Shown here: piece after piece, positions 1 to 64,000 of the stretch
Layout of the letters: every line of letters starts with the position of its first letter
Position numbering within the stretch: position 1 is the stretch's first letter
Assembly (NCBI GenBank): GCA_020723485.1
Contig: DYIU01000003.1
Location: 124,001-188,000, forward strand
DNA: 64,000 nt
Direction of reading: 5' to 3'
Source: Acidimicrobium ferrooxidans
GTDB lineage: Bacteria > Actinomycetota > Geothermincolia > Fen-727 > Anoxymicrobiaceae
The notes under the pieces: model-generated
What the model saw: the letters and a program-made list of their open reading frames with translations, nothing else
Told to the model about the DNA's origin: nothing
The model's database searches: none
Program-made: the position numbers and the translations under genes

Positions 1-266
1 CCGTCTTCCTCTTCATCGTGTCGATCGGGATGGTCGAAAGCGGGCAGGCGCCGATAGTGACCGAGGGCGTGAAGACCTCGCAGATGGTGAACCCCATCCC
101 CCAAGCGCTCATCCTCACCGGCATAGTGGTGGCGGTCAGCACCACCGCCGTCGCCCTGTCGCTGTGCCTGCGTCTTCACGAGCGATACGGCACCCTTAAT
201 TCCGACGAGATACTCGCGTCCATTACCGACGTCTCCCAGCTCGGCCGCCCCTGGGAGGAATTTTGA
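1..266 (+). CDS. mnhC: Mrp/MnhC (NuoK-like) antiporter subunit, 3' end only
   Basis: The reading frame is open from the first bases of the window, so the gene starts upstream and only about 88 C-terminal residues are visible. The segment PIPQALILTGIVV followed by a hydrophobic helix is typical of MnhC/MrpC and NuoK subunits (compare the family motif DPLPQALVLTAIVI). These are small three-helix membrane proteins of cation/proton antiporters and complex I. The C-terminal tail after the last helix is hydrophilic and ends EEF. The stop codon overlaps the TTG start of the next antiporter gene by 4 bases, so the two are translationally coupled. The family call is firm; the exact complex type cannot be decided without the upstream genes. 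Confidence 0.8.
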   Translation, partial: VFLFIVSIGMVESGQAPIVTEGVKTSQMVNPIPQALILTGIVVAVSTTAVALSLCLRLHERYGTLNSDEILASITDVSQLGRPWEEF

Positions 267-1768
267 GCTGGGCGCTGGGGGTCGCCGCAGACCACCCGGT
301 CCTCCTCGTCGCGGTACCGCTGCTATTCGCGGCCCTGTGCCCGATCTGGGCGATGTGGAAGAGGAGCGCGTGCTTCCCCTGGGCGATGGCCGGCATGTCG
401 GTCACGGCCTTCCTGGCCTGGTCTCTCATCGGCGACGTCAGCCCGCGCAGGGCGCTCACCTACAACCTGAGCGGCTGGAGGCCTCCGTGGGGCATCCAGA
501 TAAGGATAGACTACGTCGGCCTCCTCATGGTCTGCATAATCACGGCGGTCGGACTGCTCATCGTGCTCTATTCGTGGAGGTACGTCGAGCACGACCTCAA
601 GCCCGAGAGGGTCCCCTACTACTACACGCTGCTCCTGCTCATTATGACGGCCATGATCGGCTTCTCCGTCACCGGGGACCTGTTCAACATGTTTGTCATG
701 ATGGAGATATTCTCCATAACCTCCTACGCCCTGGTGGCTATTTCCGGGATGAAGGAGGCGGTCAGGGCCGCCTTCAAGTACCTGCTGATGGGGGCGACCT
801 CGAGCCTCACCGTGCTTCTCGCCATCGCTTTCCTGTACTCGGCGACCGGCAGCCTCAACATGCTCGACATCTCCCTCCAGCTGAAGTCCACGAGCTACGT
901 GCAGGTCGCCGCCGTGGCCCTGATCCTCTTCGTGGTGGGTTTCTCGGTCAAGGCCGCTCTGTTCCCCGTTCACGTGTGGCTCCCCGACGCGCACTCCATC
1001 GCGCCCTCGCCGGTGAGCGCCCTGCTGTCCGCCCTGGTCATCAAGATGGGGATAATCGGCCTCTTCCGGGTCTTCTTCACCGTCTACGGACCGGGCTTCG
1101 CGGCGCGCTCCGGCACGTGGAACGGCGTCATCGACGTCGTCTCCTGGCTCGCGGTCGCCTCGATCCTGGTGGGAGCCGCTCTCGCCATCATCCAGCGTGA
1201 CTTCAAGGTGATGATCGCTTACTCATCGATAGTGCACATAGGGTACATACTCCTGGGCCTGACGGTGCTCTCGGGAAACGGCACCGTGGGAGGGCTCTTC
1301 GACATCCTCGCCCACGCCATGGGCAAGGGGTGCTTCTTCATGGTCGCCGGGATAATGATCTACAAGGGAAACCGCAGGCAGATACACGAGCTCAGGGGGG
1401 TCGGGAGGACCATGCCCGTGACGGCCTGGGCGTTCACGATAGCGGCGCTATCGATTGTGGGAATACCGCCGACCGCCGGTTTCATGGCGAAGTTCTACAT
1501 CCTCTGGGGCTGTATCCAGCGCGGCAAGTACCACTTCGTGGTGCTGGCCCTGATAGGCAGCCTGCTGACGGCGGTGTACTGCTTCAGGGTCGTCTATTAC
1601 ATGTTCTTCACCGGCGCCCGGAGGCCGGACGCGCGCCTCGACGAGGGCCCGGTGACGATGTACGCTCCGGCCGCGCTGCTGGCGGCGGGGACGGTGTTCT
1701 TCGGCATCTTCGCGAATCTATTGATACCGTCGCTCACTGCGGCGGCCCGTCTGGTACTGGCCAGGTAG
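263..1768 (+). CDS. MnhD/NuoM-like proton-conducting antiporter subunit (first of three)
   Basis: A 501-residue polytopic membrane protein of the Mrp D / complex I N-M-L antiporter family. The ion-pathway residues of the family are present: Glu148 in MFVMMEIFS (TM5), Lys230 in GFSVKAALFP (TM7), Lys261 in LVIKMG (TM8) and a Lys in GFMAKF (TM12). It should translocate H+ or Na+ as part of a multisubunit complex in the cytoplasmic membrane. The TTG start is chosen because GGAGG lies at 253-257 and the start overlaps the mnhC stop in TTGA. It is the first of three paralogous antiporter modules in a row, which is more than a standard Mrp operon carries. Confidence 0.88.
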   Translation: MSWALGVAADHPVLLVAVPLLFAALCPIWAMWKRSACFPWAMAGMSVTAFLAWSLIGDVSPRRALTYNLSGWRPPWGIQIRIDYVGLLMVCIITAVGLLIVLYSWRYVEHDLKPERVPYYYTLLLLIMTAMIGFSVTGDLFNMFVMMEIFSITSYALVAISGMKEAVRAAFKYLLMGATSSLTVLLAIAFLYSATGSLNMLDISLQLKSTSYVQVAAVALILFVVGFSVKAALFPVHVWLPDAHSIAPSPVSALLSALVIKMGIIGLFRVFFTVYGPGFAARSGTWNGVIDVVSWLAVASILVGAALAIIQRDFKVMIAYSSIVHIGYILLGLTVLSGNGTVGGLFDILAHAMGKGCFFMVAGIMIYKGNRRQIHELRGVGRTMPVTAWAFTIAALSIVGIPPTAGFMAKFYILWGCIQRGKYHFVVLALIGSLLTAVYCFRVVYYMFFTGARRPDARLDEGPVTMYAPAALLAAGTVFFGIFANLLIPSLTAAARLVLAR

Positions 1769-1780
1769 AAGGAGGGGCAC

Positions 1781-3256
1781 GTGAGCAGGCAGACCAGTTC
1801 CGTGTTGCCGGTGATAATCGTGTTTGCCCCATGGCTCGCGCTCGCGGGCGCCGCGGCATGGGGCAGGTCGCGACCCAGGCTGGCTAAGGCGTTCTACGTG
1901 GGCAGCACCGTGCTCGCGCTCGGCCTCATCCTGCCTCTCTACGGACGCGCCCTGGACGGCGTTGTCACCAAGCAGCACCTGGTGGAGGTCGTAACGGGCA
2001 TAAGCATCTCCTTCAGGATCGACACCCTGGGGTTCTACTTCGCGATACTGCTCTCGTTCCTGTGGCTGCTGGCCACGATATTCTCGCTGGGCTATATCCA
2101 CGAGCGCGAGACCCGCTACTACTGCTTCCTGGCGCTGAACCTGTCGTTCTGCCTCGGGGTCGCGTTCTCCGCCAACATGTTCACCCTGTTCATCTTCTAC
2201 GAGCTGATGAGCCTCTGTACCTACCCGCTCATCATCCACGACGAGACCGAGCAGGCACGCAGGGCGGGCCTGAAATACCTCGTATACAGCATCTCGGCGG
2301 GCGCGGTCATACTGGCCGGGGTCGTCCTTCAGTTCTTCTACGGCGGCACCCTCGAATTCACCGGTCACGCCACGTTGACGATGGCCGACGCCAGCAAGTC
2401 CGTCCTCCTGGTCATCTTCTCGATCTACATGCTCGGGTTCGGGGTCAAGGCGTGCATCATGCCCCTGCACGGTTGGGTGCCGGACGCCCACCCGGCGGCG
2501 CCTGCGCCTGCGAGCGCGCTCCTCTCCGGCGTGATACTCAAGATAGGGGCCTTCGGGATAATAAGGGTGCTGTTCGACGTCTTCGGCATCAGGCAGCTCC
2601 GCGTCCTCGGGGTGTCCCTGCCGATGCTCTACGTGGCGAGCTTCACCATAATCGTGGGGTCGCTCTTCGCCATAACCCAGACCGACCTCAAGCGGCGCCT
2701 CGCGTACTCGAGCGTTGCGCAGGTCTCCTACATCATACTGGGGCTCTTCCTGCTGGCCCCGGACGGGGCCATGGGCGGCCTGCTCCAGGTGGCGAACCAC
2801 GCATTCATGAAGGCTACGCTGTTCCTCTGTTCCGGGATAATCATCCACGAGACAGGCAAGCGCGACGTCCGCCAGCTCGAGGGGACGGGCTCGAAGCTCC
2901 CCCTGACGATGATGGCTTTCTCCGTGGCGGCGCTGGGCATGATGGGGGTCCCCGCGACCGCGGGCTTCATCACCAAGTGGGAGCTCGGGGTGGGCTGCGT
3001 CCAGGCGCACAGGCCGTACTTCATAGCCGTGCTGCTCATAAGCTCACTCCTGAACGCGGTGTACTTCCTGCCGATAATCTACGCCGCGTACTTCAAGGAG
3101 GGCTCCGCTGGGGAGAGGCTGCGGCCCGAGACGAAGCCGACGATGCTCGTCCCGGTCCTTATCACCGGCGCGTTCGTGCTGATTCTGGGCATCTTCGTCA
3201 CCGTGCCCGGCCTCCCGTACTCGCTCGTAAAGGTCATAGTGTCCGCCGTCTTCTGA
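1781..3256 (+). CDS. MnhD-like proton-conducting antiporter subunit (second of three)
   Basis: A 491-residue membrane protein of the same family as its upstream neighbour. Glu141 in FIFYELMSL, Lys223 in GFGVKACIMP, Lys254 in GVILKIG and a Lys in GFITKW match the conserved charged residues of TM5, TM7, TM8 and TM12. The start is GTG, preceded by the purine-rich GAAGGAGGGG 12 bases after the previous stop. The sequence PLHGWVPDAHPAAPAPASALLSG is closer to MrpD and hydrogenase-type (HyfB/MbhH) subunits than to NuoL. It belongs to the same operon; its partner complex is not defined by the window. Confidence 0.88.
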   Translation: MSRQTSSVLPVIIVFAPWLALAGAAAWGRSRPRLAKAFYVGSTVLALGLILPLYGRALDGVVTKQHLVEVVTGISISFRIDTLGFYFAILLSFLWLLATIFSLGYIHERETRYYCFLALNLSFCLGVAFSANMFTLFIFYELMSLCTYPLIIHDETEQARRAGLKYLVYSISAGAVILAGVVLQFFYGGTLEFTGHATLTMADASKSVLLVIFSIYMLGFGVKACIMPLHGWVPDAHPAAPAPASALLSGVILKIGAFGIIRVLFDVFGIRQLRVLGVSLPMLYVASFTIIVGSLFAITQTDLKRRLAYSSVAQVSYIILGLFLLAPDGAMGGLLQVANHAFMKATLFLCSGIIIHETGKRDVRQLEGTGSKLPLTMMAFSVAALGMMGVPATAGFITKWELGVGCVQAHRPYFIAVLLISSLLNAVYFLPIIYAAYFKEGSAGERLRPETKPTMLVPVLITGAFVLILGIFVTVPGLPYSLVKVIVSAVF

Positions 3257-3263
3257 GGGATTC

Positions 3264-5348
3264 ATGCTTTCACTCGAACACGCGGCTGAGGCCGCCAGGA
3301 CTGCAAGCTCGGTCCTCCCGGGCATCGCGATACTGCTCCCCCTGGTGGGGGCTTTCGTGGTCCTCGCCGCAGGTGACCTCAGCGAAAGGCTGCGCGACGC
3401 GCTCGCGGTTCTCTTTACCGCGGGAGCGTTCGCCTGCTGCGCGGCGATGCTGCCCCGGGTGATGGGCGCCGGCTACACGCTCGAGCTGGACCTGGACCTG
3501 TTCTTCGGGCACCTCGTCCTGTCCGTCGATTCGCTGGGCCTGCTCTTCGCGTCGTTCGCTTCTTTCCTGTGGCTGGCCTCCACCTTTTACTCGTACGCAT
3601 ACATACGGCACGAGGAGAGGAGGACCCGCTACCACGTCTTCTCGCTCCTGACCGAGGCCGCCTGCCTCGGGGTGTTCCTGGCCGGTGACTTCTTCGCGCT
3701 GTTCGTCTTCTTCGAGCTGATGGGGTTCCTCGCCTACATGCTGGTCGTGCATAACCAGACCTACGAGGCGAAAAAGGCGGGGGTCAAGTACATCTTCATG
3801 ACAGTCTACGGGGGCCTGAGCCTCCTCTTCGGGATCCTCCTCCTGCTGTACTACTCCGGAGGCATCGGCTTCGCGCCGCACCCGGAAAGCGCTTACCTGA
3901 CCACCTCGATCGCGTTCGTGGTTGCCGGGTTCATGCTGGCGGGATTCGGGGTGAAGGCGGGCATGGTCCCCCTCCACGTCTGGCTGCCGCTCGCGCACCC
4001 GGCGGCGCCCTCCCCTGCGAGCGCCCTCCTGTCCGGCGTGATGATCAAGGCGGGGGCGTACGGGTTCCTGCGCGTGGTCCAGACGCTCAGCCCCGCCCAG
4101 GGCGCCGAGGCGGATCTCGCGTCGCTGGGGGGACACGCGCGCGCCGGCGGCGCAGTGGCCGTGCACGCCGGCGGCAGCCTGGCGAACCTGCATGACCTGG
4201 GATGGGTGATAATCGTGTTCGCCGTTCTCACGATGGTAGTGGGGATGGTCCTCGCGCTGGTGCAGGACAACGTAAAGAGGCTCCTGGCGTATTCGAGCAT
4301 CAGCCAGATGGGATTCATACTGCTGGGAGTGGGAGTGGGAGCGTACCTGGGGGCCGAGGGCGGCATGGGCCTGGCCGGAGCCGTCTACCACGTGCTCAAC
4401 CACGCCTTCTTCAAGGGACTGCTGTTCCTCGGTGTGGGGGCCGTGTACTACGCGACACACCAGCTCGACATGACGAAGCTCGGGGGGCTCTGGCGCAAGA
4501 TGCCTGTCACCACGGCGCTCACGTGCATAGGCGGGCTGGGGATAATGGGCATTCTGGCTTTCAACGGTTTCGTGAGCAAGACCCTGCTCCACCACTCGGA
4601 GGTCGAGGCGCTGCACATCGGGGGACCGTGGATGCGGGCGGTGGACATCATCTTCATGGTCACGGCGGGCGGCACGGTCTGTTATATCGCCAAACTGCTC
4701 TGGCTCACATTCTTCGGCCATTCCCGGTCAGACAACGAGCACGAGGTAAAAGAGGTCCCGTGGCCCATGCTTGCCGGAATGGGCGCGCTCGCAGCAGGTG
4801 TGCTGTTCCTAGGGCTCTTCCCCGGGGTGGTGATGCGGGAGCTCGTGATACCCTCGCTCAGGATGTTCGCGGACCTGGACCCGGAGGTCATCCACCACCT
4901 GGAGGGCATGCGTTTCTACACATGGCAGAACGCCGTGGCGATACTGCCACCCCTGGCTATCGGGGCCGGCGTCTTCTTCGTGATGCGGCGCTGGGACCTG
5001 TTCAAGCTGAGGCTGCCGGAGACGCTGGGCATCGACTACTACTACTCGAAGGGAGAGGTAGGATTCCTCAGGCTCTGCATCCAGGGCTCGAAGCGCAACG
5101 CCGAGCTCAAGGCGAAGTACTACCCGCTCGCCCGCTCGTACGGCGAGTACCTCCGCGACGGGTGGAATGCCCTTCTGGAGCGGTATGACAGCGGCCGGCG
5201 CGCCCTGTGGAACCGGCTTGCCACGCTTCCGATGGACGTCGCCGGGCTCACGGCCTACATCCGGGCAAGGCAGTTTACCGGGGAGATATCTTACGGCGTG
5301 ATAGTGATAGCCGTCCTGGCGGCTGTGCTGGCCCTGACCCTCCTGTGA
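3264..5348 (+). CDS. NuoL/MnhA-type large antiporter subunit (third of three)
   Basis: A 694-residue protein, longer than the two preceding paralogues because of a C-terminal extension with a terminal membrane helix, as in NuoL and HyfB/MbhH-type subunits. Conserved charged residues are Glu151 (FVFFELMGF), Lys231 (GFGVKAGMVP), Lys262 (GVMIKAG) and a Lys in NGFVSK. The Asp usually found in WLPDAH is Leu here (WLPLAH). The C-terminus contains DYYYSKGEV, reminiscent of the amphipathic coupling element of NuoL-like subunits. ATG start, 7 bases after the previous stop, preceded by GAGGGA. It closes the plus-strand operon; the next genes are convergent. Confidence 0.86.
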   Translation: MLSLEHAAEAARTASSVLPGIAILLPLVGAFVVLAAGDLSERLRDALAVLFTAGAFACCAAMLPRVMGAGYTLELDLDLFFGHLVLSVDSLGLLFASFASFLWLASTFYSYAYIRHEERRTRYHVFSLLTEAACLGVFLAGDFFALFVFFELMGFLAYMLVVHNQTYEAKKAGVKYIFMTVYGGLSLLFGILLLLYYSGGIGFAPHPESAYLTTSIAFVVAGFMLAGFGVKAGMVPLHVWLPLAHPAAPSPASALLSGVMIKAGAYGFLRVVQTLSPAQGAEADLASLGGHARAGGAVAVHAGGSLANLHDLGWVIIVFAVLTMVVGMVLALVQDNVKRLLAYSSISQMGFILLGVGVGAYLGAEGGMGLAGAVYHVLNHAFFKGLLFLGVGAVYYATHQLDMTKLGGLWRKMPVTTALTCIGGLGIMGILAFNGFVSKTLLHHSEVEALHIGGPWMRAVDIIFMVTAGGTVCYIAKLLWLTFFGHSRSDNEHEVKEVPWPMLAGMGALAAGVLFLGLFPGVVMRELVIPSLRMFADLDPEVIHHLEGMRFYTWQNAVAILPPLAIGAGVFFVMRRWDLFKLRLPETLGIDYYYSKGEVGFLRLCIQGSKRNAELKAKYYPLARSYGEYLRDGWNALLERYDSGRRALWNRLATLPMDVAGLTAYIRARQFTGEISYGVIVIAVLAAVLALTLL

Positions 5349-5351
5349 CGG

Positions 5352-5657
5352 TCAACTACGGACGAAGAGGCTTCGGAGCCAGCGCAGGAAAGAGTTCTTC
5401 GGCCCCTCGGCTGCCGCCTTCGCCCTGCCGCGCTCCTTCAGGTACTCGGAGCACTCCGCGCAGTACTGCTTGCCGAACGGTATCTGTGCGCCGCAGCGCT
5501 CGCACGAGGCGTGTCGCTCAGGAGTGGTTCTCAAGCCGCCGGCCTTCGCCGGCCGCATGATAGAGCCGCATACGTCGCAGATCCTCTGCAACTGCCCCAT
5601 CGGGTGGCCGCACACCATGCACTGCCTCCCCGGCCTCTCCTCCTCGTGCTGCGTCAT
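5352..5657 (-). CDS. Small double zinc-ribbon protein
   Basis: A 101-residue protein with two pairs of CxxC knuckles: CMVCG...CDVCG near residues 18-37 and CERCG...CAECS near residues 53-69. These are likely treble-clef or zinc-ribbon folds. The C-terminus is basic and hydrophobic (FLRWLRSLFVRS). The ATG at 5657 has its own Shine-Dalgarno GAGGAG 7 bases upstream. It overlaps the 3' part of the upstream zinc-ribbon ORF in another frame by 140 bases. It is therefore either a coupled separate gene or the displaced C-terminal half of one larger protein. The function is unknown; zinc binding is inferred from the cysteine spacing. Confidence 0.65.
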   Translation of the reverse strand: MTQHEEERPGRQCMVCGHPMGQLQRICDVCGSIMRPAKAGGLRTTPERHASCERCGAQIPFGKQYCAECSEYLKERGRAKAAAEGPKNSFLRWLRSLFVRS

Positions 5658-6075
5658 ATGGCGACTCCTCGAGCGTTGTGTCGACCGCCGGATTCACTCC
5701 CGCCTCCACCGCGGCAGGCCCGGGACCCGGCATTACTTCTTCAGGGCGCCTGCGGCCGCGCAGGCTCGATATCAGGAGCACCGCCGCCAGCAGGAGCGCC
5801 AGTATGGCTGCGGTGACGAGTACGCGAATCACGAGCGACCTGTTGAACCTGCGGTGCTCGGGCTGCGGGCCGCCGGCCGGCCGCTCCCGCGCTGCTCTCT
5901 TGTTTGCTTTAGTTCGGGAGCCGTCCGGATTCTCCTTCGAGCGTGCGGCGGCATCGGCCTCTTCCTTGTCGGGATAACTTGGGAGTTTTCCGCAGGCGGG
6001 GCAGAACCAGAGCATGCCATCATGCTCGGCGCCGCACTCCGGGCATATTACCTTGCCTCTTTCAGAGGCGCCCAT
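5518..6075 (-). CDS. Zinc-ribbon, single-TM membrane protein (3' end possibly frameshifted)
   Basis: A 185-residue ORF starting at ATG 6075 with GGAGGG 9 bases upstream. Residues 9-31 hold a zinc ribbon (ICPECG...FCPACG), then comes a charged linker. One membrane helix follows (roughly 85-105, IRVLVTAAILALLL) and then a Pro/Gly-rich stretch. The last 46 or so residues look like an out-of-frame reading of the neighbouring Cys-rich ORF (5352-5657), with no conserved character of their own. A single frameshift near 5660 would join zinc ribbon, helix and two further zinc ribbons into one protein of about 240 residues. Real overlap, assembly error and programmed frameshift cannot be told apart here. 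Confidence 0.55.
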   Translation of the reverse strand: MGASERGKVICPECGAEHDGMLWFCPACGKLPSYPDKEEADAAARSKENPDGSRTKANKRAARERPAGGPQPEHRRFNRSLVIRVLVTAAILALLLAAVLLISSLRGRRRPEEVMPGPGPAAVEAGVNPAVDTTLEESPYDAARGGEAGEAVHGVRPPDGAVAEDLRRMRLYHAAGEGRRLENHS

Positions 6076-6194
6076 GAAACCGGCCCTCCAGAGATACCTT
6101 TAGTCGATGATAGCACGCCCGCCGCCGCACGCCAGCGCTTCTGATATATTTATCGCGGAAACCGGTCGGCCGGAGGACAGCGAAAGGCAGGCTG

Positions 6195-7412
6195 ATGGAC
6201 ATCCTGTTCGTCGTCAAGGAGTTCCCGCACAGCAAGGTGATAGGCGGTCCCATTATCATCTACAACCGGGTGAAATACCTCTCCAGGAGCCACACAGTCT
6301 CACTGGCGGCGTTCGACCCTCACGGCGCGACGGGTGAGCAGGTGGACTCGATCGGGGTGTACTGCAAGGACCTCAGACTGGTCCCGGGGGTGAAGCCCAG
6401 GAGCCTCCCGAGGAGGGCCTGGGATTACGTGGCCGGCCCAGTCCCGCCTTACTTCATGCTCAACTACTCGAAGGAGATGTACCGTGCGATATCGGAGATG
6501 GTCGCCGCGCGCCGCTACGACATCGTGATATCCGAGTACTCGATGGTGGCGCAGTACCTGTACCACAACCCCGACCTCGCCGGCATCAGGCGGGTGATGT
6601 CGGTGCACGAGTGCTATTACCTCGCGCGCAGGAAAGTGTTCGAGTTCCAGGGGCTCAACCGCGAGGGCATCTCGGCGCTCATGCAGCTAAAGGGATTGAA
6701 GCGCTTCGAGTTCGACATGTACGCGGACGCGGACAAGGTGCTGACGCTGACCCCCGAGGGGAAGGACGAATTGCTCGCCGTGCGCCCGGGCCTGGACATA
6801 GCGGTGGTCCCGCACGGCGTCGACGTGGAGGGCTTCGCCCCCGATCGCCGGCAGGAAGGCTCTCAGCCGACCGTGATGTTCCTGGGCAACTACCCCCACG
6901 ATCCGAACCGCGACGCTGTGGTGTTCTTCGCAAGGGAGGCCTGGCCCACGGTCAAGAAAGCTGTGCCGGGCGCGCGGTTCCTGGTGGTAGGGAGGGGTCC
7001 GACCGATGACATGCTCGAGCTCGCGCGGAGGGACCCCTCAATCGAGATAACGGGCCAGGTGGATGACGTCAGGCCGTACCTCGAAGTAAGCGACGTGTTC
7101 GTGTGCCCCGTGCGCCTAGGCGGTGGTTTCAGGGGCAAGGTGCTCGAGGCCATGGCGAGCGGCGTCCCGGTCGTATCGACAAGGCTGGGTGCCGAGGGGC
7201 TGCCCGCCGAGGACGGAAGGAACATAATCCTTGCCGATACCCCCGGCGAGCTCGCCGCCGCCACCGTGAAGCTGCTCGAGGACCGCGGCCTCGCCGAGGG
7301 CATAGCCACTGAGGCCCGCAGGCTCATGGTGGAGCAGTTCTCCTGGCAGAGGGGCGTCGAGATACTGGAGGAAGTCCTCCTGGAGGTCGTCGGCGCCGCT
7401 CCCCGGAACTGA
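6195..7412 (+). CDS. Glycosyltransferase family 4 (group 1) protein
   Basis: A 405-residue GT-B fold glycosyltransferase. The N-terminal Rossmann-like half begins MDILFVVKEFPHSKVIGG, with the Gly-rich acceptor-domain loop. The C-terminal nucleotide-sugar half has VMFLGNYPHDPNRDAV near residue 230 and the signature GGFRGKVLEAMASGVPVVST near residues 315-335, containing the conserved Glu that contacts the donor nucleotide. It likely transfers a sugar to a lipid or polysaccharide acceptor at the cytoplasmic face. Donor and acceptor are not predictable. It stands alone between a minus-strand pair and the marR promoter, with only a weak purine-rich ribosome site (AAAGGCAGG). Confidence 0.85.
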   Translation: MDILFVVKEFPHSKVIGGPIIIYNRVKYLSRSHTVSLAAFDPHGATGEQVDSIGVYCKDLRLVPGVKPRSLPRRAWDYVAGPVPPYFMLNYSKEMYRAISEMVAARRYDIVISEYSMVAQYLYHNPDLAGIRRVMSVHECYYLARRKVFEFQGLNREGISALMQLKGLKRFEFDMYADADKVLTLTPEGKDELLAVRPGLDIAVVPHGVDVEGFAPDRRQEGSQPTVMFLGNYPHDPNRDAVVFFAREAWPTVKKAVPGARFLVVGRGPTDDMLELARRDPSIEITGQVDDVRPYLEVSDVFVCPVRLGGGFRGKVLEAMASGVPVVSTRLGAEGLPAEDGRNIILADTPGELAAATVKLLEDRGLAEGIATEARRLMVEQFSWQRGVEILEEVLLEVVGAAPRN

Positions 7413-7421
7413 TATTTAGCC

Positions 7422-7471
7422 TTGACAAACAATCCCGCGGCACCGATACTTACTTAGCATTGCAAAGTATC
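7422..7471 (+). promoter_or_regulatory. marR promoter with overlapping MarR-type operator
   Basis: TTGACA at 7422-7427 and GATACT at 7445-7450 are separated by exactly 17 bases, a good sigma70-type promoter. The -10 box is the left arm of a perfect 7-bp inverted repeat GATACTT (7445-7451) / AAGTATC (7465-7471). Nested inside is TTAGCATTGCAAA (7454-7466), a near-perfect palindrome of the size bound by MarR dimers. Repressor bound here would cover the -10 region and start site, so autoregulation of marR and the ABC genes is likely (inference). Confidence 0.7.
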
Positions 7472-7485
7472 GTGACGGGGGACGG

Positions 7486-7962
7486 ATGAGCGAAGAGCGC
7501 ATCAAGAAGCTCGCGGACGAGTTCCTGGCCGCAGAGGGCAGGATAATGAGGGGGATGCGGGCCATCTTCCGCCGCGAGATGGAGAAGTACGAGGTCACCT
7601 GGCCGCAGTTCCACCTGCTCAAGTCCATAAGGAACGGCGACTGCGTCACGATGACCGACGTATCGCAGCGCCTGATGGTCTCCGCCCCCACCGCGAGCAG
7701 GATGATAGACGGCCTGTGCTCTAAGGGACTCCTCGAGAAGGTCCAGGACACCGATGACCTCAGGGTGCACAGGCTGAGGCTCAGCGCGAAGAGTGAAAGC
7801 CTCATGGCGGCGCTCACCGAGCTGCAGGACCGCATCATGTACGACGTTTTCAAGGAAGAGGACCTCGACGAGCTCGAGAGGACGGTCGAGCACCTGGGCA
7901 GGATAACCGGGAAGTGGCTGGAGATGGTCGACAGGACCGCGAAAAGGAGCGACGTTGGATAG
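7486..7962 (+). CDS. MarR-family transcriptional regulator
   Basis: A 158-residue winged-helix protein with the MarR layout: N-terminal dimerisation helix, then LLKSIRNGDCVTMTDVSQRL, a recognition-helix segment SAPTASRMIDGLCSKGLLEK (about residues 65-84) and a wing with DLRVHRLRLS (about 90-99). Proteins of this type usually repress a neighbouring transporter and are released by small aromatic or toxic ligands. It is directly followed, with an 8-base overlap, by an ABC exporter ATPase and permease. The three form one operon from the promoter at 7422. The regulated substrate is unknown. Confidence 0.9.
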   Translation: MSEERIKKLADEFLAAEGRIMRGMRAIFRREMEKYEVTWPQFHLLKSIRNGDCVTMTDVSQRLMVSAPTASRMIDGLCSKGLLEKVQDTDDLRVHRLRLSAKSESLMAALTELQDRIMYDVFKEEDLDELERTVEHLGRITGKWLEMVDRTAKRSDVG

Positions 7963-8974
7963 CAACGGGGACATAATCACGACCGAGGACCTGGTCAAGA
8001 AGTTCGGCGACCTGGTGGCGGTCGACAGCGTCAATTTCGAGGTGAGAGCCGGGGAGATCTTCGGCTTCCTCGGCCCCAACGGGGCCGGCAAGACCACAAC
8101 CATGAACATGCTCTCGACCATCATGAAGCCGACCTCCGGCACCGCGGTGATAAACGGCTACGACATCGTCAACCATCAGAACGAGGTAAGGGAATCGATC
8201 GGCATGGTGTTCCAGGACCCGAGCCTCGACGACACCCTCACCGCCAGGGAGAACCTCGAGTTCCACGCTGTCGTCTACCACATCCCCCGCGCGGAGCGGG
8301 CCGGGCGGATGAAAGAGGTCCTCGAGATGGTCAGCCTCACCGACCGCGCCGACGACCGCGTGGAGACCTACTCCGGCGGCATGAAGAGGCGGCTGGAGAT
8401 AGCCAGGGGGCTCCTGCACTACCCCAAGGTCCTGTTCCTCGACGAGCCGACCATCGGGCTCGACCCGCAGACCCGCTATCACATCTGGGAGTACATCGAG
8501 GACCTGAAGAAGCGCGAGGGCATCACCATCTTCCTGACCACCCATTACATGGAGGAAGCCGAGCACTGCGACCGAATCGCGGTGATCGACCTGGGGCAGA
8601 TAATCGCTCTGGACACCCCCGAACGGCTCAAGGACGACGTGGGCGGCGACATCATCAGGCTCGAGACAGAGGACGACGACGCGGCGCTGGCCGAGCTCAA
8701 GGAGCGGTATCCCGAGCTGGAGATGATAAGCGACCCCGAATGTAAACTCTGCTTCGAGCGGGAGCGGGGCGAGGAGTTCGTTCCGGAGCTCATAAGGGAG
8801 TTCGGGGTGAAAATAGTCTCGATAAACATCCACCGGCCGACACTGGACGATGTCTTCCTGAAGCTCACCGGCAAAGAGATACGCGACGACAGCGGGGACC
8901 GGAAGGAAGCGATGATGAAGCTCGCAAGCAGGACCGGGGTCGCTCCCGGCTCAAGGGGGAACAGAAGGCGCTGA
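7955..8974 (+). CDS. ABC-2 type exporter, ATP-binding subunit (DrrA-like)
   Basis: A 339-residue ABC ATPase. Walker A GPNGAGKTT (about 40-48), Q-loop VFQDPS (about 85-90), signature SGGMKRR (140-146), Walker B VLFLDEP ending in Glu164, and the H-loop THYMEE are all present. The C-terminal extension after about residue 225 is typical of DrrA/CcmA-like drug or lipid exporters. The TTG start at 7955 is supported by AAGGAG at 7944-7949 and overlaps the marR stop. It pairs with the downstream permease, to which it is joined by a 1-base stop-start overlap. Substrate export under MarR control, for instance of a toxic compound, is inferred. Confidence 0.92.
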   Translation: MDSNGDIITTEDLVKKFGDLVAVDSVNFEVRAGEIFGFLGPNGAGKTTTMNMLSTIMKPTSGTAVINGYDIVNHQNEVRESIGMVFQDPSLDDTLTARENLEFHAVVYHIPRAERAGRMKEVLEMVSLTDRADDRVETYSGGMKRRLEIARGLLHYPKVLFLDEPTIGLDPQTRYHIWEYIEDLKKREGITIFLTTHYMEEAEHCDRIAVIDLGQIIALDTPERLKDDVGGDIIRLETEDDDAALAELKERYPELEMISDPECKLCFERERGEEFVPELIREFGVKIVSINIHRPTLDDVFLKLTGKEIRDDSGDRKEAMMKLASRTGVAPGSRGNRRR

Positions 8975-9954
8975 TGGAAGAAAACACGGTAAAAGAAATC
9001 GAGGAACAAGGGCCCGAACTGGAGTCGGCCGAGGAGTACCTGCACCGCACGAGCTTCCAGCGGTCGCTGACCGGCGTCTATATCGTATGGCTGCGCGACT
9101 TCAAGCGTTTCTGGCGCGACACGCCGAGGCGCCTCGGAGCTTTCGTGCAGCCGCTCGTGTACCTGTTCCTGCTGGGGACCGGCCTCCAGGCGGCGTTCAA
9201 GGTCTTCGGCGCCGGCGAGACCAAGTACGTGACGTTCATGTTCCCGGGGATACTGGGGATGACCGTGCTCTTCACTTCGGTGTTCTCCTCGATATCCATC
9301 CTGTGGGACCGCCAGTTCGGCTTCCTGAAGGAGATACTGGTCTCCCCCGTGCCACGCTCCAGCGTGGCGCTCGGGAAAGTGTTCGGCGGCGCCACGACCG
9401 CCGTCCTGCAGGGGATGGTACTCCTGGTGCTGATGTTCCTGCCGAGCATCTTCGGCTTCCACTGGGAGACGCTCTGGAAGGCTCTCCTGCTGATTCCGCT
9501 CATGATACTGCTCGCGCTCGCCATGACCAGCGTGGGTGTCGCCATAGGGGCGCGGCTGAAGTCGTTCGAGGCTTTCCCTGTGCTGATGAACTTCTTCCTG
9601 ATGCCGCTGTTCTTCCTCTCGGGTGCGATGTTCCCCCTGCAGGGGCTTCCCAGCTGGATGGACTTCCTGACCAAGATAAACCCGCTGAGCTACGGCGTGG
9701 ACATGCTCCGCGCGGTGGCGCTGAAGGGCGTAACGCTGACCACCACATCCAACGTGGCCTCGAAGCTGCCGCCCGAGGTCCTGGCCAAGATACAGTCCGA
9801 CCCCCAGCTCGCGACGGCGCTGCAGAAGGTGTTCCCCAAGATGCCCACGGTTCAGACCCAGGTGCACCCTCTCTGGCTGGACGTGGTGGTGGTTGCCGCC
9901 TTCGGCCTCGTGATGCTCGCCATCGCGATCTGGCAGTTCAACCGCCAGGAATAA
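8974..9954 (+). CDS. ABC-2 type exporter permease (DrrB-like)
   Basis: A 326-residue membrane protein with a cytoplasmic N-terminal segment and about six helices. It carries the ABC-2 family features: FKRFWRDTPRRLGAFVQP before TM1, FLKEILVSPVPRSSVALGK between TM2 and TM3, and FFLSGAMFPLQGLP before the last periplasmic region. A longer extracytoplasmic loop (about 250-290, rich in Leu, Pro and Gln) precedes the final helix. It is the channel-forming partner of the ATPase encoded immediately upstream. ATG overlaps the previous stop as TGATG. Confidence 0.9.
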   Translation: MEENTVKEIEEQGPELESAEEYLHRTSFQRSLTGVYIVWLRDFKRFWRDTPRRLGAFVQPLVYLFLLGTGLQAAFKVFGAGETKYVTFMFPGILGMTVLFTSVFSSISILWDRQFGFLKEILVSPVPRSSVALGKVFGGATTAVLQGMVLLVLMFLPSIFGFHWETLWKALLLIPLMILLALAMTSVGVAIGARLKSFEAFPVLMNFFLMPLFFLSGAMFPLQGLPSWMDFLTKINPLSYGVDMLRAVALKGVTLTTTSNVASKLPPEVLAKIQSDPQLATALQKVFPKMPTVQTQVHPLWLDVVVVAAFGLVMLAIAIWQFNRQE

Positions 9955-9967
9955 CTGGGTTCGACGA

Positions 9968-10052
9968 CTTAAATCGGGGTCAGGCCCGATTATTAAGCCA
10001 GCGGTTGCGCTCGGGGGTCCCGGGTTAAATCCGGACCTGACCCCGATTTAAG
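9968..10052. repeat. GGGGTCAGG paired-hairpin repeat, copy 1
   Basis: A perfect 17-bp inverted repeat (9968-9984 and 10036-10052) with core ATCGGGGTCAGG. Each arm also folds on itself: CTTAA plus CGGG on one side pairs with CCCG plus TTAAG, presenting GTCAGG at the tip. The layout is that of two head-to-head REP hairpins (BIME-like). It lies between two convergent genes and runs into the minus-strand gene, encoding that protein's last 19 or so residues and its stop. Confidence 0.7.
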
Positions 10053-12374
10053 CTCGAGTTCGCGCATCAGGTAGTAGCTCATCGCGAGAGCTGTTATCCC
10101 AGCCATAACGCCCAGCATCGCCGCCCCGGTGTCGTTGAACACGAGCGCCACCAGGCCGCCGACCACGAGCGAGAAGAGCGTGGCGGTCTGGACCTTCTCG
10201 TCTTTCCACCGCACGGTCCAGAACGAGCCCGGCCGGCGCAGCCAGAGCGCCATGGCCACAACGGCGGCGATCAGGACGAGGGCGGGGACGAGGAACACGC
10301 TGATGTCGCCCAGCTGTATCGCGAGCTTTCTCTCTACGAGCGGCAGGAAGCTCCCGGTGCCGCTCGTGACGACCTTTCCCGCGTGGGTACGCACGAAGAG
10401 GCTGTCGACAAGTATGAGTGCCGCGGTGGCGCCCGCGACGGCGCCTGCGACTGCGCCCACCCTCGCGACGGTGAATCCCTTTCGCGACGTGGCCACGTAG
10501 AAAGTGAGCGAGGTGGCCACGGCGGTGATAAACCCGCCCGCGTTCGCCCCCAGGGTCCCGAAGCCGATGACGAACGACAGCACCAGCAGCAGCGCCAGCG
10601 CTCCGCGCCTGGCGGCGGGACGTTCCAGCAGGCTGTTCCCGAGGAGACCGGAGACGCCCCACACGGAGGTCGCGATCAGGAGTCCGACCAGCGCGTTGGT
10701 AAGGCCGTAGATGCGCATGCCCTCGAGCGCACTCCCGCCCAGGAGCGGCAGCATCACCAGCCTTCCCCCGAACGCGACGTCGACGACCATGACCGCCGCG
10801 GTCAGGAGGCAGAGCGATACCACCGGGTCCATGCGGGGCCTCCTCCGTGTCAGCGCCCGGGCCCCGAGACCCACCACCACGGTGAAGCCCGCGCAGAAGA
10901 GGACAGGGAAGGCGTACCCGTCGTACCTGAAGGCCGAGACCGCCAGCAGGGAAAGGGGAGCGGCAAGGAGCACGACTGCTGCCGCTCCCGCCAGCCGCGC
11001 GGCCCTCGCGCGGCCAACGGTCAACTCGCGCCCCTTGTGGGCCTGGAAGAAGAGGAGCAGGGCGAGGCACACTGTCAGCAGGACAAGTGCGGCACAGGTG
11101 ATGACGATCGGCCATCGGGCCTTCCTTGTCGCCGTAAGCTGGGCGTTGAGCTCCTTCAGGTATTCTGTCCGGTCCCCGTCCGCCTCCACCGTCCGCATCA
11201 CGGAGCCCACAACGCGCGACTCGACGGCGAGGTCGAAGTGCGCGAGCACGGTCGGCAGGAGGTCCACATTGTTAACGAGTCCCGGCCTGCGCGCGGAGCC
11301 CGACGTCAAGAGCCCCCTCTCGAAACCCCTGCCCGCCGCTATGAACGGCGTGAGGTAGTCTCCTTCCTCGCGCGACGCCGCCGGCGCGCCGGGTGACACA
11401 ACCATGAGCAGCGACGTGTCCAGGTCAAGCATCCTCGACAGGTCGCGCGCGAAACGGTCCACCTCCTCGAGGGCTTCGTCCCGTTCCGCTTCGAGCACGC
11501 CCGCGCCGGTGCTGTCCGACTCCCTGTCGATCCTGCCGGTCTCTCCCGTGTCGACCACAAGGAAATCGGACCGCTCGAGCATGTCGGCGGACCTCTCGAG
11601 CAGCCTCGGGAAGTCGGTCCTGAAGCCTCCCGGGCTATCGGGCTTCGGCTCCGCGGTGTCCAGACTCACATCCCCGAGGCGGACCGCTCCCGCGTCGTCG
11701 CAGCACAGGAGGGGCGACAGGCGCACCTCTTCCTGGAGGCTGTCGCAGTTGCCGATGACCGCCGAGGCGATGCCGCCCTCGACCAGGAGCCGGCCGAGGG
11801 AGCCTGGTGCCCAGCCGGTGCCGTTGGCATCGTTTGAGCTCATCACCTGCTCGAACCCGAGGCACACCACCCCACTTTCGGGAGCCCGCATGCCGGTGAA
11901 GCTCCTGTAGAGCTCCCCCGCCGTGGCCGCGCCGCCGAAGCCGGACGGGCGCTCGGAAGGATTGAACGAAAGCCTGGACTCGGGCGCGCCCCTCGACCTC
12001 ACGCCGGCCCCCAGCGTCACGTACTCGGCCCCCAGGTCGGGTTCCCTGCCGGTCTGACGCTCGGCGGTCCGCGTCACCATCATGCCGACCGACCAGCGGC
12101 GCGCGAGCCCGGTGAGGAAAGGGGTGTTCTCCGAGGGCAGGTCCTCGACGTCGACACGGTCGACGACCAGTACCACCACTCTGTCGGAGAACATCGCCCG
12201 AGCCGTCGCTGTGCCGGGGAGTACCGCATCTGTTCCCTGGGAAGGAGAGGGCCCGGCCATCGTCGCGCCGGACGGCAGCGAGGCGACAGCAGCCAGCGAA
12301 AGGGCGAGCCCCGCCAGCAGGAGGAGGCGCCGCCGGCGCACGCGAGGCCTGAAATGGTGAACGGCTGAATCCAT
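9993..12374 (-). CDS. Alkaline-phosphatase-superfamily-like domain fused to polytopic membrane domain
   Basis: A 793-residue protein. An N-terminal hydrophobic segment (about 17-38) precedes a large outward-facing domain (about 60-405) resembling a degenerate sulfatase/phosphopentomutase-type fold. It opens RVVVLVVDRVDVED and contains NNVDLLPTVLAHF, like the metal-site and late-helix motifs of that superfamily. From about residue 420 there are ten or so membrane helices. The catalytic Ser/Thr and full metal ligands are not clearly visible, so enzymatic activity is uncertain. The last residues (GSGPDLTRDPRAQPLA) are translated from the inserted repeat at 9968-10052. A TATAAT box lies only 6 bases before the ATG, suggesting a leaderless transcript. 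Confidence 0.7.
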   Translation of the reverse strand: MDSAVHHFRPRVRRRRLLLLAGLALSLAAVASLPSGATMAGPSPSQGTDAVLPGTATARAMFSDRVVVLVVDRVDVEDLPSENTPFLTGLARRWSVGMMVTRTAERQTGREPDLGAEYVTLGAGVRSRGAPESRLSFNPSERPSGFGGAATAGELYRSFTGMRAPESGVVCLGFEQVMSSNDANGTGWAPGSLGRLLVEGGIASAVIGNCDSLQEEVRLSPLLCCDDAGAVRLGDVSLDTAEPKPDSPGGFRTDFPRLLERSADMLERSDFLVVDTGETGRIDRESDSTGAGVLEAERDEALEEVDRFARDLSRMLDLDTSLLMVVSPGAPAASREEGDYLTPFIAAGRGFERGLLTSGSARRPGLVNNVDLLPTVLAHFDLAVESRVVGSVMRTVEADGDRTEYLKELNAQLTATRKARWPIVITCAALVLLTVCLALLLFFQAHKGRELTVGRARAARLAGAAAVVLLAAPLSLLAVSAFRYDGYAFPVLFCAGFTVVVGLGARALTRRRPRMDPVVSLCLLTAAVMVVDVAFGGRLVMLPLLGGSALEGMRIYGLTNALVGLLIATSVWGVSGLLGNSLLERPAARRGALALLLVLSFVIGFGTLGANAGGFITAVATSLTFYVATSRKGFTVARVGAVAGAVAGATAALILVDSLFVRTHAGKVVTSGTGSFLPLVERKLAIQLGDISVFLVPALVLIAAVVAMALWLRRPGSFWTVRWKDEKVQTATLFSLVVGGLVALVFNDTGAAMLGVMAGITALAMSYYLMRELELKSGSGPDLTRDPRAQPLA

Positions 12375-12380
12375 GTGAGT

Positions 12381-12386
12381 ATTATA
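12381..12386 (-). promoter_or_regulatory. -10 box for a probably leaderless transcript
   Basis: An exact TATAAT on the minus strand ends 6 bases before the ATG at 12374, and no Shine-Dalgarno is present. Transcription would begin at or next to the start codon. No convincing -35 hexamer is seen at the usual distance. Confidence 0.5.
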
Positions 12387-12401
12387 CGGCGGCGGGCGCC
12401 G

Positions 12402-13700
12402 TCACTGCCCGGCTGGGGCGCGCCTTATGGCCGCGCCGAGCGAGGACAGTTTCTCCTCGAACCTCTCATAACCCCTGTCGATGTGCTCTATCTCGTAGAC
12501 CTCGGTCGCGCCGTCCGCGACGAGGCCCGCGAGCACCAGCGCCGCGCCGGCCCGGAGGTCCGCAGCGGTAACGGGAGCCCCCGACAGGGAACGGACCCCC
12601 CGCACTATGGCGTGGTGGTCCCTGGTCTTGACGTCCGCGCCAAGCCTGTTGAGCTCGTCCACCACCATGAACCGGTTCTCGAAGATGTTCTCGGTCACGA
12701 ATGAGGTACCCTCGGCGGTGGCCAGCAGGGCCAGCATCTGCGGCTGCAAGTCCGTAGGAAAACCGGGGTACGGGAGGGTGGACAGCTCAATGCCCCGTAT
12801 GCCCGCCGGCACCCATACCGATATGCCGTCGCCGGCCCGTTCCACGCCGCAGCCCGCTTCGACCATCTTGTCGAGGACGATATCAAGGAAGCCCGGGTCG
12901 ATGCCCTCCACCGTGACCTCGCCCCTGGTGATCGCGCCCGCGAGCAGTAGGGTGCCGGCCTCGATCCTGTCGCCCACGGCGTCGTGCGAGGCGCCTGAGA
13001 GGGCGTCCGTCCCCTCGATCTCTATCGTCGAGGTGCCCGCCCCTGAGATGCGGGCACCCATCTTGGAGAGGAACTCCGCGAGGTCGCCTATCTCAGGTTC
13101 CTTGGCCGCGTTCTCTATCACGGTGGCCCCGCGGGCGAGCACTGCCGCCATCATGAGGTTCTCGGTTGCGCCCATGCTGGCGAAGTCCAGGTAGACGTGG
13201 GTGCCCTCCAGCCTCCCGGCCTCCGCCTCGACAAAGCCGTGCGATACCGTCATCGTGGCGCCCATCTGGGCCAGGCCCCTCATGTGCATGTCTATCTGCC
13301 TGGCCCCCAGGTTACAGCCCCCCGGCATGGCCACGCGCGCGCGGCCGTACCTGGCGATGAGCGGCCCCAGCACTTCGACCGAGGCACGCATCCTCTGGAC
13401 CAGGTGGTAGGGCGCCTCGACGTTCGGCTCGCTCGCCGGTCCTATGTTCAGGTCCCCGTCCGAGTAACCGACCTCGAGCCCTATGTGCCGCAGGACCTCC
13501 ACCATGGTGCGCACGTCGGCGATGTCCGGCGCGTTACCGATGCGGCACTCGCCTTCGGACATTATGGAGGCGGCCATGAGCTTCAGCACCGAGTTCTTGG
13601 CGCCGCTGGCGCGCACCGTGCCGGACAGCCTGGCTCCGCCTTCTATCACGTACTTCTCTTCTGTTCCCGTCTCTATCGCCGCCTCTCGGCTCGAGGTCAC
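12402..13700 (-). CDS. murA: UDP-N-acetylglucosamine 1-carboxyvinyltransferase
   Basis: A 432-residue EPSP-synthase-family enzyme catalysing the first committed step of peptidoglycan synthesis (UDP-GlcNAc plus PEP) in the cytoplasm. The catalytic Cys is present as Cys129 in [10 protein letters not shown], so it is of the fosfomycin-sensitive Cys type. The N-terminus [14 protein letters not shown] and the C-terminal [13 protein letters not shown] are family landmarks. The N-terminal 15 residues before YVIEGG are an extension; the next in-frame ATG is not obviously better. Its own start lies just downstream, in transcription terms, of a GGGGTCAGG repeat that separates it from the V-ATPase operon. 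Confidence 0.95.
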
Positions 13701-13712
13701 AGAAATAAGTTC

Positions 13713-13784
13713 GGGGTCAGGTCTTAATTCTAAGTCCGAAACACTGCTGAGAAAAAGCCGGCTTTAGAATATGGACCTGACCCC
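13713..13784. repeat. GGGGTCAGG paired-hairpin repeat, copy 2
   Basis: GGGGTCAGGTC (13713-13723) and its complement GACCTGACCCC (13774-13784) face each other. Inner segments ATTCTAAG and CTTTAGAAT pair further inside, with a few mismatches. It fills the gap between the end of the V-ATPase operon and murA. The core matches the copies at 9968, 34338 and 59798, but the stem sequence differs. Confidence 0.65.
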
Positions 13785-13800
13785 ATGAGTAAAGGTCAGC

Positions 13801-14442
13801 TCAGGCCTTGCCCTGGCGCTCCATGATCTTCTTCTTGACCTTCTTCAGGCGGAAGTGGTCCTCGCGGGCGCGCTCGTCGAGGGAGCTGAAGATGAACTTG
13901 ACCTGCTCCTGCAGTTCGGGGATCACAGTGTTCTCCAGCGCGTTGACCCTGCGGTTGGTCTTCTGGAGCTCTTCACCAAGCCGCCTGAGCCTCGTCTCGA
14001 TGTCGGCGCTCTGGATCATCAGGTCGATTATCTCCTCGAACTTGGCGGCCGTCTGGTCGATCCGGGCGCTCACCCCGGTTATGGCGTAGCCGCGCGTGAG
14101 CTCGCTCTTGATGGGCGCCGTCGACTTCCGGATGACGGGTATAGGCACTCCCATGACGTGGGTGCCGAAGATGTCGACCAGGACCTCGCCCTTGGTGGCG
14201 AACCCGACGGAAGTCAGGACACTCTTCCCCTCTACCGCGGTGGCCACCGCGAGGGCGTTCTGGGCGTCCGCGGTCGCCCTCTCCAACCTCAGGGAGAGCT
14301 TCATGGTCTCGTCTATGATGGGCAGGAACTCCCTCAGGAGGGCGTCGCGCTTCTTCTTGAGGAGCTCCATTCCCTGCGCCGCCAGCCTGATCTGCTGCCT
14401 GCGGTACAGGAGCTCGCTCCTGGTCGGATTTACCTTCTCCAT
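13801..14442 (-). CDS. atpD: V/A-type ATP synthase subunit D (central stalk)
   Basis: A 213-residue, almost wholly coiled-coil protein. The N-terminus VNPTRSELLYRRQQIRLAAQGMELLKKKRDAL is diagnostic for V/A-ATPase subunit D, the rotor shaft inside the A3B3 ring. The C-terminal helix (NRRVNALENTVIPELQ) is also conserved. It is the last gene of the nine-gene operon, 25 bases after subunit B. ATG start preceded by a purine-rich region. Confidence 0.95.
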   Translation of the reverse strand: MEKVNPTRSELLYRRQQIRLAAQGMELLKKKRDALLREFLPIIDETMKLSLRLERATADAQNALAVATAVEGKSVLTSVGFATKGEVLVDIFGTHVMGVPIPVIRKSTAPIKSELTRGYAITGVSARIDQTAAKFEEIIDLMIQSADIETRLRRLGEELQKTNRRVNALENTVIPELQEQVKFIFSSLDERAREDHFRLKKVKKKIMERQGKA

Positions 14443-14467
14443 CTTCCGGCTCCGTTATGCGCCCGGT

Positions 14468-15973
14468 CTACTCGGACTGCTCCTGCTCGCTCTCCTGCGC
14501 CTCGGGGGCCGGCTCCTCGGCCTCCGCGGTCTCCCCGGCCCCTTCCGCGTCGGCCTCCGCAGCCGCCGCGGTCGCTTCCTCGCGGGTTATCTCGCCCGGG
14601 TAGTACTGCTCGATGTACTCCAGCTTGAGCCTCTTGAGCTCCGTGGAAGGCAGGATGGAGAGCAGGTTCCAGCCTATCTCCAGGGTCTCCTCAATGTCGC
14701 GGTTCTCTTCACCCTGGTTGAGGAACGCCTCCTCGAACTCGTCCGCGAACTTGAGGAACAGCCTGTCGGTCTCGGAGAGGGCCTCCTCGCCGATGATGGC
14801 GACCAGCCTTCGCAGGTCGACGCCCTCGGCGTAGAAAGCGTAGAGCTGGTCGGCCACCCCGCGGTGGTCCCCCCTGGTCTTGCCCTCGCCGATGCCCTGG
14901 TTCATCAGGCGCGACAGGCACGGCAGGACGTCGATCGGCGGGAATATGCCCTTGCGGTGCAGCGCGCGGGAGAGCACTATCTGGCCCTCTGTAATGTACC
15001 CGGTGAGGTCGGCGATCGGGTGCGTGATGTCGTCGTCGGGCATGGTCAGGATAGGCACCTGGGTGATGGAACCCTTCTTGCCCTTTATCCTTCCGGCCCT
15101 CTCGTAGATGCTCGCGAGGTCGGTGTACATGTAGCCCGGGTACCCGCGGCGCCCGGGGACCTCCTCGCGCGCGGCCGATATCTCGCGCAGGGCCTCGCAG
15201 TAGTTGGTCATGTCGGTAAGGATGACCAGCACCTGCATGTCGTGCTCGAACGCCAGGAACTCGGCCATGGTGAGCGCGCACCTTGGTGTGATGATCCGCT
15301 CGACCGTGGGGTCCTCCGCGAGGTTCATGAAGAAACACACCCTCTCGAGCGCCCCGGTCTCGGCGAACGAGTGCTGGAAGAACGAGGCCTCGCGCCGCGT
15401 GATGCCCATCGCGCCGAAGACGATGGCGAACTCCTCGCCGCTTATGACCTTGGCGTTCTTGACTATCTGGGCGGCGAGCTCGTTCCCCGGCAGGCCGGCC
15501 CCGGAGAATATGGGGAGCTTCTGGCCGCGCACCAGGGTGTTGAGGCCGTCGATGGCGGACACGCCCGTCTGTATGAAGTCGTTGGGGTTGTCCCTGGTGA
15601 ACGGGTTGATGGGAGCGCCGCCGACCTCGAGCTCGGCTTCGGGAAAGACCTTCCCCCCTCCGTCTATCGGCTCTCCCAGGCCGTTCAGGACCCGGCCCAG
15701 CATGCCGACGGAGACCCCGAGCTGGATGACCTCTCCCTGGAACCGGACCCTCGACTGGTCGACGTCGAGGCCGGTGGTGGTGCCGAATACCTGGACGACG
15801 GCAAGGTCGCCGTTGAGCTCGATGACCTGCCCCTTGCGGGTCTCGCCTCCCCCAGATTCGATCTCGACCATCTCGCCGAACGATACGCCCGTGACGCCCC
15901 GCACGAACACGAGGGGGCCGGCGATATCATGGATGGTCCGGTATTCCGCTGTAACAAGCCTGTCTCGAGGCAT
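14468..15973 (-). CDS. atpB: V/A-type ATP synthase subunit B
   Basis: A 501-residue regulatory/nucleotide-binding subunit of the V1/A1 head. The family pattern [16 protein letters not shown] replaces the P-loop of the catalytic subunit, and [23 protein letters not shown] and [21 protein letters not shown] are characteristic. The usual length is about 460. The extra 40 residues are an acidic Ala/Glu-rich C-terminal tail (about 460-501), likely disordered. It follows subunit A by 27 bases. Confidence 0.96.
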
Positions 15974-16000
15974 CTTCCTATCTCCTCCGGATAATTCGGA

Positions 16001-17749
16001 TCAGTACCTGACCAGCTTCCTGAGCTCCGCGCCCATCTCCGCCTCGAGTGTCTCCAGCTGCGATTCGGCCTCCTCGAGGGGTATCTCTTTCATGCGGCCG
16101 ATGCGCGTGCGGAACGGGACATCGAGGGCTTCCTTGAGCGTCACGCCCTTGACCAGCACCTCCTGCAGCACGTCGTAGTAGCCTACGATGACCTTGAGCA
16201 TCATGTACTGCTTCTTGGGGTCGCAGTACGCGTCCACGTCGCTGAAGGCGAACTGCTGCAGGTAGTCCTCCCGCAGCATGCGGGCCACCTCCAGCGTGGC
16301 CCTGGCGAACTCCGGAAGCGCGTCCGGTCCTACCAGCTGGACTATCTCCTGGAGCTCGTCCTCCTTCTGCAGTATCATCATCGCCTTGTCGCGGAGGCTC
16401 TTCCAGTCCATGTTGACGTTCTCCGAGTACCACTCCTCGACCTGGTCCAGGTAGAGCGAGTAGCTCTTCATCCAGGAGATGGCCGGGAAGTGGCGCCTGT
16501 GGGCAAGGTCCGTATCGAGCGCCCAGAAAGCCCCGGAGATGCGCAGCGAGTTCTGGGTCATCGGCTCGGAGAAGTCGCCTCCCGGCGGGGAGACGGCGCC
16601 GACCACCGTGATGGAGCCTATGCGTTCTTCGGAACCCAGCACGACGGCCCGCCCGCACCGCTCGTAGAAGTCGGCCAGGCGCGTGGCGAGGTACGCGGGG
16701 TACCCCTCCTCGCCCGGCATCTCCTCGAGCCGGCCCGAGACCTCGCGCAGGGCTTCGCCCCACCGGGAGGTCGAATCGGCCATCATGGCCACGTCGTAGC
16801 CCATGTCGCGGTAGTACTCGGCCATGGTGATGCCGGTGTAGATGGACGCCTCACGTGCCGCCACCGGCATGTTGGAAGTGTTCGCGACAAGGATGGTCCT
16901 CTTCATGAGCGGGAGCCCGCTGCGCACGTCCTCGAGCGCCGGGAACTCGGTCAGAACCTCGGTCATCTCGTTGCCGCGTTCGCCGCAGCCGACGTAGATG
17001 ACGACGTCGGCCTGGGCCCACTTGGCGAGTGTCTGCTCGGTCACGGTCTTGCCGGTGCCGAAGCCGCCCGGGATGATGCTGTACCCGCCCTGCGCCACCG
17101 GGAAGAAAGTGTCGAGGATGCGGGTGCCCGTGATGAACGGGAGGTTGGGGTCCATCTTGGATACCACCGGCCTGGCTATGCGGGCCGGCCACTTCTGGAC
17201 CATCTGGAACTCAGTGCCGTCCTCGCATGCCGCGATGGTGTCGGTCACCTTGAACTCGCCCGACTTTATCTCGGCCAGCACGCCGCCCTTGCCCGGCGGC
17301 ACCATGATGAGGTGCTTGATGACCTCGGTCTCCTGAACGTAACCGAGTACGTCGCCCGCCACGAGCTCGCGGCCAGGCGCGGCGGCGGCCTCGAACTCCC
17401 ACGTCCGCTCATGGTCGAGCGGGTCGGAGACTGTGCCGCGGGTGATGTAGTCGCCGTAGTCATCCGCCAGGTTCGGGAGGCGGCGCTGGACCCCGTCATA
17501 GATGCTGGACAGCATTCCGGGGCCGAGCTCCAGCAGCAGGGGCTGCTCAGTGCAGGTAACCTGCTCTTCGACCTCCAGGCCGCTGGTGTCCTCGTACACC
17601 TGGATAACGGCGGTATCGCCCTCGAGGCGGATTATCTCCCCGATGAGCTTGAGCTGCCCGACGAACGCCACGTCGTACATCCTCGCTCCGGCCATCCCGC
17701 GGGCCTGGACCACGGGCCCCGACACCTTGGTTATCTGCCCTTCAATCAA
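16001..17749 (-). CDS. atpA: V/A-type ATP synthase catalytic subunit A
   Basis: A 582-residue catalytic subunit. P-loop GGFGTGKT at residues 228-235, the non-homologous bulge region (about 110-200) specific to V/A-type A subunits, and [17 protein letters not shown] near the C-terminal domain are present. It hydrolyses or makes ATP at the A-B interfaces. A TTG start is used, with GAGGTG about 8 bases upstream. It lies between subunits F and B, as in Thermus and archaeal operons. Confidence 0.97.
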
Positions 17750-17791
17750 CTCACTGCACCTCTTCTTTCGACCCGGCCCACTCGGGGCCGT

Positions 17792-18124
17792 TCATCCCTG
17801 TCTCAGCGTGACGTCGAATCCTACGGCCCTGTGGACCAGCCTGGCCAGGAACGCCTTGCGGTCCCCCGCCGCCCCGAGTTTCTCTCTGACCGGCAGCGAC
17901 ACGACTATGGGCCGGTAGGTAGACTCGATCCTCTGCTGTATCCGTTCGTCGACGGCCGCCAGGAACCCCTCGTTGACCGCGAGTATGCCGGTCCTGTCGT
18001 CCTCGAGCAGCCGGTTGATCTCCCTCTTGGCTTCGTCTATGTCTTCCACCTGGTGCACGTCGACCCCGGCGAGCCTGAATCCGTGTGCTGTCTCCGGGTC
18101 GGTCAGCACTACAACCTTGTACAT
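17792..18124 (-). CDS. atpF: V/A-type ATP synthase subunit F
   Basis: A 110-residue Rossmann-like small subunit of the central rotor. MYKVVVLTDPETAHGFRLAGVDV at the N-terminus and GILAVNEGFLAAVDERIQ in the middle match the family, as does its position between C and A. It regulates coupling through contact with subunit D. ATG start, 16 bases after the subunit C stop. Confidence 0.93.
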   Translation of the reverse strand: MYKVVVLTDPETAHGFRLAGVDVHQVEDIDEAKREINRLLEDDRTGILAVNEGFLAAVDERIQQRIESTYRPIVVSLPVREKLGAAGDRKAFLARLVHRAVGFDVTLRQG

Positions 18125-18140
18125 CTACTCCAACCTGTCA

Positions 18141-19229
18141 CTATGCTGCTTCTGCCGTGTCCCTCTCGATGAAGAACAGGTCCTTCCTGATCTCTGCCTG
18201 CGGTTTGTCCATCATCTTGCCTTTAAAGATTATCCGGAGGTTTATGACCTCGTTCTGCTTCGCGTAGATGTAACCGACGATGACCCCGATGCTCAGTACG
18301 TCGACGTTGCTCATCGCCACCGCCCGGCGCACCTGTTCGTGTTCCAGTTCGCGATCGAACGCCACTACGTCGACCTCCTGGTACTCGGACAGGGCCTTCT
18401 CCAGCACCTTGCGGTACCTTGGATCGGGGTACTCGGTGACCAGCTGGGCGATGTCGCCCAGGCGGTGAAGCGCCAGGAACTGGTCCTCGGAAAGGGTAGC
18501 CCCCGGTATGCGGAGGTTCTCGACCTCAGCGTCCTCGAGCTTCTGGCCGCGTATGCGCACCAGGGTCGAGATGTTCCGCATGTCTATCTCGCCGAGCATG
18601 ACCTGCCTGACCATGTCGACGTTCTTGTCCCTGCCGCGCAGCGATTCCATGATGCTCGAGTAGTGGTACTTGTCCAGTGCCAGCTCGAGCACCGAGAGGT
18701 CCATGTCCCTCTTCTGGTACGCCGGGTACGCCATCAGGAGCGTCCTGGCATAGGGCATCTGCTGCGCCGCCATGTAGGCGATGACGTCCCTGATCTCACG
18801 CTGCTGGGCCATGTTCTCGAGGGTGTCCATGCGGATGCTGCCCACCGGGATCATCAGGTTCGTTATCTCGCCGGGGGTCGCGTTGCTCTGCTTTCCCCGC
18901 AGGATGGTCTTCACGTTCAAGAGGTCGTACTTGGAGAGCAGTATCGTCACCAGCCTGTGACCCTCGCCGCCGATAGCGTCGTGGACCTTCCTGAAGGAGG
19001 CTATGAGATTGAGGGACAGGGCCCTGTCGTAATCCGGGTTCTCCGGCTGGACAACGACGGCCTCGTTCACCTCGCGCCTGTAGATGGTCTGGTCCATTAT
19101 CGAGGGTATGGAGTCATAGTCCGGCGCCTCAACCAGCCTCATGAAGAAATCCTGGGTGAGCAGGTGCGAGCGCATGCCACGCACACGCGCGTTGACGTAT
19201 CCGTAATCGGAGAGGTCGACTCTGGCCAA
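18141..19229 (-). CDS. atpC: V/A-type ATP synthase subunit C
   Basis: A 362-residue, mainly helical protein of the family that forms the funnel-shaped socket linking the central rotor to the c-ring (subunit C of Thermus, d of eukaryotes). YGYVNARVRGMRSHLLTQDFF at the N-terminus and the LSKYDLLNVKTILRGK repeat are typical. Length is as expected. It starts at TTG with only a weak ribosome site. Confidence 0.93.
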   Translation of the reverse strand: MARVDLSDYGYVNARVRGMRSHLLTQDFFMRLVEAPDYDSIPSIMDQTIYRREVNEAVVVQPENPDYDRALSLNLIASFRKVHDAIGGEGHRLVTILLSKYDLLNVKTILRGKQSNATPGEITNLMIPVGSIRMDTLENMAQQREIRDVIAYMAAQQMPYARTLLMAYPAYQKRDMDLSVLELALDKYHYSSIMESLRGRDKNVDMVRQVMLGEIDMRNISTLVRIRGQKLEDAEVENLRIPGATLSEDQFLALHRLGDIAQLVTEYPDPRYRKVLEKALSEYQEVDVVAFDRELEHEQVRRAVAMSNVDVLSIGVIVGYIYAKQNEVINLRIIFKGKMMDKPQAEIRKDLFFIERDTAEAA

Positions 19230-19252
19230 TTTGAACTACCCCGTTTGAGAAT

Positions 19253-19852
19253 CTAGTTCCCGTCTCCGGCTTCCTCGAAGAGCGTCCTCGAAATCGCGAG
19301 CCTGAGCTTATCCCTTGCCTTTTCCAGGCGGGACTCGAAGGTGTTGGACACCAGGACTTCGCCTCCCGGCGAGCTGACCACCACTCCCCCGGACGCCTCC
19401 AGCGGGGTATCGGAGAAGCGGAACTGCCTCTGCCTCTCCGCCATCAGCCTCTCCACGAGCTCGCGGTCTGTCGGGCGGGCCTGGACTATGACCTCCCCGG
19501 TAAAGAACTCGAGGGCCTCGTCCAGCAGCACCGCCAGTATCCTGGGATAGCGCTCGTCCCTGTGGAGGTCCGCAAGCCTGGCCTCGGCCATCCGGAAGGC
19601 TTCGTCGACCGTCTCCTCCTGAGCCTTGATGAGCTCGTTCTTCGCCTTGAGCGACGCCGAGTAGACAATCGCCGTGGCCTCGCTGCGAACGGCGTCCTCG
19701 ACCTTCTTCAGCCTGGCCCGCTTCGTCCGCGCTGCGTCCTTCTCGACCTCGGACATGATCTCCGCGACACGCTGCTGGGCCTCGGACTGTATGACTTCTA
19801 TCCGGCCCGACGCCTTCTCCTCAAGAGCCCTTAGTATGTCTTCTACTGCCAA
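19253..19852 (-). CDS. atpE: V/A-type ATP synthase subunit E (peripheral stalk)
   Basis: A 199-residue protein: a long N-terminal coiled coil (about 1-110) and a C-terminal globular domain with ASGGVVVSSPGGEVLVSNTFESRLE, typical of E subunits. Together with the H/G-like protein at the operon start it forms the peripheral stalk that holds the A3B3 head. The TTG start has a marginal ribosome site, which suggests translational coupling with the c-subunit upstream. Confidence 0.93.
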   Translation of the reverse strand: MAVEDILRALEEKASGRIEVIQSEAQQRVAEIMSEVEKDAARTKRARLKKVEDAVRSEATAIVYSASLKAKNELIKAQEETVDEAFRMAEARLADLHRDERYPRILAVLLDEALEFFTGEVIVQARPTDRELVERLMAERQRQFRFSDTPLEASGGVVVSSPGGEVLVSNTFESRLEKARDKLRLAISRTLFEEAGDGN

Positions 19853-19900
19853 ACCTGGTCACTTCCCTTGCCAGTAAGCATGAGCGCCAAGCAGCCGCTA

Positions 19901-20134
19901 CTACGCGCTCTTCAGAGTCGTAATAACGAAGGCAATAACGAGGCCGAGGATGACCATGGTCTCGGGGATGGCCACCAGGATAATGGTGACACCCACCAGC
20001 TCCGGCCTCTCCGCGACGGCACCGGCCATTGCCGCGCCGATGCGCGACTGCGCCAGCCCCGTTGCCAGCGCCGATAGTCCTATCGCCAGAGCGGCGCTGA
20101 AGGCTATCAACCCTATCTTTACTGCTTCACCCAC
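19901..20134 (-). CDS. atpK: V/A-type ATP synthase subunit K (c-ring proteolipid)
   Basis: A 77-residue two-helix hairpin, the single-hairpin size of bacterial c-subunits rather than the 16-kDa duplicated form. The ion-binding carboxylate is Glu58 in AIPETMVILG. Gln29 in LAQSRIG aligns, counting back from the polar loop, with the Na+-site Gln of Ilyobacter-type c-subunits, and Thr59 follows the Glu. That Q/ET set is compatible with Na+ binding, but it does not prove it. The GTG start overlaps the subunit I stop by one base (TAGTG). Confidence 0.95.
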   Translation of the reverse strand: MGEAVKIGLIAFSAALAIGLSALATGLAQSRIGAAMAGAVAERPELVGVTIILVAIPETMVILGLVIAFVITTLKSA

Positions 20135-22149
20135 TACTCTTCACCCCCAGTTTTCTTGAAAGGCTCGTAACGGTACTTGGCAGGTTCGAAGAACTTGCCG
20201 AAACTCTCCACAAGATGCAGACGCAACGAGTGGATGGAAGGGCTGAACATGGCGATGACCAGGTTCAACCCGTGAAGGGCAACGAAAACCACAATGCCGG
20301 CGATCACCCCGATGACGCCGCCGCCGCCGCCGACCTGTCTGGCAAGGCTGTTGGCAACGTTGGCCATGATGACGGACGCGAGCCCGATGGCGATGAGTCG
20401 GGCGTAAGAGAAGATGTTCCCTACGCCGACCAGGGACTCCACGACGCCCCCCATCCCTCCGCCGATCCCGGCTACCACCACGCCGGCGACGGCGAGCACT
20501 ATGCCGACGCCCACCAGCGCCGACGGCCACCAGCTGAAGCCGAACTTGCCCAGGGCGAGCATGAAGCCGGTGAGCACCATCAGGAGGCCGCCTTTCTCCA
20601 GGGCGTGCTTCCTGTTGTGTTCCTTTAGACCGTTGATGATGCCGATGACAAGCCCTATGCCGATGTGCACGAAACCGATGATGATGGTCACGCCCAGCAT
20701 GAAGGTGAATCCTTCGAGGCGGTCGATGGGATACTTGAACAGTGTATCCTCCGAGCCGAGGATGTACTTGACCTGCTCCTCCCCGTGCACCTCTTCAATG
20801 AGCCCGAGCCAGCGCATCAGCAGGTCGCCGAAGAACTCGAGGTACAGGGCGCCGAAGATTATCGACCAGAGGCCCCCCATGGTGAGCAGGAAACCCGCCA
20901 TGTTGATGAGGGGCTTCGAGGCGTACTTCCTGTGGAGAATCCAGCCCAGCACCATGATTATCAGGCCGTAACCCATGTCCCCGACCATCAGGCCGAAGAA
21001 GATGGGGAAGAATATCGCGAAGATGACCGTGGGGTCGATTGTGCCGTAGCGCGGGTACTTGGAGAGCATGTAGATGATCTCGAAGTACCTTACGAAGGGG
21101 CTGTTGCGGAGCGCGACGGGTGCGTCCTCCTCGCCCTCTCCCTCCCGGATGTCGACCACGGTCATTATCACCTTGGTGCCGAACCTGTCCGCCAGCGCGG
21201 TCTCCATGTTCTTGACCTCGACCTCGGGCAGCCACCCGCTGATTATGAAGACCTGGTCGGTCTGGCCGAACTTGGGGACCGCTTCCATCGAATCCAGCCG
21301 GTCGTGGATGGCGTTCCTGGCGGCCACCAGCTGGACGGAGTACTTGCCCGTTACCTGGCTGAGCTTGCGGTCGATCTCGTCCAGCTCCCCGGGTATCTGG
21401 GCTATCCTGGCCCTTACCTCGCCGACGGCCTCGTCTATCGGCTTGCGGGCCAGGTCACTGGGCAGCCTCACCTGGTTCACGTCCTGGACCGCGAGGAAGT
21501 CGTGGACCTGCTTGAGGTAGTGGCGGTTGAACACTATGAGCGCGGCGGTGGACTCGTCGTCGACGTCGGAGGCGACTATCTCGCACTCGCCGTTCGTGAG
21601 CTTGCTTATCTCCTCGTTGAGATAGTTCAGTATAGCCTTGTACTTGCGCTCGATGATGAGCGCTATGGATGCCATGTCCTGCATCCTGGCTACCCTTTCC
21701 GCCAGGGGCTGGACCTTGTACATGATGGGAGCGTACTTCTCGAGCCGGGAGAGCTCGACCATCAGGTCGGCCTTCCTCTCGACGGGGTCGCGGGTCTCCT
21801 TCTCGATCTCGGCGAGCGACTTCTCGATGCGGGCGATCATCGTCTCGACGTTGTCGCTCCAGATCGCCTTGTACTCGCGCTGGACGTCCGCAGGGGAGAT
21901 ATCGTCGACATCGGGGGCGAGCTCGCGTATCATGTCGCCGACCTTGGCCCTCAGGTTGCTGAGCGTGGCCTCGTGCTCGGCCGACTTCGGGTCCATCTCC
22001 ATGCGGGTCACGCGCTTGTCCGGCATGTCGCTTATCCGCTCGGAGAGGTCCTCGATGTGGAGCGTGCCCTGGTCGTGGATCACGTCGATGGCGTCCAGAG
22101 CGATGTCCTTGAGCCCCAGAATCTCCACCTTGGCCATTTTTTCAATCAT
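20134..22149 (-). CDS. atpI: V/A-type ATP synthase subunit I (a-subunit, stator)
   Basis: A 671-residue protein. The N-terminal cytoplasmic half (about 1-340) is coiled coil plus alpha/beta lobes. The C-terminal half has seven to eight membrane helices, including IFFPIFFGLMVGDMGYGLI and a late GLNLVIAMFSPSIHSLRLHLVESF segment that carries the half-channel Arg (SLRLH) and closes on the c-ring. It provides the ion path of the V-type motor. ATG at 22149, directly downstream of the H-like stalk gene. Confidence 0.95.
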   Translation of the reverse strand: MIEKMAKVEILGLKDIALDAIDVIHDQGTLHIEDLSERISDMPDKRVTRMEMDPKSAEHEATLSNLRAKVGDMIRELAPDVDDISPADVQREYKAIWSDNVETMIARIEKSLAEIEKETRDPVERKADLMVELSRLEKYAPIMYKVQPLAERVARMQDMASIALIIERKYKAILNYLNEEISKLTNGECEIVASDVDDESTAALIVFNRHYLKQVHDFLAVQDVNQVRLPSDLARKPIDEAVGEVRARIAQIPGELDEIDRKLSQVTGKYSVQLVAARNAIHDRLDSMEAVPKFGQTDQVFIISGWLPEVEVKNMETALADRFGTKVIMTVVDIREGEGEEDAPVALRNSPFVRYFEIIYMLSKYPRYGTIDPTVIFAIFFPIFFGLMVGDMGYGLIIMVLGWILHRKYASKPLINMAGFLLTMGGLWSIIFGALYLEFFGDLLMRWLGLIEEVHGEEQVKYILGSEDTLFKYPIDRLEGFTFMLGVTIIIGFVHIGIGLVIGIINGLKEHNRKHALEKGGLLMVLTGFMLALGKFGFSWWPSALVGVGIVLAVAGVVVAGIGGGMGGVVESLVGVGNIFSYARLIAIGLASVIMANVANSLARQVGGGGGVIGVIAGIVVFVALHGLNLVIAMFSPSIHSLRLHLVESFGKFFEPAKYRYEPFKKTGGEE

Positions 22150-22187
22150 CTGAGATCCTTCCCCCTCGGGATTCTAAAAAAGGCCAA

Positions 22188-22604
22188 TCAATCAAGCGGC
22201 GGTAGCACGCCTTCGATGACTATGCTGATGGCATCCTCGACGTGCTCCATGCCCTTCTTTCTTATCTCATCCGCCTGGGCGCCGATCTCCCGGGTGACCT
22301 TGTCGGCCTCTTCCTTCGCCCTGGCCAGCTCCCTGTCCCTGATATCCAGCCCGATGTCCTCAGCTATGGCCTCCCGCTTCTGGTGGGCGGCGTCCAGCTT
22401 GGCCTCCTCGACCATGCGCTGCGCCTCATTCTCGGCGCGCTGCAAACGCTGCTTGGTCTCATCCTCCTTCATGAGGATCATCTCGAGCATGACTTCGGCG
22501 GACGAGGGTTCGGGCGTCTCGGCCCCTTCGGGCTCAGCGAGCCCTTCGGCCTCTTTCACTGCTTCTCTGTCAACAAGCCTTCCGACGACCCGGGGCTCTG
22601 CCAT
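22188..22604 (-). CDS. V/A-type ATP synthase subunit H/G-like peripheral stalk coiled coil
   Basis: A 138-residue protein: an acidic, low-complexity N-terminus (about 1-40) and then a long coiled coil (about 45-125, LQRAENEAQRMVEEAKLDAA). It is the first gene of the ATPase operon, where AhaH or subunit G sits in archaea and Thermus, and it would pair with subunit E. AGGGAGG lies 8 bases before the ATG. Sequence alone would fit any coiled coil; position makes the assignment. Confidence 0.8.
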   Translation of the reverse strand: MAEPRVVGRLVDREAVKEAEGLAEPEGAETPEPSSAEVMLEMILMKEDETKQRLQRAENEAQRMVEEAKLDAAHQKREAIAEDIGLDIRDRELARAKEEADKVTREIGAQADEIRKKGMEHVEDAISIVIEGVLPPLD

Positions 22605-22698
22605 TCCCGTGCCTCCCTGTCATAAAAGCCGGACAATAAAAAGCGCCATCTCATGAATGGCACCGCTGACCGCGCCACAGCAACGCCCGGTCGCGGTG

Positions 22699-22731
22699 AG
22701 TATATCACAAAGAAAAGACTTTTGCTGTCAA
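22699..22731 (-). promoter_or_regulatory. Candidate V-ATPase operon promoter region
   Basis: Within the 249-base gap between coaX and the ATPase operon, the minus strand shows a consensus TTGACA (22726-22731) and TATACT (22699-22704). The spacing is 21 bases, longer than ideal, so the true -10 may lie between them. The sequence is AT-rich against a GC-rich background. A GGCCG-GAAA-CGGCC hairpin (22831-22844) sits at the coaX end of the same gap. Confidence 0.35.
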
Positions 22732-22853
22732 ATAATTGGGTGATAAACAACTATTCAAAAGGGCCTTCACTCGTCCCTCTCGCGCCCGCGTGCCGCATCT
22801 CCGTTTCTCGAGCCGTTTTTCATCTTGAACGGCCGTTTCCGGCCCGTGAAAGG

Positions 22854-23618
22854 CTATTTGTTCCTCTCGAATATCAACCTCAGGCCCTCCAGGGTCAGAA
22901 GAGGGTCCAGGACCTCTATGGTGTGGCATTTCCCGACCACCACCTCCGCGAGGCCGCCGGTGGCGACCACGCGGCAGTCACCCCCGAGTTCCTCTTTGAA
23001 CAGCTCCACCAGCCTGTCCACCTGTCCGGCAGTGCCGTTTATGATGCCCGACTGTATAGACTCGACCGTATTTCTGCCTATCGCGTTCTCGGGCGCTACC
23101 AGTTCGACCCGTGCGAGGCGCGCCGCCTGCCGGAAGAGCGCGTCGGCCGATATCTCCACCCCGGGCGCGATGGTGCCGCCCAGGTACCTGCCTTCCCGGT
23201 CGATGGCGTCCCAGGTGGTCGCGGTTCCGAAGTCGACTACAATGCACGGAGTTCCGTACTTGTGGACCGCGGCTACGGCGTTGACCAGCCGGTCGGCGCC
23301 GACCTGCCTCGGGTCCTCGTAGAGCACCGGGATGCCCGTGTCGGTGCCGCTGTCGACCACCAGCGGCTCCAGGCCGAGAATGTCCCGGGCCATGTGCGCC
23401 ATGGCCGAGGTCATCTCGGGGACCACCGAGGATATTATCATGCCGTTGACCTGGGTCAGGCTGTGGCCGACGAAAGCAAGGAAGCCGCCCAGGGTGAGCG
23501 CCATCTCGTCGGCGGTGCGCTCGCTCTCGGTAGAGATGCGCCAGTGGTCCTTCAGCTCGCCGTCGATGAAGACGCCGATCACGGTCTGCGTGTTTCCGAC
23601 GTCGATTCCGAGCAGCAT
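22854..23618 (-). CDS. coaX: Type III pantothenate kinase
   Basis: A 254-residue enzyme of the ASKHA fold that phosphorylates pantothenate in CoA synthesis. N-terminal LLGIDVGNTQTVIGVF is the phosphate-1 loop, GADRLVNAVAA and IVVDFGTATTWD (Asp in the second phosphate loop) are family signatures, and GGTIAPGVEIS follows. Cytoplasmic. It ends the cofactor cluster and takes the product of panC/panD as its substrate. ATG start, 20 bases after nadC. Confidence 0.95.
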   Translation of the reverse strand: MLLGIDVGNTQTVIGVFIDGELKDHWRISTESERTADEMALTLGGFLAFVGHSLTQVNGMIISSVVPEMTSAMAHMARDILGLEPLVVDSGTDTGIPVLYEDPRQVGADRLVNAVAAVHKYGTPCIVVDFGTATTWDAIDREGRYLGGTIAPGVEISADALFRQAARLARVELVAPENAIGRNTVESIQSGIINGTAGQVDRLVELFKEELGGDCRVVATGGLAEVVVGKCHTIEVLDPLLTLEGLRLIFERNK

Positions 23619-23638
23619 CCTAATAGAGTCCCTTCTGT

Positions 23639-24493
23639 TCAGCCGCGCTCGGAGCCCACCCTCACCTCCAGTGAGAGGTCGGCCGCGGGCGAGGAATGGG
23701 TGATGAACCCGAGCGATATCATGTCCATCCCCAGCCTGACGTAATCGCCGAAGTTCTCGGGGCTGATACCGCCCGACACCTCCACCTTCGCCCTGCTTCC
23801 GATGAGGCCGACGGCCTCGGTCACCATCCCGGGCGGCATGTTGTCCAGCATGATTATGTCGGCGCCCGAGTCCAGCGCCTGCCGCACCTGTCCGAGGTCG
23901 GCCGCCTCGACCTCGACTGGGTATTCCTCGCCGAGCGCTGTCCTCACCCGGCGCACAGCGATATCGATGCCCCCAGCCGCGGCTATGTGATTATCCTTGA
24001 TAATCACCCCGTCGAAAAGCCCCTGCCTGTGGTTGGTCCCTCCCCCCATGCTGACCGCGTACTTCTCGAGCACCCGCATCCCGGGGGTTGTCTTCCTGGT
24101 GTCCATCACCGCCACACCGTACGGTTCAGCCATGGCGACCAGCCTCGCGGTAAGGGTGGCTATCCCGGAGAGGTGGCACAGGAAGTTGAGCGCCGTCCGC
24201 TCCGCCGTGAGAATCCCTGCCAGGGGGCCTGAGAGCCTGGCCACCTCTACGCCGGGCGCAGCGTCGGAGCCGTCGGCGACGAGTTCGCGGTATTCCACGC
24301 CCTCCCCGGCCATGGAAAAGACCCTCGCCGCGACCGGCTGGCCCGCGATCCTGCAGGGCTCCTTGCTGAGTATGACGGCGGTGCCCGGAGTCCCGGGCGG
24401 GCACGCGGCGCCGGTCGTTACGTCGCCCCGCGGGCCGAGGTCCTCCTCGAGGGCCAGCCTTATGAGCCCTTCAGCCTTGTCGGCGATGTCCAC
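23639..24493 (-). CDS. nadC: Nicotinate-nucleotide pyrophosphorylase (carboxylating)
   Basis: A 284-residue quinolinate phosphoribosyltransferase that converts quinolinate and PRPP to nicotinate mononucleotide. TARLVAMAEPYGVAVMDTRKTTPG and the GGGTNHRQGLFDGVIIKDNH region hold the quinolinate-binding Arg/Lys/His residues; VEVEAADLGQV and VSGGISPENF close the barrel. It lies 7 bases downstream of nadB, completing a nadA-nadB-nadC unit of de novo NAD synthesis. Confidence 0.96.
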   Translation of the reverse strand: MDIADKAEGLIRLALEEDLGPRGDVTTGAACPPGTPGTAVILSKEPCRIAGQPVAARVFSMAGEGVEYRELVADGSDAAPGVEVARLSGPLAGILTAERTALNFLCHLSGIATLTARLVAMAEPYGVAVMDTRKTTPGMRVLEKYAVSMGGGTNHRQGLFDGVIIKDNHIAAAGGIDIAVRRVRTALGEEYPVEVEAADLGQVRQALDSGADIIMLDNMPPGMVTEAVGLIGSRAKVEVSGGISPENFGDYVRLGMDMISLGFITHSSPAADLSLEVRVGSERG

Positions 24494-24500
24494 GCGCGGC

Positions 24501-26174
24501 TCACTCCTCCCGTGACGCTGGCACCTTCAGCTCCCAGGGCGGCCTCGACGGCTGGGGTCTCGTCGAGACTTCGACCCGCCCCTCGGCCATCCGGGAGTCG
24601 ATGTGCCTGCGCCAGTTCCACTCGTCGGTCTCCGGGAAATCCCTGCGGCGGTGGCAGCCCCGGCTCTCCTCGCGCATCAGCGCCGACGAAGCGATGAGGC
24701 ACGACATCATGTACATGTTCTTGAGCTCCATCCCATCGACATCCAGGTACTCGGTGTCCAGCAGGTCCGCGTTCTCCGCCAGGAAATCGCGGGCCTCCTT
24801 GAGGCTCCGCTCGCTCCTCACCATACCCACGTTGTCCAGCATGACCTCCCTCAGGTTGCCGCGCAGGAGCTCCTCTGCCACGCGCGGCTCGACCGACCTG
24901 CGCGAGAACGAGAGCGGCGGCCCGGGCGTCGTGGGGCTTCCCGGCAAGGTGTCCTCGACATGCGAGGCGATCCTCCTGGCGAACACCAGGCCCTCCAGCA
25001 GCGAATTGGACGCCAGCCGGTTCGCGCCGTGGACTCCGGTGCAGGCGACCTCGCCGCAGGCGTACAGCCCGGGGATATCGCTCTGGCCCCACTGGTCTGT
25101 CACAACTCCCCCGCTCATGTAGTGAGCGGCGGGCGAGACCGGGATGCGCTGCCGGGTGATGTTGATGCCCGCTTCCAGGCAGTGCTCGAAGATGGTGGGG
25201 AACCTCCTCCTGATCCTCTCCGGGTCCAGGTGCCGGACGTCCAGGTAGAGGTGGTTGACCTGCTGCTCCCTCATGACCTCCACCATGCGCGCCACCACGA
25301 TATCCCTCGGTGCGAGCTCGGCGAGCGGGTGAACGCCTTCCATCACGCGCTGCCCTTCAACGTCCACCAGCAGTGCGCCCTCGCCGCGTATCGCCTCGCT
25401 GATGAGGAACTTGGGCTCCTCGGGGATGTGCAGCGCGGTGGGGTGGAACTGGACGAACTCCACGTCGCTCACGCGAGCCCCGGCCCTGAAAGCCATTGCC
25501 GGGCCGTCTCCCGTGCAGACAGGCGGATTGGTGGTGACCAGGTAGACCTCACCCATGCCGCCGGAGGCCAGCACAGTCGCCCGCGACCAGACGGTCAGCA
25601 GGGTGCTGTTCTCCCTGTCCGCGAGGAGCGCCCCGCGGCACGTCCCGTCGGCCAGAAGGAGGTCGACCACGAAAGCGTGCTCCATGACGTGCACCCGCTG
25701 GTCCCGGAGAAGGGCCCTTCCGAGTGCGTTCTCTACCTCCAGGCCCGTAGCGTCGCCCTTGGCGTGGACGACCCGCGCCCGCGAGTGCCCCCCCTCCCTT
25801 GCAAGGTCGAGTGTCCCGTCGGTGGTATCGAAGTCCGCGTGGTACTCCTCGAGAAGCTCCCTCACCCTGTCCGGGCCCTCGTCCACCAGCACAGCCGTCG
25901 CCTCGGGGTCACAGAGCCCGGCCCCCGCCACCAGCGTGTCCTCCACGTGCGACTCCTTGGAGTCATGCTCGTCCATCACGGCGGCTATGCCTCCCTGCGC
26001 CACCCTCGTGGTGGAGACCTGGAGGCCCGACTTGGTGGCGAGCACCACCCTGCAGAATCGAGAGAGCCACAGGGCTGTCGAGAGCCCGGCCACGCCGCTG
26101 CCCGCCACCAGGACGTCGCACTCCACCGAAGGCAGGGTATCGGTGTTGAAGGAGATGAGGTAGCGCGGGATCAT
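24501..26174 (-). CDS. nadB: L-aspartate oxidase
   Basis: A 557-residue flavoprotein oxidising aspartate to iminoaspartate for NadA. The FAD dinucleotide motif is VLVAGSGVAGLSTAL near residues 19-33, the substrate segment HPTALHIPEEPKFLISEAIRGEGA follows in the middle, and GANRLASNSLLEGLVF is the NadB-type flavin loop. The start at 26174 is chosen because its ATGA overlaps the nadA stop and the FAD fold begins directly after. The longer frame upstream is antisense-like shadow sequence within nadA. Confidence 0.95.
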   Translation of the reverse strand: MIPRYLISFNTDTLPSVECDVLVAGSGVAGLSTALWLSRFCRVVLATKSGLQVSTTRVAQGGIAAVMDEHDSKESHVEDTLVAGAGLCDPEATAVLVDEGPDRVRELLEEYHADFDTTDGTLDLAREGGHSRARVVHAKGDATGLEVENALGRALLRDQRVHVMEHAFVVDLLLADGTCRGALLADRENSTLLTVWSRATVLASGGMGEVYLVTTNPPVCTGDGPAMAFRAGARVSDVEFVQFHPTALHIPEEPKFLISEAIRGEGALLVDVEGQRVMEGVHPLAELAPRDIVVARMVEVMREQQVNHLYLDVRHLDPERIRRRFPTIFEHCLEAGINITRQRIPVSPAAHYMSGGVVTDQWGQSDIPGLYACGEVACTGVHGANRLASNSLLEGLVFARRIASHVEDTLPGSPTTPGPPLSFSRRSVEPRVAEELLRGNLREVMLDNVGMVRSERSLKEARDFLAENADLLDTEYLDVDGMELKNMYMMSCLIASSALMREESRGCHRRRDFPETDEWNWRRHIDSRMAEGRVEVSTRPQPSRPPWELKVPASREE

Positions 26175-27133
26175 CCCAGGGCCAGCATCCTTTCGACTGA
26201 CTTGAGGGCTCTGACCCTGATGTCCTCGGGAACCGTCACCCTGGGCTCGAGAGTCTGCAAGGCCCAGAGGACCTTCGAAAGAGTAGTGAGCTTCATGTTC
26301 GGGCACAGCGGCTCCTCGGGCAGGGTGTGGAACACCTTGTCGGGGGCGGCCTTGCCGAGCGGGTACAGCATGCCCGACTCCGTCGCGATTATGAACTCGT
26401 GAGCGCTGGAGGAAACCGCCGCGTTGAGCATCCCGGACGTGCTCCGGACGTGGTGCGCGATGGCCAGGACCTCCTGCCGGCACTCCGGGTGAGCGATGAC
26501 CTCGGCCTCCGGGTGCATCTCGAGCGCGCGCATCACGTGTTCGGCGGTAATGTACTCGTGGGTCGGGCAGAAGCCGTTCCAGGGGATGACCTTCTTGTCC
26601 ACCTGTGCCGCCACGAAGGCCGCCAGGTTCCTGTCCGGCAGGAACAGGATCTCGTCGCCCTCTACGGCCTGGACGACCTGAGCCGCGTTCGCGGACGTGC
26701 AGCAGTAATCGCTGACGGCCTTGACCGCCGCCGAGGTGTTGACGTAGGAGACAACGACTGCCCTCGGGTGCTCCTCCTTCGCCTGCAGGACCCCCGGCGC
26801 GTCAGCCATGTCGGCCATCGGGCACCCGGCCCTCATCTCAGGCAGCAGCACTACCTTGTGGGGGCTGAGGATGTAGGCGGTCTCCGCCATGAAGTGGACG
26901 CCGCAGAACACTATGACGTCGGCCTCGGTACGCGCGGCTTCCCTGGCAAGGCCCAGCGAGTCCCCGGTGAAATCGGCGATGTCCTGGACCTCCGGGCGCT
27001 GATAGTTGTGCACCAGGATGACCGCGTTTCGCTCGCGTTTTACCTTGAGCACCTGTTCGGCGATAGCCTGGTCGTCGAGTAGCAGCTCGTCGATGTGCTG
27101 GAGATTCCCTACACCGGTGTCGTGGTGCGTCAT
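26171..27133 (-). CDS. nadA: Quinolinate synthase A
   Basis: A 320-residue iron-sulfur enzyme condensing iminoaspartate and dihydroxyacetone phosphate to quinolinate. The three cluster cysteines are visible in FCGVHFMAE, DYCCTSANA and HPECRQEV. AVILVHNYQRPEVQDIADFTGDS is the typical N-terminus of the first domain. The ATG at 27133 has GAGG about 9 bases upstream; the longer frame lacks family similarity. The cluster fits an anaerobic lifestyle. Confidence 0.95.
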   Translation of the reverse strand: MTHHDTGVGNLQHIDELLLDDQAIAEQVLKVKRERNAVILVHNYQRPEVQDIADFTGDSLGLAREAARTEADVIVFCGVHFMAETAYILSPHKVVLLPEMRAGCPMADMADAPGVLQAKEEHPRAVVVSYVNTSAAVKAVSDYCCTSANAAQVVQAVEGDEILFLPDRNLAAFVAAQVDKKVIPWNGFCPTHEYITAEHVMRALEMHPEAEVIAHPECRQEVLAIAHHVRSTSGMLNAAVSSSAHEFIIATESGMLYPLGKAAPDKVFHTLPEEPLCPNMKLTTLSKVLWALQTLEPRVTVPEDIRVRALKSVERMLALG

Positions 27134-27171
27134 CCGTGCCTCGCTTGAGGTCGCTTCGCCCTGGGGAACGG

Positions 27172-27573
27172 TTAGCAGAAGTCGTCTGCGGTAAGATGGT
27201 CCTCGATCATCTCGGGGCGGTTCTGCGCGTCGACGAAGATGATCTTGGGATGGTGATCGCGGACCCTGTCCTCCGGCACCGAGATGAAGCACGAGATTAT
27301 CACCCGGTCGCCCTTGTGTACCAGCCTGGCCGCCGCCCCGTTCATGCATATCTCTCCGGAATCACGCTCGCCCTCGATGACGTATGTAGTGAGGCGGCTC
27401 CCGTTGTCCAGGTCCCATACGTTCACTACTTCGTACGGCACGAGGTCGGCAAGGTCCATAAGGGCGCGGTCGATGGTGATGCTGCCTTCATAGTGGATAT
27501 CGGCGTCGGTGACCACCGCGCGGTGAATCTTGCATTTGAGCATGCTTCTGTATACCGGGTCCATCGCTCTCAC
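27172..27573 (-). CDS. panD: Aspartate 1-decarboxylase
   Basis: A 133-residue pyruvoyl enzyme making beta-alanine. The self-cleavage site Gly-Ser is seen in HYEGSITID at about residues 29-30; [15 protein letters not shown] and the later [15 protein letters not shown] are conserved. The GTG at 27573 forms a GTGA overlap with the panC stop; the ATG at 27564 is an alternative. Its product is the substrate of the adjacent panC. Confidence 0.95.
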
Positions 27574-28424
27574 TTGACGTCCAGCAACATATTGTCTATC
27601 AACCGCGCGCGCCCGACGCGCGCGGCGACCGCGACGAGTACCTGGCCTTCCAGCTCGTCCAACGGCCGCAAGAAGATATTATCACAGATGCTTATATACT
27701 CAAGTTCGACCGCCGGGTACCGGGCGAAGACGTCGCGCATAGCGGCGGCTACGGCCCCCGCGTCCCGCTCCCCGGACTCAACGAGCTCGCGGGCCGCCGC
27801 CAGTGACTCCGAGAGCGCGACGGCCTGCTCGCGCTCGTCGGGTTCCATGTAGACGTTGCGGGAGCTCATCGCCAGTCCGTCGGGCTCCCTCACCGTCGGG
27901 ACGGGCACAATGCTCACCGGGAAGTCGAGGTCGGCGGCCATCCGCCTCACCACGGCCACCTGCTGGGCGTCCTTCTGCCCGAAGTACGCCTTCTGCGCGG
28001 GGATGATGTTGAACAGCTTACAGACCACCGTCGCGACGCCGGAGAAATGGGTCGGCCGCGCCCGCCCGCACATGACGCCGGAGAGCCCCTCCACCTCCAC
28101 GCGGGTCGAAGAACCCGCGGGATACATCTCGTCAGCTTCCGGTGCGAATACGTAATCGACGCCTACCCCCTCCGCGAGCCCCCGATCCCTCTCGAAGTCG
28201 CGCGGGTAAGCCTCGAGGTCTTCACCGGGCGCGAACTGGGTAGGGTTGACAAAGAGGGTCACGACGACGAGGTCACATTCGGCGCGCGCGCGCCTCATGA
28301 GCTCGAGGTGGCCTTCGTGGAAGTAGCCCATGGTCGGAACCAGGCCCACCGTCAGGCCGCCCGCCTTCGCGCGTTCCACGATGCCGCGCATCTCGTCTTT
28401 CTCACTGATTACTTCCATTACCAC
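27570..28424 (-). CDS. panC: Pantothenate synthetase
   Basis: A 284-residue pantoate-beta-alanine ligase (ATP-dependent, AMP-forming). [19 protein letters not shown] carries the HxGH nucleotide motif near residues 30-48; [28 protein letters not shown] and the SSRNVYM segment (KMSKS-like region) follow. It sits between the DUF2520 Rossmann protein and panD. panB is not in the window. Confidence 0.96.
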
Positions 28425-28429
28425 TCCAC

Positions 28430-28507
28430 GCTTGAACCGGGGTCAGGCCGCGGTTTAAGCCGGATTCCGTGCACGCGGGCCGCCGGTCTTAATCCTGGCC
28501 GGACCCC
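28430..28507. repeat. GGGGTCAGG repeat, copy 3 (degenerate)
   Basis: The left half is a hairpin, GCTTGAACCG (28430-28439) against CGGTTTAAGC (28451-28460), with GGGGTCAGG at the tip. The right half (about 28483-28507) retains TTAATCCTGGCCGGACCCC, an imperfect inverted partner. The stop codon of the upstream gene (28489-28491) lies inside it. Weaker than the other copies. Confidence 0.5.
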
Positions 28508-29379
28508 TCCAGGAGGTCGCGCATCAGCTCTATGGTCTCCCGGTCTGTATCGCCCCGCTCGCCGACGAGCTTGAGCCCCCACAGGCAGACCGCGCGGTAC
28601 ATCGCGGCGAGCTCGCTGTCGACCCGGTCCAGTGCCTCCAGGTGCTTGCGGATGGTGTCCACGTCGCCCCGCGCGAGCGGACCGGTCAGCGCTCCGGCCG
28701 GGCCGAGCCTCTCCACGTTTGCGGCGGTGGCCCTGGCCAGGGGCATGAAGGCGCTGGTGAACGCCCCCTCGTCGAATCCCGAGGCCCTTGCGAGGGCCAG
28801 CGCGCCGTACTCCACTATCGTCAGGAAGTTGCAGGCCATGACCGCGGCCGCGTGGTAGAGCACTTTATCGGAATCCTCCACGGCCTGGTACGTTCCGTCG
28901 AGGTCGGCCACGAACGCTCGGGCCCACTCTTCGATGTTGGGAGCGCACGTCACACCGAAAGTGCTTCCCGGCAGTGCCTCGAGCGCGCCGGCTGTGTCGG
29001 CGAAAGTCTGGAGGGGGTGCACGGAGGCCACCCGCGCGCCCTTCAGGGCGGCCGGCTCGAGCGCGTCCAGGGAGAGCGCGCCGCTCATGTGGAGGAACGT
29101 CTTGCCGGAGAGGTCGACCGACGCCTCCGCAGCCTCCCGGCACGCCTCGGCGATTCTGTCGTCCGGGGTGGTGATCAGCACGACGTCGGCCTCCAGCGCC
29201 GCTCCGGCGCTGCCCGACGCCTCAACCGCGCCGCCGAGCTCCGCGGCCCGCCGCCGCGCCTCGGGGGAAGGGTCCCAGACGGCTGTGATGTCGTAGCCCC
29301 GGGAATGCAGAAGGCTCGCCATCGCGGAGCCGACCCTGCCGGCCCCTATTATCGCCACCCTCCGCCCGGTCGCAACCAT
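28489..29379 (-). CDS. Rossmann-like / DUF2520 domain protein (panC-associated)
   Basis: A 296-residue NAD(P)-binding protein. VAIIGAGRVGSAMASLLHSRGY (residues 8-29) is a GxGxxG Rossmann loop, ADVVLITTPDDRIAEAC is the next strand-helix, and SVHPLQTFAD plus the helical C-terminal domain (about 165-290) match the DUF2520 family. Proteins of this type resemble ketopantoate reductase and are often encoded beside panC, as here, so a role in pantothenate synthesis is plausible but unproven. ATG 29379 is used; a GTG at 29394 overlapping the folK stop (GTGA) is an alternative. The last few residues come from the repeat at 28430-28507. Confidence 0.82.
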   Translation of the reverse strand: MVATGRRVAIIGAGRVGSAMASLLHSRGYDITAVWDPSPEARRRAAELGGAVEASGSAGAALEADVVLITTPDDRIAEACREAAEASVDLSGKTFLHMSGALSLDALEPAALKGARVASVHPLQTFADTAGALEALPGSTFGVTCAPNIEEWARAFVADLDGTYQAVEDSDKVLYHAAAVMACNFLTIVEYGALALARASGFDEGAFTSAFMPLARATAANVERLGPAGALTGPLARGDVDTIRKHLEALDRVDSELAAMYRAVCLWGLKLVGERGDTDRETIELMRDLLEGSGQD

Positions 29380-29390
29380 CGCGGGTCCCG

Positions 29391-29879
29391 TCACAGCTCG
29401 CCTGAGCGCCACACTGCCTGGTCGCCGCCCAGCTCGTCCAGCAGCCGCTTGACCGGCGTCCCGTCCGGAAGCTTCACTTCCGGGTCGACCTCGAGCAGCG
29501 GCTCCAGCACGAAACGCCGCTCCTTCAACCTCGGATGAGGGACGAGCAGCTTGGGGTCGTCGAGCTCGGTGTCGCCGTAGAGCAGGATGTCCATGTCCAG
29601 GGTGCGGGGGCCCCACCGGGTGATCCTCTGGCGTCCGTGCGCGAGCTCTATCTTGTGGAGAAGACTCAGCAGCTCATAGGGGCTCAGAGTGGTCTCGACG
29701 GCGACGACGGCGTTCAGGAAATCGGGCTGGTCTTTAAGCCCCACGGGCTCGGAGTCGTAGACCCCGGACTTGCCTACCACGACCACGTCATCAACGAGCA
29801 TCAGTTCCTTGACGCCGGCGGAGAGGTTCTCCAGGCGGTCTCCGACGTTTGAGCCGAGTCCTATGTAGGCGCGGGCCAT
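29391..29879 (-). CDS. folK: 2-amino-4-hydroxy-6-hydroxymethyldihydropteridine diphosphokinase
   Basis: A 162-residue HPPK that transfers pyrophosphate from ATP to the pterin. AYIGLGSNVGDRLENL at the N-terminus, SEPVGLKDQPDFLNAVVAVET and the catalytic GPRTLDMDILLYGD with its metal-binding Asp residues are all present. The ATG at 29879 has GAGAGG about 10 bases upstream; the longer TTG frame overlapping folB is less likely. It acts between FolB and FolP. Confidence 0.96.
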   Translation of the reverse strand: MARAYIGLGSNVGDRLENLSAGVKELMLVDDVVVVGKSGVYDSEPVGLKDQPDFLNAVVAVETTLSPYELLSLLHKIELAHGRQRITRWGPRTLDMDILLYGDTELDDPKLLVPHPRLKERRFVLEPLLEVDPEVKLPDGTPVKRLLDELGGDQAVWRSGEL

Positions 29880-29893
29880 GCGATCACATCCTC

Positions 29894-30262
29894 TCAATCA
29901 TGGGCCGGCGTATTGCGGCGCCTCGCGGTCACCCCGACCCAGTCAGCCTCCACCGGGAGCGGGGCCCCCGGCTTCTTCACGGTCACCGACGCCTCCTGGA
30001 CGCCGTCCAGCCCCAGCAGGTACGCGACGAGTTCCCCTGCAAGGGTTTCGAGCAGGTTGTACCTCGTTGATGTCGCTATCCCCGACAGGGCTTCCGCCAC
30101 CCCGGCGTAATCCACCGTCGCGTCGAGGTCGTCGGTGTCGGCCGCGCCTTCCACCAGCGTCATCTGCGCGTCTATCAGGAACTCCTGCCCCCGCTCGATC
30201 TCCTCCGGGAGGACACCGTGGTGAGCGAAGACCTTTATCCCGCTGATGTCTATTACCAGCAT
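29894..30262 (-). CDS. folB: Dihydroneopterin aldolase
   Basis: About 122 residues. MLVIDISGIKVFAHHGVLPEE has the typical N-terminus, with the pterin-site Glu in the following strand (ERGQEFLIDAQM) and a Lys in VTVKKPGAPL. It makes 6-hydroxymethyl-dihydropterin in an octameric tunnelling fold. An upstream GTG at 30271 would add three residues; ATG 30262 is preferred from the family N-terminus. Sits between folP and folK. Confidence 0.93.
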   Translation of the reverse strand: MLVIDISGIKVFAHHGVLPEEIERGQEFLIDAQMTLVEGAADTDDLDATVDYAGVAEALSGIATSTRYNLLETLAGELVAYLLGLDGVQEASVTVKKPGAPLPVEADWVGVTARRRNTPAHD

Positions 30263-30286
30263 GCCTATCACGTCCGCGCTCGAGTC

Positions 30287-31540
30287 TCAGCCCCGGTCGC
30301 GGTCCCTGCCGGCGACCGCGTCCGCCATCCTCACGACCTCGACCATCTCTTCGACGTCATGCACCCTTACCACGTCGACCCCCCTCGCCACGGCGAAAGC
30401 GACCGTGGCCGCCGTCCCGAGCAGGCGCTCGGTGACCGGCCTGTCCAGCACACTCCCGATAAACCTCTTGCGGGACGTCCCCAGGACCACCGGGTAGCCC
30501 AGGCTGCGGAACTCCTCTATGCGCCGGACTATCTCGAGGTTGTGCTCTACCGTCTTGCCAAAACCTATCCCGGGGTCGACGAATATCCTGCCCGGTTCCA
30601 CCCCGCCCGCTACCGCCTCGGACGCCCGCTCGCGCAGGAACCTGCTGATGTCGGCCACCACGTCGTCGTACACCGGGTTCTCCTGCATGTTCCGGGGGAC
30701 GCCCTGCATGTGCATGATGACAACAGGGACCCCGCGTTCGGCGGCAAGCGGTATCATCTCCGGGTCGAAACGCAGGCCGCTGATGTCGTTTATGATGCAC
30801 GCCCCGGCGTCCAGTGCCTTTCGGGCCACCTCGGCCTTGTAGGTGTCAATCGAGATGGGGACACCGACTTCCCCCGCGATCGACTCTATGAGCGGGACCG
30901 TCCGGTGGACCTCCTCCTCGAGAGTCACCGGCTCCGCCCCGGGCCTCGTGGACTCTCCCCCGATGTCGATTATGTCCGCCCCGGCCGTGCCCATCTCTAG
31001 CGCGCGAGCCCTCGCGTCCTCGAAATCGGCGAACGCTCCCGCGTCCGAAAACGAGTCCGGTGTTGTGTTGACGACTCCCATCACCAGTGTACGGCCGCCG
31101 AGCTCGAGCCGGTGCCCGCCGGGCTCGAGGACCCGTGGGGTCGTCCCGGGCATCGAGGACAGGAGCGCCTTGAGCTCCCCGGACAGGGTCTTGAGGCCGA
31201 ACGGCTGGACGGAGAGGTTCTTGATGACCTTTCGGAGCTGGCTCCGGGTCCCCATGAGGATCACGTTCACCGGCTCAGTCCCCTCGACGACCATCAGTTC
31301 TCTCGGGGTGGCGCACTCGGCTCCCTTGGAGAGCGCGATCTCCTTTATTATGTGGGCGGCCCTCGCCTGGACGTTCTCGATGGATACGGCGAGGTGTACC
31401 ATCTTGCCCGACATTATCCTCACCCCGGCCGGGTCGCTCCCGAGCTCGGAGATGATGCGGCGGGCGTCGGCCTCGCTCTCCACCCTGAGAGAGCGCGGGT
31501 TGAACCTTGTACCGGTGACGTGCTGGCTCTTCTCCGGCAC
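30287..31540 (-). CDS. folP: Dihydropteroate synthase with about 150-residue N-terminal extension
   Basis: A 417-residue protein. The DHPS barrel begins at about residue 150: MGVVNTTPDSFSD (154-166), GESTRPGA, PISIDTYKAEVARKAL, INDISGL and TSRKRFIG are the pterin, pABA and phosphate-binding loops. The first 150 residues are an extra alpha/beta region not needed in the short E. coli-type enzyme and of unknown role; longer DHPS forms with such extensions exist in some clostridial, deltaproteobacterial and archaeal lineages. GTG start directly after the folE stop (TAG then GTG). Confidence 0.93.
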   Translation of the reverse strand: MPEKSQHVTGTRFNPRSLRVESEADARRIISELGSDPAGVRIMSGKMVHLAVSIENVQARAAHIIKEIALSKGAECATPRELMVVEGTEPVNVILMGTRSQLRKVIKNLSVQPFGLKTLSGELKALLSSMPGTTPRVLEPGGHRLELGGRTLVMGVVNTTPDSFSDAGAFADFEDARARALEMGTAGADIIDIGGESTRPGAEPVTLEEEVHRTVPLIESIAGEVGVPISIDTYKAEVARKALDAGACIINDISGLRFDPEMIPLAAERGVPVVIMHMQGVPRNMQENPVYDDVVADISRFLRERASEAVAGGVEPGRIFVDPGIGFGKTVEHNLEIVRRIEEFRSLGYPVVLGTSRKRFIGSVLDRPVTERLLGTAATVAFAVARGVDVVRVHDVEEMVEVVRMADAVAGRDRDRG

Positions 31541-32110
31541 CTACCTGTCCTTCCCCCTGATGAGGGCCATCGCTTCAGCCCTCGCCGCCGGGCTCTTGTA
31601 GAAGAGGCCCCTCACCGCGGACGTGACGGTGACGGTGCCTGGCTTCTTGACCCCCCTCATGGACATGCAGAGGTGCTCGGCCTCGATGACCACCAGCACG
31701 CCCTGGGCGCCCAGCCCTTCCATGATCGTGTCCGCAACCTGCGTGGTCAGTCTCTCCTGAACCTGGAGTCGCTTCGAGAGCGAGTCGACCACCCTGGCAA
31801 GCTTGCTTATCCCGGTTATCTGCCCGGACCCGCCGGGGACGTATGCCACGTGCGCGGTCCCGATGAACGGCATTAGGTGGTGCTCGCAGACGGAGTAGAG
31901 GGGGATGTCCTTTACTATGATCATCTCCTCGTGCTCCTCTGAGAACTGCTTCTGGAGCATATGCGTGGGCTCCTCGCCCAGCCCGGAGAATATCTCTTCG
32001 TACATGCTGGCCACCCGGGCAGGGGTCATCTTGAGCCCCTCGCGGTCCGGGTCTTCTCCGATGCCCTCGAGCACCATCTTTATCGCGGCCTCGATCTTTT
32101 CCTTGTCCAC
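31541..32110 (-). CDS. folE: GTP cyclohydrolase I
   Basis: A 189-residue enzyme opening the folate pathway (GTP to dihydroneopterin triphosphate). Zinc ligands are visible as Cys75 and His78 in [10 protein letters not shown] and Cys148 in [20 protein letters not shown] and GVKKPGT complete the active site. It begins the folE-folP-folB-folK run. A 111-base gap without other features separates it from ftsH. Confidence 0.96.
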
Positions 32111-32221
32111 GGGTCGCCTCCGTTTCAGCCTCAGGCGAAATGAACTACGAATGTCCTTTTACCAGACTGATGCGTTCGGAGTCAAAGCGGCCTCCCGCCG
32201 GGCGCGGGGTCACGGCCCAGG

Positions 32222-34171
32222 CTACTCGGGCTGTACCTCCGGCTTGGGGGTCGTCGCTGGTTTGGGCGCTTTCCTGCCGCGGAGGCGCCTGGGGTCGGCT
32301 TCTTCGGCCTGCTCCTTGGCGACGCGCGCCTGGTCGGCCTTCTTCTCCTCAAGGAACCTCTCGTAGACCTGGTCGGGCGTGCCCTCGAGCAGCTCCAGGA
32401 GCTCTTCTTTGTCGACCGTCTCCTTTTCGACCAGTATCTTGGCTATTACCTCGAGCCTTTCCCTCTGGTCGGTGAGTATGCGCCGCGCCTCGCCGTGGGC
32501 CTCGTCGATCAGGCGCCGGACCTCCTGGTCTATCTGGTAGGCCACGGCGTCGGAGTAGTTCGGCTCGGCGACGAAGTCGCGCCCCAGGAACACCTGCTCC
32601 TGCTTGTGGCCCAGGGTTATCGGCCCGAGCTCGTCGCTCATGCCGTACTCCATGACCATCTGCCGCGCGACCTTAGTGGCGCGCTCTATGTCGTTCTGGT
32701 CGCCGGTCGTTATGTCGCCGAAGATCATCTCCTCGGCGGTACGGCCACCCAGCAGCATGGCCAGCTCGTCCACGAGCTCGGACTTGGTCACCAGGTACTT
32801 GTCCTCGGTGGGCAGCGTCAGGGTGTACCCCAGCGCCCGCCCGCGCGGGATTATCGATATCTTGTGCACCGGGTCGGCGTTGGGCAGCGTGTGCGCTACC
32901 AGGGCGTGCCCGGACTCGTGGTAGGCGATAATCTCCTTCTCTTTGTCGCTGATGAGCCGGGTCTTCTTCTCGGGGCCGGCCACCACGCGGTCGATGGCCT
33001 CCTCCATCTCGATCATGTCGATGTTCTTCTTGCCGTGGCGCGCCGAGAGCAGGGCCGCTTCGTTGACCATGTTGGCGAGGTCGGCGCCGGTGAAACCGGG
33101 GGTGCGCCGCGCCAGCACGTCGATATCGATGCCGCCTGACAGGGGCTTGCCCTTGGTGTGGACCTTGAGTATGGCCTTCCTGCCCTCCAGGTCCGGGCGG
33201 TCGACCACGATCTGCCGGTCGAAGCGCCCGGGGCGCAGCAGCGCGGGGTCGAGGATGTCGGGCCTGTTGGTGGCCGCTATGAGTATGACCCCGGCCTTGA
33301 TGTCGAAACCGTCCATCTCGACCAGGAGCTGGTTCAGGGTCTGCTCGCGCTCGTCGTGGCCGCCGCCGAGGCCCGCTCCGCGCTGTCGGCCGACGGCGTC
33401 TATCTCGTCCATGAATATGATGCAGGGAGCGTTGGCCTTGGCCTGCTCGAACAGGTCGCGCACGCGCGCGGCGCCCACCCCGACGAACATCTCCACGAAA
33501 TCGGAGCCGGAGATGCTGAAGAACGGCACCCCCGCCTCGCCGGCAACCGCCCTGGCCAGCAGGGTCTTACCCGACCCGGGGGGCCCGTAGAGGAGGACAC
33601 CCTTGGGTATCTTGGCGCCGAGAGCCTGGAACTTGGCCGGGTTCTCGAGGAACTCCTTTATCTCCATCAGTTCCTCGACCGCCTCGTCGACCCCGGCCAC
33701 GTCCTCGAAGGTGACCTTGGGCATGTCCTTCGTGATCTGCCGCGCGCGGCTCTTGCCGAACGACATCACCCTGTTGCCGCCACCCTGCATCTGCTGCATG
33801 AAGAAAAGGATGAGGCCTATCATGAGCAGGAGCGGGAGTATCTGGATTACCACGGCCAGGATGCTCGTGCTGGTCTGGGGGTCGACCTCGATGGTCTTCA
33901 CCTTGCCCTCGAGCGCGGCGGCTATGTCGAAATCCGGTGGGAACGCGGTCTTGAACTTCTGCTTGTTCTTCAGCACGCCCTCGATGCGCTGGTCGCGGTT
34001 GTATATCTTGACCGAGGCAACGCTCTCGCGGTCTACCTGCTCGAGGAAGTCGGAGAAGGACTCCTCCTTGGGCTGCTGCCTCCACGGCGGGTTGAGGACG
34101 AGCAGCATCACGAGGAACAGGATTACAACCCAGAATATGACTGTCTTGGCGTACTTCTTCATGCCTTCCAT
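32222..34171 (-). CDS. ftsH: ATP-dependent zinc metalloprotease FtsH
   Basis: A 649-residue membrane-anchored AAA protease. TM1 about 9-26, a short external domain, TM2 about 103-125, Walker A GPPGSGKT (196-203), Walker [13 protein letters not shown] region [21 protein letters not shown], and the zinc motif HESGH (418-422) with a downstream Asp. The C-terminal tail is charged and Pro-rich. It degrades membrane and short-lived cytosolic proteins. The tilS-hpt-ftsH order is conserved in Gram-positive genomes. A hairpin-plus-T-tract lies in its leader. Confidence 0.97.
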
Positions 34172-34188
34172 CCGCGCACCGGGCGCTT

Positions 34189-34218
34189 AAACAAAATCGC
34201 CGACGGTTCCTGTCGGCG
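34189..34218 (-). terminator. Terminator or attenuator hairpin in the ftsH leader
   Basis: On the minus strand CGCCGAC (34212-34218), loop AGGAACC, GTCGGCG (34198-34204) is followed by ATTTTGTTT (34189-34197), the form of an intrinsic terminator. It lies about 20 bases before the ftsH ATG and downstream of a possible promoter, so it could end hpt transcripts or attenuate ftsH. Confidence 0.55.
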
Positions 34219-34238
34219 CGCCTTGTCACTACTGCATA

Positions 34239-34247
34239 ATTCTACCA
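34239..34247 (-). promoter_or_regulatory. Candidate extended -10 promoter for ftsH
   Basis: TGGTAGAAT on the minus strand is an extended -10 element (TGn plus TAGAAT). No good -35 is seen. It lies about 70 bases before the ftsH start, upstream of the leader hairpin. Confidence 0.35.
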
Positions 34248-34337
34248 TACTCGGCGGCCATGCCCTGGGCGTCGGGGCCCCGGCTGCAGGCAGGATTATC
34301 CGCCTGAGCGTAGCAGGGCGCAATGACATAGCTTAAC

Positions 34338-34432
34338 GCGCAACATCGGGGTCAGGTCGATTTGTTGCGTTTCAAGGGTCGCTCCGTGTACGGAATCCAA
34401 ACGCAACAAATCGACCTGACCCCGATGTTGCG
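34338..34432. repeat. GGGGTCAGG paired-hairpin repeat, copy 4 (perfect)
   Basis: The best preserved copy: a perfect 35-bp inverted repeat (34338-34372 / 34399-34433) around a 26-base centre. Within each arm CGCAACA pairs with TGTTGCG around TCGGGGTCAGGTCGA, so each arm is itself a hairpin. The TAG stop of hpt abuts the CGCAAC end directly. Confidence 0.85.
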
Positions 34433-34975
34433 CTATTTCTTGAGCGTGGCGATGTAGGGCAGGTTCCGGTACCGCTCGGCGTAGTCGAGCCCGTACCCGA
34501 CCACGAAGTCGTCCGGGATGGAGAATCCCTCGTACTTAATCGGTACGTCGACCTTGTTGGCGGCGCGCTTGTTAAGAAGCGCGCATATCTCCACCGAGGC
34601 GGCCCCCCTGGCGAAGAGGTTCCTCTGCAGGTAGCTCAGCGTGAGCCCCGTGTCGATGATGTCCTCCACTATGAGGACGTGCCTGCCGCTTATCTCGACG
34701 TCGAGGTCCTTGCGTATCCGCACGACCCCCGAGGTCTTGGTGGCGGAGCCGTAGGAGGAGAGCGCCATGAAGTCGAACTGGACCGGCACCTCGATGAGCC
34801 TTGCCAGGTCCGCCAGGAAGATGAACGCTCCCTTGAGTATCCCTATGAGCAGGAGCGGGGCCCTGTCGGCATAATCCTCGTTGATGCGCTTCGCCAGTTC
34901 CTCGACCTTCAGCCGTATCTCCTCCGCGCTGTACAGCTCACCGGCGATCTCATAGTCATCGGAAGGATCGGCCAA
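34433..34975 (-). CDS. hpt: Hypoxanthine phosphoribosyltransferase
   Basis: A 180-residue purine salvage enzyme. HVLIVEDIIDTGLTLSYL is the PRPP-binding motif (about residues 97-114), LLIGILKGAFIFLADL and the C-terminal DDFVVGYGLDYAERYRNLPYI are typical. The TTG start at 34975 is preferred: it follows the tilS TGA by one base, has the strong ribosome site GAGAGGGGGA, and gives the usual family length. The longer ATG-initiated frame at 35017 would overlap tilS by 41 bases. The TAG stop sits at the edge of a GGGGTCAGG repeat. Confidence 0.94.
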   Translation of the reverse strand: MADPSDDYEIAGELYSAEEIRLKVEELAKRINEDYADRAPLLLIGILKGAFIFLADLARLIEVPVQFDFMALSSYGSATKTSGVVRIRKDLDVEISGRHVLIVEDIIDTGLTLSYLQRNLFARGAASVEICALLNKRAANKVDVPIKYEGFSIPDDFVVGYGLDYAERYRNLPYIATLKK

Positions 34976-34976
34976 C

Positions 34977-36428
34977 TCAGTCCCCCTCTCCGGGATCGGA
35001 ACGTGCTCCGGGCACATGATATTCGCCAGCCGCCCGCATAATCAACTCTACGGCCTCCCGGTCGGACGGGCGCAGGCGGAACCTCTCGTCGAGCCTCATG
35101 CCCGCCACCCACACGATCTCACCACGCGAAAGGACGAGGGGGCAGCTCCTCCGTGCTGAACGCGGCACCTTCCTGTCTATGAAGAAGTCCTTGAGTTTCC
35201 TCGTCCCCGGCGAACCGAGGGGCTGGAAGCGGTCACCCGGCCGGGGACCCCTGACCTCGAGCGGGAGCTCGATGTCGGGCCGGACGTATTCCACGCCGGG
35301 ATCGTCGGTGAACTCTACTTCGTCCAGCGGGACCAGCCGGGCTTCGAGCGTGGCTTCGGAGCCCGGCGCCCTTGTCGAACCGGGGACTTCAAGGACCGCG
35401 CTCCCCTCCACCCGGACGGTCGCATCTGTCCTCCCCGCCGTCCTGAGGACGACCTCGCCGTAAACCCGCTCGGCGGCCAGGCCGCGCGGCAGGTCGAGCG
35501 ACGCGCCCGTGTTCCCGCGCGCGACCTTCTGCAGGATGTCGATCACGTGCCGCCAGCCCAGGCTCGGTTCTTCCGGCACCAGGCGCGACCACGCGGCCCG
35601 GACTACTCCACGTTGCAGCGCCTCTGGGAGAGAACCCAGCCTGGCGACGTCGATGCTGACCTCTCCTTCCCGCTCCAGGGCGACAAGGTCGAAGGCCTGC
35701 GCGGCCTGCTCGCCCAGGAACTCCCGGTCGGCCGCGAGCGATTCAACCTCGCGCAGTATCACTTCGCCGATCCCGGGCCCGAATTCCGAGACGAGGAACG
35801 GGACCAGGCTCGCCCGGACATGGTTTCGCAGGTAGGAAGGGTCGAGATTGCTCGAGTCCGTGCGCGGGGTCACTCCCATCCTGTCGCAGTACTCCTGTAC
35901 CTGCTCGCGCCACGTCTCGATGAGAGGGCGTATGTACGGGCCCGACACCGGAGGTATCCCGGCGAGACCCGAGAGCCCCGCCCCCTGGATGACCCGCATC
36001 AGGAATGTCTCCACCTGGTCGTCGGCGGTATGGCCGGTGGCGATCCGGTCGGCGGATACTTCCTCCGCGAAACGCGCGAGCTCCTCTCTCCGCACCCTCC
36101 GCGCGGCGTCCTGCGGCGAGCGGCCGCTACCGGAGGCGCGCTCCCTGACGTCCACCGCGACCACGCGGGATGGAAGGCGCAGTCCCTCGGCGAGCTCACG
36201 GGTGAAGAGCGCGTCCGCGGTGGATTCGTCCCCGCGAAGCATGTGGTCAAGGTGAAAGACGTGGAGCTCCAGGCGCAGCCGGGCGGATATGCCGTGCAGG
36301 AAGAGCAGCAGGGCAACCGAATCGGGGCCCCCGGAAACGCTGACGACGGCCCGCTCGCCTCCCGAGAGCATGCGGTACCTGCTGAGGGTGGCAAGAGCCG
36401 TCTCCTCGAGGCTCTCCCTGGGACTCAT
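34977..36428 (-). CDS. tilS: tRNA(Ile)-lysidine synthetase
   Basis: A 483-residue enzyme converting the wobble C of tRNA-Ile(CAU) to lysidine. The PP-loop SVSGGPDSVALLLF lies near residues 29-42 and FHLDHMLRGDES follows. The N-terminal ATPase domain is intact. The C-terminal half includes the TilS lid region FFIDRKVPRSAR and VWVAGMRLDERF, putting it in the long form. Start ATG 36428. Followed by hpt, as in many Firmicutes and actinobacteria. Confidence 0.94.
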   Translation of the reverse strand: MSPRESLEETALATLSRYRMLSGGERAVVSVSGGPDSVALLLFLHGISARLRLELHVFHLDHMLRGDESTADALFTRELAEGLRLPSRVVAVDVRERASGSGRSPQDAARRVRREELARFAEEVSADRIATGHTADDQVETFLMRVIQGAGLSGLAGIPPVSGPYIRPLIETWREQVQEYCDRMGVTPRTDSSNLDPSYLRNHVRASLVPFLVSEFGPGIGEVILREVESLAADREFLGEQAAQAFDLVALEREGEVSIDVARLGSLPEALQRGVVRAAWSRLVPEEPSLGWRHVIDILQKVARGNTGASLDLPRGLAAERVYGEVVLRTAGRTDATVRVEGSAVLEVPGSTRAPGSEATLEARLVPLDEVEFTDDPGVEYVRPDIELPLEVRGPRPGDRFQPLGSPGTRKLKDFFIDRKVPRSARRSCPLVLSRGEIVWVAGMRLDERFRLRPSDREAVELIMRAAGEYHVPGARSDPGEGD

Positions 36429-36471
36429 GGCACTTCTCCCGCTGTCATGACGGGCTCCCGACCGCCGGCTC

Positions 36472-37632
36472 TCATTCGGCCGCGGGTTTCCCCGGCGAGC
36501 CGCTGATGAAGCCGAGCGAGCCTGAGACATTCATGGTGGTCCCCAGCGCCTTGGAGTATCCGGCGACGGTCCCCAGCCACGCGGCGGCCGGGCCGTCGGT
36601 CAGCACTACCGGGCGGCACCCGCTTATCACGTTCGGCACCACCTTCGCCTGGACCAGGCCGTCCGGGTTCATCAGTGTGACCAGGGTGAACGTCTTCGAT
36701 GATATCTCGCGCGGCGGGCTGAAGACGTAGTTGCCAAGGCTATAAGCAATGAGCCTGTTCTTGTAGACCTCGAATCCCTGGACGACGTGTGGGTGGTGGC
36801 CGAGCACCAGGTCGGCCCCGCTGTCTACCGAGAGGCGGGCCAGGCGCCTCTGCGCCTCGTTGGGAGCGGTGGCGAGCTCTATTCCCCAGTGAAACGACGC
36901 CACCACGTAGTCGGCCCTAGAGTCCGCATCCCTGATGGTGGCTGCCACCCGTTCGGTGTCAGTTGTGGTGGCGCACCCGGGGTTGTCCTCGGTGGCCGGC
37001 CACCCGTCCGGGATGACCCACGTGAACGCGACGAAAGCGACCTTGCGGCCCCGCACCTCCATGATGGTGGGTGCGTATGCCTCGGCCGCGTTCTTGCCGG
37101 CACCGCACCAGGCCACGCCGCTCTCCTGGAGATGGGTCATGGTATCGAGGAACGCGCTCGTGCCATAGTCCTTGGAGTGGTTGTTGGCGAAGGAGACTAT
37201 GTCGACGCCGCCCCCGCTCAGGGCGGCGGCCGAGTCGGAGGGCCCGCGGAAGCAGTACTCCTTGCCGGGCACCGGGGAACCCCCCGACGAGATAGCGCAC
37301 TCGAGGTTCACGAACCCCAGGTCGGCGCCCTCGAAGATGTACGCCACATCCTCGAACGGGTAGCCGAGCCCGTTCTCGGTGAGAGTGGGGGTCACCCCGT
37401 CCCCGAAGTTGACGTCCCCTCCGGCGGCGACGGTCACCATCTCGCTCTTCTCCATCGCCTTGACCAGCTTCGCGGGAACGTCTCCCATCTCTACCCTGCG
37501 GCCGGTCTCACCCGCGCCGCCGCAGCCGGTCATGGAGAAAAAGGCAGCAGCCAGCAGCGCGAGGCAGGTGATGGTCGCCGCGCCGGGGCGGGTCAACGAT
37601 ACCGTTCGGGCCGTGCAGTTCCTGATTCCCAT
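36472..37632 (-). CDS. CapA-family lipoprotein (poly-gamma-glutamate synthesis-like)
   Basis: A 386-residue protein with a signal peptide (about 15-37) ending in the lipobox SMTGC, so it is likely lipid-anchored outside the membrane. The metallophosphatase-like CapA domain shows AAGGDVNFGD, VNLECAISS, FANNHSKDYG, FHWGIEL and HHPHVVQGFEVYKNRLIAYSLGNYVF, the metal-ligand motifs of the family. CapA proteins take part in poly-gamma-glutamate export or related envelope chemistry; the real substrate is often unknown. ATG 37632 is used because the signal peptide starts there; the longer frame crosses a tRNA-like fragment. Confidence 0.88.
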   Translation of the reverse strand: MGIRNCTARTVSLTRPGAATITCLALLAAAFFSMTGCGGAGETGRRVEMGDVPAKLVKAMEKSEMVTVAAGGDVNFGDGVTPTLTENGLGYPFEDVAYIFEGADLGFVNLECAISSGGSPVPGKEYCFRGPSDSAAALSGGGVDIVSFANNHSKDYGTSAFLDTMTHLQESGVAWCGAGKNAAEAYAPTIMEVRGRKVAFVAFTWVIPDGWPATEDNPGCATTTDTERVAATIRDADSRADYVVASFHWGIELATAPNEAQRRLARLSVDSGADLVLGHHPHVVQGFEVYKNRLIAYSLGNYVFSPPREISSKTFTLVTLMNPDGLVQAKVVPNVISGCRPVVLTDGPAAAWLGTVAGYSKALGTTMNVSGSLGFISGSPGKPAAE

Positions 37633-37775
37633 GACGATACGCAGGATATAGCTGCGGGAAACCTTTATCAAGGCGCCCCCGGCCGTACCTTCTACGACGG
37701 GATGCTGAAATAGAAGAGCGAACCGCCGCCGGCCCCGGGTTCCATCCCTATCCCCCCGCAAAGACAGACTCCCCT

Positions 37776-37797
37776 GCGGTTCGAATCCGCTCACCGG
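37776..37797 (+). other. tRNA-Thr T-arm fragment, inverted relative to tRNA-Thr
   Basis: 22 bases containing GCGGTTCGAATCCGCTC match the T-arm and acceptor side of the tRNA-Thr at 38051-38126 at 21 of 22 positions, but lie on the opposite strand. No matching 5' half exists upstream (the required acceptor ACCGGTG is absent), so it is not a functional tRNA. It may be a remnant of recombination at the tRNA. Confidence 0.6.
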
Positions 37798-37820
37798 TCA
37801 TCTTCTAGATTGTAGAAGGA

Positions 37821-38013
37821 CGACTAATTCCCATATGCACCCATCCGGTGGTTGGGGTCCCCATCGCTGAACGCATGTAGAGTAAATAGATTCCGCGATG
37901 GGGGTAGCGAGGGATTGGCCGACTTATTCCCATGTGAACCCATCCGGTGGTTGGGGTCCCCATCGCTGAACGCATGTAGAGTAAATAGATTCCGCGATGG
38001 GGGTAGCGAGGGA
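37821..38013. repeat. Two direct copies of a 94-bp unit (99-bp period) beside tRNA-Thr
   Basis: This is the main content of the 418-base gap between the capA start and tRNA-Thr. Copy 1 is 37821-37914 and copy 2 is 37920-38013, differing at only three positions and separated by TTGGC. Each unit contains a stem CCCCATCGC / GCGATGGGG around a 27-base AT-rich loop. The 99-base period is divisible by three, so the minus strand reads as a 33-residue repeat (RYPHRGIYLLYM...), but no ribosome site or family similarity supports coding. A small hairpin CTTCTA/TAGAAG (37803-37819) precedes it. Confidence 0.85.
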
Positions 38014-38050
38014 GCCTACAACCTTTAAGGCTAGACAATTACCCGAGCGC

Positions 38051-38126
38051 TGGAGCCGGCGAGCGGATTCGAACCGCTGACCTGCTCATTACGAGTGAGC
38101 CGCTCTACCAACTGAGCTACACCGGC
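38051..38126 (-). tRNA. tRNA-Thr (anticodon CGT)
   Basis: 76 bases with encoded CCA. Acceptor GCCGGTG/CGCCGGC, D-arm GCTC...GAGC, anticodon stem GCTCA/TGAGC with loop CTCGTAA giving anticodon CGT, and T-arm AGCGG-TTCGAAT-CCGCT all pair. Discriminator base T. A hairpin CGTCACC/GGTGACG (38131-38155) lies just upstream in its leader. Confidence 0.95.
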
Positions 38127-38214
38127 TTTTCGTCACCCTGCGGACGGTGGTGACGCCAACTGAAAGATTACCATTAATCGAGCGTGCGTTGAAATATGTG
38201 GAGTGGGGTCAGCG

Positions 38215-39147
38215 CTAGATGTATTCCGGGACCCAGCCCTGCAGCCGGCGGATTGACTCGGAGACCTCTGACTCGAGCATGTCCTCCGCCTCCTGCCCTT
38301 CGGGGCTGGCCAGTATCTGGCGGAACCTGCCCTGTATCTCCAGGTAGTCCTTAACCGGCTTCTTCTTGACCTTGCCCTCGATCATGCGCTTGGTGGCGCC
38401 GGTGAACCGGGTCTCGCCGTCCTCGTGCTCGTAGAGCAGCCACATCCCGCTCTGCACGGCCATGCGGCTGACCTCTATCATCTGGCTGGAGGGGAACTTC
38501 CAGCCCGGCGGGCACGGGGCGAGCATCTCGATGTACTTGGTGCCCTTGATGCTCTTAGCCTTCTGCATCTTCTGGTAGAAGTCGAGCGGGTAGGCGAGCG
38601 ACACCGTCGCCACGTAGGGGATGCGGTGCGCGATCATTATCTGCGCTATGTCCTTGCGGTGCTGGGCCTTGCCGCCGGGGGTGGTGGTGGTCCAGGCTCC
38701 CAGGGGGGTCGCGCCGCTCCGCTGGGTGCCAGTGTTCGAGTACATCTCGTTGTTGTAGCAGACGTAGATGAAGTCGGTGCCGCGCTCCGCCGCGCCGGAG
38801 AGCGACTGTATCCCGATGTCGTATGTCCCGCCGTCCCCCGCCCAGACCAGCACGGTGGGCTCCTCTTCGAGCTCCCCCCGCTTGGCGAGGGCTTTGATGC
38901 CGGCGACAACGCCCGAGGCGCTCGCGCCCCCGGTTGCGAACGCTACGTTCATCAGCGGCAGGTCTATCGCAGAGAGCGGGTACGAGCCCTGGAGCACGGA
39001 CGTGCAGGATGCAACGACTATGAGAATGGTGTTGCTCCCGAGCGCCTTGAACGCTATGCGCAGTGCCAGGCTCGAGGGGCAGCCCTGGCAGGCGGTGCTG
39101 CCGGCCAGGAAGAGCTCTTCCTCGGGCAGGTCCTTGAAGCTGACCAT
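38215..39147 (-). CDS. porB: 2-oxoacid (pyruvate):ferredoxin oxidoreductase, beta subunit
   Basis: A 310-residue thiamine diphosphate and iron-sulfur subunit. TACQGCPSSLALR holds the first two cluster cysteines (about 20, 23), further Cys are in SCTSV and APCPPGW. VWAGDGGTYDIGIQSLSGAAERG is the Mg-ThDP motif, and YSNTGTQRSGATP is typical of PorB. It oxidises a 2-oxoacid, most likely pyruvate, to acyl-CoA and reduces ferredoxin. Its TAG stop is followed directly by CGCTGACCCC, a half-copy of the GGGGTCAGG repeat. Confidence 0.93.
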   Translation of the reverse strand: MVSFKDLPEEELFLAGSTACQGCPSSLALRIAFKALGSNTILIVVASCTSVLQGSYPLSAIDLPLMNVAFATGGASASGVVAGIKALAKRGELEEEPTVLVWAGDGGTYDIGIQSLSGAAERGTDFIYVCYNNEMYSNTGTQRSGATPLGAWTTTTPGGKAQHRKDIAQIMIAHRIPYVATVSLAYPLDFYQKMQKAKSIKGTKYIEMLAPCPPGWKFPSSQMIEVSRMAVQSGMWLLYEHEDGETRFTGATKRMIEGKVKKKPVKDYLEIQGRFRQILASPEGQEAEDMLESEVSESIRRLQGWVPEYI

Positions 39148-39166
39148 CTAATACATCTACCTTCCG

Positions 39167-40378
39167 TCAGTCCATGAGGTCTTCGAACTCTCGGAGGACC
39201 TCTCGCGTAATCTCGTGGGCGCGGGTCACGTGGGAATCGCCCCACGTCACCTCGGCGAGCTCTCCGGCCATGGCCCTCTTGGCGTGGTCGGCGATGAGCT
39301 CGTAGGTGACGTCCCTGCCACCGATGCCGACGATGAGATTGGCGGCCGGGGGGTCGGCGTAACCGTAGAGCGCCCCCTTGACCTCGGTGAACAGTGCCCC
39401 CTCCATTCCGTAGGAGAAGTCGCGGTCTATCACCATGAGCCCCTGCCGGCCGGCGCAGAGCTCCCTGAGCTCGTCTATCGGGAACGGCCTGAAGAAGCGC
39501 ACCCGGAGCAGGCCTGCCGCCTTGCCCTCGGAACGGAGCGCGTCCACGGCCACCCTGCTCTCGGCAGCCAGGCTTCCCATGGCGACAATGAGGAACTCGG
39601 CATCGTCGAGCAGGTACCCGTCTACCATGGCACCGTGCCACCGGCCGAACATCTCACGGAACTCCTCTGCCGCGCGGGCCGCCACCCGGCGGGCATTGTC
39701 CTGCCCGATCTGCATCGACTCGCGGGTCTCGCTGAAGTCCACCGGGTACACGACCGAGCCGTGCGTGACCGGCTTCTTCGGATCGAGCTTCCAGAGCGGC
39801 CTGTACGGGGGCAGGTACTTAGAGACTTCCTCCCTTGAAGGCATGTCGGCGTCCATGTAGGTGTGAGAGAGCACGAACGCGTCGAGGTTGAGCATCAGGG
39901 GCAGCAGCACCGAGTGGTCCTCGGTGATGCGGTATGCCTGGATGACCGTGTCGACGGCCTCCTGGTGGCTCGCCACGTACACCTGCAGCCAGCCGGTATC
40001 GCGCTGGCTGATGGAATCCTGGTGGTCGCACCAGATGTTCCAGCCGGGCCCGAGCGCCCTGTTGACGTTCGCCATCACGACCGGCACGCGTATGCCGGCG
40101 GAATAGTGCAGCATCTCGTGCATGTATGCGAGGCCGTGAGCGCTCGTGGCTGAGAACGCCCTCGCCCCGGTGAGCGAGGCCGACACCAGCGCGGCGCAGG
40201 CGCTGTGCTCGGACTCGACCGGTATGTACTCGGCGTCCATGTCCCCCCGGGCTATCAGGTCGGCCACCATCTCGATTATCTGGGTCTGGGGAGTTATCGG
40301 GTAAGCCGGGACCACCTCGACGCCGGCCACGTTCGCGGCCAGTGCGATAAGGTGGTTGCCGGTCTCCAGCAGCTTCAC
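39167..40378 (-). CDS. porA: 2-oxoacid (pyruvate):ferredoxin oxidoreductase, alpha subunit
   Basis: A 403-residue subunit. VEVVPAYPITPQTQIIEMVADL is the substrate/ThDP-interacting N-terminus, YIPVESEHSACAALVSASLTGARAFSATSAHGLAYMHEML is characteristic, and the C-terminal domain II follows. The GTG start at 40378 forms GTGA with the porD stop and places the family N-terminus correctly; the longer frame reads antisense to the ferredoxin. Substrate class (pyruvate against other 2-oxoacids) is inferred from PorB/PorD-like features. Confidence 0.93.
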   Translation of the reverse strand: MKLLETGNHLIALAANVAGVEVVPAYPITPQTQIIEMVADLIARGDMDAEYIPVESEHSACAALVSASLTGARAFSATSAHGLAYMHEMLHYSAGIRVPVVMANVNRALGPGWNIWCDHQDSISQRDTGWLQVYVASHQEAVDTVIQAYRITEDHSVLLPLMLNLDAFVLSHTYMDADMPSREEVSKYLPPYRPLWKLDPKKPVTHGSVVYPVDFSETRESMQIGQDNARRVAARAAEEFREMFGRWHGAMVDGYLLDDAEFLIVAMGSLAAESRVAVDALRSEGKAAGLLRVRFFRPFPIDELRELCAGRQGLMVIDRDFSYGMEGALFTEVKGALYGYADPPAANLIVGIGGRDVTYELIADHAKRAMAGELAEVTWGDSHVTRAHEITREVLREFEDLMD

Positions 40379-40617
40379 CGCTTCTCCTCCTTGACCATGA
40401 CTATCGCCCCGGTAGGGCATTCCACCTCGCAGATGCCGCATCCCTTGCAGTACTGGTAGTCGATCTCGAGGGTATCCTTCGTTATGGACGCCTCCGGGCA
40501 GAAGACCCAGCACAGCAGGCAGTTGTTGCACTTCTCGTCATCCTTGACGGGACGGAAGATGCGCCACTCTCCGGTGTTGCCGGCGCACCCTTTTACCGGC
40601 CTGGAGACCGAGGTCAT
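40375..40617 (-). CDS. porD: Pyruvate:ferredoxin oxidoreductase, delta (2x[4Fe-4S]) subunit
   Basis: An 80-residue ferredoxin-like subunit with two cluster motifs: KCNNCLLCWVFCP and YCKGCGICEVECP, each CxxCxxCxxxCP. The N-terminus GNTGEWRIFRPV is the PorD signature. ATG 40617 is chosen because AGGA lies just upstream; a TTG at 40647 that overlaps the porG stop is an alternative. It relays electrons from ThDP to external ferredoxin. Confidence 0.93.
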   Translation of the reverse strand: MTSVSRPVKGCAGNTGEWRIFRPVKDDEKCNNCLLCWVFCPEASITKDTLEIDYQYCKGCGICEVECPTGAIVMVKEEKR

Positions 40618-40636
40618 GTATCCTACGCTGTCTTCA

Positions 40637-41281
40637 TCATGGCTCAATCGGGGTCACCCCCGTCCTCGAGAGGTCGTAATCGGTCTCGCTCGCGGCCGGC
40701 TTCGCGGACGGCTCCGCCGGGGCTCGGGCGACCTCGACGCCGTCCCACCCGGCCTGCACCGCCTTCTCGTAAGCTTCCCTGTTGCCCCTCCTGCCCGCTA
40801 CCTCGTCGACTATCTCCAGGACAGCCTCCAGGGTTGCGACGTCCGCCTGCGCGACCACGGCGCCGAAGAGCGGCAGGTTCACCATGGGCATCCCGTCGAA
40901 CTCGAGCCCCAGCTCCAGGGCGATGCCGGTGCCGTCTATGTAGTGGATGTCCCTTGAGAACCGCTCCGCGAACCTTGCGGCGAGCTCGCCGCCGCAGTTC
41001 ACCAGGAGCCGTCCCTCGGGGGTGATGCCCTCCTGCAGGGCGAGCCCGGTGAGGTCGGGGCTCATCACCACCAGCAGGTCGGGGCGGTACACCTGGCTCC
41101 GGAGGTCTATCGGCTGCTCGTCGACGCGCACAAAAGCCTTCACGGGCGCTCCCCTGCGCTCCGCGCCGAAGAACGGGAACGCCTGGACGTGGCTATCCAC
41201 CGCGTACCCCGCCTGCGCGATCCACGTGCACAGCGTGACCGCGCCCTGTCCTCCGAGGCCGTGGACCCTTATCTCGAACAA
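40637..41281 (-). CDS. porG: Pyruvate:ferredoxin oxidoreductase, gamma subunit
   Basis: About 214 residues. FEIRVHGLGGQGAVTLCTWIA at the N-terminus and AFPFFGAERRGAPVKAFVRV are classic gamma-subunit motifs that bind CoA-side elements. A short C-terminal extension rich in Ala/Pro/Glu follows residue 190. The TTG at 41281 is adopted, with GGAGGGAAAGG upstream. The preceding 160-base gap holds a CTAATATTAG palindrome (41400-41409). It begins the order porG-porD-porA-porB. Confidence 0.88.
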   Translation of the reverse strand: MFEIRVHGLGGQGAVTLCTWIAQAGYAVDSHVQAFPFFGAERRGAPVKAFVRVDEQPIDLRSQVYRPDLLVVMSPDLTGLALQEGITPEGRLLVNCGGELAARFAERFSRDIHYIDGTGIALELGLEFDGMPMVNLPLFGAVVAQADVATLEAVLEIVDEVAGRRGNREAYEKAVQAGWDGVEVARAPAEPSAKPAASETDYDLSRTGVTPIEP

Positions 41282-41441
41282 CTCCAGTCCTTTCCCTCCA
41301 AGGCGCCCGGTCCCTCTAGGAGACGCGGAAGCACCTCTAATGCTCCCGGAAATACAAAACCGCAGACTAGAGACCAGCCCGCGGCGGCAGTCCGGAACAC
41401 TAATATTAGCACTTATGCACGAACGGGGCGATTGACGCACA

Positions 41442-42272
41442 TCATCGTTTGCGCTGTTTGCGGCCCCGGGATTCTTTCTTCGAGGAGAGCTCGTCGAGGC
41501 CGATCTCTATCCGGCGGCATCCCTCCACCTCGACCACCACCTGGCGCCTTGGGACCTGGTAGGCAACAACGGTGCCGACGCCCTCGGGCGTGTCGACCTC
41601 GCTCCAGAGGGGCGGCGCCGTCTGGTTGAACTCCTCATAGGCGGCGACCTCGTACTTGAGGCAGCACATCAGCCTCCCGCATATCCCGCTGATCTTCGAG
41701 GGGTTGAGCGGCAGGTCCTGCTCTTTGGCCATCTTGATGGAGACGGGGTTGAAGTCCGACAGGAACAGGCTGCAGCACAGGTCGCGCCCGCACGGCCCGA
41801 GGCCGCCGACCATCTTGGCCTCGTCCCTGACACCAACCTGCTTGAGCTCGATCCTCGCCTTGAGGGTCCCGGCCAGGTCTTTCACCAGTTCGCGGAAATC
41901 TACCCTTCCCTCGGCGGTGAAGTAGAAGATGATGCTCGAACCGTCGAACACGTAGTCGACATCGACCAGCTTCATAGGGAGTCCGTGTTTCTGGATGAGC
42001 CTCCTGGCGGTCCGGTATGCCTCTTCCTTCTTCTCCAGGTTCCGCCGCTGGCGGTCGCGGTCGTGCGGAGTGGCCCTCCTCATGACCTTCTTGAGCGGTT
42101 CCTCGAGCTCGTCGTCCGTCACCTCCCTTATCGGGGTGACCACGCGCCCGAATCCGACGCCGCGCGCCGCCGGAACCACCACCTCGTCGCCCGGCACCAG
42201 CGGAAGGCCTTCCGGGTCGTACAGGTATACCTTCCCTCCCGCGCGGAAGGATATCCCTACCGCCTTAGCCAT
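41442..42272 (-). CDS. ricT: PSP1/RicT (YaaT) family protein
   Basis: A 276-residue PSP1-domain protein. The N-terminus GISFRAGGKVYLYDP, then the helical DRDRQRRNLEKKEEAYRTARRL, and the Cys-rich GGLGPCGRDLCCSLFL and SGICGRLMCCLKYE match RicT, which in Bacillus holds iron-sulfur clusters within the Y-complex that affects RNase Y and RNA maturation. Here it follows tmk and holB, the same context as yaaT. ATG 42272 overlaps holB by 8 bases. The role in this organism is inferred from the family. Confidence 0.9.
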   Translation of the reverse strand: MAKAVGISFRAGGKVYLYDPEGLPLVPGDEVVVPAARGVGFGRVVTPIREVTDDELEEPLKKVMRRATPHDRDRQRRNLEKKEEAYRTARRLIQKHGLPMKLVDVDYVFDGSSIIFYFTAEGRVDFRELVKDLAGTLKARIELKQVGVRDEAKMVGGLGPCGRDLCCSLFLSDFNPVSIKMAKEQDLPLNPSKISGICGRLMCCLKYEVAAYEEFNQTAPPLWSEVDTPEGVGTVVAYQVPRRQVVVEVEGCRRIEIGLDELSSKKESRGRKQRKR

Positions 42273-43398
42273 AGAGCTCCTCCTGCAGGGCAAGGAGCGT
42301 GCTCTCTATGTTGAGCTGCGGCGGGACGTTTCTCTCCGCCGACTGCATGCTCTCGGATAACAAATCGATGCACCTCAATAGCTTCTTGACCGGGAGCGCG
42401 CCCGCCTCCTCGGCGACCTGCGGCTCTAGATCGCTGTTGACGAGAAGGGAAGCGTCGCCCCCTTCCTTGAATATCAGGATATCACGATACCACCATGACA
42501 GCGTGGAGAGCACCTCCTTGACTCCCCGTATCTCCTCCTTTATCTGCTCCCGCTTGAGCTCCTCGTCCAGCTCCCTGGCGACCCTGCGGACCATCGCGTC
42601 GTCGAGCGAGCCGTCCGCCAGCGCTTCCTTGCGCTCGCCGAACCGGTCGGCGAGCCCCTCCACCGGCGCGCGTACCTCACCCAACAGCTCCCCCGCCATC
42701 TCCAGCACCCGGTTGAGGTCCGCCCGGCGCAGCGCCCGCGCCACCCTTATGACGGCGTCGCGCCGGGTCAGCCGCCAGGGCTCGTCGCACCAGTCCAGCG
42801 CCCGCCCGAGGACCCCTCCCGAGAGCCTGGCGATGAGGTCGGCCCTCTCCGGTGTCACCTGCTTGTTCGCGACGAGGTACTCCGTCAGCTCGTCGGTGGG
42901 CACGTTCGCGAACCTTATCTCCTGGCACCTGGAGAGTATCGTCGGAAGCAGCGCCCCCGGGCTCGCGGTGACCAGTATGAAAACGACGTTCGCCGGTGGC
43001 TCCTCGAGGACCTTGAGCAGCGTGGAGGCCCCCTCCTCCCACATCCGGTCCGCGTTCTTGATTATGTAGATGCGGTGGTCGCCCTCGGACGGCCTCTTGA
43101 ACGAGTCCAGCCGGACCGCCCGGATGGTCTCGACGGGGATGTTCTTCCCGGCCGGGCGGACGACCGTCACGTCGGGGTGTTTCTCCTCGAGGACCCTCCG
43201 GCAGGTGTTGCAGACCCCGCACCCGCCCTCCGGGCAGAGGATGGCCGCGGCGAACGCGCGAGCGACCATGAACTTCCCCACGGCGGGCGGCCCCGTGAAG
43301 AGGTAGGAATGGTTGATGTTACCCTGCTCGACAGCCTTCTGCAGGCTGAGCTTGGCGGCGGTGTGCCCCACCACCCGGTCCCAAAGCATCTGCGACAA
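42265..43398 (-). CDS. holB: DNA polymerase III delta' subunit
   Basis: A 377-residue clamp-loader ATPase-fold protein. GPPAVGKFMVARAFA is a modified P-loop and CPEGGCGVCNTCRR is the zinc module; KVLEEPPANVVFILVT is the delta' sensor region. The TTG start is supported by GGAGG five bases upstream. Sits between tmk and ricT, a conserved Gram-positive arrangement. Loads the sliding clamp during replication. Confidence 0.92.
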   Translation of the reverse strand: MSQMLWDRVVGHTAAKLSLQKAVEQGNINHSYLFTGPPAVGKFMVARAFAAAILCPEGGCGVCNTCRRVLEEKHPDVTVVRPAGKNIPVETIRAVRLDSFKRPSEGDHRIYIIKNADRMWEEGASTLLKVLEEPPANVVFILVTASPGALLPTILSRCQEIRFANVPTDELTEYLVANKQVTPERADLIARLSGGVLGRALDWCDEPWRLTRRDAVIRVARALRRADLNRVLEMAGELLGEVRAPVEGLADRFGERKEALADGSLDDAMVRRVARELDEELKREQIKEEIRGVKEVLSTLSWWYRDILIFKEGGDASLLVNSDLEPQVAEEAGALPVKKLLRCIDLLSESMQSAERNVPPQLNIESTLLALQEELYG

Positions 43399-43409
43399 GC
43401 AGCCTCCAG

Positions 43410-44081
43410 CTACATGATTATCTTCTCAACCTCGCTGACCACCCGGGCGTGGACAGCCTCCGGCGAGCCGTTGGCGTCGACCACCACGTAGCGGTAGGAG
43501 AATATCCGCTGGAGCATGCTGTATGCGTAGCGCACGTTCTCGTGGAACTCGAGGTCCTCTTTTTCTATCCGGTCGAGCCCCCCCGGCTTTGCCCTGGCGA
43601 GGCTGTCCTTCACCGACATGTCGAGGAAGACCGTCAGGTGCGGCTCGAGGGACCCCGTCGCCCAGTCGTTCAGGTTCTTGACGGGTTCGAGCCCGCAGCC
43701 TCGGCCCACACCCTGGTAGGCGAGAGAGCTGTCCACGTAGCGGTCACCGATGACCGTCACGCCCTTCTGCAGAGCCGGCCTGACGATGTCGCGCACCAGC
43801 TGTGCGCGGTCCGCCGCGAAGAGAAGGGCTTCGGTGATGGGAGCGATGTCCACATCCTCGGAATTCAGCAGGATGTCCCTGATGAGCTCCCCCACGGGTG
43901 TCCCGCCCGGCTCCCTGACCAGGAGCACCTCCTTGCCCTTCTCGAGGAGGTAGTCCCTAAGCAGCGTGGCCTGCGTGGTCTTGCCGGCACCCTCGCAGCC
44001 CTCGAACGTTATGAACGTGCCCAGCAGCATCCCGGGCGCGTATGCCTGGTCGGACTTGGTCTGTTCCAATTCCTCCTCCAT
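43410..44081 (-). CDS. tmk: Thymidylate kinase
   Basis: A 223-residue dTMP kinase. FITFEGCEGAGKTTQATLL is the P-loop (about residues 23-41), LVREPGGTPVGE the DRx-like dTMP motif and VIGDRYVDSSLAYQGVGRG the catalytic loop. Residues 1-20 are an extension before the core; ATG 44081 is used, with ATG 44030 possible. First of tmk-holB-ricT. Confidence 0.95.
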   Translation of the reverse strand: MEEELEQTKSDQAYAPGMLLGTFITFEGCEGAGKTTQATLLRDYLLEKGKEVLLVREPGGTPVGELIRDILLNSEDVDIAPITEALLFAADRAQLVRDIVRPALQKGVTVIGDRYVDSSLAYQGVGRGCGLEPVKNLNDWATGSLEPHLTVFLDMSVKDSLARAKPGGLDRIEKEDLEFHENVRYAYSMLQRIFSYRYVVVDANGSPEAVHARVVSEVEKIIM

Positions 44082-44133
44082 TGGGCGGTCGCGGTCTCGG
44101 TAAGACCAGTTTATCCACTGGCGGCTGCAGAGT

Positions 44134-44697
44134 CTATCGGCGCCTGTACCTGGAGTGCCGCCCCTCGAGGTGGTCCGCGCCCTCCGCGTCGACGGCCACC
44201 AGCGCCGGAAATCCGTTCAGCCGGACCCGGAACACCCCTTCCGGCCCGAGGTCCTCCCACGCCAGGGGTTCTATCTCATCGACCATGCCGCCGTACAGCG
44301 CGGAGAGACCGCCGACAGCCGCGAGATAGACCGCACCGTAGGCACGGTGGTGCGCCGCCGCCTCCGCCGACCGAGGCCCCTTGCCCAGCGTCGCCGCCAC
44401 TCCCCGCTCGAAGAGCATCTCCAGGAAGCGGTCCATCCGGGCGCTCGTCGTCGGCCCTATCGCCCCGGCCGGCCTCCCGGCGGCCGGCGGCGTCGGCCCC
44501 GCGTGGAACACCACCTGGCCCTCGAGCCCGAACGGCGGTTCGCCGCCCTCAGCGAGGAGCTCCTCGAGGCGCTTGAGCGCAGCGTCCCTCATCGTGAGCA
44601 CGTCCCCGCTGAGCAGGACCTCATCGCCCGCCTTGAGGGACCGGAGGGCCTCCCTGCCGGCTGGCAGGCGCAGCTCAATCACCGGGATCACCCCCAT
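44134..44697 (-). CDS. fumB: Class I fumarate hydratase, beta (C-terminal) subunit
   Basis: A 187-residue Fe-S hydro-lyase beta-type protein. FHAGPTPPAAGRPAGAIGPTTSARMD contains the substrate-site GPTTSxRM, and AVYLAAVGGLSALYGGMV the central barrel. It pairs with the alpha subunit at 46218-47060 to interconvert fumarate and malate; tartrate dehydratase is an alternative within the family. Unusually the two subunits are split by an MFS transporter gene. The start overlaps the transporter's end by 23 bases; GTG starts at 44691 or 44682 are possible. Confidence 0.88.
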   Translation of the reverse strand: MGVIPVIELRLPAGREALRSLKAGDEVLLSGDVLTMRDAALKRLEELLAEGGEPPFGLEGQVVFHAGPTPPAAGRPAGAIGPTTSARMDRFLEMLFERGVAATLGKGPRSAEAAAHHRAYGAVYLAAVGGLSALYGGMVDEIEPLAWEDLGPEGVFRVRLNGFPALVAVDAEGADHLEGRHSRYRRR

Positions 44698-46207
44698 TCC
44701 CCGCCTGCTGCTCCTCCTCGGGCTTTGCCATCACCATGCCGGGTTCGATCTCCGGCAGGGCGGTGATGGGCATGTCCCTGAGGGCCGTCTCCTCGACAAT
44801 CTTGAAATACCGGCGCAGGCTCCTTATCGCCCAGATGCCCCCGGCTATCACGATGAGCGCCCCCACGATGAGCGCGAGCATCGCCGGGTAGAACGTCTTG
44901 TCCATGAACCCGAGGTTGAGCACTTTCCCGGCAGGGTCCTGTTCGCTCCACGGTATCAACTGGTTGAAGCCGCTGGCGATCAGGGCAAAGATGCCCATAG
45001 ACAGCAGCATGCAGGTCCGCATGATGGTCTGAAATGCGGCGAAGACCCTGCCCCTCACTTCCTCGGCCAGGTTCTTGTGCAGAAGGGTGTAAGCAGTTAC
45101 CAGAAGGTAGCCGAGGATGAGGCCGCCGGCGAAGATGACCACGAGTGACAGGACGTAGATGTCTATGAACGCGAACGTGAGCATCGCAAGCCCGAACCCC
45201 AGCACCGCGCGCCCGAACCACTTGGAGACCGGGAAGTAACGGCTGAGCCACGGCGCGAGCGCGGCGCCGGCGACGACCCCGAAGAGGAGAAAGGTGAGTA
45301 TGAGCGTGAACTTCGAACCCACTGAGCTCAGGACCTGCTGGGCGAACGGCGCGCCGAGGATGTAGAGCGAGCCCCCTCCGATGAAACCGATCACCATCAC
45401 CCCGAGGATGGCGCGGGTGAGGGGATTCTGATACATGAACTTCAAGCCCTCGGTGAAGTCCGTCCAGAACTGCTTCGCGGGTATCTTCGGCATCTTCCCC
45501 TCATACCGCCTTGGGAGCGCTATGGTGAAGATGAGCATCGCCGAGACGGCGAATGTGAGTGCGTCCACGATGAAGGCGAACGTGTGCTGGAAGTTCTCGG
45601 CCGAGGAAATGCTCGAGACCAGCGGCAACTTGTAGACCAGCGCGGCGATGCCCAGTATCACGGTGGCCAGCATGGTGCCGAGCGCCATCGTCAGGTAGGT
45701 GCTCGTCGACATCATGGAGTTGGCGGTCATCACCTCGTCCCTGCCCACCAGGTCCGGTATCGAGGAATCCCGCGCGGGACCGAAGAGCAGCGAGAAGCTC
45801 TCGATACAGAAGACGAGGACGCATATCATGGCGAGCGAGTTCGCAAAGGCGAGGCCTATCACCAGGAGGCCCCGGGCTATCTCGCAGACTATCATGAGTG
45901 TCTTGCGCTCCAGGCGGTCCACCACCGCGCCTGCCAGCAGGCCGAAGAGGAAGGCTGGCAGGAACCTGAACGTCATCATTATCGCCAGGCCGTTGGGCCC
46001 GCCCATGCGGTTGACCATGTCGAGCAGGATGCCCACTATGACCCAGTCGCCCATCCCCGAGATGCCCTGGCCCACCCAAAGGGCCATGAAGTCGCGGTTC
46101 CGCAGGACCTTGCGGTACGCCGATATCTCGATCGAGACCTGCTTGCCGGGCTCTTCGCCCGCCTCGACCTGGCCGCCTGTCTGCGGTGTGTCTGGCTGGT
46201 CGTCCAA
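44675..46207 (-). CDS. MFS transporter (EntS/MFS_3-like)
   Basis: A 510-residue permease with twelve predicted helices, a hydrophilic N-terminus (about 1-35) and the MFS loop-2/3 motif GAVVDRLERKTLMI (about 95-108). The overall pattern resembles the enterobactin exporter EntS/MFS_3 group, including the longer loop between helices 6 and 7 (RRYEGKMPKIPAKQFW). The substrate is unknown; its placement between fumarase subunits might suggest a dicarboxylate-related or unrelated exporter. Confidence 0.85.
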   Translation of the reverse strand: MDDQPDTPQTGGQVEAGEEPGKQVSIEISAYRKVLRNRDFMALWVGQGISGMGDWVIVGILLDMVNRMGGPNGLAIMMTFRFLPAFLFGLLAGAVVDRLERKTLMIVCEIARGLLVIGLAFANSLAMICVLVFCIESFSLLFGPARDSSIPDLVGRDEVMTANSMMSTSTYLTMALGTMLATVILGIAALVYKLPLVSSISSAENFQHTFAFIVDALTFAVSAMLIFTIALPRRYEGKMPKIPAKQFWTDFTEGLKFMYQNPLTRAILGVMVIGFIGGGSLYILGAPFAQQVLSSVGSKFTLILTFLLFGVVAGAALAPWLSRYFPVSKWFGRAVLGFGLAMLTFAFIDIYVLSLVVIFAGGLILGYLLVTAYTLLHKNLAEEVRGRVFAAFQTIMRTCMLLSMGIFALIASGFNQLIPWSEQDPAGKVLNLGFMDKTFYPAMLALIVGALIVIAGGIWAIRSLRRYFKIVEETALRDMPITALPEIEPGMVMAKPEEEQQAGNGGDPGD

Positions 46208-46217
46208 GTGAGAATCC

Positions 46218-47060
46218 TCAGATCGGTACGGTCTTCCGTCGGAGTGCGTGGCAGCTCACGCTGAGGGCGACCGGGAGGATCGCCATGTGGCAGGGGGCCT
46301 CGGTTATCCTCGCGCCAAAACAGGTGACGGTCCCGCCATGGCCCCCCGGGCCTATGCCAAGCCTGTTCACCTCGCTCACCAGCTCCTCCTCCCGGGCGCG
46401 CACCGCTGGGTCGGCCGTCTGTTCGTCGAGCGGTCTCATGAGCGCCTTTTTCGCGAGCCGGGTAACGCTGTCGAAGCTCCCTCCCATGCCGACGCCGAGC
46501 ACGAGCGGAGGGCAGGCCCTGGCGCCCAATTCTTCAACCATGCCGACGATGAACTCCAGCGCTCCGCCCCACCCGGCGCCGGGCGCCAGCATCGCCAGCC
46601 GCGAGGCCATCTCGCTGCCGCCTCCCTTGGCCATGACACCAAGCGTGCTCTCCTGGGCGCGCGAAAGCTCCATTTCCACCAGCGGCGGGGTATTGTTCCC
46701 GGTGTTGACCCGCGCGCCGACCGGGTCTCTTACGACCGATGGTCGGAGCCGGCCGCGCTCCGTGGCCCGCGCCACCGCTCCGGCGGCCTCCCCCTCCAGG
46801 TCGCCCGAAATCGCGTCACCCGGGGCAAGGGTCAGGTAGACCGTGAAGAACCCGGTGTCCTGGCAGAGCGGGACCCCGAGCTCGGTGGCGGCCCGGGCGT
46901 TCTCCAGTATCAGGTCGATGACGCGGCGGCCGGATTCGGACTCCTCCCGCGCCCTGAACCGGGAAAGCGCGTCGGTCACGTCCGCCGGGAGCGCCGTTGA
47001 TACCTCGAGGCAGAGCTCCTCTATCCGGTCCGCCAGGTCTGCGGCCTCAATCACTCTCAT
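46218..47060 (-). CDS. fumA: Class I fumarate hydratase, alpha (N-terminal) subunit
   Basis: A 280-residue [4Fe-4S] hydro-lyase alpha subunit. Candidate cluster cysteines occur in VPLCQDTG, ARACPPLVLG and a C-terminal cysteine (EAPCHMA); VNTGNNTPPLV and AKGGGSEMAS are family motifs. It forms fumarase or tartrate dehydratase with the beta subunit encoded two genes downstream. Start ATG 47060 overlaps the end of mdh by 14 bases. Confidence 0.9.
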   Translation of the reverse strand: MRVIEAADLADRIEELCLEVSTALPADVTDALSRFRAREESESGRRVIDLILENARAATELGVPLCQDTGFFTVYLTLAPGDAISGDLEGEAAGAVARATERGRLRPSVVRDPVGARVNTGNNTPPLVEMELSRAQESTLGVMAKGGGSEMASRLAMLAPGAGWGGALEFIVGMVEELGARACPPLVLGVGMGGSFDSVTRLAKKALMRPLDEQTADPAVRAREEELVSEVNRLGIGPGGHGGTVTCFGARITEAPCHMAILPVALSVSCHALRRKTVPI

Positions 47061-47985
47061 CGCCGGCCACCGCCTCGAGCTCTCGAACCCTGCCGGCGAC
47101 GCCACGGGCCGACCGCGACAGGGCCTCGCGCTCCCGTTCGGACAGCGGTAGCTCGAGGATCTCGACGACGCCGGCCCGCCCGAGCCTGGCCGGGACCCCG
47201 AGGAAGATGCCGCTCACGCCGTACTCCCCGTCCAGGAACGCCGACACCGGCAGGACGCGGCCTGCGTCCCCGAGCACGGCGAGCGCCATCACGCCTATCG
47301 ACACCGCCGGCGCGAAGTAAGCGCTCCCCGTCTTCATGTGGGAGACGATCTCGGCCCCTCCGTCACGCGTGCGCTCGACCACCTCTTCGATCCCGCTCCC
47401 AACCGCCTCGGCCAGCGAGCTGTCGCCGGCGCGCGACCAGTCGATGAGCGGGACCATGTCGTCCCCGTGGGTACCCAGCACCATCGCGCTCGTGTCCCTG
47501 GGTGGGATGCCGGCGAGCTCGTCCAGGAAATAGATGAATCGCGATGTATCCAGCACCCCCGCCATGCCCATCACACTCCGTGAGGCGGACCCGAGCTTTT
47601 TCCATGCCAGGTACGTCATCTCGTCGACCGGGTTGGTCACCACTATGACGACAGCTTCGGGCGCGAGGCGCGCGACGTCGCCCGCTATGGCGGAGATGAT
47701 GGGGAGGTTCTTCGAAGTGAGGTCCAGCCGCGACATCCCCGGGAGCCGCGGGAACCCCGCTGTGATTATAACCAGGTCGGAGCCGGCCGCGAGGCCGGTG
47801 TCCGTGCCCCCGGCGAGCTTCGAGCCCGAGCCCGTGTAGGAAAGCGACTGCGCTATGTCGAGGGCGAGCCCGGCGGCCTTCTCTTCCACGTCGACGAGCG
47901 CCACTTCCAGGGTCGCCGATAGGGCCAGGTAGAAAGCGGTCGTGGCCCCCACGTGTCCCGCTCCGAATATGGTGACCTTGTCCAT
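47047..47985 (-). CDS. mdh: Malate dehydrogenase (LDH/MDH superfamily)
   Basis: A 312-residue NAD-dependent dehydrogenase. The dinucleotide loop is FGAGHVGATTAFYLA; the substrate-specificity loop reads RLPGMSR with Arg at the position that separates MDH (Arg) from LDH (Gln), and catalytic His lies in GTHGDDMVPL. ATG 47985 has GGAGG five bases upstream. It precedes fumA, so the cluster forms an oxaloacetate-malate-fumarate module. Confidence 0.92.
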   Translation of the reverse strand: MDKVTIFGAGHVGATTAFYLALSATLEVALVDVEEKAAGLALDIAQSLSYTGSGSKLAGGTDTGLAAGSDLVIITAGFPRLPGMSRLDLTSKNLPIISAIAGDVARLAPEAVVIVVTNPVDEMTYLAWKKLGSASRSVMGMAGVLDTSRFIYFLDELAGIPPRDTSAMVLGTHGDDMVPLIDWSRAGDSSLAEAVGSGIEEVVERTRDGGAEIVSHMKTGSAYFAPAVSIGVMALAVLGDAGRVLPVSAFLDGEYGVSGIFLGVPARLGRAGVVEILELPLSEREREALSRSARGVAGRVRELEAVAGDESD

Positions 47986-48034
47986 GACGCCCTCCAACCG
48001 GAGCCCGGCCCCTGCCGTCGTCTGCTCTATGGGT

Positions 48035-50110
48035 CTATTCTATATCGTCTTCCTTGCCCGTCGCCGTCGTCTCCGAGCTTCCCCGGCCGGCGCCCGCCGC
48101 CGCCTTCGTGGGGCAGTCCGGGTCGAGGCACAGCTCCCATGGCTTTGAGCCCTTCGAGAGCACCTTGATCCGCGGGCTGCCGCACTCCTCGCAGACCTCG
48201 CCGGTGGCCACGACAGAGCCCTTCTGCGGGAGCGGGAAGGTGACCGTGCAGTCCGGGTAGCCCCCACAGCCCGCGAAGCGCTTCCCGGACTTTCGGGCCC
48301 TCAAGATCCGCATCTCGCCTCCGCAGCCGGGGCACGCTCCGAGCACAGTGTCCCCCCGCACCCCTTCACGAATCTCCCGGGATATGTCCTCTTTCTCGCT
48401 CTCCATCTTGTCCAGGATGCCCCCCAGGGCCTCCCGCGAGCGTCCCACCACGCCTTCGAGCGACTGCTGGCCCTCCACTATCGAGTCCATGTCCTCTTCG
48501 AGCCTCGCGGTCATGTCGGGGGTGGTGACCATGGTAGCGTGCCTCTCGAGCGCCTGGGTGACCGCTATGCCCGTCTCGGTGGGCTTGAGCGGGCTCCCGA
48601 ACGCGTAGCCCCTCTCCAGCAGGCTCTGGATGATGCTGTGCCTGGTCGACTTCGTCCCCAGCCCGAGCTCCTCCATCTTCTCGATGAGCCTGCCCTCGGT
48701 ATATCGCGGCGGCGGCTGTGTCTGCCTCGCCTCGAGCTCCTTGTTCACCACCTTCAGGCGGTCGCCCTCGGAGAGCTGCGGCAGCTCCTCATCTCGCTTG
48801 CGGGTGTAAGGGTAGTAACGCAGGAACCCCTCCGACACGATGACGTCACCCCTGGCGACGAACGGCTCGGAGTTTATGTCGATGTCGACCCTGGTCGAGC
48901 GCGCCGTCGCCGGGTCGCCGAGTGTCGCCATGAAGCGCCGGGCCACGAGCTCGTATATCTTCCACTCCTGCGGCCTGAGGCTCCCCTTCGACGGGGCGGC
49001 CGTGGGGTACATCGGGGGGTGGTCTGTTGAGAACTTCTTCCCGCGTGTCGGCTTGAGCTCTCTCCCGTCGAGGAGCTCGGCGGCCAGCGGGCCGACGACG
49101 TCCGCGCCCCTGATGCCGTTCAATACTCCCGCAAGATCCAGCGAGTCGGGGTAGACAGTGTTGTCCACCCTCGGGTAGCTGATGATGCCCCTGGTGTAGA
49201 GGCTCTCAGCTATGTCCATCGCCCTGGCCGGGGCGATCTTGATGCTCGAGGCCGCGGCGAGAAAAGCGGTGGTGTTGAAAGGCGCCGGAGGGTTCATCTT
49301 CCGCTCGCGGGTCGCGACGGCCGTGACGGTGCCCTCTTCGCCGAGCCTCTCGAATGCGGCCTTCGCCTCGCCCTCGTCGCCGAACCGCTCGGTCTTGTGC
49401 CTGGCGTTGAACGTGTCACCCTCGTGCTCGCACGTGACCTTTATCTGCCAGAAGTCCTCCGGGACGAACGCCTTTATCTCTTTCTCCCGGTCCACTATGA
49501 GGGCGAGCGTCGGGCTCTGGACCCTGCCGGCCGAGAGGAACTTCTGGCCCAGCCTGGTCGTGGCAAGCGAGATGAACCTCGTGAGCGCCGCCCCCCAGAT
49601 CAGGTCTATGTCCTGTCTCGCCTCGCCGGCCTTCGCCAGGTTCTCGTCGAGTGTGTCCAGGCTGGAGAACGCTTCCTTTATCTCCTGCGGGGTGAGGGCC
49701 GAGAAGCGGGCCCTGCTTATGTGCACACCCGGGTTGGCCTCGAGGACCAGGTCCTTGATGTCCGCACCGATGAGCTCCCCCTCCCGGTCGTAGTCAGTGG
49801 CTATCACCACGGAGTCCGCCTCCCTGGCAAGCTTCTTGAGGGAGCTCACCAGGGACTTGACCTTGGGCGTCTTCTCGATGTCCGCGTCCACCAGCCTGCG
49901 CGGTTCGACCGACTGCCAGACCCGGTACTCTTCGGGGAAATCGACCTGGAGCACGTGCCCGCGCATCCCGACTACCTTTACCTCGTCGCCGTCCTCCTTG
50001 TACGCGTACACGGTGCTCCCAGGGGCCTTCTCACGGGAGTTGGATCCGCCGGAGAGGATGCTCGCTATGCGCTCCGCGGTCTGGTTTTTCTCAGTTACAA
50101 TGAGTTTCAT
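48035..50110 (-). CDS. topA: DNA topoisomerase I, archaeal-type
   Basis: A 691-residue type IA topoisomerase. The Toprim N-terminus KLIVTEKNQTAERIASILSG and ATDYDREGELIG are present. The catalytic Tyr312 lies in IISYPRVDNTVYP, and the C-terminus has zinc ribbons CPGCGGEM, CGGYPDC, CEECGSP and CLDPDCP. The start and the active-site wording are those of archaeal TopA rather than the standard bacterial enzyme (which begins with a VIVESPAKAKTI-type segment). It relaxes negative supercoils. A TTGACC/TATACA promoter lies so close that the leader would be only a few bases, with no ribosome site. Confidence 0.9.
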   Translation of the reverse strand: MKLIVTEKNQTAERIASILSGGSNSREKAPGSTVYAYKEDGDEVKVVGMRGHVLQVDFPEEYRVWQSVEPRRLVDADIEKTPKVKSLVSSLKKLAREADSVVIATDYDREGELIGADIKDLVLEANPGVHISRARFSALTPQEIKEAFSSLDTLDENLAKAGEARQDIDLIWGAALTRFISLATTRLGQKFLSAGRVQSPTLALIVDREKEIKAFVPEDFWQIKVTCEHEGDTFNARHKTERFGDEGEAKAAFERLGEEGTVTAVATRERKMNPPAPFNTTAFLAAASSIKIAPARAMDIAESLYTRGIISYPRVDNTVYPDSLDLAGVLNGIRGADVVGPLAAELLDGRELKPTRGKKFSTDHPPMYPTAAPSKGSLRPQEWKIYELVARRFMATLGDPATARSTRVDIDINSEPFVARGDVIVSEGFLRYYPYTRKRDEELPQLSEGDRLKVVNKELEARQTQPPPRYTEGRLIEKMEELGLGTKSTRHSIIQSLLERGYAFGSPLKPTETGIAVTQALERHATMVTTPDMTARLEEDMDSIVEGQQSLEGVVGRSREALGGILDKMESEKEDISREIREGVRGDTVLGACPGCGGEMRILRARKSGKRFAGCGGYPDCTVTFPLPQKGSVVATGEVCEECGSPRIKVLSKGSKPWELCLDPDCPTKAAAGAGRGSSETTATGKEDDIE

Positions 50111-50121
50111 AATCTAGAGAG

Positions 50122-50149
50122 TGTATACAAAGGCGGGACAGCCGGTCAA
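50122..50149 (-). promoter_or_regulatory. topA promoter (very short leader)
   Basis: TTGACC (50144-50149) and TATACA (50122-50127) on the minus strand with a 16-base spacer. The ATG at 50110 is 11 bases beyond the -10 box, so the predicted leader is about 0-5 bases, without a Shine-Dalgarno. Confidence 0.6.
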
Positions 50150-50175
50150 AAAGGGGTGTCTCCGGGGGATACCTC

Positions 50176-50235
50176 AGGGTGCCTTTTTCCAGAAGCTCTG
50201 GGTACTCCCGCCAGCGAGGGAAAACGTCCCCGATG
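50176..50235. repeat. Dispersed intergenic element, family 4, copy A
   Basis: Part of the 820-base gene-free stretch between topA and hppA. The series CTTTTTCC-AGAAG-CTC-GGG-ACTCCC-AGCGAGGGAAAA recurs at 50711-50772 (CTTTTCCCCGAAG-CCC-GGG-ACTCCCC-GAGCGAGGGAAA) and more distantly at 61976-62025. Confidence 0.5.
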
Positions 50236-50240
50236 CAACC

Positions 50241-50421
50241 CGGAGCACCCCGGCGACGACCACGGCACCGGAGCCACCTTGTGCCACCCGAGGCACTCGG
50301 AGCACCCCGGCGACGACCACGGCACCGGAGCCACCCCGGCGACTAACACGGCACCGGAGCCACCTTGTGCCACCCGAGGCACTCGGAGCACCCCGGCGAC
50401 GACCACGGCACCCGAGCCACC
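50241..50421. repeat. Minisatellite, 57-bp unit, about three copies
   Basis: A GC-rich tandem array in the topA-hppA gap. Unit 1 (50241-50297) contains GAGCACCCCGGCGACGACC and TTGTGCCACCCGAGGCACT. Unit 2 (50298-50383) repeats it with an internal reduplication of the middle part, and unit 3 (50384-50421) repeats the first two thirds. Not a CRISPR: there are no unique spacers. Confidence 0.85.
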
Positions 50422-50451
50422 CCCGAGGCACCAGGACCCGATTTAGGGCTT

Positions 50452-50613
50452 CCCGCAGGTTTGAATCACAACAGTTAACAGTTGCGTTTCATAACATCAA
50501 TATTAATCACCACCAACAGCTTTACTGCGAGTTTCCAGCTCGAGCTGTTAATAATGGGGCTGTTTGTGTAAGATTGTTAATTTCTGAGCACTTTTGTGAT
50601 TCAAACCTGCGGG
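50452..50613. repeat. MITE-like element, family 2, copy A
   Basis: A perfect 20-bp terminal inverted repeat (50452-50471 / 50594-50613, core GCAGGTTTGAATCACA) flanks an AT-rich 122-base interior. The interior shares CATTATTAATCA-like and GCGAGTTTCC-GCTCGAGCTG blocks with the copy at 61726-61892, in the same orientation. The base composition is far below the surrounding GC content. No transposase ORF is inside. Confidence 0.85.
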
Positions 50614-50710
50614 GAGAAGACGGGAGCAGTCAGATTCGTGGCCGACTTCATCTCTTCCTGACCCGAAAGTGCAATTCCCCACTATAGCGAGCGTGAGATA
50701 CGCCGGCGAG

Positions 50711-50772
50711 CGAGGGGTCTTTTCCCCGAAGACCCCGGGCACTCCCCATGAGCGAGGGAAACACGGCCCTGG
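50711..50772. repeat. Dispersed intergenic element, family 4, copy B
   Basis: Second copy of the family-4 element, on the other side of the MITE-like element. The remaining 150 or so bases before the hppA stop are GC-rich with CCGGGGTATCC-like motifs and no recognisable gene. Confidence 0.5.
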
Positions 50773-50930
50773 AGTATCCACAAAGAATCCCGGGATATCC
50801 GGAGGTGACCCAGCGATGAAAATATCCCCCGGGGCACCGCGAGGCGACCAGAAGGTACGCGCGGCCACCGCCTCAGCTATCGGCACGTGGCCGATATCCG
50901 GTGTCCGCAGGTCCCGGGGTATCCCGAGGC

Positions 50931-52985
<2,055 letters not shown>

Positions 52986-53009
52986 CAAGTCCTCCTTGAA
53001 AAAGCCAGA

Positions 53010-53032
53010 GTCCTGATCGAGACAATCAGGAC
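53010..53032 (-). promoter_or_regulatory. Stem-loop in hppA leader
   Basis: GTCCTGAT (53010-53017) and ATCAGGAC (53025-53032) form an 8-bp stem with a 7-base loop, between the hppA promoter and its ribosome site. It may stabilise or regulate the leader; no known riboswitch is recognised. Confidence 0.5.
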
Positions 53033-53053
53033 CTGTACAAGAATAATGTTGCA

Positions 53054-53082
53054 ATTATATTGGCAGCCCCGGCAATCCGCAA
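53054..53082 (-). promoter_or_regulatory. hppA promoter
   Basis: Exact TATAAT (53054-53059) and TTGCGG (53077-53082) on the minus strand with a 17-base spacer. Transcription would give a leader of about 60 bases containing the 53010-53032 stem-loop. Confidence 0.65.
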
Positions 53083-53083
53083 G

Positions 53084-53125
53084 AAAAAAACGGGCGGTCT
53101 TCGGCCCCGGGACGGCGCCCGTTTT
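53084..53125 (-). terminator. Terminator-like hairpin between divergent promoters
   Basis: AAAACGGGCG (53087-53096) pairs with CGCCCGTTTT (53116-53125). On the minus strand the stem is followed by seven T. It would stop antisense transcripts coming from the aminotransferase side before they reach hppA. Confidence 0.5.
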
Positions 53126-53151
53126 ACCGGGCCCGCGGTGTCTGGTAGACT
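53123..53151 (+). promoter_or_regulatory. Candidate promoter of the aminotransferase operon
   Basis: TTTACC (53123-53128), 17-base spacer, TAGACT (53146-53151) with TGG before it (extended -10). The start codon is 46 bases downstream. Confidence 0.5.
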
Positions 53152-53197
53152 CAGTTCTCGGACCGAAGGTGGCTTAACTCCCCGCGGAGGTTTGTTC

Positions 53198-54349
53198 TTG
53201 ATATCGGAAAGGTCTTCCCGCCTTCCTCCCTTCTACGTGATGGAAATCCTCGAGAAGGCCCACGAGCTCGAACTGGAGGGGGCGGACATAGTCCACATGG
53301 AGGTGGGCGAGCCGGATTTCGACACTCCTGCCCCGGTCAAGGAGGCCGCCTTCCGGGCGATAACCGAGGGGATGACCTCCTACACGCACAGCCTGGGCAT
53401 CCCCCGACTTCGCCGGGCCATCGCCGACCACTACGGCGAGCGGTACGGGGTCGAGGTCTCGCCCGACAACATAGTGGTAACCACCGGCACTTCGCCGGCG
53501 ATGATGCTCGTCTTCGCCGCGCTGCTCAATCCCGGGGAGGAGCTCATCCTCTCCAATCCCTCCTACGCGTGCTACCCGAACATCCTGGAGTTCGTAGGGG
53601 GCGTCCCGAGGTACGTGGACGTCTTCGAGGAGGACGGCTTCAAGTACAGGCCGGAAGGGGTGGCCGGGCACCTTGGAGGACCGGTAAAGGGAGTCATGGT
53701 GAACTCGCCGTCCAACCCAACGGGCATCGTCCTGTCCGGCGACGACATGTCGGAACTGGTCGAGGCCGTCGGAGACCGGGCGTGGTTGATCTCCGACGAG
53801 ATATACCACGGACTCGTCTACGAGGGGCGGGAGCACTCGGTCCTGGAGTACACCGACCACGCCTTCGTCCTGAACGGCTTCAGCAAGCTCTACGCCATGA
53901 CGGGGTGGCGGCTGGGATACATAATCAGCCCCCCGGAGTTCGTCCGCGCCCTGCAGAAGATACAGCAGAACATCCTCATATGCGCCAACTCGTTCGTGCA
54001 GTGGGCCGCGGTAGCGGCGCTGGAGGAGACCGCGGAGCACACAGCGGAGATGGTCCGGCTCTACGACGAGCGCAGGCGCTTCATGCTCCCGCGGCTGCGG
54101 GAGATGGGCTTCGGCGTGGCGGTCGAGCCAACCGGGGCCTTCTACATATTCGCGAACGCGAAGAGCTTCACGGAGGACTCCTACGGTTTCTGCCTGGACG
54201 TTCTGGCGGGCGCCGGGGTCGCCATAACCCCGGGAATTGACTTCGGCAGCGGGGGCGAGGGCTACGTGCGGTTCTCGTACGCGAACTCACTCGAGAATCT
54301 GAAGGAAGGGGCCGACAGGCTCGAGAGATACCTGAAGGAGCGTGTTTAG
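53198..54349 (+). CDS. PLP-dependent aminotransferase, class I/II
   Basis: A 383-residue fold-type I aminotransferase. EVGEPDFDTP, TTGTSPAMML, NSPSNPTG and the PLP-Lys in NGFSKLYAMTGWRLGY are aspartate-aminotransferase family Ib-like motifs. Substrate could be aspartate, an aromatic amino acid or another; not decidable. TTG 53198 is chosen because GGAGG lies seven bases upstream and the family N-terminus follows; the longer frame would include the promoter. It starts an operon with a cyclase and a translin-like gene. Confidence 0.88.
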   Translation: MISERSSRLPPFYVMEILEKAHELELEGADIVHMEVGEPDFDTPAPVKEAAFRAITEGMTSYTHSLGIPRLRRAIADHYGERYGVEVSPDNIVVTTGTSPAMMLVFAALLNPGEELILSNPSYACYPNILEFVGGVPRYVDVFEEDGFKYRPEGVAGHLGGPVKGVMVNSPSNPTGIVLSGDDMSELVEAVGDRAWLISDEIYHGLVYEGREHSVLEYTDHAFVLNGFSKLYAMTGWRLGYIISPPEFVRALQKIQQNILICANSFVQWAAVAALEETAEHTAEMVRLYDERRRFMLPRLREMGFGVAVEPTGAFYIFANAKSFTEDSYGFCLDVLAGAGVAITPGIDFGSGGEGYVRFSYANSLENLKEGADRLERYLKERV

Positions 54350-54350
54350 C

Positions 54351-55118
54351 ATGGCGGGAAAGACTCGTTACGTCGACCTCAGCGTACCCATAGAGGAGTC
54401 GGAAAGCGAGCCGATGAGGCCCCAGGTGGTCCACATGGACCACGCGGCGGGGGCGCAGGTGATGTCGGCGATATTCGGCATCCCGGCAGCGGACCTCCCG
54501 GGGGGCCTGGGCTGGGCGAACGACAATATCACCCTCGTGACCCACGCGGGGACGCACCTGGACGCGCCCTGGCACTACGCTCCCACCGCCGGAGGGGACA
54601 GGGCGTGGACGATCGAGGAGGTGCCGCTCGAGTGGTGCTTCTCGGACGGGGTGGTGCTGGACTTCCGCTCCAAGCCGGACGGCGAGGCGATAAGCGCCGA
54701 CGAATGCGCGGCCGAGCTCGAGCGCATCGGCTACGAGGTGAAGCCGCTGGACATAGTCCTCATCATGACCGGCACCGACAAGCACTGGGGCAGTCCCGAC
54801 TACATAAACAGGGGCTGCGGCATGACGAAAGAGTCAACGATGTACTTCCTGGACCGCGGGGTCAAGGTGATGGGCATCGACGCCTGGGGTTTCGACCGCC
54901 CGTTCGTGAGCATCACCGACGAGTACAAGCAGACCGGCGACGCCTCTATCATCTGGGAAGCCCACTACGCCGGCATCGAGACCCCCTACTGCCACCTGGA
55001 GAAGCTCGCGAACCTCGACCTGCTGCCGGCGTCCGGGTTCAGGGTCGCGTGTTTCCCCGTCAAGATCACCGGCGCGAGCGCCGGCTGGTGCAGGCCAGTC
55101 GGCATCATCGAGGAATGA
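54351..55118 (+). CDS. Cyclase-family (arylformamidase-like) metal hydrolase
   Basis: A 255-residue protein of the kynurenine-formamidase/cyclase family. THAGTHLDAPWHY carries the metal-binding HxGTHxDxPxH motif at about residues 64-76, and MGIDAWGFDRP lies in the second half. Such enzymes hydrolyse N-formyl or lactone/amide bonds; the actual substrate is unknown. ATG 54351 directly follows the aminotransferase stop, with AAGGAG about ten bases upstream. Coupling with an aminotransferase hints at amino-acid catabolism. Confidence 0.85.
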   Translation: MAGKTRYVDLSVPIEESESEPMRPQVVHMDHAAGAQVMSAIFGIPAADLPGGLGWANDNITLVTHAGTHLDAPWHYAPTAGGDRAWTIEEVPLEWCFSDGVVLDFRSKPDGEAISADECAAELERIGYEVKPLDIVLIMTGTDKHWGSPDYINRGCGMTKESTMYFLDRGVKVMGIDAWGFDRPFVSITDEYKQTGDASIIWEAHYAGIETPYCHLEKLANLDLLPASGFRVACFPVKITGASAGWCRPVGIIEE

Positions 55119-55131
55119 AAGGCCTTTAAAA

Positions 55132-55764
55132 ATGGAACTGAAGCATATCTACGATACCGTCAAGGAGACATTCGACAGGGAGAACCGCGCCCGCGAGCAG
55201 GGGCTGTCGCTGTCGCGTGACACCATCCAGTTCTGCGCGAACTCGATAAGGGCCGTTCACCGCGGCGACCTGGAGGAGTCGCGGCGCCTCCTGAAAGCGG
55301 CGAGCGACAACATAGACCAGGCTCACACCCTCCTGGAACCGTACCCCCGCATCTACTACGCCGGGTTCCTTCAGGACGCCGAGAAGGAGTACGCCGAGGC
55401 GGCGACTACCTTCGCCCTGATAGAGGGCGACCCGCTCCCGCTGCCCGACGACCTCGGGGTAGGCACCGCGCCGTACCTGAACGGCCTGGGTGAGGCCGCG
55501 GGCGAGATGCGCAGGCACACGCTGGACCTTATCCGCGAGAACAGGCTGGAGCGCTGCGAGGAGGTCCTGGGCCTCATGGACGACATCTACTACCTCCTCG
55601 CCTCCATAGATTACCCTTCGGCGATAACCAGCGGCCTGAAGCGCACCAACGACATGGTGAGGGGAGTGCTCGAGCGGACGCGCGGCGACCTCACCACCGC
55701 CATCCGGCGACAGAGCCTCGAGCGCACCATGAAGGAGCTCGAAGACAAGCTCGGGGGCAATTGA
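55132..55764 (+). CDS. Translin-family protein (archaeal-type)
   Basis: A 210-residue, all-helical protein. The pattern RDTIQFCANSIRAVHRGD, YYAGFLQDAEKEYAEA, APYLNGLGEAAGEMRR, IDYPSAITSGLKRTNDMVRG and ERTRGDLT is that of the translin superfamily as found in archaea. The cluster of acidic residues in QDAEKEYAEA lies where TRAX has catalytic Glu residues, so RNA or DNA binding and possibly RNase activity are conceivable. Fourteen bases after the cyclase gene, so same transcript; a terminator follows. Rare in bacteria. Confidence 0.8.
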   Translation: MELKHIYDTVKETFDRENRAREQGLSLSRDTIQFCANSIRAVHRGDLEESRRLLKAASDNIDQAHTLLEPYPRIYYAGFLQDAEKEYAEAATTFALIEGDPLPLPDDLGVGTAPYLNGLGEAAGEMRRHTLDLIRENRLERCEEVLGLMDDIYYLLASIDYPSAITSGLKRTNDMVRGVLERTRGDLTTAIRRQSLERTMKELEDKLGGN

Positions 55765-55830
55765 CACGTATGCGCCCCGTGGTAAACTTGGATTTGTGAC
55801 AAGGTGCCGTAGCTTATAGCTACAGACAAA

Positions 55831-55862
55831 GAACTCCGATTCCGTCGGAGTTCCTTTGTTTT
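55831..55862 (+). terminator. Intrinsic terminator of the aminotransferase-translin operon
   Basis: GAACTCCGA (55831-55839) and TCGGAGTTC (55845-55853) form a 9-bp stem, followed by CTTTGTTTT. A smaller palindrome GTAGCT-TAT-AGCTAC (55809-55823) precedes it. Confidence 0.8.
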
Positions 55863-55929
55863 GGGCCACAATTCGTGTCCCACCATGATGATATCCTCGA
55901 GTATGATTTGCTTGTACTGCTGAGGATAG

Positions 55930-56006
55930 TGGGCCTGTAGCTCAGCCAGGGAGAGCGGCACTTTGTCACGGTGTGCGTCGCGGGTTCAAATCCCGCCAGG
56001 TCCACC
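55930..56006 (+). tRNA. tRNA-Asp (anticodon GTC)
   Basis: 77 bases with encoded CCA. Acceptor GGGCCTG/CAGGTCC, D-arm GCTC...GAGC, anticodon stem GCACT/GGTGT with loop TTGTCAC (anticodon GTC), T-arm GCGGG-TTCAAAT-CCCGC. Several G-T pairs in the anticodon stem, otherwise regular. Confidence 0.93.
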
Positions 56007-56064
56007 ACCCCTCGTGGGTATGCTCTCTGCTCGAGATGACAATCTAGCGGGGCATGTCCTCACG

Positions 56065-56107
56065 AGCGGGAGGGCCGGCTGATGCCTGCCCTTCCGCTTT
56101 TCCTTCC
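56065..56107 (+). terminator. tRNA-Asp terminator
   Basis: AGCGGGAGGGC (56065-56075) pairs with GCCCTTCCGCT (56088-56098) at 10 of 11 positions; TTTTCCTT follows. Confidence 0.65.
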
Positions 56108-56146
56108 GACCGTCAAATCCCGAGAAATGCGCCTGTCTACGGGCCA

Positions 56147-56295
56147 TTTCTGGAATCGGATCGCCCTCTAGGAATCAATCGCCCCATTGAACCTTGTCGC
56201 GAGGGGTACCTTTTTCCGTAGCCTCCGCAGCGTCTCATGCTCATACCAGAATGGATCCACTACGCGAGGACCAGCAAGGAAAAAGGTACCCCGAG
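56147..56295. repeat. Dispersed intergenic element, family 3, copy A
   Basis: Its second half is bounded by a perfect 15-bp inverted repeat GGGGTACCTTTTTCC (56203-56217) / its complement (56278-56292), with CCTCCGCAGCGTCTC, CAGAATGGATC and CGAGGACCAGC inside. The same order of blocks, plus about 55 upstream bases ending CGAGGGG, recurs at 61529-61685. It ends just before the stop codon of the phosphatase gene. Confidence 0.75.
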
Positions 56296-56297
56296 GC

Positions 56298-58994
56298 TCA
56301 CCTGGGGATGTCGCAGACCATGACGGTCATGTCGTCGCGGGCCTCGCCCTCGCAGAACTCGAGGACGCTGTCAATGAGGCTGTCGATGAACTGGTCGGGG
56401 GGCAGGTCGCCGTTCGTCGCCACGAACCTGTTCAACCTCTTCAGGCCGTAGAGCTTGTTCCTCGAGCTCTGGGCGTCTATGACCCCGTCGGTATAGAGCA
56501 CGAGCCGTTCCCCGGGGCGGAGCTTGCGCCGGCGCACGTCGAGGTCGGCCCTCGAGAATATACCGAGCAGCGAGCGGTTGTCCGATGAGAGCGGCTCGGC
56601 GACCTTGCCGGCCGGCAGGATGCTCAGGGGCTCCTCGTGCCCCGCGTTGGAGTAGCTCAACGTCATGGTGGGAAGGTCCAGCACGCCGAAGAACACGGTC
56701 ACGAAGCTGTCGGTCCTGTTCGCGGAGTAGAGGCTGCGGTTCACGTGCTCGAGTATCTCCATTATCCTGTTGTGCTCACGCGCTTCCACTCGCAGCGCGC
56801 TCATGGCCATGGTGGCGAAGAGCGCCGCCCCGACGCCCGTGCCGGAGGCGTCCCCGACCACCAGGAATATCTTGTCGCCGTAGCTCCAGTAGTCGAACCA
56901 GTCGCCTCCGACCATGCGCGCCTGCTGCTGCCGCGCCTGCACGCTGACGCCTCCCACCTGGAGCCGCTCGCGGGGGAGAAGGCTTGTCTGGATGCCGGAG
57001 GCGATATCCATCTCCCTCTGCATCAGGGCGTATTTCTCCAGCTCCTTCTGTTCGCTCATGTCTCGGTAGACGGCGACCACGTTCTCCACCCTCCCGTCGG
57101 GCCCGAGGATGGGCGAGAACGTCCCGCCGACCGGGATCCTCCTGCCGGAGCGCGTCACGATGTCGTCCTCGCTGTAGGCGACGTGCTCGCCGGCGAACAT
57201 CTTGCTTATGGGGCAGTCGGGGCCCGGGCAGACGCCGTTCGCGCTCGCCCCTCCGTAGAGGACCTCGTGGCAGTTCCGCCCCTGCGCCTCCTCCTGGCTC
57301 CAACCCGTCATGAACTCCGCCGCAGGGTTGGAGAGCACCACCTTGTGATCCCTGTCTATCACCAGCACGGCGTCGGGGGTCGCCTTCAAGACCGCCTCGC
57401 TCTTCTCGCGCTCGCGGTAGAGCCGCTCGTTTATCTCCGCGTTCTTTATCGTGAGCTGCTGCTCGAACAGCTTCTCCTGCAGCCTCCTGTTCTGTATGGC
57501 GACCGCCGCCTGACGGGCAAGTGAGTTGGCGAGCGAGATGTCCCCTTCCGTGAACTTGACCTCGGCCGAGGTGAACTCCAGGCTCATCAGCCCGATGAGC
57601 TCGTCCTTGACGACAAGCGGGACCTGGAGATAGGAGCGCACACCGGGGCCCCTGAATATCCTCGACTCGAGGCTCAGCTCCTCGGAGACGTCCTCCGCGA
57701 GCACCGGCTCCCGGGTCCGGAGAGCGCGGGCTGTGGCCTGCCCGAGCTCGGTCATCGGGATGTGGAACTGGTTCAGCAACCACACCTGCAGGGTGCTCCG
57801 CCCGTACCCGGCCATGAAGGTGAGGGCGTTGGCCTCCGGCTCGTAGAAGAACAGCGAACATCGGTCGACGCCGAGCGCAACAGCCGTCTTCTCCGCGATC
57901 ATCTCGAGCAGCTCGTCCAGGTCGCGCGTCTCGCTGACGGCCTGCGCCACCTCGGTGAGCATTATCGCCTGCCGCCGGCGCCGCCTCTCTTCGCGGAAGA
58001 GCCGTGCGTTCTTGATCGCCACCCCGGCCTGCGTGCCGAAGGTGGTGACCATGGTGATGTCGAGGTCGGTGTACAACCTGGGGGTGGTCTCATAGAGCTC
58101 GATCACGCCGATAGCCTCGTCGTCGACTGATATCGGGATGGAGAGCGCGGAACGTATCTTGCGGCCCGCGGCGGGGCGGGGCAGCTCGAACCCCGAGAGC
58201 TCGTCGTCGGTTGCGAGCACCTGCTCGTTCCTCTGAAGAGCTACCCCCGAGAGGCTGTTCTCGACAGGGATCCGCTCCCTGGCCACCCATGCCCGCGAGA
58301 GTCCCATCTCCGCCACGGGCTCCAGGAACTTCCTGGTCTCGTCAAGAAGCAGGACCGCTCCCATCCTGGTCTGCATCAGGCTGGTGGAGACCTCGAGAAT
58401 CTGGCCCAGCACGCCCTCGAGGTCGACCGTAGACACTATCGCCTGGCCGAGGTTCGCGAGGGCCCGGAACTCCTGGAGCTGGCGCTCCACGGTGGATTTC
58501 TCTTCCTTGAGGTAAGCCCGCCTGGTGTAATGTCTGACCTGCTTGGCGAAGAGGTCTCTCATCCTCGCCAGTTCGACCCATGCCTGCGCGGAGTACCCCT
58601 GCGGCAGCAGGGCCCGGGAGAGGCTGTCCCACACGAAGCTCTCTCCCTCGTCGAAGGTGCGGATCGCGTTCTCCAGCCGTATGCCCTGCGCGGCGCGCTT
58701 CTTGCCCACGTCGGTGGCGAGGCTCTTGATGAACTTGGTCGGAAGCTCCGCGGCCTCGAAGTAATCCATGTACAGCTGCACGAAGTCCCGGAACGACTGC
58801 CTGATGTCGGCTATTACCTCCGCGGGCAGGTTCTCGTACTGGGGTGTCGCGGCCTCGACGACCTTGTCTATGTCGGCGACCAGGGAGGTCTTGTTGTCAC
58901 GCAGCCAGCTCGCCACCGCGTGCCGGAGCGCCTTGGATTCCTGGGTGCCTCTTGCCGTGACGGCCTCATGGGTGCCGACAGGGTTCTCATCCAT
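56298..58994 (-). CDS. PP2C-type (SpoIIE/RsbU) phosphatase with two GAF and one PAS domain
   Basis: An 898-residue cytosolic signalling protein. Residues about 20-160 form a helical N-terminal region; a coiled linker follows. GAF domains lie at about 165-325 and 340-500 and a PAS domain at about 545-665 (LKATPDAVLVIDRDHKVVLSNPA). The C-terminal SpoIIE domain has VGGDWFDYWSYGDKIFLVVGDASGTGVGAALFA and ends with LVLYTDGVIDA...DDMTVMVCD, including the metal-binding Asp residues. It likely dephosphorylates an anti-sigma antagonist in response to a ligand or redox cue. No kinase or antagonist gene is nearby. A TATAAT box seven bases before the ATG suggests a leaderless mRNA. Confidence 0.92.
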   Translation of the reverse strand: MDENPVGTHEAVTARGTQESKALRHAVASWLRDNKTSLVADIDKVVEAATPQYENLPAEVIADIRQSFRDFVQLYMDYFEAAELPTKFIKSLATDVGKKRAAQGIRLENAIRTFDEGESFVWDSLSRALLPQGYSAQAWVELARMRDLFAKQVRHYTRRAYLKEEKSTVERQLQEFRALANLGQAIVSTVDLEGVLGQILEVSTSLMQTRMGAVLLLDETRKFLEPVAEMGLSRAWVARERIPVENSLSGVALQRNEQVLATDDELSGFELPRPAAGRKIRSALSIPISVDDEAIGVIELYETTPRLYTDLDITMVTTFGTQAGVAIKNARLFREERRRRRQAIMLTEVAQAVSETRDLDELLEMIAEKTAVALGVDRCSLFFYEPEANALTFMAGYGRSTLQVWLLNQFHIPMTELGQATARALRTREPVLAEDVSEELSLESRIFRGPGVRSYLQVPLVVKDELIGLMSLEFTSAEVKFTEGDISLANSLARQAAVAIQNRRLQEKLFEQQLTIKNAEINERLYREREKSEAVLKATPDAVLVIDRDHKVVLSNPAAEFMTGWSQEEAQGRNCHEVLYGGASANGVCPGPDCPISKMFAGEHVAYSEDDIVTRSGRRIPVGGTFSPILGPDGRVENVVAVYRDMSEQKELEKYALMQREMDIASGIQTSLLPRERLQVGGVSVQARQQQARMVGGDWFDYWSYGDKIFLVVGDASGTGVGAALFATMAMSALRVEAREHNRIMEILEHVNRSLYSANRTDSFVTVFFGVLDLPTMTLSYSNAGHEEPLSILPAGKVAEPLSSDNRSLLGIFSRADLDVRRRKLRPGERLVLYTDGVIDAQSSRNKLYGLKRLNRFVATNGDLPPDQFIDSLIDSVLEFCEGEARDDMTVMVCDIPR

Positions 58995-59001
58995 GCTGTC
59001 A

Positions 59002-59007
59002 ATTATA
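59002..59007 (-). promoter_or_regulatory. -10 box for a probably leaderless phosphatase transcript
   Basis: Exact TATAAT on the minus strand, ending seven bases before the ATG at 58994, with no ribosome site. No clear -35. Confidence 0.45.
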
Positions 59008-59087
59008 AAGTGTTTTGACCCCCGGTAAGGAATAAAGCCTCCCACTGAGCGGGCCCCCGGGCTCCGGCACGCGGTTTCCAGCCGGTT

Positions 59088-59116
59088 TTGTACCCCGGCG
59101 GTTTTTCGGATATATT
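59088..59116 (+). promoter_or_regulatory. Promoter of the small membrane coiled-coil gene
   Basis: TTGTAC (59088-59093), 17-base spacer, TATATT (59111-59116). It favours the ATG at 59144 as start, since the GTG at 59117 would precede the transcript start. Confidence 0.55.
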
Positions 59117-59143
59117 GTGACCTGGAAGCAGGGCTCCTGCAGG

Positions 59144-59629
59144 ATGGAGGAACAGAAGGTGGCAGCCACGGCACTTGAGATTATCGGCGCTATCACGATA
59201 GTGCTGGGTGTGCTCATCGCCATCGCCGTGCTGTTCTTCGTGAACAGGGGCCTGAAGGCGGCCAACCGTGGCCTCGAAGGCCGCAGGGGCGATGTGAGCA
59301 GGGACCTGCGTGCCTCGATGAAGGGCCTGGACGAAGCCCAGGTCCAGCTCGATGCGATGTCGACGGCGACCGCGGGGGTGAAATCGGGCATGGAAGCGGC
59401 GATCTCCGCCGCCGACAGGGTCGTGGCCTTCGTCAGGTCGAGCGTCTTCCAGGTGGGGGTCCCGACCGTGATGTGGGTGCTCCTGGTGCTCATCGCGGTT
59501 CCCCGCGGCCTCAGCCGCAGCAGGAAGCTCCTCAAGAAGAAGAAAAAGAAGAAGCCGATCCCACCGCCCTCGTGGGAAGCCGCCGCGGAACTTCTCGAAG
59601 CGGAGCCGCGCGCCGGCGGCCCCGGGTAA
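59144..59629 (+). CDS. Small membrane protein with coiled coil (function unknown)
   Basis: About 161 residues. TM1 about 9-32 (IIGAITIVLGVLIAIAVLFF), a central heptad-rich segment (about 35-100, LRASMKGLDEAQVQLDAM), TM2 about 105-125 (GVPTVMWVLLVLIAV), then a Lys-rich cytoplasmic stretch with KKKKKKK and an acidic tail. Related in layout to DUF948-like or chemotaxis-linker membrane proteins; no confident family. It is divergent from the GAF/PAS phosphatase and could be part of the same stress circuit, which is a guess. The following gap holds only a hairpin and a repeat. Confidence 0.65.
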   Translation: MEEQKVAATALEIIGAITIVLGVLIAIAVLFFVNRGLKAANRGLEGRRGDVSRDLRASMKGLDEAQVQLDAMSTATAGVKSGMEAAISAADRVVAFVRSSVFQVGVPTVMWVLLVLIAVPRGLSRSRKLLKKKKKKKPIPPPSWEAAAELLEAEPRAGGPG

Positions 59630-59658
59630 TCCCACCCTGACGGGCTTTTCAGCGCAAA

Positions 59659-59745
59659 GGAAAAGGCCAGGCGCTAACTAAACAGGTATCCTACCGATCG
59701 GCGTAAGTTGCCGTCCTTTTTAGTTAGGGACCGGCCTTGTTTTCC
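59659..59745. terminator. Long inverted repeat between convergent genes, likely bidirectional terminator
   Basis: GGAAAAGGCC-GCGCTAACTAAA (59659-59682) pairs imperfectly with TTTAGTTAGGG-GGCCTTGTTTTCC (59719-59745). Runs of T lie at the end of each strand. It lies 30 bases after the membrane-protein stop. Confidence 0.5.
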
Positions 59746-59797
59746 TCTCATATCTTAATTACATCTGATTCTTCGCTGTCAATCCTCCACACCCTTC

Positions 59798-59891
59798 CGC
59801 AACACCGGGGTCAGGTCGTTTTGTTGCATTTCACATGCCTGCGTCACTGAGCGCCTGGAATGCAACAAAACGACCTGACCCCCACGTTGCG
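59798..59891. repeat. GGGGTCAGG paired-hairpin repeat, copy 5
   Basis: Arms 59798-59830 and 59859-59891. CGCAAC, a 3-base mismatch and then 24 perfectly paired bases beginning GGGGTCAGGTCG. Inner segment GTTTTGTTGCATT differs from copy 4 (GATTTGTTGCGTT) identically in both arms, so pairing is kept. The TAG stop of the ligase gene abuts CGCAAC, as at hpt. Confidence 0.8.
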
Positions 59892-61394
59892 CTAGATGTG
59901 CAGGGCCCGCTTATCCACGACCCACTCGGCCTTCAGGCCGGTGCGCTCGAAGAGGCGCTGTTCTACCTTCTCCGGCTGCTCGACGTTTATCTCGTCCGGC
60001 GATATCTCTGTGTCTATCTTGACCTGCTTGGTGATGCCGGCCCTTACGACCTCCGGGTCCGACCCCTCAGCCACCGAGACATAGACTATGACCCGGTCCC
60101 GGCTCGCCACGTCCTCCTCGTCCTCCTTGGTGATGATGACCTGGAACGACTCCACTCCCTCCACCCTGCGGATGGCGTTCTGGAAGTTCATGTGGGGAAC
60201 GCGGGCGCCCTTTATCTTGGTGAAGTCCCTCTCCGCCCTCCCTATCGGCGGTCTCAGGATCGGCACGGTCAGGCCGCAGTTGGAGCACTTCTCCCAGGTC
60301 ACGCCGCCCTGGATGAGGTCGCCCATCCAGTAGCGCAGCAGCGAGGTCCCCCTCCAGTCGATATGGCTGAAACAGAGCACCCCCGGCTCGCCCCACTTGA
60401 CCGGCTCCTTCGTCTCCGGGTCGAGCACCTCCCAGAAGTAGAACTCGGGGTTCAGGTGCAGGCCGGTCTGCTCCCCGCACTCGAAGAACGCTGCCCTGAG
60501 CTCGGTGGAGCCGTAACCCTCGATTATCTTGACGTCGGGGGAGCCGATTACCTCGAACTGGGCCTTCAGCTTCTCGCGGTACTCGTTCGAGAGTGGCTCC
60601 GCGGCCAGCACCGCGTACTTGACCGGGGCGGGCTTGGGGACGCCCATCTCGATCATGGAGGCCGCGGTCTTGAGCCAGTAGGTCATGTAGGACGGTATCG
60701 CTATGTACATGTCGAAAGGCAGCAGCCCTGCGATGACCACCTGCTTCTCGGTCGGTATGGCCTTCCCACCGCACGTGTGAAAGATGCTGATCCCCCGGTC
60801 GACGGTCATCTCCGCGAAGACCACCTGGAAGAACGCCAGGTGGGGCAGGCCCGGGAACATGTTGAGACCCCTCATCTTCGGCTCCCAGCCGAAGAGGTAG
60901 AGCATGCTCGCCAGGTACGGGATGACCTTCTTGACGTCGTGGTTCGTGTAGGTGGCCATGCTGGGCAGGCCCGTTGTTCCCCCGCTCATGTGGTAGTGGA
61001 TGGGGTTCCACTCGCCGAGCGCGGTCTGCTCGACCCGCTCTTTGAACGAGCGGGGCCTTCCGTACAGGTCGCGCATGTACCTGGTGGTGAGGGTTTCCCA
61101 GGCATACTTCAGCTTCTTGCCGGTCTTTATCTCCTCGATGTCATAAGCGCTCTCCTCGGTCTTCGGCTGGAGGATGAACGCCTTCTGGTCGGCCGAAGTG
61201 TGTTCCTTCGTCGTTATCGGTATCCTGCGGAAGTCGTCGTATGAGTTGAGCTTGTCCGGGTCGATCCCCTCATCCTTGAAGAGTTTCCTGTAGTAAGGGC
61301 TGTACGGATAGATATAGTCCTTGATGTACTTGAAGAGCTTGGAAAGTGAATACTCCCGCTGTTCCTCCGGTGTCCACTCGTACGAAAGCGCCAT
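59892..61394 (-). CDS. PaaK-like AMP-forming CoA ligase (phenylacetate-CoA ligase family)
   Basis: A 500-residue ANL-superfamily enzyme. MSGGTTGLPSMATYT is the P-loop-like AMP motif (about 141-155), IIEGYGSTELRAAFFE the A5 motif, and RYWMGDLI the A7 Asp motif. The C-terminal domain about 380-500 includes MNFQNAIRRVEGVESFQVI. Such proteins activate aryl acids or, in methanogens, coenzyme F420 (F390 synthetase-like). Two Cys in CSNCG (about 364) are conserved in several PaaK-like proteins and may bind zinc. Substrate not determined; stands alone. Confidence 0.85.
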   Translation of the reverse strand: MALSYEWTPEEQREYSLSKLFKYIKDYIYPYSPYYRKLFKDEGIDPDKLNSYDDFRRIPITTKEHTSADQKAFILQPKTEESAYDIEEIKTGKKLKYAWETLTTRYMRDLYGRPRSFKERVEQTALGEWNPIHYHMSGGTTGLPSMATYTNHDVKKVIPYLASMLYLFGWEPKMRGLNMFPGLPHLAFFQVVFAEMTVDRGISIFHTCGGKAIPTEKQVVIAGLLPFDMYIAIPSYMTYWLKTAASMIEMGVPKPAPVKYAVLAAEPLSNEYREKLKAQFEVIGSPDVKIIEGYGSTELRAAFFECGEQTGLHLNPEFYFWEVLDPETKEPVKWGEPGVLCFSHIDWRGTSLLRYWMGDLIQGGVTWEKCSNCGLTVPILRPPIGRAERDFTKIKGARVPHMNFQNAIRRVEGVESFQVIITKEDEEDVASRDRVIVYVSVAEGSDPEVVRAGITKQVKIDTEISPDEINVEQPEKVEQRLFERTGLKAEWVVDKRALHI

Positions 61395-61528
61395 GCCTGT
61401 TCACCCCTTCGCGAATGCTTTTCTCCAACCATCGTACCGCCAAGCAATACTAATCATAGGAGACCATTTTGGCAAGTGTTCTCGACCAACCGGTACTCTT
61501 CAACTTATCGTTTCCATATCAGAGGGTG

Positions 61529-61685
61529 GCCCGTTTCCGGGATGGGTCGCTATTCCAGTGGGAATCGCCATTCTGAGCTTCGTGGCGAGGGGAAATCTCT
61601 TTCCGGCGCCTCCGCAGCGTCTCTTTCTTTAAATCAGAATGGATCAAATTTGCGAGGACCAGCCAGGAAAGATAGCCCCCGGGGC
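61529..61685. repeat. Dispersed intergenic element, family 3, copy B
   Basis: Main content of the first half of the 693-base gap between the ligase gene and rplQ. It matches copy A through CCTCCGCAGCGTCTC, CAGAATGGATC and CGAGGACCAGC. The terminal arms GGGGAAATCTCTTTCC and GGAAAGATAGCCCCC differ from copy A yet still largely pair. Bases 61395-61528 upstream show no gene. Confidence 0.7.
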
Positions 61686-61725
61686 ACCCCGGGCCGGCCC
61701 GTTCAAGCCAGAGCGCCACGCCAGG

Positions 61726-61892
61726 CGCCCCGCAGGTTTGAATCACAGGAGTTAACAATAGCCTTTCTTAACATCACTATTAATCAGCACCCACAGCCTT
61801 ACTGCGAGTTTCCGGCTCGAGCTGTAAATATTGAGGCTGGATACATAGATTGTTAAGTTCTGATTACTTTTGTGATTCAAACCTGCGGGGCG
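61726..61892. repeat. MITE-like element, family 2, copy B
   Basis: A perfect 22-bp terminal inverted repeat (61726-61747 / 61871-61892) shares its GCAGGTTTGAATCACA core with copy A at 50452-50613. The AT-rich interior keeps the same block order with roughly three quarters of bases alike by eye. Confidence 0.85.
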
Positions 61893-61954
61893 TCAGAAGT
61901 GGCGGGGCGTCAGAAGTGGCGGGGCGACAGAAGTGGCGGGGAAACAGAAGTGGC
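61887..61954. repeat. 17-bp tandem repeat, four copies
   Basis: GGGGCGTCAGAAGTGGC at 61887, 61904, 61921 and 61938, with CGA and AAA variants in the last two. The first copy begins inside the right end of the MITE-like element. Confidence 0.9.
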
Positions 61955-61975
61955 GGTGGAATGCGGCGGGCGGGA

Positions 61976-62025
61976 GAGGGGTATTCACCCGAAGAGCCTT
62001 GAGCCTTGCGAATGAGCACCCAGGT
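61976..62025. repeat. Dispersed intergenic element, family 4, copy C (diverged)
   Basis: GAGGGGT-TTC-CCCGAAGA-CC and AATGAGC in the same order as copy B at 50711, otherwise diverged. The remaining bases to rplQ hold only the terminator hairpin. Confidence 0.35.
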
Positions 62026-62068
62026 CAAGACGAAGGCACGCGAGGACAGCCAGGAAATTGGGGCCCGA

Positions 62069-62086
62069 GCCGACCTGGAGGTCGGC
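62069..62086 (-). terminator. GC hairpin after rplQ
   Basis: GCCGACC (62069-62075) and GGTCGGC (62080-62086) with a 4-base loop, directly after the rplQ stop. No T-tract, as in many high-GC genomes. Confidence 0.45.
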
Positions 62087-62087
62087 G

Positions 62088-62438
62088 CTACACGAGTTCG
62101 AGGATGACCATGGGGGCGTTGTCCCCCTGGCGCGGCCCGAGCTTGAGGATGCGCGTGTAGCCACCGTCGCGGTCGGTGTAGCGGGGAGCCACCTCGGCGA
62201 ACAGGCGGTGGATGACGTCGCGGTCGTTTATCACCTTGAGCGCCTCACGCCGGGAGGCGACGTCGCCCTTCTTGCCGTAGGTGACCAGGCGGTCGACCAT
62301 TGGCCTGGCCATCTTGGCGCGGGTCTCCGTCGTGGTTATTCGTCCGTGGATTATCACCTCGCGGGCGAGGTTGGATATCATCGCTTTCTGGTGGGAGGGG
62401 CTCCCCCCCAGACGCGGTCCTTTCTTCGGCTTGGGCAT
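62088..62438 (-). CDS. rplQ: 50S ribosomal protein L17
   Basis: A 116-residue ribosomal protein lining the exit-tunnel rim region. [23 protein letters not shown] and the middle [24 protein letters not shown] are diagnostic. It follows rpoA by 16 bases, the universal bacterial order, and ends this ribosomal operon. Confidence 0.97.
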
Positions 62439-62454
62439 CTCTACTCCACCATCT

Positions 62455-63390
62455 CTATTCCGGGGACTTCAGCGACAGGCCCCTGCTCTGCAGCTTTTCC
62501 TTTATGAGCTCTACGGTCTTGGCCCCGAGGTTCCTGATTCCGAGCAGCTCGTCCTCTGTGTGGCTGACCAGGTCGGCGAGCGTCTCTATCTTGGCCCTCT
62601 GCAGGCAGTTGTAGGCACGCACGTTCAGGTCGAGCTCGCTGATGCTCGTATCGAGGCCCGCGGCCGCCGCGGCCTCGGTCGGTTCGAAGACGTCGATCAG
62701 GCCGGCCTCCTCGGCGAGGTTGGCCAGCAGGCTTATGTGCTCTATCAGTATGCGCGCGCCGTGGCTTACGGCCTCGTCGGGCTTGACGCTGCCGTCGGTG
62801 CGCACGAAGAGGGTCAGCTTGTCGAAGTCGGTGCGCTGCCCGACCCTCGTGTACTCCACCCTGAATGTTACGTTCCTCACCGGGGAGAACACGGAGTCGA
62901 CCGGGATGACACCGATGGGGTCTCCCTCCCTCTCGTTGTCCTCGGCGGTGGCGTACCCTCTCCCTTTCTCGACAACCAGGTCCATCTCCAGCTTGCCCTT
63001 CTTTGTGAGGGTGCATATGTGCAGCTCGGGGTTGAGGACCTCCACACCCTCCGGCGCGTCTATGTCCGCCGCGGTCACGGGCCCCGCCTTGGTCGCCTTC
63101 AGCTTGACGGTGACGGGCTCCTCCCCCTCCATGGAGAGCACCAGCTCCTTGAGGTTCAGCATTATCTCGATCGTGTCCTCGCGAACACCCTCGATCGCCG
63201 AGTACTCGTGCTGGACCCCCGATATCCGGACCGAGGTGATAGCGGCCCCCGGTATGGAGGACAGCAGGATGCGCCTCATCGAGTTGCCCAGGGTATGTCC
63301 GAGCCCGCGCTCCAGCGGCTCGATGACGAACACGCCCTCGATGTCGTCGAGGTCAAGCACCTTGATCTGGGGCTTCTGGATTCCTAACAA
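62455..63390 (-). CDS. rpoA: RNA polymerase alpha subunit
   Basis: A 311-residue subunit. N-terminal domain: [36 protein letters not shown] (dimerisation and beta contact). C-terminal domain: [34 protein letters not shown], the DNA- and activator-binding alphaCTD. TTG start with GGAGGG about eight bases upstream. Confidence 0.97.
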
Positions 63391-63418
63391 AAGACCACCC
63401 TCCGTTGCCTTCTTAAGA

Positions 63419-64000
63419 TTAGCGCGAGTAGAGCTCGACGATCATCTCGTCCCTGATCGGAACGTCTATGCTCGTACCCGCCGGCCTCTCGACCACCGTC
63501 GCTGTCAGCTTCTTCCTGTCGACCTCCAGCCATGGGACCTGCTCCCGCTGGAAGCTCTCGAGGGCAGCTTTGAACACCGCGCTCTCGCGGCTCCTTGCCT
63601 TCACCCCGATCACCTCTCCGGGCTTTACCTGGTATGACGCGATGTCGACCTTCTTCTCGTTCACCGTGATATGGCCGTGCGACACCAGCTGGCGGGCCTG
63701 CTTACGCGAGACCGCGAACCCCGAGCGGTAGACGACGTTGTCCAGCCGGCTCTCCAGTATCCGGATGAGGTTCTCGCCGGTGCGGCCTTTCTCTCGAATA
63801 GCCTGCCGGTAATACGCCCTGAACTGTTTTTCGAGGACACCGTAGACCCTGCGCGCCTTCTGCTTCTCACGCAGCTGCATCAGGTAGTCGGTCTCCTTGA
63901 CGCGGCGCCTTCCGTGCTCTCCGGGCGGGTAGGTCCGCCGCTCGACCGAGCACCTGTCGGTGAGACAGCGGTCCCCTTTCAGGAACAGCTTGGTGCGCTC
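63419..64000 (-). CDS. rpsD: 30S ribosomal protein S4, 5' end outside the window
   Basis: The frame stays open to the window edge: at least 193 residues are visible, so only a few N-terminal ones are missing. RTKLFLKGDRCLTDRCSVERR and YPPGEHGRRR precede QLREKQKARRVYGVLEKQF and the S4 RNA-binding domain RLDNVVYRSGFAVSRKQARQLVSHGHI. Cys residues in DRC and DRC point to the zinc-binding (C+) form. Binds 16S rRNA early and may autoregulate. Confidence 0.95.
   Translation of the reverse strand, partial: ERTKLFLKGDRCLTDRCSVERRTYPPGEHGRRRVKETDYLMQLREKQKARRVYGVLEKQFRAYYRQAIREKGRTGENLIRILESRLDNVVYRSGFAVSRKQARQLVSHGHITVNEKKVDIASYQVKPGEVIGVKARSRESAVFKAALESFQREQVPWLEVDRKKLTATVVERPAGTSIDVPIRDEMIVELYSR

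Follow-up and report, generated by a model that had tools for sequence, protein, structure and literature searches.

A TRAX-like protein, probably a stand-alone ribonuclease, encoded beside aminotransferase and cyclase genes in an actinobacterial genome

Organization of the locus

The window analyzed here, a stretch of 64,000 nucleotides, contains an intact open reading frame with an ATG start and a TGA stop codon, whose product of 210 amino acids resembles TRAX (Table 1). The gene order around it is hppA (minus strand), aminotransferase, cyclase-family hydrolase and TRAX (all plus strand), followed by a SpoIIE-type phosphatase gene (minus strand). The aminotransferase and cyclase genes lie approximately 1 nt apart, and the arrangement of the three plus-strand genes is consistent with a single operon.

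Table 1. Features in and around the TRAX-like gene (positions within the window)
Feature	Position	Strand	Basis
PLP-dependent class I/II aminotransferase, first gene of putative operon	53060..54349	+	Pfam PF00155 (Aminotran_1_2) 1.7e-59; open frame, true start uncertain
Cyclase-family (kynurenine-formamidase-like) hydrolase, putative operon	54351..55118	+	Pfam PF04199 2.2e-36; stop 13 nt before TRAX start
TRAX-like protein gene (COG2178/PRK14562 clade, translin superfamily)	55132..55764	+	ORF and translation, 210 aa
E86 and E89 codons (ExxE)	55387..55398	+	Glu in 223/223 distinct bacterial sequences; alignment to AfTrax
E121 and E125 codons	55492..55506	+	Position 121 Glu 216, Asp 7; position 125 Glu 223/223
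Terminator-like hairpin downstream of TRAX	55831..55853	+	10 pairs, T-rich tail; consensus match only
tRNA-Asp(GTC), 167 nt downstream of TRAX, same strand	55931..56007	+	ARAGORN

A strong sigma-70-like promoter (TTGACA-16-TAAACT, extended -10; interval 55761-55860) overlaps the TRAX stop codon and, together with the hairpin, could give rise to a small transcript, some 65 nt long, just upstream of tRNA-Asp; this promoter/hairpin pair was not seen downstream of TRAX in close relatives. The tRNA-Asp interval also gave a weak Rfam match to tmRNA, under the gathering score. On the far side of the tRNA, the large phosphatase gene next to TRAX (56298-59174, minus strand) encodes a GAF-GAF-PAS-SpoIIE protein and recurs in the order to which the window genome belongs. 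Upstream, between the topoisomerase and membrane pyrophosphatase genes, a tandem repeat (50240-50423) has a unit of 28-29 bases and also fits a unit of 86 bases (2.2 copies at 95% match).

Assignment to the translin/TRAX superfamily

The best NCBIfam match of the 210-aa protein was NF011160 (PRK14562.1-5; 2.4e-76), and a phmmer search of the PDB retrieved AfTrax of Archaeoglobus fulgidus (3zc1; 4.4e-21, residues 14-190) and NEQ131 of Nanoarchaeum equitans (1.1e-8). A profile built from 27 relatives matched AfTrax (4.6e-33), human TRAX (0.0012) and Drosophila TRAX (0.0044-0.0056). Judged by these comparisons of sequence, homology to the translin/TRAX superfamily is far above chance.

The Pfam Translin model (PF01997) did not match the protein above its gathering score, an outcome that the preliminary description had named as grounds for abandoning the assignment. 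This score is a convention, which we did not take as defining membership of the superfamily. When the 27 relatives were scanned singly, only nine matched, all of them weakly (best 1.7e-4), and the miss is therefore attributed to the limited sensitivity of the Pfam model. Nor did any of the six NCBIfam models of the group (NF011156-NF011161) score the protein above its equivalog cut-off, and the cut-off of NF011160 was reached by none of the 297 Actinomycetota genomes searched. These six models carry the name "haloacid dehalogenase superfamily protein", yet they describe translin/TRAX proteins.

An AlphaFold monomer model, run on the 27-sequence alignment, was composed entirely of helices (pLDDT 95.5, pTM 0.89). 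In a Foldseek search of the PDB, every one of the best 50 matches was a C3PO, TRAX or translin chain; the best was chain C of the AfC3PO structure 3zc1 (E 3.9e-9, TM 0.82/0.91), on which the model superposes. AfC3PO ranked first, followed by NeC3PO with ssRNA and then by the human and fly TRAX chains, which came before most translin chains. Taken together with the profile matches, this order places the modeled protein nearer to TRAX than to translin. The proposal of an intact translin-family protein was thus upheld by NCBIfam, by AfTrax and by the predicted fold.

The product belongs to the PRK14562/COG2178 group, bacterial proteins of the translin family of which Gupta et al. compiled a catalogue in 2012 (J Mol Evol 75:155, as cited in PMC5424206, PMC8762117 and PMC3834833). 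Nothing fundamental separates it from those proteins, and since bacterial members were catalogued at that time, it is a further member of a described group. The preliminary description had called the bacterial function undescribed: no functional study of a bacterial TRAX was found in the literature searched, but the existence of such proteins was already on record.

Conservation of the catalytic positions

In the animal C3PO complex, TRAX is the part that cuts RNA. The TRAX-type quartet (ExxE plus D/ExxxE) is represented in the window protein by E86, E89, E121 and E125, which correspond to the model positions 85, 88, 120 and 124 used in the conservation count and the profile alignments. Among 223 distinct near-full-length bacterial TRAX sequences extracted from the collected loci, positions 85, 88 and 124 were Glu in all cases, while position 120 was Glu in 216 and Asp in seven. 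The acidic cluster QDAEKEYAEA had been likened beforehand to the TRAX active site, a likeness that holds: it contains E86 and E89, which align with the AfTrax ExxE; E121 and E125, aligned with AfTrax D114 and E118, complete the quartet. In the crystal of AfTrax bound to duplex RNA (3zc0, compared with 3zc1), the Asp of the second pair is Ala, and we interpret this form as a catalytic mutant. For Drosophila TRAX (3axj_B), a span of equal length (model 96-163 to 180-247) places positions 120 and 124 on residues 204 and 208, and D204/E208 is the pair that we take to be catalytic. Likewise, E86 and E89 are presumably the equivalents of human TRAX E126 and E129.

Basic residues were invariant or nearly so at R21, R29, R40, H43, R44, R127, R128 and R184; of these, R21, R29, H43, R127, R128 and R184 would fit a role in nucleic-acid binding. 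From the quartet pattern we infer a working nuclease, unlike a translin-like binder. The presence of Glu for Asp at the third carboxylate in almost all bacteria could alter metal geometry or rate.

Comparison with archaeal and eukaryotic C3PO

AfTrax, the closest of the solved proteins (about 31% identity across the full fold), is likewise a single-gene TRAX with both catalytic pairs at matching positions and an RR after the second motif. It differs in the Asp of its second pair, which is Glu in the window protein and in 216 of the 223 bacterial sequences, and the bacterial clade has fixed motifs that AfTrax does not show: R40/R44 (IRAxHR), LDLIR and TRGDL. NEQ131 (NeC3PO; 5jr9, 5jrc and 5jre, among them ssRNA and ssDNA complexes) shares the fold and the single-gene organization, but its identity is about 20% and it also has Asp where the window protein has Glu. 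In Nanoarchaeum, TRAX alone degrades RNA (PMC9051087).

The fold and the quartet positions are also common to the eukaryotic TRAX of C3PO (3pja, 3qb5, 3axj and 3riu). In contrast to eukaryotic TRAX, which has translin partners and a role in RNAi, the bacteria have essentially one gene per genome: the window's own genome holds one copy, rather than translin and TRAX paralogues side by side, and no Argonaute/Piwi above cut-off was detected in it or in 58 relatives. Argonaute, SepRS and Endonuclease V were each considered as partners and set aside, as none was linked to TRAX in searches of relatives.

Distribution and inheritance

The TRAX-like gene was present in 41 of 59 relatives of the window genome and, in sets whose phylum was assigned via their matching or anchoring loci, in 111 of 297 Actinomycetota, 112 of 201 Chloroflexota and 128 of 151 Armatimonadota genomes. 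Where a match occurred in these sets, it was almost always single-copy. A scan of contigs added UBP9 and further bacteria, with bacteria only among the matches. As the gene is carried by between a third and more than four fifths of the genomes sampled in three bacterial phyla, the earlier characterization of the family as mainly eukaryotic and archaeal does not hold.

A tree with two archaeal outgroups required 13 phylum changes, whereas none of 300 label shuffles required fewer than 85, which indicates that inheritance of bacterial TRAX has been largely vertical, with some mixing between Chloroflexota and Armatimonadota. A viral or defence origin was also considered and discarded: no PHROG, PADLOC or phage match was obtained, and the BFVD viral structure library returned no fold match to the model.

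Proposed function

The locus thus probably encodes a genuine stand-alone TRAX ribonuclease, a reading that draws on homology, fold, catalytic conservation, a broad and largely vertical distribution, single copy and the lack of Argonaute. The explanation that we favor, and hold to be likely, is a homo-oligomeric, metal-dependent endoribonuclease similar to archaeal C3PO, engaged in general turnover of RNA and tRNA fragments. It is supported by the sequence and profile matches to AfTrax and NEQ131, both of which were solved as C3PO, and it is weakened by a genomic context that varies between phyla and points to no single pathway. As the gene is single-copy in nearly all genomes, no translin/TRAX heteromer is expected; the protein would instead self-assemble, as AfTrax and NEQ131 do, into a tetramer or octamer that needs no separate translin subunit. 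The carboxylate pairs E86/E89 and E121/E125 would bind Mg2+ or Mn2+, and RNA would be cut endonucleolytically inside the assembly or at its mouth. The resulting job would be one of housekeeping, in which RNA fragments, plausibly tRNA-derived ones among them, are shortened, and would belong neither to amino-acid metabolism nor to RNA interference.

On a wider reading, about which we are nearly evenly divided and lean slightly to the side of doubt, the stand-alone TRAX RNase would belong to the core machinery of RNA turnover in several bacterial phyla (more than four fifths of Armatimonadota, more than half of Chloroflexota, and deep Actinomycetota) and would have been passed on mostly by vertical descent. 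Its substrates would be small RNA fragments, derived from tRNA or otherwise; the RNAi role of eukaryotic C3PO would be a late new use for an RNase already old in bacteria and archaea, and the Glu-for-Asp site would mark a distinct catalytic subtype. If the RNase reading is true, research has passed over an RNA-cutting enzyme that is nearly universal in Armatimonadota and occurs in a large part of Chloroflexota and Actinomycetota, in part because it escapes Pfam Translin and goes under the name of haloacid dehalogenase at NCBI. Bacterial TRAX would then show the job of C3PO before RNA interference and offer a simple, single-gene system for its study. The interest of the finding, which we regard as moderate, rests on breadth, complete catalytic conservation, misnaming and the absence of a functional study from the literature searched.

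Possible links to tRNA

A narrower form of the favored explanation, compatible with it, would dedicate TRAX to tRNA maturation or quality control, where it would remove 5' leader fragments or defective tRNAs together with the CCA-adding enzyme. Among the 30 best-scoring, and hence related, Armatimonadota genomes, 12 have TRAX immediately before the CCA-adding enzyme gene (cca), with a gap of roughly 2-140 nt and with differing upstream genes; this recurrent pair is suggestive of a tRNA link in many members of that phylum. Moreover, TRAX and SepRS are often encoded in one operon in archaea (PMC5424206, PMC8762117), and C3PO of Neurospora removes 5' pre-tRNA fragments, according to work cited in PMC3834833. 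Against so dedicated a role, no TRAX-cca pair was observed in Actinomycetota or Chloroflexota, the tRNA-Asp(GTC) gene of the window was not found beside TRAX in relatives, and SepRS was neither among the window's TRAX neighbours nor above cut-off in any of 59 genomes (weak matches occurred in most control genomes too).

A second tRNA gene initially appeared relevant. In 40 of 100 Actinomycetota TRAX loci, from many families, tRNA-Ala(CGC) lies 36-216 nt downstream of TRAX on the same strand, at many of them with a -10-like box just ahead of the tRNA. As a synteny control, tRNA-Ala(CGC) was located in 297 genomes and 20 regions were taken from genomes with no TRAX match there. Upstream of the tRNA, 16 of the 20 had moeA and/or moaC, and two more had galU. 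Since the galU-moeA-moaC block is kept in TRAX-less genomes, the adjacency is inherited synteny and was rejected as functional evidence: the block galU-moeA-moaC-(TRAX)-tRNA-Ala(CGC) is old, and TRAX is an optional member of it. Overall, we consider an exclusive dedication to tRNA somewhat unlikely.

An alternative role in binding without catalysis

Translin has the same fold as TRAX and binds nucleic acid without cutting it. The bacterial protein might similarly coat or store RNA or bind ssDNA, with its carboxylates serving a structural purpose, and the replacement of the AfTrax Asp by Glu in most bacterial sequences could be taken in this sense. We regard this as improbable, given that the four acidic positions were retained in 223 of 223 sequences, also across phyla at about 45-50% identity, and that both the profile matches and the Foldseek order lie on the side of TRAX.

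The aminotransferase-cyclase neighbourhood

TRAX might alternatively serve the amino-acid pathway of its neighbours, for example as a regulator of their transcript. The tight same-strand spacing agrees with this, as does the retention of the aminotransferase-cyclase-TRAX trio in three families, f1, f2 and f4, that belong to the window's order. Elsewhere, the picture is different: the aminotransferase adjoins TRAX across the class but is divergent in other families (f5-f7), where the cyclase, which adjoins TRAX only in genomes of the window's order, is missing. In other phyla, the neighbours of TRAX are wholly different; in Dehalococcoidia, for instance, it follows rnhB, yraN, Zn-ribbon genes and thiE and precedes hppA. 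With the trio confined to a single order, the operon says little about the function of TRAX, and we judge a pathway-specific role very improbable. The operon suggested in the preliminary description is hence real as a same-strand cluster that recurs within the order, but uninformative as to function, the contexts elsewhere being unrelated.

At one Chloroflexota locus, an aminotransferase gene also lies beside TRAX; its product has 37% identity to that of the window and was not accepted as an orthologue. In Dehalococcoidia, the ThiE proteins whose genes immediately precede TRAX have N-terminal extensions of approximately 120-140 aa, which fall into two or more unlike kinds. A TRAX-like N-terminus in these proteins was considered and rejected, as no profile match was obtained, and the one extension scanned against Pfam gave no match.

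Finally, that the protein is an enzyme of the haloacid dehalogenase superfamily, as the name of its best NCBIfam model would have it, has a negligible likelihood: Pfam scans returned no domain of that superfamily, the model is all-helical and has no Rossmann fold, and the best 50 Foldseek matches are all translin, TRAX or C3PO chains, and the label is therefore wrong as to fold.
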